DNA of 20,485 bases from a virus. A program made the position numbers and the translations under genes. The stretch's first letter is position 1. Each line of letters opens with the position of its first letter. The notes under the pieces are model-generated. The model was given only the letters and a program-made list of their open reading frames with translations, ran no database searches and had not been told where the DNA came from. Location: the IMG/VR virus record IMGVR_UViG_3300010885_032667, positions 1-20,485 of that record. One strand, given 5' to 3'. This document shows positions 1-20,485 of this stretch, piece by piece.

Positions 1-144
1 TCTAGCGGGGTATTTGGTGTATGTGTTCTAGCGGGGTATTTGGGTATATAGTATCTAGTGTGTACATTGTGTGTACATAATATGTTCACGCTGTATATAC
101 TATATCTGTATAGTGTATCTAGCGGGGTATTTGGGTATATAGTA
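1..144. repeat. three copies of a 17-27 bp direct repeat
   Basis: The 17-mer tctagcggggtatttgg occurs at 1-17, 27-43 and 118-134. The second and third copies continue identically for 10 more bases, so 27-53 and 118-144 are the same 27 bases. Spacing is irregular (26 and 91 bp between starts). The G-rich core GCGGGG stands out in an AT-rich background. The unit was not seen elsewhere in the window. It could be an intergenic regulatory repeat, a remnant of local duplication, or the edge of a longer array to the left of the window. Confidence 0.8.
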
Positions 145-219
145 GTTTAAGCAACACAATACAGACTTAACATCAAGATCTATCAGTATATTTGAGGATA
201 TCAATAAGTATACATTACA
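1..219. other. non-coding leader with short repeats
   Basis: No convincing reading frame is seen in any frame. The stretch is AT-rich and holds three copies of a short repeat, listed separately. Between copies two and three there are short TGTAC-containing and alternating purine/pyrimidine runs. The ATG at 220 is the first in its frame after a TAA at 205-207 and lacks a close Shine-Dalgarno; a GAGGA at about 194-198 is too far upstream to be its ribosome site. The region may hold the promoter of the 220-771 gene, but no promoter could be assigned with confidence. Confidence 0.5.
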
Positions 220-771
220 ATGCTAGCACTATTAAGCGAAGATAAAGAGTTAAACTACAAGATATATCGATCACCAGCGATTGTTGATCATCAATCTCTT
301 TTCATTAAAGAGTTAGAATTTGCATTATCAATACTTCAAAAAGAATTTCCAGGACGAGACACCACGTGGAATTACAGATTTTACAACACATTTTGCATCA
401 CATCTTCGAGCAGTTTATTTTATGATTTATTTTCAGATTTAAAAGTAATCATTCGAGAATATGCGGGACATGACAGGCCTCTTTGGGTTCAAAGCTGGAT
501 CAATTATCATTGGCCCCATCAACTATTAGATTGGCATAATCACCTATGGACATATCATGGTTACATCAGTATTGATCCCAAGGAGTCCAGTACAATTTTT
601 GATCAATACACCATTGACAATCAAGTAGGCAACATATACATTGGGCCCGGTCGCCGCCGCCACCGAGTTGAGTGCAGTCAAGAGTTCGCCACGCCCAGGA
701 TCACATTGGGATTTGATGTAACAGATCGACCCGGAGTGCTAAAAGGTCAATTCTCTTTGATACCAATTTAA
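220..771 (+). CDS. putative 2OG-Fe(II) oxygenase
   Basis: Likely an iron- and 2-oxoglutarate-dependent oxygenase of the small phage type (similar to the PF13759 group), acting in the infected cell on an unknown substrate. In the 183 aa product, the segment around residues 104-119 (DWHNHLWTYHGYISID) matches the family's first metal-binding strand, with H106 and H108. H148 (HRVE) is placed as the distal metal histidine, and R160 (PRITLGFDV) fits the 2-oxoglutarate-binding arginine. The HxH form replaces the commoner HxD. The ATG is the first in frame. The stop codon overlaps the stop of the convergent gene at 768 by 4 bp. Two other oxygenase-like genes lie in the window. Substrate unknown; a structural relative without catalysis is possible. 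Confidence 0.65.
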   Translation: MLALLSEDKELNYKIYRSPAIVDHQSLFIKELEFALSILQKEFPGRDTTWNYRFYNTFCITSSSSLFYDLFSDLKVIIREYAGHDRPLWVQSWINYHWPHQLLDWHNHLWTYHGYISIDPKESSTIFDQYTIDNQVGNIYIGPGRRRHRVECSQEFATPRITLGFDVTDRPGVLKGQFSLIPI

Positions 772-1358
772 ATAATTTTATCGCCAAAGTTCACCACAAG
801 GACTCTACGAGGAGTACAAGGAGGGGGATAGCTTTGTGCGTGTAATTGACTGCCGTCAAAGCACACAGCGGTATTTTTTACACAGGGTATTCGATGAGTT
901 ATGTTCAAATCTTGGTCAAACAGTATTGTAGGAGCATCAACTGTATCTAAATACCATAGCCAAACATAGTGTGGGAATGGTTGATCCATGTGGGGTTCGC
1001 AATGGTCATAGGGTTGATGGAGACTACAGTTAATTGTAGCTCTAGAAATATGAGCTGCGGTCATACCTTGATCGGCAATCCATTGATCAAACACTGGTTT
1101 AAATCTAGATGTCCATCTAATATCAGTATGTATAGGAGTAAAAAACCTAGGATTATTTCGTTCTACCAATGAGTAAGTAAACACAGGTGCTCTACACCAA
1201 GTAGTTGGGCAGGGTTTATCGTTTATAGGAGGTCCCCTTGTTTCTGTTGGTGTTAAAAACCATGACAGCCCGTCAATTTGTCTATCAATAAACGATGCTA
1301 ATTCGTCATCCATGGTCACAGGTGCTATTTTTGGTGTATTCATTGTGTATTCAGCCAT
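768..1358 (-). CDS. putative 2OG-Fe(II) oxygenase
   Basis: This 196 aa product has a clear double-stranded beta-helix oxygenase signature. HMD (H123, D125) supplies the first two iron ligands, QLHAQ (H173) the distal histidine, and the RR pair at 184-185 before VLVVNF the arginine that binds 2-oxoglutarate. Members of this superfamily hydroxylate amino acids, nucleobases or small molecules; the substrate here cannot be read from sequence. It is the last gene of a three-gene minus-strand block and overlaps the end of the gene before it. A second in-frame ATG at 1343 would give a classic ATGA overlap with that gene's stop and a 191 aa product; either start is possible. No ordinary Shine-Dalgarno is seen for either, so translation may be coupled. 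Confidence 0.75.
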   Translation of the reverse strand: MAEYTMNTPKIAPVTMDDELASFIDRQIDGLSWFLTPTETRGPPINDKPCPTTWCRAPVFTYSLVERNNPRFFTPIHTDIRWTSRFKPVFDQWIADQGMTAAHISRATINCSLHQPYDHCEPHMDQPFPHYVWLWYLDTVDAPTILFDQDLNITHRIPCVKNTAVCFDGSQLHAQSYPPPCTPRRVLVVNFGDKII

Positions 1359-1921
1359 TCTCGAGCATTTGTACCAAAATAAAGTGGATTTTTTCTCAAA
1401 CCAGCCAAATGTTTATATTTCTTCAGTACTATGGGATTCACTGGTATTTCAACCATAAATTCTGTAAGTTGTCTACAAGTCTGTTTTGTATGTATATCTT
1501 GTATAATTATTTCAATATCATTTGTGTAGTTAACCTGCCGCCATTGCCAAGGATTAAGCACCTTAAGTGTATGTTCTTTAAAACTATATACACCTTCAGC
1601 ATTTTGTTCAACGGGCTGTGTTAGGCTAGACCATGACATATCTAATAGAACTTTTTCTTGATTTAAACTATAGTCTACTAGTTCATGCAGTAGATTTTCC
1701 AGTGTTTGATCTTCAATATCTCCTGTGACAAACAAGTCAAGATCCCTAGTTTTGCCAGCGTCAATCAAACATTGGCCCATAATGTGAAGCTCTAACCCGA
1801 GGGCATCTGTTTGACTAAGTGCATGGTTAATTATCCGTGTAATTTTCTCCATTGAAGGAGCCTGAATAATCCATTCTTTATCACAGGTAGTTATGCGACC
1901 TATTTTCTCTAAAAAAAACAT
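1340..1921 (-). CDS. nucleotidyltransferase-like protein
   Basis: The 193 aa product resembles small nucleotidyltransferase-fold proteins. The segment ELHIMGQCLIDAGKTRDLDL (residues 44-63) fits a helix-loop entering a strand with the paired aspartates D60 and D62, the usual metal ligands of this fold. The glycine-serine motif of canonical members is replaced by GQC, so activity is uncertain. An earlier in-frame ATG at 1978 would overlap the preceding fibre gene by 44 bp. The ATG at 1921 is preferred because it leaves a 13 bp gap after that gene's stop at 1935. The gene sits between a fibre-like gene and a 2OG oxygenase in a tightly packed minus-strand block. Its role in the phage is unknown. 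Confidence 0.5.
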   Translation of the reverse strand: MFFLEKIGRITTCDKEWIIQAPSMEKITRIINHALSQTDALGLELHIMGQCLIDAGKTRDLDLFVTGDIEDQTLENLLHELVDYSLNQEKVLLDMSWSSLTQPVEQNAEGVYSFKEHTLKVLNPWQWRQVNYTNDIEIIIQDIHTKQTCRQLTEFMVEIPVNPIVLKKYKHLAGLRKNPLYFGTNAREWLNTQ

Positions 1922-1934
1922 AATTGAATTATTA

Positions 1935-2564
1935 TTACCAGAAAAAACCGCCGCCATGTTGGCCGCCGCCGTATGCATAGGCAGTCAAGTATACTAAAGC
2001 ATCAGTGACAATGATAAGTCCTCTAGCGTCCTTGAGGGTAAGTTTCCATATTCCACCGGCACCTCCTCCTGTCCCCATTCGCATCCAATCTTCTCCACTT
2101 ATGGCGGACGCACTCCACGAAATTTGATCTATGGGAATCCATGTATTAAGTGTAGGTTCGATCACATTACCCACAGAAGAAATGCCTGTTCCAAAATTAT
2201 CATATTCGTATTTACTTTGCCTAGTTACATAGCCAGTAACCCCCGCAGCCGATCCTTGAGTTTGCCACGTATACAAGCCACCAGTACTCCTGCCATATGC
2301 ACCGCCACCTGCAAATACTGTGCCGTCGGCATAAAATGTTACGCCGGCGCTGGCACTTGAACCGTCAAATGTAGAATCACTTGCATCAATATTATTAGAA
2401 CCCCAAGGCCAAAGACTATAAATGGGGCGGGTAACACCCAAAAATTCAAGCATGTTACAATTGGTTCGACCAAAATAAGAAGTTCCTGCTGCGCTTAAAC
2501 TTGCGACAGAAAATTCATTTTGGATTGCAATTAAATCAATGGGTTTGTTAGCTGTTAGAGTCAT
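1935..2564 (-). CDS. fibre-like virion protein
   Basis: A 209 aa protein probably belonging to the virion, most likely a short tail fibre or baseplate-associated protein. Its first ~45 residues (MTLTANKPIDLIAIQNEFSV, then a short SLSAAGTSYFG turn and a FLG motif) match, in position and pattern, the N-terminal module of the three plus-strand fibre genes at 2625, 6205 and 8622. The rest is rich in Gly, Ser, Thr and aromatic residues, with no signal peptide or membrane segment, and ends in a glycine run followed by FFW. It is the first gene of the minus-strand block. A late-promoter-like GATAAATA (2570-2577, minus) lies only 5 nt before the ATG and there is no Shine-Dalgarno. Confidence 0.6.
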   Translation of the reverse strand: MTLTANKPIDLIAIQNEFSVASLSAAGTSYFGRTNCNMLEFLGVTRPIYSLWPWGSNNIDASDSTFDGSSASAGVTFYADGTVFAGGGAYGRSTGGLYTWQTQGSAAGVTGYVTRQSKYEYDNFGTGISSVGNVIEPTLNTWIPIDQISWSASAISGEDWMRMGTGGGAGGIWKLTLKDARGLIIVTDALVYLTAYAYGGGQHGGGFFW

Positions 2565-2569
2565 ATCAA

Positions 2570-2577
2570 TATTTATC
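2570..2577 (-). promoter_or_regulatory. T4-type late promoter candidate
   Basis: Read on the minus strand this is GATAAATA, one base from the T4 late consensus TATAAATA. It ends 5 nt before the ATG at 2564. A second ATAAATA-like run lies about 10 bp further upstream. The expected start of transcription would fall at or next to the ATG. Confidence 0.5.
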
Positions 2578-2611
2578 TTTATTTATGTTACTCATTTATT
2601 ACATTATATAT

Positions 2612-2619
2612 AATAAATA
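2612..2619 (+). promoter_or_regulatory. T4-type late promoter candidate
   Basis: AATAAATA, close to the T4 late consensus, ending 5 nt before the ATG at 2625. It faces away from the minus-strand site at 2570-2577, making the 60 bp gap a divergent late promoter region. The surrounding sequence is nearly all A and T, so a chance match cannot be excluded from this site alone. Confidence 0.45.
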
Positions 2620-2624
2620 ACAAT

Positions 2625-3539
2625 ATGACATTACCCGTATATCCCAACCCCATAAGCATAGGTGATGTATGTGATCAATATGGAATTCCCAAGTCATATG
2701 TTGGGCTAGGCACAACATTAAGGCAAGGTGGGGGATATGTAGCAGAGCCATTAAGATGGGGATTACCGCATGGAAACATCACAGTAATACCCAGTGGTGG
2801 AGCAGTAAGTTTAGACAATTTTCATGGAGCGCCAATAATAGCCCCATCAGGATCGCAGTATTTTTATAGTTCTGGAACATTTTATCCTCCAATAGGTCGA
2901 AGTGGAGTATATGTTCGTTACTATGATAACAATGGTTGGAACACCACATATCTCTCCACATCTTATGGTACGTCCGTAAATGTCACTGTAAATGGTTCAG
3001 GTTCCGCTAGTGCATTTGGCACCATCACTACTGCTGCCTTTGACCGATCAGTGTTCATAGCAACAGGTAATGTTGACATATATTATTATCCAACCACATA
3101 TATTTTCAACACCTTTGATATTGACACAGGATTAAGTCCCGGTGGTGGTAGTTTTGTTTGGAATGGTCAAACATATGGAACTCGAATGACCACAATACCT
3201 GAGGGCTATGACAAAAGCTACATTTATTATGCTGCTTCGCCGGGATTAATTCAATATTTTGCTGACAGATATGGTCTAGGGTTATTTCAAGGTACCTCAG
3301 AGACTAATCATGGTGAGCTAGCTCATCAAATAAGTATTCATACAGTGCCCAATGGTGCTCTCAGTGGTAGTGGTAGTTTTTATCTAAGTTACGCCTATGG
3401 TCGTTACGCCACATATCTTAGTGCCAACAACAGCACTGGTTATGTACAAATTCAGCAAGTAGATGGATATGCAGATGAAGGGTATTATTATACTGTGGTT
3501 AATTTTCAGCAACCTGTTTGGTTTTACGTCTATTGGTAA
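2625..3539 (+). CDS. tail fibre / adhesin-like protein
   Basis: A 304 aa predicted virion protein. Residues 1-69 form the N-terminal module shared with the other fibre genes: a short strand (PISIGDVCDQYGIP), a glycine hinge (RQGGGYVAEP) and a closing VSLDNFHGA motif. The remaining ~235 residues are rich in Tyr, Gly, Ser and Thr with alternating beta-prone segments, have no membrane segment, and end in the aromatic FYVYW. This fits a beta-rich fibre tip or decoration domain, but no named receptor-binding family was recognised. It opens the plus-strand block, with a late-promoter-like site 5 nt upstream and no Shine-Dalgarno. The next gene starts 8 nt after its stop. Confidence 0.6.
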   Translation: MTLPVYPNPISIGDVCDQYGIPKSYVGLGTTLRQGGGYVAEPLRWGLPHGNITVIPSGGAVSLDNFHGAPIIAPSGSQYFYSSGTFYPPIGRSGVYVRYYDNNGWNTTYLSTSYGTSVNVTVNGSGSASAFGTITTAAFDRSVFIATGNVDIYYYPTTYIFNTFDIDTGLSPGGGSFVWNGQTYGTRMTTIPEGYDKSYIYYAASPGLIQYFADRYGLGLFQGTSETNHGELAHQISIHTVPNGALSGSGSFYLSYAYGRYATYLSANNSTGYVQIQQVDGYADEGYYYTVVNFQQPVWFYVYW

Positions 3540-3547
3540 AATACATC

Positions 3548-4024
3548 ATGAATGATCAAGAAGCAACATCTCTAGAAATACAAGCTCAGCTTGAATCTTT
3601 ATGGGTTCAAAGAAAAGTTGAACTTGCACAAGAATTAGCAGCTCAAGCTGATTTAATTGCTCAACGTGCTGAAATAATTAAGAACACCGACCCCAAGATA
3701 TTCAGAAAAGAAGCTGAAGAAATCTACAATGAGTATTCAAGATCCAATGTATTAGGGCTCACACATCAGCAAAAATATGAAACCACTAGTAGTTACGTAG
3801 AGAATTGTGTTATTTCTGTGGAAATTCAAAATAATCAAGTAACCTTGGGTTATTTTGATAATCAAGTTCGAATCTCCTATTGGCCCGGTTTAGATCAAGA
3901 GCAAAGTCAACTAGCTCTAGCAGAAATAGAGTCGAGTAATCCTCAAGTTATCAGATATTCTATGATTAATTACTCAGCGGACATGGTCAATGATCCAACT
4001 TCACCAACAATAAGGACCATATAG
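3548..4024 (+). CDS. hypothetical protein, coiled-coil N-terminus
   Basis: A 158 aa protein that was not recognised. Residues ~5-60 are rich in Gln, Ala, Glu and Leu with heptad-like spacing (LEIQAQLESLW, QELAAQADLIAQRAEII), which suggests a helical coiled coil. The C-terminal half is beta-prone (CVISVEIQNNQVTLGYFDNQ). An upstream in-frame ATG at 3518 lies inside the fibre gene; the ATG at 3548 is preferred because it gives an 8 nt gap. It sits between the fibre gene and another small protein separated by only 2 nt, so the three are probably co-transcribed. A chaperone or accessory to the preceding fibre is possible but unproven. Confidence 0.6.
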   Translation: MNDQEATSLEIQAQLESLWVQRKVELAQELAAQADLIAQRAEIIKNTDPKIFRKEAEEIYNEYSRSNVLGLTHQQKYETTSSYVENCVISVEIQNNQVTLGYFDNQVRISYWPGLDQEQSQLALAEIESSNPQVIRYSMINYSADMVNDPTSPTIRTI

Positions 4025-4026
4025 CC

Positions 4027-4560
4027 ATGACACGCACAGTCAAAACAGCAGTGGAATTTCCAAATTTAAATTTATCAGTGACTGAAACAGTGTTCTCCAC
4101 TGCCGGTGAAGTCATTGAAACTCAGCATGTCAGTCCAATACAGATTAATTCGCCCATCAGGTCATTCACATTCAAGGGTGGCAAAATGATTGAGTTTCCT
4201 GACACAGATCAAGCAACAGAAACATATTACGCACCTGGTATAATAGCTCCGGGTCCAAAGTTTTTTGGAAAAACTCATTTCAAAGTTACAATTTTACAAG
4301 ATGACACTCGTGATTACTGTATACAACTTTTATCAAATAATTACACATTTGACACATCGATCACAGATTTAGCCGCGGGTGAAACTTTAGAAATGTTAAA
4401 AGGATGTCTAATCTATGTCTATGGTACAAACTATGTATTAAATACTATTATATGTAAAGACAGTGAACTATTTGCTTTAGAAAACAATGATGCCATAATT
4501 GTTGCCACTGATGCTTGTAAAGTTTATATGTTCAGAGCAATACCACCAACAATAGTCTAA
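4027..4560 (+). CDS. hypothetical protein, beta-rich
   Basis: A 177 aa protein that was not recognised. It has no signal peptide or membrane segment and is mostly beta-prone. The C-terminal part (about residues 115-175, including LAAGETLEMLKGCLIYVYG and ALENNDAIIVATDACKVYMF) has the rhythm of a cupin-like jelly roll, but the metal-binding histidines are absent, so this is only a weak suggestion. It starts 2 nt after the previous stop, and the 36 aa gene begins 2 nt after its own stop, which points to a translationally linked operon. A virion-associated role is inferred from its neighbours only. Confidence 0.6.
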   Translation: MTRTVKTAVEFPNLNLSVTETVFSTAGEVIETQHVSPIQINSPIRSFTFKGGKMIEFPDTDQATETYYAPGIIAPGPKFFGKTHFKVTILQDDTRDYCIQLLSNNYTFDTSITDLAAGETLEMLKGCLIYVYGTNYVLNTIICKDSELFALENNDAIIVATDACKVYMFRAIPPTIV

Positions 4561-4562
4561 CC

Positions 4563-4673
4563 ATGTTATTAACATTATTTGCCATATGGCAGTTTATCAA
4601 ACTGTATATAGGAGTAAGATTGTATAAATTTCTAAAGTTCAAATATATATCTTATAGAGCAGTAACAAAATGA
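4563..4673 (+). CDS. 36 aa small hydrophobic protein
   Basis: An open frame starting MLLTLFAIWQFIKLYIGV and ending YRAVTK. It is packed exactly between its neighbours: its ATG is 2 nt after the preceding stop and its TGA overlaps the next gene's ATG in an ATGA arrangement (4670-4673). The first ~18 residues could form one short membrane helix, followed by a Lys/Arg/Tyr-rich tail (RLYKFLKFKY). Such a protein could sit in the inner membrane with its basic end in the cytoplasm. It may instead be mainly a translation-coupling leader for the downstream gene. The packing supports real translation; the function is unknown. Confidence 0.6.
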   Translation: MLLTLFAIWQFIKLYIGVRLYKFLKFKYISYRAVTK

Positions 4674-5602
4674 AAATTGAATACAAATCACAGCCATTAA
4701 AGCAAAATTGGGATCAAGACTTGCCCAAGTATTGGTTTGACCATAGTCCATTAAAAACTCATTTTATGAATGCTCTCAGTATAATGATACCTGTTTCTGA
4801 ACTAGTAGTAATTCACACACTCAAAGAAACAAAGAAACATTTACAAGATCTCGAATTGAAAAAACAAATCAATGATATGCTTGTTCAAGAAAGTTGGCAT
4901 TCATACTCACATAAAAAATATAACCATTGGTTAGAAAGTATTGATTTACCTGCATTTGAATTGTCTTCAAATTGGTTGGTTAATTTAAACAATGCTAAAA
5001 AAAGAGCAGATAAATTATTAGGAGAACGTTTTTGGGTTCCTGTACTTGTTGCTGGGGAACATACCGCAGCCTGTTTTATGGAATATATACTAGATCGACC
5101 ACATCTACTAGCACAGATGCATCCGCATTTCAGACAGGCCTGGGTTTGGCATAGTTTAGAAGAAATTGAGCACAAAGGTACTTCCATGGATATGTGGAAT
5201 GATACCAAAGACTATCATAATCGAAAGAAATGGCAACTTAATCTTGCACATATAATACAAAGTATTAGATTTCATTCAACTGTTATAAGATACACCTTTA
5301 CTCTTTTAAATAGAGACCAGCAACTATGGAAATGGCGTACTCTCAAAGATGGTATGAGTTTCTTCTTTGGGTTTGATGGTTTATTTTGGAAAACTCTAGG
5401 ACCTTGGTTCAGATTGTTTAAAAAAGATTTTCATCCTTGGCAGCATGATACTAGATATTTGTTTACTCAACATCAGAAGATTTTTGAAATTTCGGATATT
5501 TCACCACAACGATTAAAAGAGATAGAAGAAGATTTTTATGGATGTGTTGCTGATATGGATGCTGCTATTGCACAAAATAATACCAAAGTCACTGTAGTAT
5601 AA
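4670..5602 (+). CDS. PF10118-type metal-dependent hydrolase-like protein
   Basis: A 310 aa helical protein resembling the predicted metal-dependent hydrolase family PF10118, whose fold is ferritin-like. The pattern FMNALSIMIPVSE (E44) opens the family domain. Candidate metal ligands follow in helices: E74 and H77 (QESWHSYSH), E130 and H131 (GEHTAA), and H161, E164, E165 and H168 (WHSLEEIEHKG). This is the spacing expected of a carboxylate-bridged two-metal site. The activity of the family is poorly defined; the hydrolase label is historical and an oxidative di-iron role is equally plausible. Its ATG overlaps the stop of the 36 aa gene, and an oxygenase-like gene follows after 3 nt. Seeing it inside a phage fibre region is unusual. 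Confidence 0.7.
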   Translation: MKIEYKSQPLKQNWDQDLPKYWFDHSPLKTHFMNALSIMIPVSELVVIHTLKETKKHLQDLELKKQINDMLVQESWHSYSHKKYNHWLESIDLPAFELSSNWLVNLNNAKKRADKLLGERFWVPVLVAGEHTAACFMEYILDRPHLLAQMHPHFRQAWVWHSLEEIEHKGTSMDMWNDTKDYHNRKKWQLNLAHIIQSIRFHSTVIRYTFTLLNRDQQLWKWRTLKDGMSFFFGFDGLFWKTLGPWFRLFKKDFHPWQHDTRYLFTQHQKIFEISDISPQRLKEIEEDFYGCVADMDAAIAQNNTKVTVV

Positions 5603-5605
5603 ACA

Positions 5606-6178
5606 ATGTCCATATATTCTAAAATAAGGAATTATTTTAATCCACCTGCTCCAAGTATTGAAGAAACATTTATTTGGAAATATGTTGATATAGACATCGA
5701 ATTAGTTAATGAAATTAAAGACATATATCTAAAAAAATTGAAGACAAATTTACAAGATTATGAATTTTTTCAAATATTACCAATTAAAATACCAAATGTA
5801 CTAGATCAAAAAGTAATAGGAGCAGGCCTTGCAGTATCCAAAGGCAATAATATTCAGAAATATAGTCATAAAGATCCTATGCCTCCTGATACTTCTTTCT
5901 ATGCTTTGAATATTCCACTTAAAAATTGTGAAAATAGTCAAACTAATTTATATAAAATCAAGAAAGGTAAATCAGTTTTGTATAGCACCTACGGCAGACC
6001 AATGGCCAATGCTGGTCTGGCCGAAATTGCAAAAATTGAAGATTGTGATTTAATTGCATCATATACTTTAGATCGACCTTTAATATTCAATACTCAAATT
6101 TTACATTCTGTAAATAATTTCAGTGCTGAATATAGGGTTGCAATCAGTCTAAGGTTTGAAAATAATCCTTTAAAGTGA
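5606..6178 (+). CDS. putative 2OG-Fe(II) oxygenase-like (DSBH) protein
   Basis: A 190 aa protein that fits the double-stranded beta-helix oxygenase fold. SHKD (H88, D90) is a plausible HxD metal pair, ILHSVNN (H167) the distal histidine, and R177 in YRVAISLRF the 2-oxoglutarate-binding arginine. The middle strands (FYALNIPLKNC, TNLYKI) and the phrase RPLIFNTQILHSV are typical of such enzymes. Overall similarity to well-defined families is weak, so the call rests on motif order and spacing. It follows the PF10118-like gene by 3 nt with no Shine-Dalgarno, so translation may be coupled. Codon use is very AT-rich. It lies just upstream of a glycine-rich fibre gene; a role in modifying virion protein or glycan is speculative. 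Confidence 0.5.
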   Translation: MSIYSKIRNYFNPPAPSIEETFIWKYVDIDIELVNEIKDIYLKKLKTNLQDYEFFQILPIKIPNVLDQKVIGAGLAVSKGNNIQKYSHKDPMPPDTSFYALNIPLKNCENSQTNLYKIKKGKSVLYSTYGRPMANAGLAEIAKIEDCDLIASYTLDRPLIFNTQILHSVNNFSAEYRVAISLRFENNPLK

Positions 6179-6190
6179 ATCTAAAGGTTT

Positions 6191-6198
6191 TATAAATA
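6191..6198 (+). promoter_or_regulatory. T4-type late promoter, perfect TATAAATA
   Basis: An exact match to the T4 late consensus TATAAATA, ending 6 nt before the ATG of the glycine-rich fibre gene at 6205. With the usual geometry the transcript would begin at or beside the ATG. It lies in a 26 nt gap after the oxygenase-like gene, and no Shine-Dalgarno precedes the ATG. Confidence 0.6.
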
Positions 6199-6204
6199 TG
6201 TTAT

Positions 6205-7350
6205 ATGACATTATCTATATTTACAGATCCTAATTTAACCCCACTTGGATTAAGTGACATTCAAGGTGAGTTTGGTGGTGCTAACCCCATTGCTCTCAGC
6301 GAATATTATGCGGGAGGCGGATATGTTCCCACAGGAATTGCAAACATAACTGATGGTAATACTGGTGGAAGTATAGCGATTAGTCAATTTTTTGGTGCTA
6401 CAAGAAACCGAGATCAGTTAGTAACATTGACCTCAACTGGTTATTATACAGTACCAAGTTGGGTAACCAGTATGGACATTGTCATAGTTGCCGGAGGGGG
6501 TAGTGGTGGTAATGGTTATATTGATGGTGGTGGAGGGGGTGGTGCCGGAGGAGTAATATATCTTGCAAATCAAACCGGTTATGCTGGGGGGAATTATTAT
6601 TATAGTTGTGGAGCAGGTGGATCAAGTACTGGAATTTATGGTCAAGGTGTTAATGGTAACAACACTAGTTTTTATGTCTATACTGCCATCGGTGGCGGAG
6701 GGGGTGGTGGGTCATATGAAAGCTCCAGCAATCCAGTCACAGGCGGTCCTTATTATTCAAAAAGTGTAGGATGGCAATACGTCTATGCCTATCCAGGCAC
6801 ATATGGATTACCCGGAGGCAGTGGGGGTGGTGGTAACTCCTACTATGGTCGAGGTGTGGGGGGTGCAGGAACTACTGGGCAGGGTAATGCAGGGGGAACT
6901 GGACGTGGTCGTACCGGTGGAACAGGTGGAGATGGATTTAATGGTGGCGGTGGTGGAGCAGGGGGTGGTGGATATAGTACCTGGCCTCCATTTGGTATTC
7001 CTAGTAGCTACAGTGGGGGTATAGGTGTAGCATATACTTGGTACAGTTATAGTTCAAAAAGTTATGTTGGAACCGGCGGTGTTGCCGGGGGAGGGGGAGC
7101 TGGAGGAGGATTTGGAACATTTGAGTACAGTCCAGAAGGTTACATTTATGCTTATCCGGGTTATGGAGGTGGTGATGGAAGCCACGGTAATGTTACTCTT
7201 GCCAATGGTTCTTCGGGTTCTGCTCAAACAGGTGGTGGCGGAGGAGGAGTAGGTGGGGGCTGGGGTGGTTATTATGCCAACAACGCTAGTACTCTAGTTG
7301 GCGGTAGAGGCGGATCAGGAAAAGTAGTTCTTTTCATGAAAAATTACTAA
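6205..7350 (+). CDS. glycine-rich tail fibre adhesin
   Basis: A 381 aa predicted host-recognition protein. Residues 1-66 are the shared N-terminal module (LSDIQGEFGGANPIALSEYY, a GGGYVPTG hinge and an ISQFFGA close). Residues ~70-95 (VTLTSTGYYTVPSWVTSMDIVIVAGGGS) match the entry of the glycine-rich domain known from phage tail proteins. From ~95 to 372 there are many poly-Gly runs broken by Tyr/Ser/Pro loops, the kind of sequence that packs as polyglycine-II helices in T-even gp38-type adhesins. The C-terminus (GKVVLFMKNY) is a beta strand typical of that domain. A perfect late promoter lies 6 nt upstream. The loops between glycine runs are the likely variable receptor-contact sites. Confidence 0.75.
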   Translation: MTLSIFTDPNLTPLGLSDIQGEFGGANPIALSEYYAGGGYVPTGIANITDGNTGGSIAISQFFGATRNRDQLVTLTSTGYYTVPSWVTSMDIVIVAGGGSGGNGYIDGGGGGGAGGVIYLANQTGYAGGNYYYSCGAGGSSTGIYGQGVNGNNTSFYVYTAIGGGGGGGSYESSSNPVTGGPYYSKSVGWQYVYAYPGTYGLPGGSGGGGNSYYGRGVGGAGTTGQGNAGGTGRGRTGGTGGDGFNGGGGGAGGGGYSTWPPFGIPSSYSGGIGVAYTWYSYSSKSYVGTGGVAGGGGAGGGFGTFEYSPEGYIYAYPGYGGGDGSHGNVTLANGSSGSAQTGGGGGGVGGGWGGYYANNASTLVGGRGGSGKVVLFMKNY

Positions 7351-7365
7351 AAGAAAGGTTTAAAA

Positions 7366-7803
7366 ATGGCACATTATGCTTTAGTCAATAAAGATAATAT
7401 TGTTGTACGGGTTATCGTATGCGATCAAGATCCAATGAATATCGATATCCCACGAAAAGAAGCAGAGGATATTTCAGGTAGATGGTTACAAACTTCCTAC
7501 AACACCCAAGGTGGAATACATTATAATGAAGATGGAACCCCTAGTGATCAACCAGGATTAAGAGGAAATTATGCTGGTATAGGATATACATACTCAGATG
7601 AATTAGATGCTTTCATTTCTCCATCACCACATTCTTCTTGGATAATGGATAAAACTACATTTAGATGGAAACCACCAGTTGATATGCCCGCAGATGACAA
7701 CTTGTACATATGGAATGAAAAAACAATATCTTGGGATCAAGTAGAGCCTCGACCAACTCCCAAAACAAACCAACCTAGCACAATGCCGGGCACCGTATTA
7801 TAA
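7366..7803 (+). CDS. conserved phage protein, GRWLQTSYNT family
   Basis: A 145 aa protein resembling a conserved, uncharacterised protein seen in many marine myoviruses. The recognisable core is an N-terminal strand pair (MAHYALVNKDNIVVRVIVCD), then GRWLQTSYNTQGGIHY, GLRGNYAGIGYTYSDELDAF and a Trp/Pro-rich tail (SSWIMDKTTFRWKPP, YIWNEKTISWDQ). The order of short aromatic blocks suggests a small beta domain. Members usually lie beside tail fibre genes, as here, so a minor virion or fibre-accessory role is likely but not shown. It has a good Shine-Dalgarno (AAAGG, 7355-7359) 6 nt before the ATG and follows the glycine-rich fibre gene by 15 nt, so it is probably in the same transcript. Confidence 0.7.
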   Translation: MAHYALVNKDNIVVRVIVCDQDPMNIDIPRKEAEDISGRWLQTSYNTQGGIHYNEDGTPSDQPGLRGNYAGIGYTYSDELDAFISPSPHSSWIMDKTTFRWKPPVDMPADDNLYIWNEKTISWDQVEPRPTPKTNQPSTMPGTVL

Positions 7804-7827
7804 TAATTTATCAATAAGGAATTAATC

Positions 7828-8181
7828 ATGGATCCTGAAGTAACAATTGGAGTTGTTAGTAATTTGTTCAGTAAACAAATGCATTTTAAGTTGTGTGGAG
7901 ACACTCATCAAGGGCATAGTCATTTATATGATCATCTAACCTTATTAGCTCATGGACGATTAAAGGTCACAGTAGAGGGTCGAGATACCGAATTTACTGC
8001 ACCACATATGATATTCATCAAAGCTGATAAAGAGCACATATTAGAAGCACTAGAAGATAATACTGTGGCCTATTGTATACATCCTCTAAGAGATAAAGAT
8101 GGTAGCGGAGATATATTAGATCCATCGATGATACCTGATGGTGTTCATCCTCAGTCAATGAGTGAACCGTTAGCACGATAA
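7828..8181 (+). CDS. cupin-domain protein, copy 1
   Basis: A 117 aa single-domain cupin. Motif 1 is GDTHQGHSHLYDHLTLLAHG (residues 24-43) with H27, H30, H32 and H36 available for metal binding. Motif 2 is APHMIFIKADKEHILEALED (58-77) with H70. Cupins of this size bind a metal or small ligand and can be isomerases, oxygenases or sensors; no specific activity can be assigned. It is almost identical to the product at 9675-10025, differing mainly at the first residues, a few internal positions and the tail. Its Shine-Dalgarno AAGGA (7816-7820) is 7 nt before the ATG. Position after a fibre gene suggests a partner or modifier of the fibre. Confidence 0.75.
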   Translation: MDPEVTIGVVSNLFSKQMHFKLCGDTHQGHSHLYDHLTLLAHGRLKVTVEGRDTEFTAPHMIFIKADKEHILEALEDNTVAYCIHPLRDKDGSGDILDPSMIPDGVHPQSMSEPLAR

Positions 8182-8236
8182 CAGTTTTATTTTAAACTTA
8201 ATAATCTGTAGTAACAATAGAATTTAAAGTATCAAC

Positions 8237-8324
8237 ATGACATTATCATCATGCTCTTGATGGTAAGAGTTATGTCAATAGTGGCTCTGGAATTGGTGGT
8301 ACATATTATGGTACACAAATATAA
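8237..8324 (+). pseudogene. remnant of a deleted fibre gene
   Basis: The gap between the first cupin and the 8343 gene holds both ends of a fibre gene with the middle missing. At 8237 an ATG begins MTLSS, like the start of the fibre at 6205 (MTLSI), but hits a TGA at 8258-8260. In another frame, 8262-8324 reads GKSYVNSGSGIGGTYYGTQI and stop. This matches the C-terminus of the fibre at 8622-9614 (GKSFINIGAGVGGTYYGSQV and stop) residue by residue. The natural reading is a large internal deletion of a third glycine-rich fibre gene, leaving about 90 bp. It lies after a cupin and before a small gene. Confidence 0.7.
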
Positions 8325-8342
8325 TAAAAATTGGAAAAAATT

Positions 8343-8618
8343 ATGAACAAAGTTAATGCTTTTACTTACACAGTGGTCAGAGTTGACGCTGAAAAAGATT
8401 TTATGGAATTGAACTATTCCAGTGAGGGATTGCCCGATGCTTTAGTCGGAACACGTATGCCTCGTGGTACACAAACAGTTGATGATATTGCTAGATCATA
8501 TGCTCCAATAGGATATTGGATGGATTTATTAAATCCAGTAGTATCTGTTGAAGTTGGATCAACTGGTTCTGTAGTAATACCAGTTTCAACAACAACATCT
8601 TCATCTAATGTAGTCTAA
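8343..8618 (+). CDS. hypothetical phage protein, 91 aa
   Basis: A 91 aa protein of unknown function. The start is placed at the ATG 8343; an in-frame TTG at 8331 would add four residues but would use up the GGAAAA run that looks like the ribosome site. The N-terminal part (FTYTVVRVDAEKDFMELNYS) is beta-prone, followed by GTRMPRGTQTVDDIARSYAP, and the C-terminus is a low-complexity Ser/Thr/Val tail (STTTSSSNVV). Similar short proteins with a TYTVV(R/K)VD start occur near phage tail genes, by recollection of the family only. The next gene, a glycine-rich fibre, begins 3 nt after the stop, so the two are probably made together. Confidence 0.6.
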   Translation: MNKVNAFTYTVVRVDAEKDFMELNYSSEGLPDALVGTRMPRGTQTVDDIARSYAPIGYWMDLLNPVVSVEVGSTGSVVIPVSTTTSSSNVV

Positions 8619-8621
8619 ATT

Positions 8622-9614
8622 ATGACCACACCTACTACCAACATTACTTTTAGTTCAATACAAACTGAATTTGGTGGTAGTAATCCTATTTCTCTAAGTG
8701 AATACACTAGAGGTGGTAGTATAGTTAATACGAATCAAACCAGCCCTAATGGAACCATACCTAGTAGTAACAGTAATATAAGTATGGGAGTATTTAGGTT
8801 GGTTACCAAATACAATCCTCGTGTGTCAATAAATGTCAGTGTAACAGGTACTCCTATCGACTATGTAGCAGGAACATCAAAAGCATCTGGGTACATAGCA
8901 GGTAAATCAGATGTAACATTTACAGTTTCTGGTAATTGTATTGCATCTTCCACAGGTGCATATGCTTTTACAGTAGATAGCTCATGGGACATTGGAGATA
9001 CGGTCACTGTAGTACTCACAGGAGCCTTAATTGGTGCCGGTGGTAATGGTGGTGATGGTGGTGGTTGGGCCGATGGTGGCGGATACGCTTTAGATAATGC
9101 TGTGAACGGCGGCGTCGGCGGCCGAGCACTACTTGTTGTTAGACAAGGTGGTATTATTTTTACTAATTCTGGATTGATTCTTGGCGGTGGCGGGGGTGGC
9201 GGGGGTGGTGGTAGTGCTGATTCATTTAGTGGTTACGCTTATTCTACTTCAAGTGGCGGTGGCGGCGGTGGTGGTAGAGGATATTATGGTGGCGCTGCTG
9301 GCCTAGCAGGTTATTCTAGCATATATCACAATACCTACGGTGGAGGTGCTGACGGAACAGCCGGTGGTCTAAATGGCGGCGGGAATGGTGGTGGCGGCGG
9401 CCAAGGTGGTTATGGCTATAGTTATGGTGGTGCTGGGGGTAACGGAGGAAATTGGGGAGCCGCCGGAGGAACCGGTGGTGCTGGATACAGTTATGGCGGA
9501 GATGATTCGTATAATGGAGCAAGTGGTGGTGCTGGTGGTTATGCTGTTGTGGGCAAAAGTTTCATTAATATTGGTGCCGGAGTCGGCGGCACCTACTACG
9601 GTTCGCAAGTATAA
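8622..9614 (+). CDS. glycine-rich tail fibre adhesin
   Basis: A 330 aa predicted adhesin. Residues 1-60 are the shared N-terminal module (FSSIQTEFGGSNPISLSEYT, GGSIV, IPSSNSNISMGVF). Residues ~65-135 form a beta domain (VSVTGTPIDYVAGTSKASGY, DVTFTVSGNC, SSWDIGDTVTVVLTG). From ~136 onward it is a glycine-rich domain with a ten-glycine run at 188-197 and many GGxGG units, ending in GVGGTYYGSQV. The domain differs from the one at 6205, so the two adhesins may read different receptors or share a trimer-tip role. The gene starts 3 nt after the 91 aa gene's stop. Its C-terminus is also found in the remnant at 8262-8324. Confidence 0.75.
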   Translation: MTTPTTNITFSSIQTEFGGSNPISLSEYTRGGSIVNTNQTSPNGTIPSSNSNISMGVFRLVTKYNPRVSINVSVTGTPIDYVAGTSKASGYIAGKSDVTFTVSGNCIASSTGAYAFTVDSSWDIGDTVTVVLTGALIGAGGNGGDGGGWADGGGYALDNAVNGGVGGRALLVVRQGGIIFTNSGLILGGGGGGGGGGSADSFSGYAYSTSSGGGGGGGRGYYGGAAGLAGYSSIYHNTYGGGADGTAGGLNGGGNGGGGGQGGYGYSYGGAGGNGGNWGAAGGTGGAGYSYGGDDSYNGASGGAGGYAVVGKSFINIGAGVGGTYYGSQV

Positions 9615-9661
9615 AAGGACGAGGTCGTAAACCAGGTAGTATACCTCAAACAACATTATAA
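9614..9661 (+). pseudogene. possible gene-end remnant (KGRGRKPGS)
   Basis: Between the fibre stop (9612-9614) and the second cupin, one frame reads KGRGRKPGSIPQTTL and then TAA (9659-9661), with no start codon. The basic GRGRKPGS motif looks protein-like rather than random and could be the C-terminal stub of a deleted gene. It is too short to be certain. Confidence 0.3.
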
Positions 9662-9674
9662 TAGGAATTTTAAC

Positions 9675-10025
9675 ATGGAACCCGAAACATTTATTGGAGT
9701 TGTTAGTAATTTGTTCAGTAAACAAATGCATTTTAAGTTGTGTGGAGACACTCATCAAGGGCATAGTCATTTATATGATCATCTAACTTTATTAGCTCAT
9801 GGACGATTAAAGGTCACAGTAGAAGGTCAAGATACTGAATTTACCGCACCACATATGATATATATCAAAGCTGACAAGGAGCACATATTAGAAGCACTAG
9901 AAGATAATACTGTGGCTTATTGTATACATCCGTTAAGAAATGAAGATGGTAGTGGAGATATATTAGATCCATCAATGATACCTAATGGAGTACATCCTAC
10001 AAGTGAACCTTTAGTCCGATACTAA
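9675..10025 (+). CDS. cupin-domain protein, copy 2
   Basis: A 116 aa cupin, a near copy of the protein at 7828-8181. Residues 7-51 are identical between the two, including the histidine motif (H27, H30, H32, H36), and the second motif is kept (APHMIYIKADKEHILEALED). Changes are few: the N-terminal MEPETF, R52Q, F63Y, D89N, K90E, D103N and a 2-residue gap near the end with an added final Tyr. At DNA level a stretch of about 90 bp near the start is identical, which suggests recent duplication or gene conversion. Its ribosome site AGGA (9663-9666) lies 8 nt before the ATG. It is the last gene of the plus block, and its stop is 2 nt from the stop of the convergent gene. Confidence 0.75.
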   Translation: MEPETFIGVVSNLFSKQMHFKLCGDTHQGHSHLYDHLTLLAHGRLKVTVEGQDTEFTAPHMIYIKADKEHILEALEDNTVAYCIHPLRNEDGSGDILDPSMIPNGVHPTSEPLVRY

Positions 10026-10027
10026 TC

Positions 10028-10786
10028 TCAACCAAATATTTGTTTAGCTGCACCACTATCTTCGGGTGGATCTAATATAGTCCAATCGGATCCTAACACA
10101 GGGGTTAGTTGTATATGTGATCTAGGTATCCAATATTTCTCTACAGGAATATCCAATTGATCCACTAGATTAGCATATACTGAATCTAACATAATCAATG
10201 CTTGGGAACCTTCGATAATTTTTAACCAATCGAATATTGAATCAGTGGTTGGTTTTATGTTTATACGCTGCCAATTAGCAGGTATTGCACTGAGGTCTGG
10301 AGCAACTGTAAAAGTACTGCCCTCTATGTGAGTTACATAGTAAGGTGTATCTGGTTTGACTAGTTTGTCATACAACGCATTTTCTCTTTGAGTATTCCGT
10401 GTAATACAATTAGCCAGAGCCCATTTCTTTTTAAAAGGAACACCTGCTTTGGTATATTTAAACTCATCAAACTTTTGTATTTGGAACCAAGGTACCTTAC
10501 TCAATTCTGGTACTACATTTAATGCTTGATATAGACAAATGATTTCATCGCACTTAAATGCTTGTAATCGCTTCATTGGCTCTTTATAATAAAAGTCGCC
10601 AGAAGCATCTTGCTGCAATGGTATCCAATTCACCCAAGGTGCAGAGTCTTTGAAACTAGGCCAAAATTCTTCACAGATAGGCCAATATACTTTATGACCT
10701 TGATCATAATAGTGCCGAGCTATGGGCAATGCGATGACAATGTCGCCCAAGCCTCTACTTTGAATTATACCTAGTTTGCTGGTCAT
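10028..10786 (-). CDS. heptosyltransferase-like (GT-B) protein
   Basis: A 252 aa protein with the N-terminal Rossmann signature of GT9/heptosyltransferase-like proteins: KLGIIQSRGLGDIVIALPIA followed by RHYYDQGHKVYW. The C-terminal part (IIEGSQALIMLDSVYANLVD, then KYWIPR) fits the second GT-B half, where a donor nucleotide-sugar would bind. Such proteins move sugars onto glycans; in phages they may modify virion proteins, DNA or surface glycans. The start is set at ATG 10786, not the in-frame GTG at 10807, because the ATG lies 4 nt after the stop of the 52 aa gene. It converges with the second cupin. At ~250 residues it is shorter than a typical bacterial heptosyltransferase, so activity is uncertain. 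Confidence 0.65.
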   Translation of the reverse strand: MTSKLGIIQSRGLGDIVIALPIARHYYDQGHKVYWPICEEFWPSFKDSAPWVNWIPLQQDASGDFYYKEPMKRLQAFKCDEIICLYQALNVVPELSKVPWFQIQKFDEFKYTKAGVPFKKKWALANCITRNTQRENALYDKLVKPDTPYYVTHIEGSTFTVAPDLSAIPANWQRINIKPTTDSIFDWLKIIEGSQALIMLDSVYANLVDQLDIPVEKYWIPRSHIQLTPVLGSDWTILDPPEDSGAAKQIFG

Positions 10787-10790
10787 TTTA

Positions 10791-10949
10791 CTATACACAT
10801 CCTTCACTGAGTTGGCGATAATTTAACACATTACCTGAACCATACTGTGCTTCTGCAATCATTTTACATTCAATGGCATTACTGGCCTGCATACGAACGT
10901 GAGCAGTTTGATAAGCATTTAAACGGACCCAAACTTCAAATGTGTACAT
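10791..10949 (-). CDS. 52 aa conserved small phage protein
   Basis: A short gene beginning MYTFEVWVRLNAYQTAHV and ending LSEGCV. The start is supported by a clear AGAGGT ribosome site 8 nt upstream, and the TAG stop lies 4 nt before the ATG of the next gene. The layout is one strand (MYTFEVWVRL), a second strand (TAHVRMQAS), one helix (NAIECKMIAEAQYG), then GNVLNYRQL. This resembles small proteins seen in marine myoviruses with an EAQYGxGNVLNY ending, by recollection. Fold and order suggest a compact beta-beta-alpha domain. Function is unknown; its place between two glycosyltransferase-like genes suggests co-expression with them. Confidence 0.7.
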   Translation of the reverse strand: MYTFEVWVRLNAYQTAHVRMQASNAIECKMIAEAQYGSGNVLNYRQLSEGCV

Positions 10950-11017
10950 TGTGAGTTACCTCTAGTGTTAATATGCATTAATTATACATTGGATTTACCA
11001 CTTTGTCAACCATTTAA

Positions 11018-11788
11018 TTAGAAATAATTTGCATTTGGTTGACCGGGAAAATAACATTCGTTGCGTTCCATAGGTAAATCCCTACGTACTTCACAGTAAT
11101 ACTCCTTGCCCAAACCTATAGCTATGGTTATTGCCATACTTTGATTTCCAATAAATTTCTCAGCACCTGCAATATACTCGGCAACTTCCAACATATTTTG
11201 GGTAGGTTGATGCGGTATATTCCAATTCATAGTTTGGCAAAATACTTGATGCTCTTCAGGCAATCCCACAAACACTGATTGAGATTCTAATCCTTGTTTT
11301 TTCCAAATTTCCCATTGCTCTCCGGGTGTTTCGGGTATCCAACGTTCAGAACGATTAATCACAATGGGTCTACCTTCTACACTTTTTGGGTTATTGACTG
11401 TAAGCCACGGATCATTACTAATTGCAAGTTGTTGAGCTGGATCTTTAATACCAAATGCTAAACAGTAAGTTGTAATATAATTGCCAGGATGTCCTACAAA
11501 CAGCGGCCTAAATCTGTCCAAATTGTATGAAATTGCTGTATTATTATCTAGAATATCAAATTTGGTTATATAAGGTTGTTCTAGCATGAAACTTTTCATA
11601 GAATCAAAGTCCTGCTGTCGTAGTCTACCTTGATGAAATGGTGCTGGAGCACTACCATAGTAATGTTTGCCAATCCAATCCATTTGATTAAGATGTAAAT
11701 AGAATTCACCCCCACCGAAGTGTTTAACTATGGGTAAGCTGAAGATCAAATCTCCAAATGCTCCTGAGTGTTTGAATGTTTTATTCAT
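11018..11788 (-). CDS. heptosyltransferase-like (GT-B) protein
   Basis: A 256 aa protein with a GT9-like start (FKHSGAFGDLIFSLPIVKHF, then GGGEFYLHLNQMDW) and a C-terminal motif typical of the sugar-nucleotide half (AEKFIGNQSMAITIAIGLGK). The middle (GRPIVINRSERW) fits the linker that opens the second domain. It is distantly parallel to the protein at 10786-10028 but not a close copy. It is first in the three-gene minus-strand group. No Shine-Dalgarno is seen before the ATG; a TTTAAATA-like run (11807-11814) lies 18 nt upstream and is a weak promoter candidate. The acceptor is unknown: lipopolysaccharide, virion protein and DNA base are all possible. Confidence 0.65.
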   Translation of the reverse strand: MNKTFKHSGAFGDLIFSLPIVKHFGGGEFYLHLNQMDWIGKHYYGSAPAPFHQGRLRQQDFDSMKSFMLEQPYITKFDILDNNTAISYNLDRFRPLFVGHPGNYITTYCLAFGIKDPAQQLAISNDPWLTVNNPKSVEGRPIVINRSERWIPETPGEQWEIWKKQGLESQSVFVGLPEEHQVFCQTMNWNIPHQPTQNMLEVAEYIAGAEKFIGNQSMAITIAIGLGKEYYCEVRRDLPMERNECYFPGQPNANYF

Positions 11789-11843
11789 AGCTATTAAGTA
11801 TACACATATTTAAAGTCTGAGTCAACAATGATAAAAATATCTG

Positions 11844-11851
11844 GATAAATA
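11844..11851 (+). promoter_or_regulatory. T4-type late promoter candidate
   Basis: GATAAATA, one base from the T4 late consensus, ends 22 nt before the ATG of the giant gene at 11874. Unlike the other sites in this window it leaves room for a short leader, but no Shine-Dalgarno is seen in it. Confidence 0.5.
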
Positions 11852-11873
11852 CCTGACATTAACTTATTTCAAT

Positions 11874-14310
11874 ATGGCATCACCAACAATTTCTATATCT
11901 AGCAATAAAAGTCCGGTGCTGGCCGGAGAAACCGCTACAATAACATTTGCGCTTAGTGAATCATCCACAGATTTTACATCCGGTGATGTATCAGTTACAA
12001 ATGGATCTCTAAGTAGTTTTAGTGGCACTGGTACAAACTACACTGCTACTTTTACACCATTAACAAATAGTAATTTATTTTCAACTATTTCAGTTGCTGC
12101 TGGTGCTTTTCGTAATTCAGCAAATGAAACCAATGTAGCAGCATCATATTCGTTATCTGTCAATACTGTTGTCAGTGCGCCCACTAATGTAAATGTAACG
12201 GTAACAGACACTGTTCCACCTACATTATCTATTACCAGTAACAAGTCTATTGTTACCATAGGTCAAACTGCAACATTAACATTTAATCTAAGTGAAGTAG
12301 CTACAGATTTTACAAGTGGTGATGTTACAGTAACTGGTGGTACAGTTTCAAACTTTTCAGGTAGTGGCACAAGTTATACTGCAACATTTACTCCAACTGC
12401 TAATAGCACTACAAATGGAGTAATCAGTGTTGCAGTAGGAACCTTCAGTGATCCTGCTGGTAACAAGAATGCTACTGGTGCAACCTATACTATAACAGTT
12501 GATACCACTGTTCCAACAATTTCAATTAGTGCTAGTCCAACTACACTAACTGCTGGACAAAAATCTCTAATAACATTTACATTAAGTAAAACATCTACAG
12601 ACTTTACCTTATCTGATATCACATCTACAACAGGCTCTCTTGCTGAATTTCAAGGCACTGGAACAAGCTATAGTGTGGTCTTTACACCAGTTGCTGGTAG
12701 TAATTCAAGTTCAACTATCAGTGTTGCCAGTGGAGCATTTCACGATGCTAATTCTGTGGCCAATGACACAGGTGCATCAGTTACTATTACATCTGGTACA
12801 GTTGTACCTACAATTAGTATCACTAGTAATCCTAGCACATTGATTGCTGGACAAACATCTGTAATAACATTTACTCTTAGTGCATCGTCGACAAATTTTA
12901 CTGCTGATGATATTGGTGTTACAAATGGTGTTATTGGTAATTTTACAGGTAGTGGAACAAGTTATACAGCCAACTTTAGTCCTTTTCCAAATATAAACAC
13001 CACTGGAACAGTTTCTGTACCTGCTAGTAGTTTTAGTGATGCCACTGGAAATTCTAATGCAGCTAGTGCTTCTACTACATTAACAATTAATACTGTCATT
13101 CCAACCATAGCAATTGTTAGTGACAAGTATGTTCTTGGTATAAGTCAAACCGCAACATTAACATTTACTCTAAGTGAATCTTCTACTAATTTTGTAGCAA
13201 GTGATGTTATAGTAACCGGTGGAACAATTTCAAACTTTTCAGGTAGTGGTAGAAGTTATACAGCTACATTTACTCCTACTTCTAATACATCAATAACTGC
13301 TGAAGTAAAAGTTGATCCTGCTAAATTTACCAATGCAGCAGGCAATTCTAATTCTGTAGGTGCATCAGTTAAAATAGCTATCAATAGTTCTATAACTGGT
13401 GTTACCGCTCCTACTCTTTCTATTACTAGTGACACTGCTAGTCTTACTGCTGGAAAATTTGCAACAATTACTTTTATTTTAAGTCAACCTTCTAATAATT
13501 TTATTGCCACAGACATTACTTACAGTGGTGGTATATTGAGTAATTTTACAGGTAGAGATTCAGTTTATACTGCAATCTTTACTCCTACTAATAACAGTAC
13601 TAATCCTGGTGTAATCAGTGTTTCTAGTAATAAATTTTCTAACTCTAACAATGTTTTTAACACATTAGGAGCAACAGCAAATATATCAATTGACACCACT
13701 AATATAATTCCGCCTAGGATTGCTATTACAAGTGATAAGAATAGTCTTTCTGTAGGCGAGACTGCTAATATAACATTTTCTCTTAGTGCATCATCTAAAG
13801 ATTTTGTTGATTCAGATATCACAGTCAGTGGTGGAACATTAAGTCCGTTAATAGGTAGTGTTGATTATTTTACTGCTGTTTTTACACCAGCATCTAATAG
13901 TACTACAAATGGAGTAATCAGTGTTGCTAGTAACAAATTTAGTGATTCACTGGGCAATTTCAACGTTGATGGATCTGATGCTAATAACACGGTTACGATC
14001 ACAGTTAATACAGTGATTAGGCCTTCGGCACAGATATCGAGTAGCCGTATTGATTTTATATCAGGTACAACTTCTACAGTAACATTTTCTTTAAGCAGTA
14101 CTTCTACAAATTTTATAGCATCCGACGTTGTTGTCAGCGGCGGTACTTTAACCAATTTTGCAGGAAGTGGTAAAACATATACTGCTACATTTACTCCTAA
14201 TCCTACTAGTAAAATAAATGGTGTGATTACCGTACCTGCAGGTTCTTTTACAGATTTAAATACTGTTACAAATATAGCTTCTACACTAACTGTATCAATC
14301 AACACATTAA
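11874..14310 (+). repeat. eight tandem ~300 bp Ig-domain repeats
   Basis: Repeat starts fall near 11874, 12210, 12507, 12801, 13095, 13404, 13704 and 14013, giving periods of about 294-336 bp. The repeats are diverged at DNA level but keep shared phrases such as those coding SGSGTSYTATFTP. This allows copy-number change by recombination without breaking the frame. Confidence 0.8.
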
Positions 14311-17300
14311 TTGCAGATGTTGTTACACCTAATAGATACAATAGTATTCTAACCAATATCAATACTGTATTAAAAACTAACTATGGATATACCAGCATAC
14401 AAAGTGTGCTTACAACCTCCGGTACCACAGTAACGGCTAAACAATGGAACGATCTTTATTACGATCTTAATAGATGTATAGTTCATCAAACTGGAGAACA
14501 ATTAAAAGTTACAGGATTTCCAGCAACATCTAATCTTATTCTTACAGCCGATGCTGTTAACACATTAGTTGATAAATCTAATCAGATAGTGACTAATAGT
14601 ACATCTGTAGCTGATAACCAATTGATTAGCAATTCTGTTAATGGTATTAGTACATTAACTTTGCCCTGGGGTAATACTCGACGCCATCGAGTTAAGCATA
14701 CCTGGCCTAGTCAAACTTTTGCAACTTACTTTTTTAATCTAGGTGGTAAAATTGCCGTAAGATTAAGTTATCCTGATATAGTATATACTGGAGAAGATTT
14801 ACTTTGGAAAAATCTTATTGATGACGTAAATGCTGCATTAGATGCTAGACTGTATGGACCTCAAGATTTCTTAATAGGCTCACCTGTATCAATTACTAGA
14901 AGTTCTGGTAGCGAAAACATCACAGTTAATTTTACTAAAACTAATTCTACCCAAACGCTCACAGAAGTTGTACTAACCAAAGACGGCAGTCTTGCAACAG
15001 CTAACATAGATGTTACTAGCACTGTTGAGTTTAGATATTCAACTGAGCTTCCGTCAGCTTCATTGGCCGGTGGAGGTGTTGCCTGTATTGGTTTACCACA
15101 AACAGAAAAAGTTATTGGATTAGATAATAGTGTAGGTGGTGGTGTTTTGATACAAACAAAAATTCTACAAGTAACACCAAATCCTATTACTATTAGTATG
15201 CCCAGTGGAACTAGCAGTACTGCTACAGTAACATTAACCAATCAAGGTAATACTGCTATGGCTATTACTAGTATTAATGCTAGTATTCCTGCAGGGTCTG
15301 GACTAGTCTCTGCAATACAGTCTAAGAGTTGGTCTACACCTACATTAACATTAGCAGGAAATGGCGGAACTGCTACCTTTAATGTTGTATATTCTAATTC
15401 TCCTAAACAAGGTACATTTAATTCTGTATTGACAGTAGTAGGCGATAATGACACTGGATACACCACTACTCCTATAAACTTAACAGTCACTGAACCGCTA
15501 TTTGATTTTAATTTTAGTCCTGCTAATATTAACATAACGGCAAGGGCTCCCTCCATAACAACTCAGTATGTTACTATAGTTGCCAACGGTTCTTATTCAG
15601 CAAGTTTTACAGATCCAGTGTTTACACAAGATTCACATAATTTCTTTACAATGACTTTTAATAGGCCTTCTATGTCTATGTTGTTGTCATTCAATCCACA
15701 GGCTTATAAGATTAATGGAACATATACCGCCACCGTGAGACTAACATTAACGGGTAACTTAGGAACTAGACCAATTACTAAAACATTGACTTTCACAGCA
15801 GTAAGGGGTCTCAATGATCAATCTAGTCACCTTGGTCATTGGATGAGTCCTCAAGCAGAATATAACTCAGTAATTGGAATGAGTTATGATATTATAGAAG
15901 GAAGCAGATATCTCACAGTGGGTTTTGGTTTAGACGGCGATCCTAATAGTAAAACTTTATTAAAAGATAATCCTAATTTATTAACAACAAATACATTAGG
16001 AATTACTGCCGATGACAAATATTTTAATGGTGGAGCTATAAATGGACCCGTATTATATTCTGTAGTACAAAATTCTAGCTATAGTAGTTTTTATAATCAG
16101 TACGGTGGGTGGATACGAGCAAATACTGCTGCACCAACAGGTATAAATTTTACAAGAGGATATAAATTTTCTACCACAGTAGCAGGAATTTATACTTGGG
16201 AAGTTTCAGCAGCTGGTTCAGGTTCATTTACTATAAACAATGATCGTTCTATGTCTGCTGCTAGTAATTCTCCTACTACTAGCACCAAAGGTACAAAAAT
16301 TCTAGGGGTAGGAAATCATACGGTCGCATTTGATTTAACAGGCTCACCAAGTTTTACTAGTTCGGGAATAGCTATAAGAATTATGGATCCCAATGGAGAA
16401 GAAATTTGGAGCACTAAAAATGCCATAAGATATAATAATCCTTATGCTAATTGGGCAGAAGTATATAGGATGCCAATAATTGGTCAGTTAACCGGAAAGG
16501 CATTGGTACTACAAAGTCTATATTTCTGTATAAAAGATACTGCTGCAAATAGATCAACAGCTGATGGTGAAATTCCTATTGCAACACGTTGGGGATTTTG
16601 GTTTGGAGCAAAATATACCGCCTCTTTAGGATCATTATTCACTGTGAAAGATGACGGATTTGGAAATCTTTCAATAGTAATAAATGCTAAGAGTGGAATT
16701 ACCGGAACTGTAAAAAATAAAGATCTAGATGTAACAGCTAGAAATATACCATACTCTAGTTGGTATTATTCTGCTAGAGGAACTCGATATTCACAATTAG
16801 AATCTGGTCCTATTAACTCCAATGGGGTAGCAGACAGTAACGGTACGTATACACATAAATTTACAGGTTTTGATAGTGCAGGTAATGTTACAACAACCGT
16901 TGTACCTTTTCCTAAACAAGGAGAAGAATTAATATATCAAGAAGCAGATAATCCCTATGCTGGTATTACCCCAAACCCTACTGATCCTGAATCTTTTGAT
17001 TGGAAAGGTGCTGTAGTTGATGCAGCCGTAACATGGGTTGAAGTTGCAGTTGTTGCTGATGCGGTATATCTTGGCGCAGTATATGCCCTTGGTGCCGACG
17101 CTGTTGTTACAGCCGGCGCTGCATATGTTGCTTCGGCGGTTGGCGGATTTACTCTGGCCGAAGCCGCCATCACAGTTTTGGGTTGGACTGGTGGTATGTG
17201 TTTCATTGGCAATACAATAGTTGATATGTTTGATGGTACACAAAAACCTATACAGGAAATTACCATAGGTGATAACGTGTTTAATCATAATAAGACTAAA

Positions 17301-17720
17301 GTCAATACAGTGACCTTTGTTATTAAAAATAATTATACAGGTAATTTATATAGCCCAGATAAATCTATTCTGCCATTTGGTACATTACACCATCCATTAA
17401 TAGTAGATGAAAAACTAGTTAGCTATGTTCCAAAATATGTAGAAGATAATATGCCTTGGTTAGGTAAATGTGAACTAATAAGCAGTGAAACCATTGATAG
17501 CGTTGAAAATACTCCAGTTTATAATTTGTTAGTCAACGGTGATGGTACATATACTGTTAATGGTATCGGAACTACTTCAGTATTTAATAACGGCGGCAAA
17601 TTGATCAAAGATCTAGAACAAGGGTTAATTACTCCAGAAAAGGCTTTGGAAACACTACGCTATCATCATGATGCTGGCGGTAAAACACTACAAGAATGGT
17701 ATTTGGCAAACAAACTATAA
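11874..17720 (+). CDS. giant Ig-repeat virion protein with C-terminal Hint domain
   Basis: A 1948 aa protein, likely a large tail or fibre component. Residues 1-812 are eight Ig-like repeats of 98-103 aa, of the bacterial Big_12 type (core: AGxTATITFxLSExSTxF, SDVxVxGG, SYTATFTP). Residues ~815-1090 resemble a conserved marine-phage virion module (YNSILTNINTVL, QWNDLYYDL, HQTG, TWPSQTFATYFFNLGGKI). Two further Ig-like segments cover ~1097-1310; 1313-1700 is unrecognised. Residues 1712-1775 are an Ala/Val-rich hydrophobic stretch. A Hint autoprocessing domain starts at C1776 (CFIGNTIVDMFDG), with a TxxH block at T1837-H1840, YNLLVNGDGTYTVNGI, and N1905. A 41-44 aa tail follows. The usual penultimate His of the C-terminal block is Phe (VFNN), so C-terminal cleavage may be weakened. 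No signal peptide. Confidence 0.75.
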   Translation: MASPTISISSNKSPVLAGETATITFALSESSTDFTSGDVSVTNGSLSSFSGTGTNYTATFTPLTNSNLFSTISVAAGAFRNSANETNVAASYSLSVNTVVSAPTNVNVTVTDTVPPTLSITSNKSIVTIGQTATLTFNLSEVATDFTSGDVTVTGGTVSNFSGSGTSYTATFTPTANSTTNGVISVAVGTFSDPAGNKNATGATYTITVDTTVPTISISASPTTLTAGQKSLITFTLSKTSTDFTLSDITSTTGSLAEFQGTGTSYSVVFTPVAGSNSSSTISVASGAFHDANSVANDTGASVTITSGTVVPTISITSNPSTLIAGQTSVITFTLSASSTNFTADDIGVTNGVIGNFTGSGTSYTANFSPFPNINTTGTVSVPASSFSDATGNSNAASASTTLTINTVIPTIAIVSDKYVLGISQTATLTFTLSESSTNFVASDVIVTGGTISNFSGSGRSYTATFTPTSNTSITAEVKVDPAKFTNAAGNSNSVGASVKIAINSSITGVTAPTLSITSDTASLTAGKFATITFILSQPSNNFIATDITYSGGILSNFTGRDSVYTAIFTPTNNSTNPGVISVSSNKFSNSNNVFNTLGATANISIDTTNIIPPRIAITSDKNSLSVGETANITFSLSASSKDFVDSDITVSGGTLSPLIGSVDYFTAVFTPASNSTTNGVISVASNKFSDSLGNFNVDGSDANNTVTITVNTVIRPSAQISSSRIDFISGTTSTVTFSLSSTSTNFIASDVVVSGGTLTNFAGSGKTYTATFTPNPTSKINGVITVPAGSFTDLNTVTNIASTLTVSINTLIADVVTPNRYNSILTNINTVLKTNYGYTSIQSVLTTSGTTVTAKQWNDLYYDLNRCIVHQTGEQLKVTGFPATSNLILTADAVNTLVDKSNQIVTNSTSVADNQLISNSVNGISTLTLPWGNTRRHRVKHTWPSQTFATYFFNLGGKIAVRLSYPDIVYTGEDLLWKNLIDDVNAALDARLYGPQDFLIGSPVSITRSSGSENITVNFTKTNSTQTLTEVVLTKDGSLATANIDVTSTVEFRYSTELPSASLAGGGVACIGLPQTEKVIGLDNSVGGGVLIQTKILQVTPNPITISMPSGTSSTATVTLTNQGNTAMAITSINASIPAGSGLVSAIQSKSWSTPTLTLAGNGGTATFNVVYSNSPKQGTFNSVLTVVGDNDTGYTTTPINLTVTEPLFDFNFSPANINITARAPSITTQYVTIVANGSYSASFTDPVFTQDSHNFFTMTFNRPSMSMLLSFNPQAYKINGTYTATVRLTLTGNLGTRPITKTLTFTAVRGLNDQSSHLGHWMSPQAEYNSVIGMSYDIIEGSRYLTVGFGLDGDPNSKTLLKDNPNLLTTNTLGITADDKYFNGGAINGPVLYSVVQNSSYSSFYNQYGGWIRANTAAPTGINFTRGYKFSTTVAGIYTWEVSAAGSGSFTINNDRSMSAASNSPTTSTKGTKILGVGNHTVAFDLTGSPSFTSSGIAIRIMDPNGEEIWSTKNAIRYNNPYANWAEVYRMPIIGQLTGKALVLQSLYFCIKDTAANRSTADGEIPIATRWGFWFGAKYTASLGSLFTVKDDGFGNLSIVINAKSGITGTVKNKDLDVTARNIPYSSWYYSARGTRYSQLESGPINSNGVADSNGTYTHKFTGFDSAGNVTTTVVPFPKQGEELIYQEADNPYAGITPNPTDPESFDWKGAVVDAAVTWVEVAVVADAVYLGAVYALGADAVVTAGAAYVASAVGGFTLAEAAITVLGWTGGMCFIGNTIVDMFDGTQKPIQEITIGDNVFNHNKTKVNTVTFVIKNNYTGNLYSPDKSILPFGTLHHPLIVDEKLVSYVPKYVEDNMPWLGKCELISSETIDSVENTPVYNLLVNGDGTYTVNGIGTTSVFNNGGKLIKDLEQGLITPEKALETLRYHHDAGGKTLQEWYLANKL

Positions 17721-17813
17721 TTTTACCAAACTTACTTGACTTTCTATCAATAATAAACTAAACTAGCATTTTATTGATAACTAATTAACCGCTAACACGA
17801 GAAGGAGGTCTTT
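17721..17813. other. AT-rich gap with inverted repeat
   Basis: This 93 nt gap separates the giant gene from the lysis-like genes. It holds a 9 bp inverted repeat, TATCAATAA at 17745-17753 and TTATTGATA at 17771-17779, with an 18 nt loop. The stem is nearly all A-T and not followed by a clear U-run, so it is a poor intrinsic terminator and might be an operator or chance. No NATAAATA promoter was found here. Confidence 0.3.
17802..17809 (+). promoter_or_regulatory. strong Shine-Dalgarno AAGGAGGT
   Basis: A full-length anti-16S match 4 nt before the ATG at 17814, the strongest ribosome site in the window. It fixes the start of the SleB-like gene and contrasts with the absent or weak sites before the structural genes. 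Confidence 0.85.
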
Positions 17814-18386
17814 ATGACTACTATTGCGCTAGACAGGGAACAAGCTGATAAAAGAATATCAGCAGTCAAAGTTGTTAACACTATGTTAATGCTTGCAGCA
17901 TTTATCTGTAGTGTATTATTGCTACAATGGGCAGTAACTGACAAACTATCCCGAACCGAAGTAACTGGAACAAGCCAGATTACTGCCGAAATGAGAGAAC
18001 GACAATTAAGTTGTCTCGCTAAAAATATATATCACGAAGCTGGTAGCGAACCTTTTGAAGGTAAAGTAGCTGTGGCCCAAGTGACATTAAATCGTGCTAA
18101 CAACAGTCAATTCCCTGGCGATGTTTGCAAGGTTATTTTTCAAAAGAATGTTTTCTATGAAAAGGTAGTATGCCAATTTAGTTGGGTATGTGATAGAGAA
18201 GTATCATTCAGACCTACCAATCGTGCTAACTATAATGAAAGCATGATTGCCGCCCAAAAAGTTCTACTAGAAGACTATCGTTTACCTAGTTTGAAGAACG
18301 CTTTATTTTATCATGCGGATTATATAAATCCTGGATGGAAGAAAGAGAAAGTAGCTAAAATTGGACATCATATTTTTTACAAGTAA
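17814..18386 (+). CDS. membrane-anchored SleB-type cell wall hydrolase
   Basis: A 190 aa peptidoglycan hydrolase of the Hydrolase_2/SleB family (PF07486), which cuts the glycan strand as a lytic transglycosylase-type enzyme. The family core runs from ~C67 to the end: CLAKNIYHEAGSEPFEGKVA holds the catalytic glutamate E75, followed by VAQVTLNRANNSQFPGDVC, CQFSWVCD and ALFYHADYINPGW. C120 and C126 could form a disulfide. Residues ~20-41 (VVNTMLMLAAFICSVLLLQW) are one hydrophobic segment with a basic N-terminal side, so the enzyme is probably anchored in the inner membrane facing the periplasm, as in signal-anchor endolysins. It has a very strong ribosome site. It may act as the phage endolysin; a virion-associated entry lysin is the alternative. 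Confidence 0.85.
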   Translation: MTTIALDREQADKRISAVKVVNTMLMLAAFICSVLLLQWAVTDKLSRTEVTGTSQITAEMRERQLSCLAKNIYHEAGSEPFEGKVAVAQVTLNRANNSQFPGDVCKVIFQKNVFYEKVVCQFSWVCDREVSFRPTNRANYNESMIAAQKVLLEDYRLPSLKNALFYHADYINPGWKKEKVAKIGHHIFYK

Positions 18387-18395
18387 GGAAACAAA

Positions 18396-18716
18396 ATGGA
18401 ATTCATAGATCGTATCAGTCACATCCCTGGTCAAATTTATAAATGGTTGCAGGATCACATTGGACATATCAGCGCCCATACATTGGGATGGATCACTATC
18501 ATTCTACTGCACTTTGCCAGCATCCCCACGTTGATTGCTGTGCTAATGGCGCAGAGTGATAAGCTGCCGCCGGTGGATCTTATGGTGTTTGTTTGGAGCG
18601 GATTACTTACTTTATTCTTCAAGAGTTTGATCGAGCGTAACTTCTTATATGTGGCCACTATTTGCCTAGGATTTGCTGCACAAACTTTGATTATGGGGTT
18701 AATCCTTTTTAAATAG
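18396..18716 (+). CDS. small membrane protein, possible holin
   Basis: A 106 aa protein with about three predicted membrane helices: residues ~30-50 (LGWITIILLHFASIPTLIAVL), ~60-76 (VDLMVFVWSGLLTLFFK) and ~84-105 (FLYVATICLGFAAQTLIMGLIL). The N-terminus (MEFIDRISHIPGQIYKWL) is amphipathic. It lies 9 nt after the SleB-like gene and has its own ribosome site (TAAGGA, 18384-18389, overlapping that gene's stop). Size, topology and location next to a peptidoglycan hydrolase fit a class I-type holin that releases or activates the lysin. No sequence motif proves this; it could be another accessory membrane protein. Parts of the gene are richer in G and C than its neighbours. Confidence 0.6.
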   Translation: MEFIDRISHIPGQIYKWLQDHIGHISAHTLGWITIILLHFASIPTLIAVLMAQSDKLPPVDLMVFVWSGLLTLFFKSLIERNFLYVATICLGFAAQTLIMGLILFK

Positions 18717-18719
18717 TCA

Positions 18720-20168
18720 ATGACTACTCAACATTGTATAATATTAAACTCTAGCAGTATGGCTAGAGCTGTGGGTCCTTATAGGATGGCCACTTTTCTA
18801 AAAGATCATAATTGGGACTGTGAAATTATTGATTATTTTGAATATTGGAAACCTGGATATTTAGAAGATTACATTAAACGTAAAATAACTTCGGATACAA
18901 AATGGATAGGTATTTCATATACCTGGATGGTTGAAAAATCTGAAAAAGTTATAGCCCTTGTTAGTTTTATTAAAAGTATAAGATCTGATCTATTGGTTAT
19001 AATTGGCGGTCAAAGTCCCTATTATAAAGATCTAGGAGCAGACTATTACATATTTGGTTATGCAGAATATGCCACACTTAAAGTATTAGACTACGAGTTT
19101 GGAGATGGAACCCTACCTTTTTACACCAAACTGTTTAATGGTAGATATATAGATGCTTTGCATAACTATCCATCACACGATCTTAAAGATTATTCTATAA
19201 GATTTCAAGATAATGATTTTATATCTGATAAAGATATATTAACTATCGCATTTAGTCGAGGTTGTAAATTTAAATGTGATTTTTGTACATTTCCATTCAT
19301 CGGTATTAAAGAAGATACATCTACATCTGAAGAGATATTGTATCGTGAATTGATGGAAAATTATCAAAAGTGGGGAGTCAAGAATTATTATATCACTGAT
19401 GAAACCCTCAATGATCGAACAGAAAAATTGATAAAAATAAAAAATGTTATTCAACGTTTAGATTTTCAACCAAATCTAACTGGTTTTGTTAGGGCAGATT
19501 TATTAAAAAGTCATCCCGAGCATATGGAATTATTGGCAGAGTCTAGAGTTTGGGGACAATATTATGGTCTAGAAACATTTTGTAGAGATGCTGGTAAATC
19601 TATTGGTAAAGGTCTACATCCAGATATTGTAAAAGAAAATGTATTGAATATACGCGACTACTTTAAAAAGAATTTAGGGTTGTATCGTGGTTCAATCTCT
19701 ATGATTGCCGGATTGCCTTATGAGTCATTAGATAGTATGCGCGAAAGTCAAAAATGGTTAGAAGAAAATTGGGATGATCAATTTGCATTTTGGTATCCCT
19801 TGCAAATTTTAAACGCTCCAAATGGTGTTGGCGCATTATCGGCTATGGGTAAAGATTTTTCCAAATATGGTTATAGAGAAATGCAAGATTCTGAAAAAGT
19901 AAACAGGATTAAAGAAAGTGCATTATATGATCATGAAGTAACCTGGGAAAATGATCATACTAATATATTTGAAGTTCGAAAACTAATTCAAGAAGAATTT
20001 ACTTTTAAATTTAAATTGGGTGGTTTTGTCCTATGGCCACTATTACCCTATATACCTTTTAATAAATTAATGCAGGTGGAATACGATGATTCTAAATTGA
20101 ACATAGAAGCAGCTCAGCCGTTAACTGACAGAATTTCTAGATATATTAATTTAAAATACAAAAATTAA
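18720..20168 (+). CDS. B12-binding-like radical SAM protein
   Basis: A 482 aa radical SAM enzyme. The cluster motif is CKFKCDFC (C182, C186, C189), the CxxxCxxC that binds a 4Fe-4S cluster and S-adenosylmethionine. Residues 1-130 form a Rossmann-like domain of the cobalamin-binding type found in such enzymes (LVIIGGQSPYYKDLGADYYI, then FGYAEYA), but the DxHxxG cobalamin motif is not seen. Later blocks (YYITDETLNDRTEKL, QYYGLETF, ISMIAGLPYESLDSM) fit the radical SAM barrel. These enzymes methylate or rearrange unreactive carbons; the substrate is unknown. It starts 3 nt after the membrane gene, with an IscA-like Fe-S carrier gene nearby downstream. The C-terminal ~100 residues are unrecognised. 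Confidence 0.8.
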   Translation: MTTQHCIILNSSSMARAVGPYRMATFLKDHNWDCEIIDYFEYWKPGYLEDYIKRKITSDTKWIGISYTWMVEKSEKVIALVSFIKSIRSDLLVIIGGQSPYYKDLGADYYIFGYAEYATLKVLDYEFGDGTLPFYTKLFNGRYIDALHNYPSHDLKDYSIRFQDNDFISDKDILTIAFSRGCKFKCDFCTFPFIGIKEDTSTSEEILYRELMENYQKWGVKNYYITDETLNDRTEKLIKIKNVIQRLDFQPNLTGFVRADLLKSHPEHMELLAESRVWGQYYGLETFCRDAGKSIGKGLHPDIVKENVLNIRDYFKKNLGLYRGSISMIAGLPYESLDSMRESQKWLEENWDDQFAFWYPLQILNAPNGVGALSAMGKDFSKYGYREMQDSEKVNRIKESALYDHEVTWENDHTNIFEVRKLIQEEFTFKFKLGGFVLWPLLPYIPFNKLMQVEYDDSKLNIEAAQPLTDRISRYINLKYKN

Positions 20169-20183
20169 AGTAGATTTAATTTA

Positions 20184-20191
20184 AATAAATA
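20184..20191 (+). promoter_or_regulatory. T4-type late promoter candidate
   Basis: AATAAATA ends 5 nt before the ATG at 20197, the same spacing as at 2564 and 2625. The flanking sequence is AT-rich, and no Shine-Dalgarno precedes the ATG. Confidence 0.45.
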
Positions 20192-20196
20192 AAACT

Positions 20197-20448
20197 ATGC
20201 GAGCCACAGAATTCATTTTAGAAAAGACCATAGCTGCACCCACTTCTAGCCAGTGCTCAGTGGGCATATCCCGTCTCAGCAATGTTCGATATAGTCAATG
20301 TGTAAGCCACGGATTGCTTAAACACGACAGTGATCATACAGCTGGTACAGGTACCCAAGGTAAAAAGGGTACGGGAGTTAAACTAAAGGGTCGCAAAGTT
20401 AAAAGTTCATTACACGGCGGCACAGTCAAAGACTACGACGGTAAATGA
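20197..20448 (+). CDS. MRATEFI-type small phage protein
   Basis: An 83 aa protein of unknown function. It begins MRATEFILE, an N-terminal tag that recurs at the start of otherwise unrelated proteins in marine myoviruses (by recollection). The middle has paired Cys and His (SSQCSVG, SQCVSHGLLKHDSDH) that could bind a metal. The C-terminal half is basic and glycine-rich (GTQGKKGTGVKLKGRKVKSS), which suggests nucleic-acid or capsid-interior binding. A late-promoter-like site lies 5 nt upstream. Its stop overlaps the ATG of the IscA-like gene in an ATGA arrangement, so translation of the two is probably coupled. Confidence 0.6.
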   Translation: MRATEFILEKTIAAPTSSQCSVGISRLSNVRYSQCVSHGLLKHDSDHTAGTGTQGKKGTGVKLKGRKVKSSLHGGTVKDYDGK

Positions 20449-20485
20449 TTTCTCTCACTGAATCAGCAGCAAATAAAGTCAAACA
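20445..20485 (+). CDS. IscA/HesB-type Fe-S carrier (partial, 5' end)
   Basis: Only the first 13 codons are in the window: MISLTESAANKVK. This closely matches the start of A-type iron-sulfur carriers (IscA/HesB/ErpA family), which hold and deliver Fe-S clusters. The cysteine ligands lie beyond the window and cannot be checked. The ATG overlaps the stop of the MRATEFI gene by 4 bp. IscA-like genes are known in cyanophages and other marine myoviruses. Here it lies near a radical SAM gene that needs a 4Fe-4S cluster. Confidence 0.7.
   Translation, partial: MISLTESAANKVK

Follow-up and report, generated by a model that had tools for sequence, protein, structure and literature searches.

What is a Hint domain doing at the C-terminal end of a phage adhesin? 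Phage Hints are usually taken to be inteins within enzymes, for example terminases and helicases. The window analyzed here is an entire IMG/VR record of 20,485 bases, and its ORF at 11874..17720 encodes a giant adhesin-like protein of 1948 aa (all features of this gene lie on the plus strand). An earlier note on this DNA had laid the protein out as Ig repeats, a stalk, an Ala/Val-rich segment and a Hint domain from C1776, and Pfam, composition and AF2 recover the same layout. Eight Big_12 (PF19078) Ig-like repeats (11874..14390; Pfam E 5.4e-142, 8 stretches) are spaced by ~294-336 nt and are ~60-79% alike at the DNA level. The stalk, described as beta-rich (residues 840-1312; 14391..15809), is partly shared by L140, L143, L160, and L124 according to tblastn. 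Residues 1313-1681 (15810..16916) are common to the L143 and L124 adhesins (blastp E 6e-28 and 6e-24, respectively) and enclose a PA14-like stretch (~1384-1534) that carriers of the DUF4815 type also have. A hydrophobic helical segment (residues 1712-1775; 17007..17198) abuts the Hint domain. Ala and Val make up 50% of these 64 residues compared to 16% of the whole protein, the 19-mers of highest hydrophobicity fall within them, and they are helical in the AF2 model with a poor pLDDT of ~41-63. The 173 residues from C1776 to the C-terminus complete the protein. Searches of the giant protein against PHROG and NCBIfam returned zero matches, and a scan for promoters and terminators gave no signal above shuffles. 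Its relatives point to a location in the virion.

The bounds of the Hint domain (residues 1776-1902; 17199..17579) come from AF2, Foldseek, VIA-align, and the family alignment. AF2 modeling with a 45-sequence alignment gave a pLDDT of ~96 for the Hint domain and 91-98 across residues ~1775-1948. The model aligns with BIL, Vint, intein, and Hog structures with Z of 9-14. The best solved structure found by Foldseek/VIA-align is the Tetrahymena BUBL BIL2 (6y75; Z 14.2), and further matches are Vint (Z 12.1), the Clostridium thermocellum BIL (2lwy; Z 11.7), the gp41-1 intein (Z 11.6), and hedgehog (Z 10.5, rmsd 2.3 over 111 residues). As modeled, the domain beginning at C1776 is a genuine Hint fold. 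Of the two routes to the domain named in the earlier note, the profile search yields only a weak PF01079 match (E 0.002; 18.2 bits, under the curated cut-off of 29.7) and the structure prediction is clear; judged by the model, the PF01079 miss is a failure of the sequence threshold that leaves the fold unaffected.

The sequence CFIGNTIVDMFDGTQKPIQEITIGD begins at C1776, and the block B TxxH motif is T1837-x-x-H1840 (17382..17393). The block A Cys and the TxxH block of the Hint superfamily are present, as had been proposed, in C1776, T1837, and H1840, and all three are conserved among 43 aligned members of a viral family described below. The C-terminal half of the intein active site is different. 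The last Asn of the gp41-1, Mtu RecA, GyrA, and PI-SceI inteins aligns to model residue 203, which is S1902, and the terminal His-Asn pair is therefore replaced by T1901-S1902 (17574..17579). Inteins have a C-terminal His-Asn followed by Cys, Ser, or Thr; here T1901-S1902 is followed by V1903. The earlier assignment of a Phe to the penultimate His site took V-F-N-N as block G and was misaligned, and the tail, previously put at 41-44 residues, is 46 residues long past T1901-S1902 in the structure alignment (residues 1903-1948; 17580..17717). The idea that the N-terminal chemistry is kept and C-terminal cleavage lost agrees with the alignment, in which Cys1 and His are found in 43/43 members and Ser or Thr stands at the Asn site in 43/43. 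Taken as a whole, the earlier observation is partly confirmed and its interpretation partly supported.

The family was collected with a DNA pattern describing how the Hint begins, which recovered >120 viral contigs with Hints; five Hint-start loci resembled the window, and four of these were chosen for alignment with it. The resulting five-sequence alignment was used as the query and brought in 68 viral loci plus six from bacterial genomes, with L191 as the core relative among the six. L191 is a 3,960-base contig in an Erysipelotrichaceae bin that has the module and is close to the viral L178; it is probably a viral contig placed in a bacterial bin. The weaker loci L180-L190, which have canonical His-Asn Hints, were excluded, and removal of copies >90% alike left 44 core relatives besides the window. 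Only two loci, both 5'-truncated, lacked the Cys-Phe start and were dropped. Conservation was counted over a fuller alignment of 43 rows, the window among them. The aligned domains have a mean pairwise identity of 47%. Cys1, Phe2, and the block B His are invariant (43/43), and the Thr of TxxH is present in 42/43. The terminal Asn site is occupied by Ser in 40 members, Thr in 3, and Asn in none. The penultimate site is Thr in 30, His in 7, and other residues in 6, and the seven members with His suggest that the family descended from a His-Asn form. The YNL..GD and GDxV.N motifs are conserved partly by construction because the search patterns contained them; Cys1, TxxH, and the Ser/Thr site lay outside those patterns. 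When 50,697 phage records were searched at both the nucleotide and the protein level, neither the window C-terminus and stalk nor L130 yielded a convincing relative, and the weak Hint matches there were mostly intein-bearing helicases and terminases.

In every complete family ORF the Hint is joined to a conserved helical tail, and the two together form the C-terminal end. The AF2 model of a long-tail relative (L139; 221 residues, pLDDT 95.7) has five helices past the Hint, and its structure matches are similar to those of the window. The tail is ~90 aa in most relatives compared to 46 in the window, where AF2 also shows helices, and the window tail alone matches the family profile (E 6e-8), showing it can be aligned across carriers. 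The window module (17199-17717), L123, and L124 form a single clade in the tree (support 100/100) with a short tail that lacks the last helices. These three also lack a Glu (model position 42) that the other 40 aligned rows keep; by position, as judged by eye, it may correspond to hedgehog Asp46, a likeness given no weight as evidence. With its shortened tail and no Glu, the window copy might be weaker or altered. A decayed longer tail was sought 3' of the stop codon in this clade and no clear remnant was found, and so decay of a longer tail is not claimed.

The carriers of the module are diverse. Upstream regions fall into ~8 groups by blastp. They include DUF4815 proteins, tied to the adhesins only through the PA14-like stretch; proteins with gp5-like hub/lysozyme N-termini (phrog_694, phrog_430, phrog_1922); a virion structural protein (phrog_29022/phrog_2155); LRR_5 + Big_9 adhesins; and small proteins that lack any known domain. 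In cyanophage S-CAM22 the gene for the DUF4815 protein immediately follows gp7 and gp8 and bears the annotation "baseplate wedge tail fiber connector," and a T4-type gp23 capsid gene is present in 4/18 contigs. The three members of the short-tail clade sit on a Big_12 adhesin, a DUF4815 protein, and an LRR_5/Big_9 adhesin, and L143 matches the stalk and adjoining gene of the window, yet its module groups elsewhere in the tree. In all 23 contigs searched whole, which were picked for holding the module and are in many cases fragmentary, it is confined to one ORF each. Judged from these comparisons, the module is exchangeable between unrelated virion-protein carriers, one per phage. The hydrophobic segment lies ≤60-90 residues before the Cys in the window, L124, L140, L143, L146, L152, and L160, and its limitation to these seven members means it is no defining part of the module; most other members have a Gly/Pro/Ser-rich linker before the Cys. 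L155, L156, and L159 each encode one DUF4815 protein with a canonical Hint ending in VHNK followed directly by a window-type module in tandem.

The reading we favor, with slightly better than an even chance of being right, is that residues 1776-1948 form a one-sided Hint maturation module at the C-terminus, from which an outside nucleophile would release the adhesin. Alignment indicates that the residues for N-side thioester formation are kept and those for Asn cyclization are gone. We infer cleavage, its timing, and its purpose as follows. Once the module has folded, Cys1776 would attack the bond to Met1775 in an N-S acyl shift, and the adhesin would be held on the module as a thioester. Because the Asn-cyclization half is absent, an outside nucleophile would have to resolve the thioester, water being the simplest. 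The predicted scissile bond is M1775-C1776, a 19-kDa module of Hint and helical tail would depart, and the mature virion protein would end at Met1775 with the hydrophobic segment at its new C-terminus. Plain hydrolysis would remove the module and a specific acceptor would give a conjugate. The module would thus act as an exchangeable maturation cassette on varied baseplate and tail-fiber proteins, one per phage. Weighing against cleavage, block F position F:4 is Asn in 43/43 members where inteins have Asp, a position whose role is described (PMC4031507).

Known Hint systems were compared with the module. Type A BILs have the closest folds, and 2lwy shares with the viral module the Asn of the block F motif VYN. 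They end in His-Asn, however, whereas the window module has Thr-Ser and is always the end of the protein; Asn is found in 0/43 aligned members. Block G His-Asn is absent from the module in the family alignment, as it is from type B BILs, which cleave without splicing (PMC4031507) and are known from hypervariable bacterial proteins (PMC7765530); this likeness is drawn from the published description. Vint (Tetrahymena, PDB 8r2c; PF14623) resembles the module in having a Hint fold in the C-terminal part and a helical extension, but Vint proteins are eukaryotic and fused to VWA. The Vint profile scores 14.8 bits on the giant protein against a cut-off of 27, and Pfam finds no VWA domain in it. Hedgehog Hog (1at0, 6tyy) is likewise a one-sided Hint that keeps Cys1 and TxxH, lacks the terminal Asn, and has an extension behind; it differs from the viral module, which belongs to a prokaryotic virus and in which a sterol-recognition region was not identified.

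The Hog comparison gives the strongest rival, a hedgehog-like attachment in which a lipid, a sugar amine, or a partner protein takes the adhesin C-terminus and the helical tail presents the acceptor. It is unlikely but deserves to be taken seriously: the order of Hint then conserved helical extension is the Hog layout of Hint and sterol-recognition region (PMC2362128), Vint 8r2c aligns through the tail helices (146 residues, Z 12.1), no internal C-terminal nucleophile remains, and the residue before the Cys varies freely. The acceptor is hypothetical, however, the window clade lacks the last half of the tail, and the Gly/Pro-rich linkers before the Cys in most carriers fit plain release too. 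Equally tentative is a wider form, a phage conjugation device in which the C1776 thioester would hand the adhesin C-terminus to an acceptor chosen by the tail (a lipid, or an amine on a virion or host-surface protein), leaving one tail protein per phage covalently attached.

Tail spikes have chaperone ends at their C-termini. An uncut module could be an analogous folding or trimerization domain that is retained, which we regard as doubtful. Its constant terminal position, often on fiber or baseplate proteins, and the F:4 Asn throughout are consistent with this role, and the conserved residues could reflect folding needs instead of cleavage; a strict Cys1, which an uncut scaffold does not need, and a TxxH kept in so divergent a family are not. 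Another reading, an intein in decay or a selfish Hint stranded at gene ends, is in keeping with the frequency of canonical His-Asn Hints in viral contigs, some in tandem with the module, but is very improbable given that Cys1, His, and Ser/Thr are fixed in 43 divergent members with one terminal module per contig. Least credible is the polymorphic-toxin layout raised by the earlier note, with a Hint that frees a C-terminal toxin or signaling peptide: the order of stalk, hydrophobic segment, Hint, and tail, with the Hint placed close to the C-terminus of a large surface protein, does resemble pretoxin-HINT proteins (PF07591; PMC3482391), but the terminal Asn is absent, the downstream gene is a cell-wall hydrolase and not immunity-like, and all carriers share a homologous tail, so that it is not a variable toxin, which makes release of a peptide cargo unlikely.

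The neighboring genes bear on the same point. A Hydrolase_2 cell-wall hydrolase (17814..18386, plus strand) lies outside the module, and in L182 its counterpart is 78% identical and the next small protein 85%. The L182 protein in the matching place (L182:1-858) is a related giant protein with a canonical Hint of another type at its end, ...YYVNGLLVHNKD, and it matches residues 1656-1680 of the window protein at 16/25 positions (score 90; shuffles reached at most 53). Past the His-Asn of this Hint there is nothing but Lys-Asp. With only Lys-Asp to release, C-side cargo is beside the point in L182 and an N-side reaction could matter, which further weakens the peptide-release option. A Hint-bearing gene as a constant neighbor of Hydrolase_2 was considered and rejected, a Hint being upstream only in L182 among the 70 loci that had an upstream ORF to check. 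The window also encodes a B12-binding radical SAM protein (18720-20168) and a predicted metal-dependent hydrolase (PF10118; 4670-5602), both unexpected in a tail-gene region; the radical-SAM neighbor used as a scan query gave no match. Two near-identical cupin-like genes (7828-8181 and 9675-10025) lie amid Gly-rich fiber genes and are a recent duplication.

Terminal Hints extend beyond this family. Among 128 viral Hints from the DNA-pattern scan, classified approximately with a simple pattern, 46 are C-terminal without His-Asn, 40 contain an internal His-Asn, and 6 end ≤10 residues past His-Asn. One-sided terminal Hints thus seem, from sequence patterns, common in uncultured phages and to occur in several sequence families. 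At least two further sequence families were seen whose viral Hints are C-terminal and lack His-Asn (CFDPNTLIQMADGSEKK... and CFLKGTLITM...), with members including L007, L011, L012, L019, L040, L044, L093, and L106 and often preceded by Gly-rich linkers. A cultured example is found in Providencia phage PSTNGR1 (Autographiviridae), whose QPB11246.1 (317 aa) has a terminal Hint with VNGYLVSSMADSGG and is encoded by a gene (L277:3054-4007) that overlaps the end of the tail-fiber gene. QPB11246.1 is like the module in its terminal Hint and in having Ser-Ser at the His-Asn site, and unlike it in a partial match to the family profile (E 4e-12) and a shorter end past the Hint.

A literature search turned up no description of Hint modules carried by phage baseplate proteins. 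Structural proteins of uncultured aquatic phages recurrently end in this exchangeable piece, a one-sided Hint joined to a conserved tail of its own. For laboratory work the most direct system is PSTNGR1, which is cultured and has a comparable domain. The module implies that tail assembly or adhesion includes a post-translational step. The same module occurs once per phage on differing tail and baseplate proteins, and it is therefore probably a common, unstudied means of completing or attaching tail proteins in water-borne phages.
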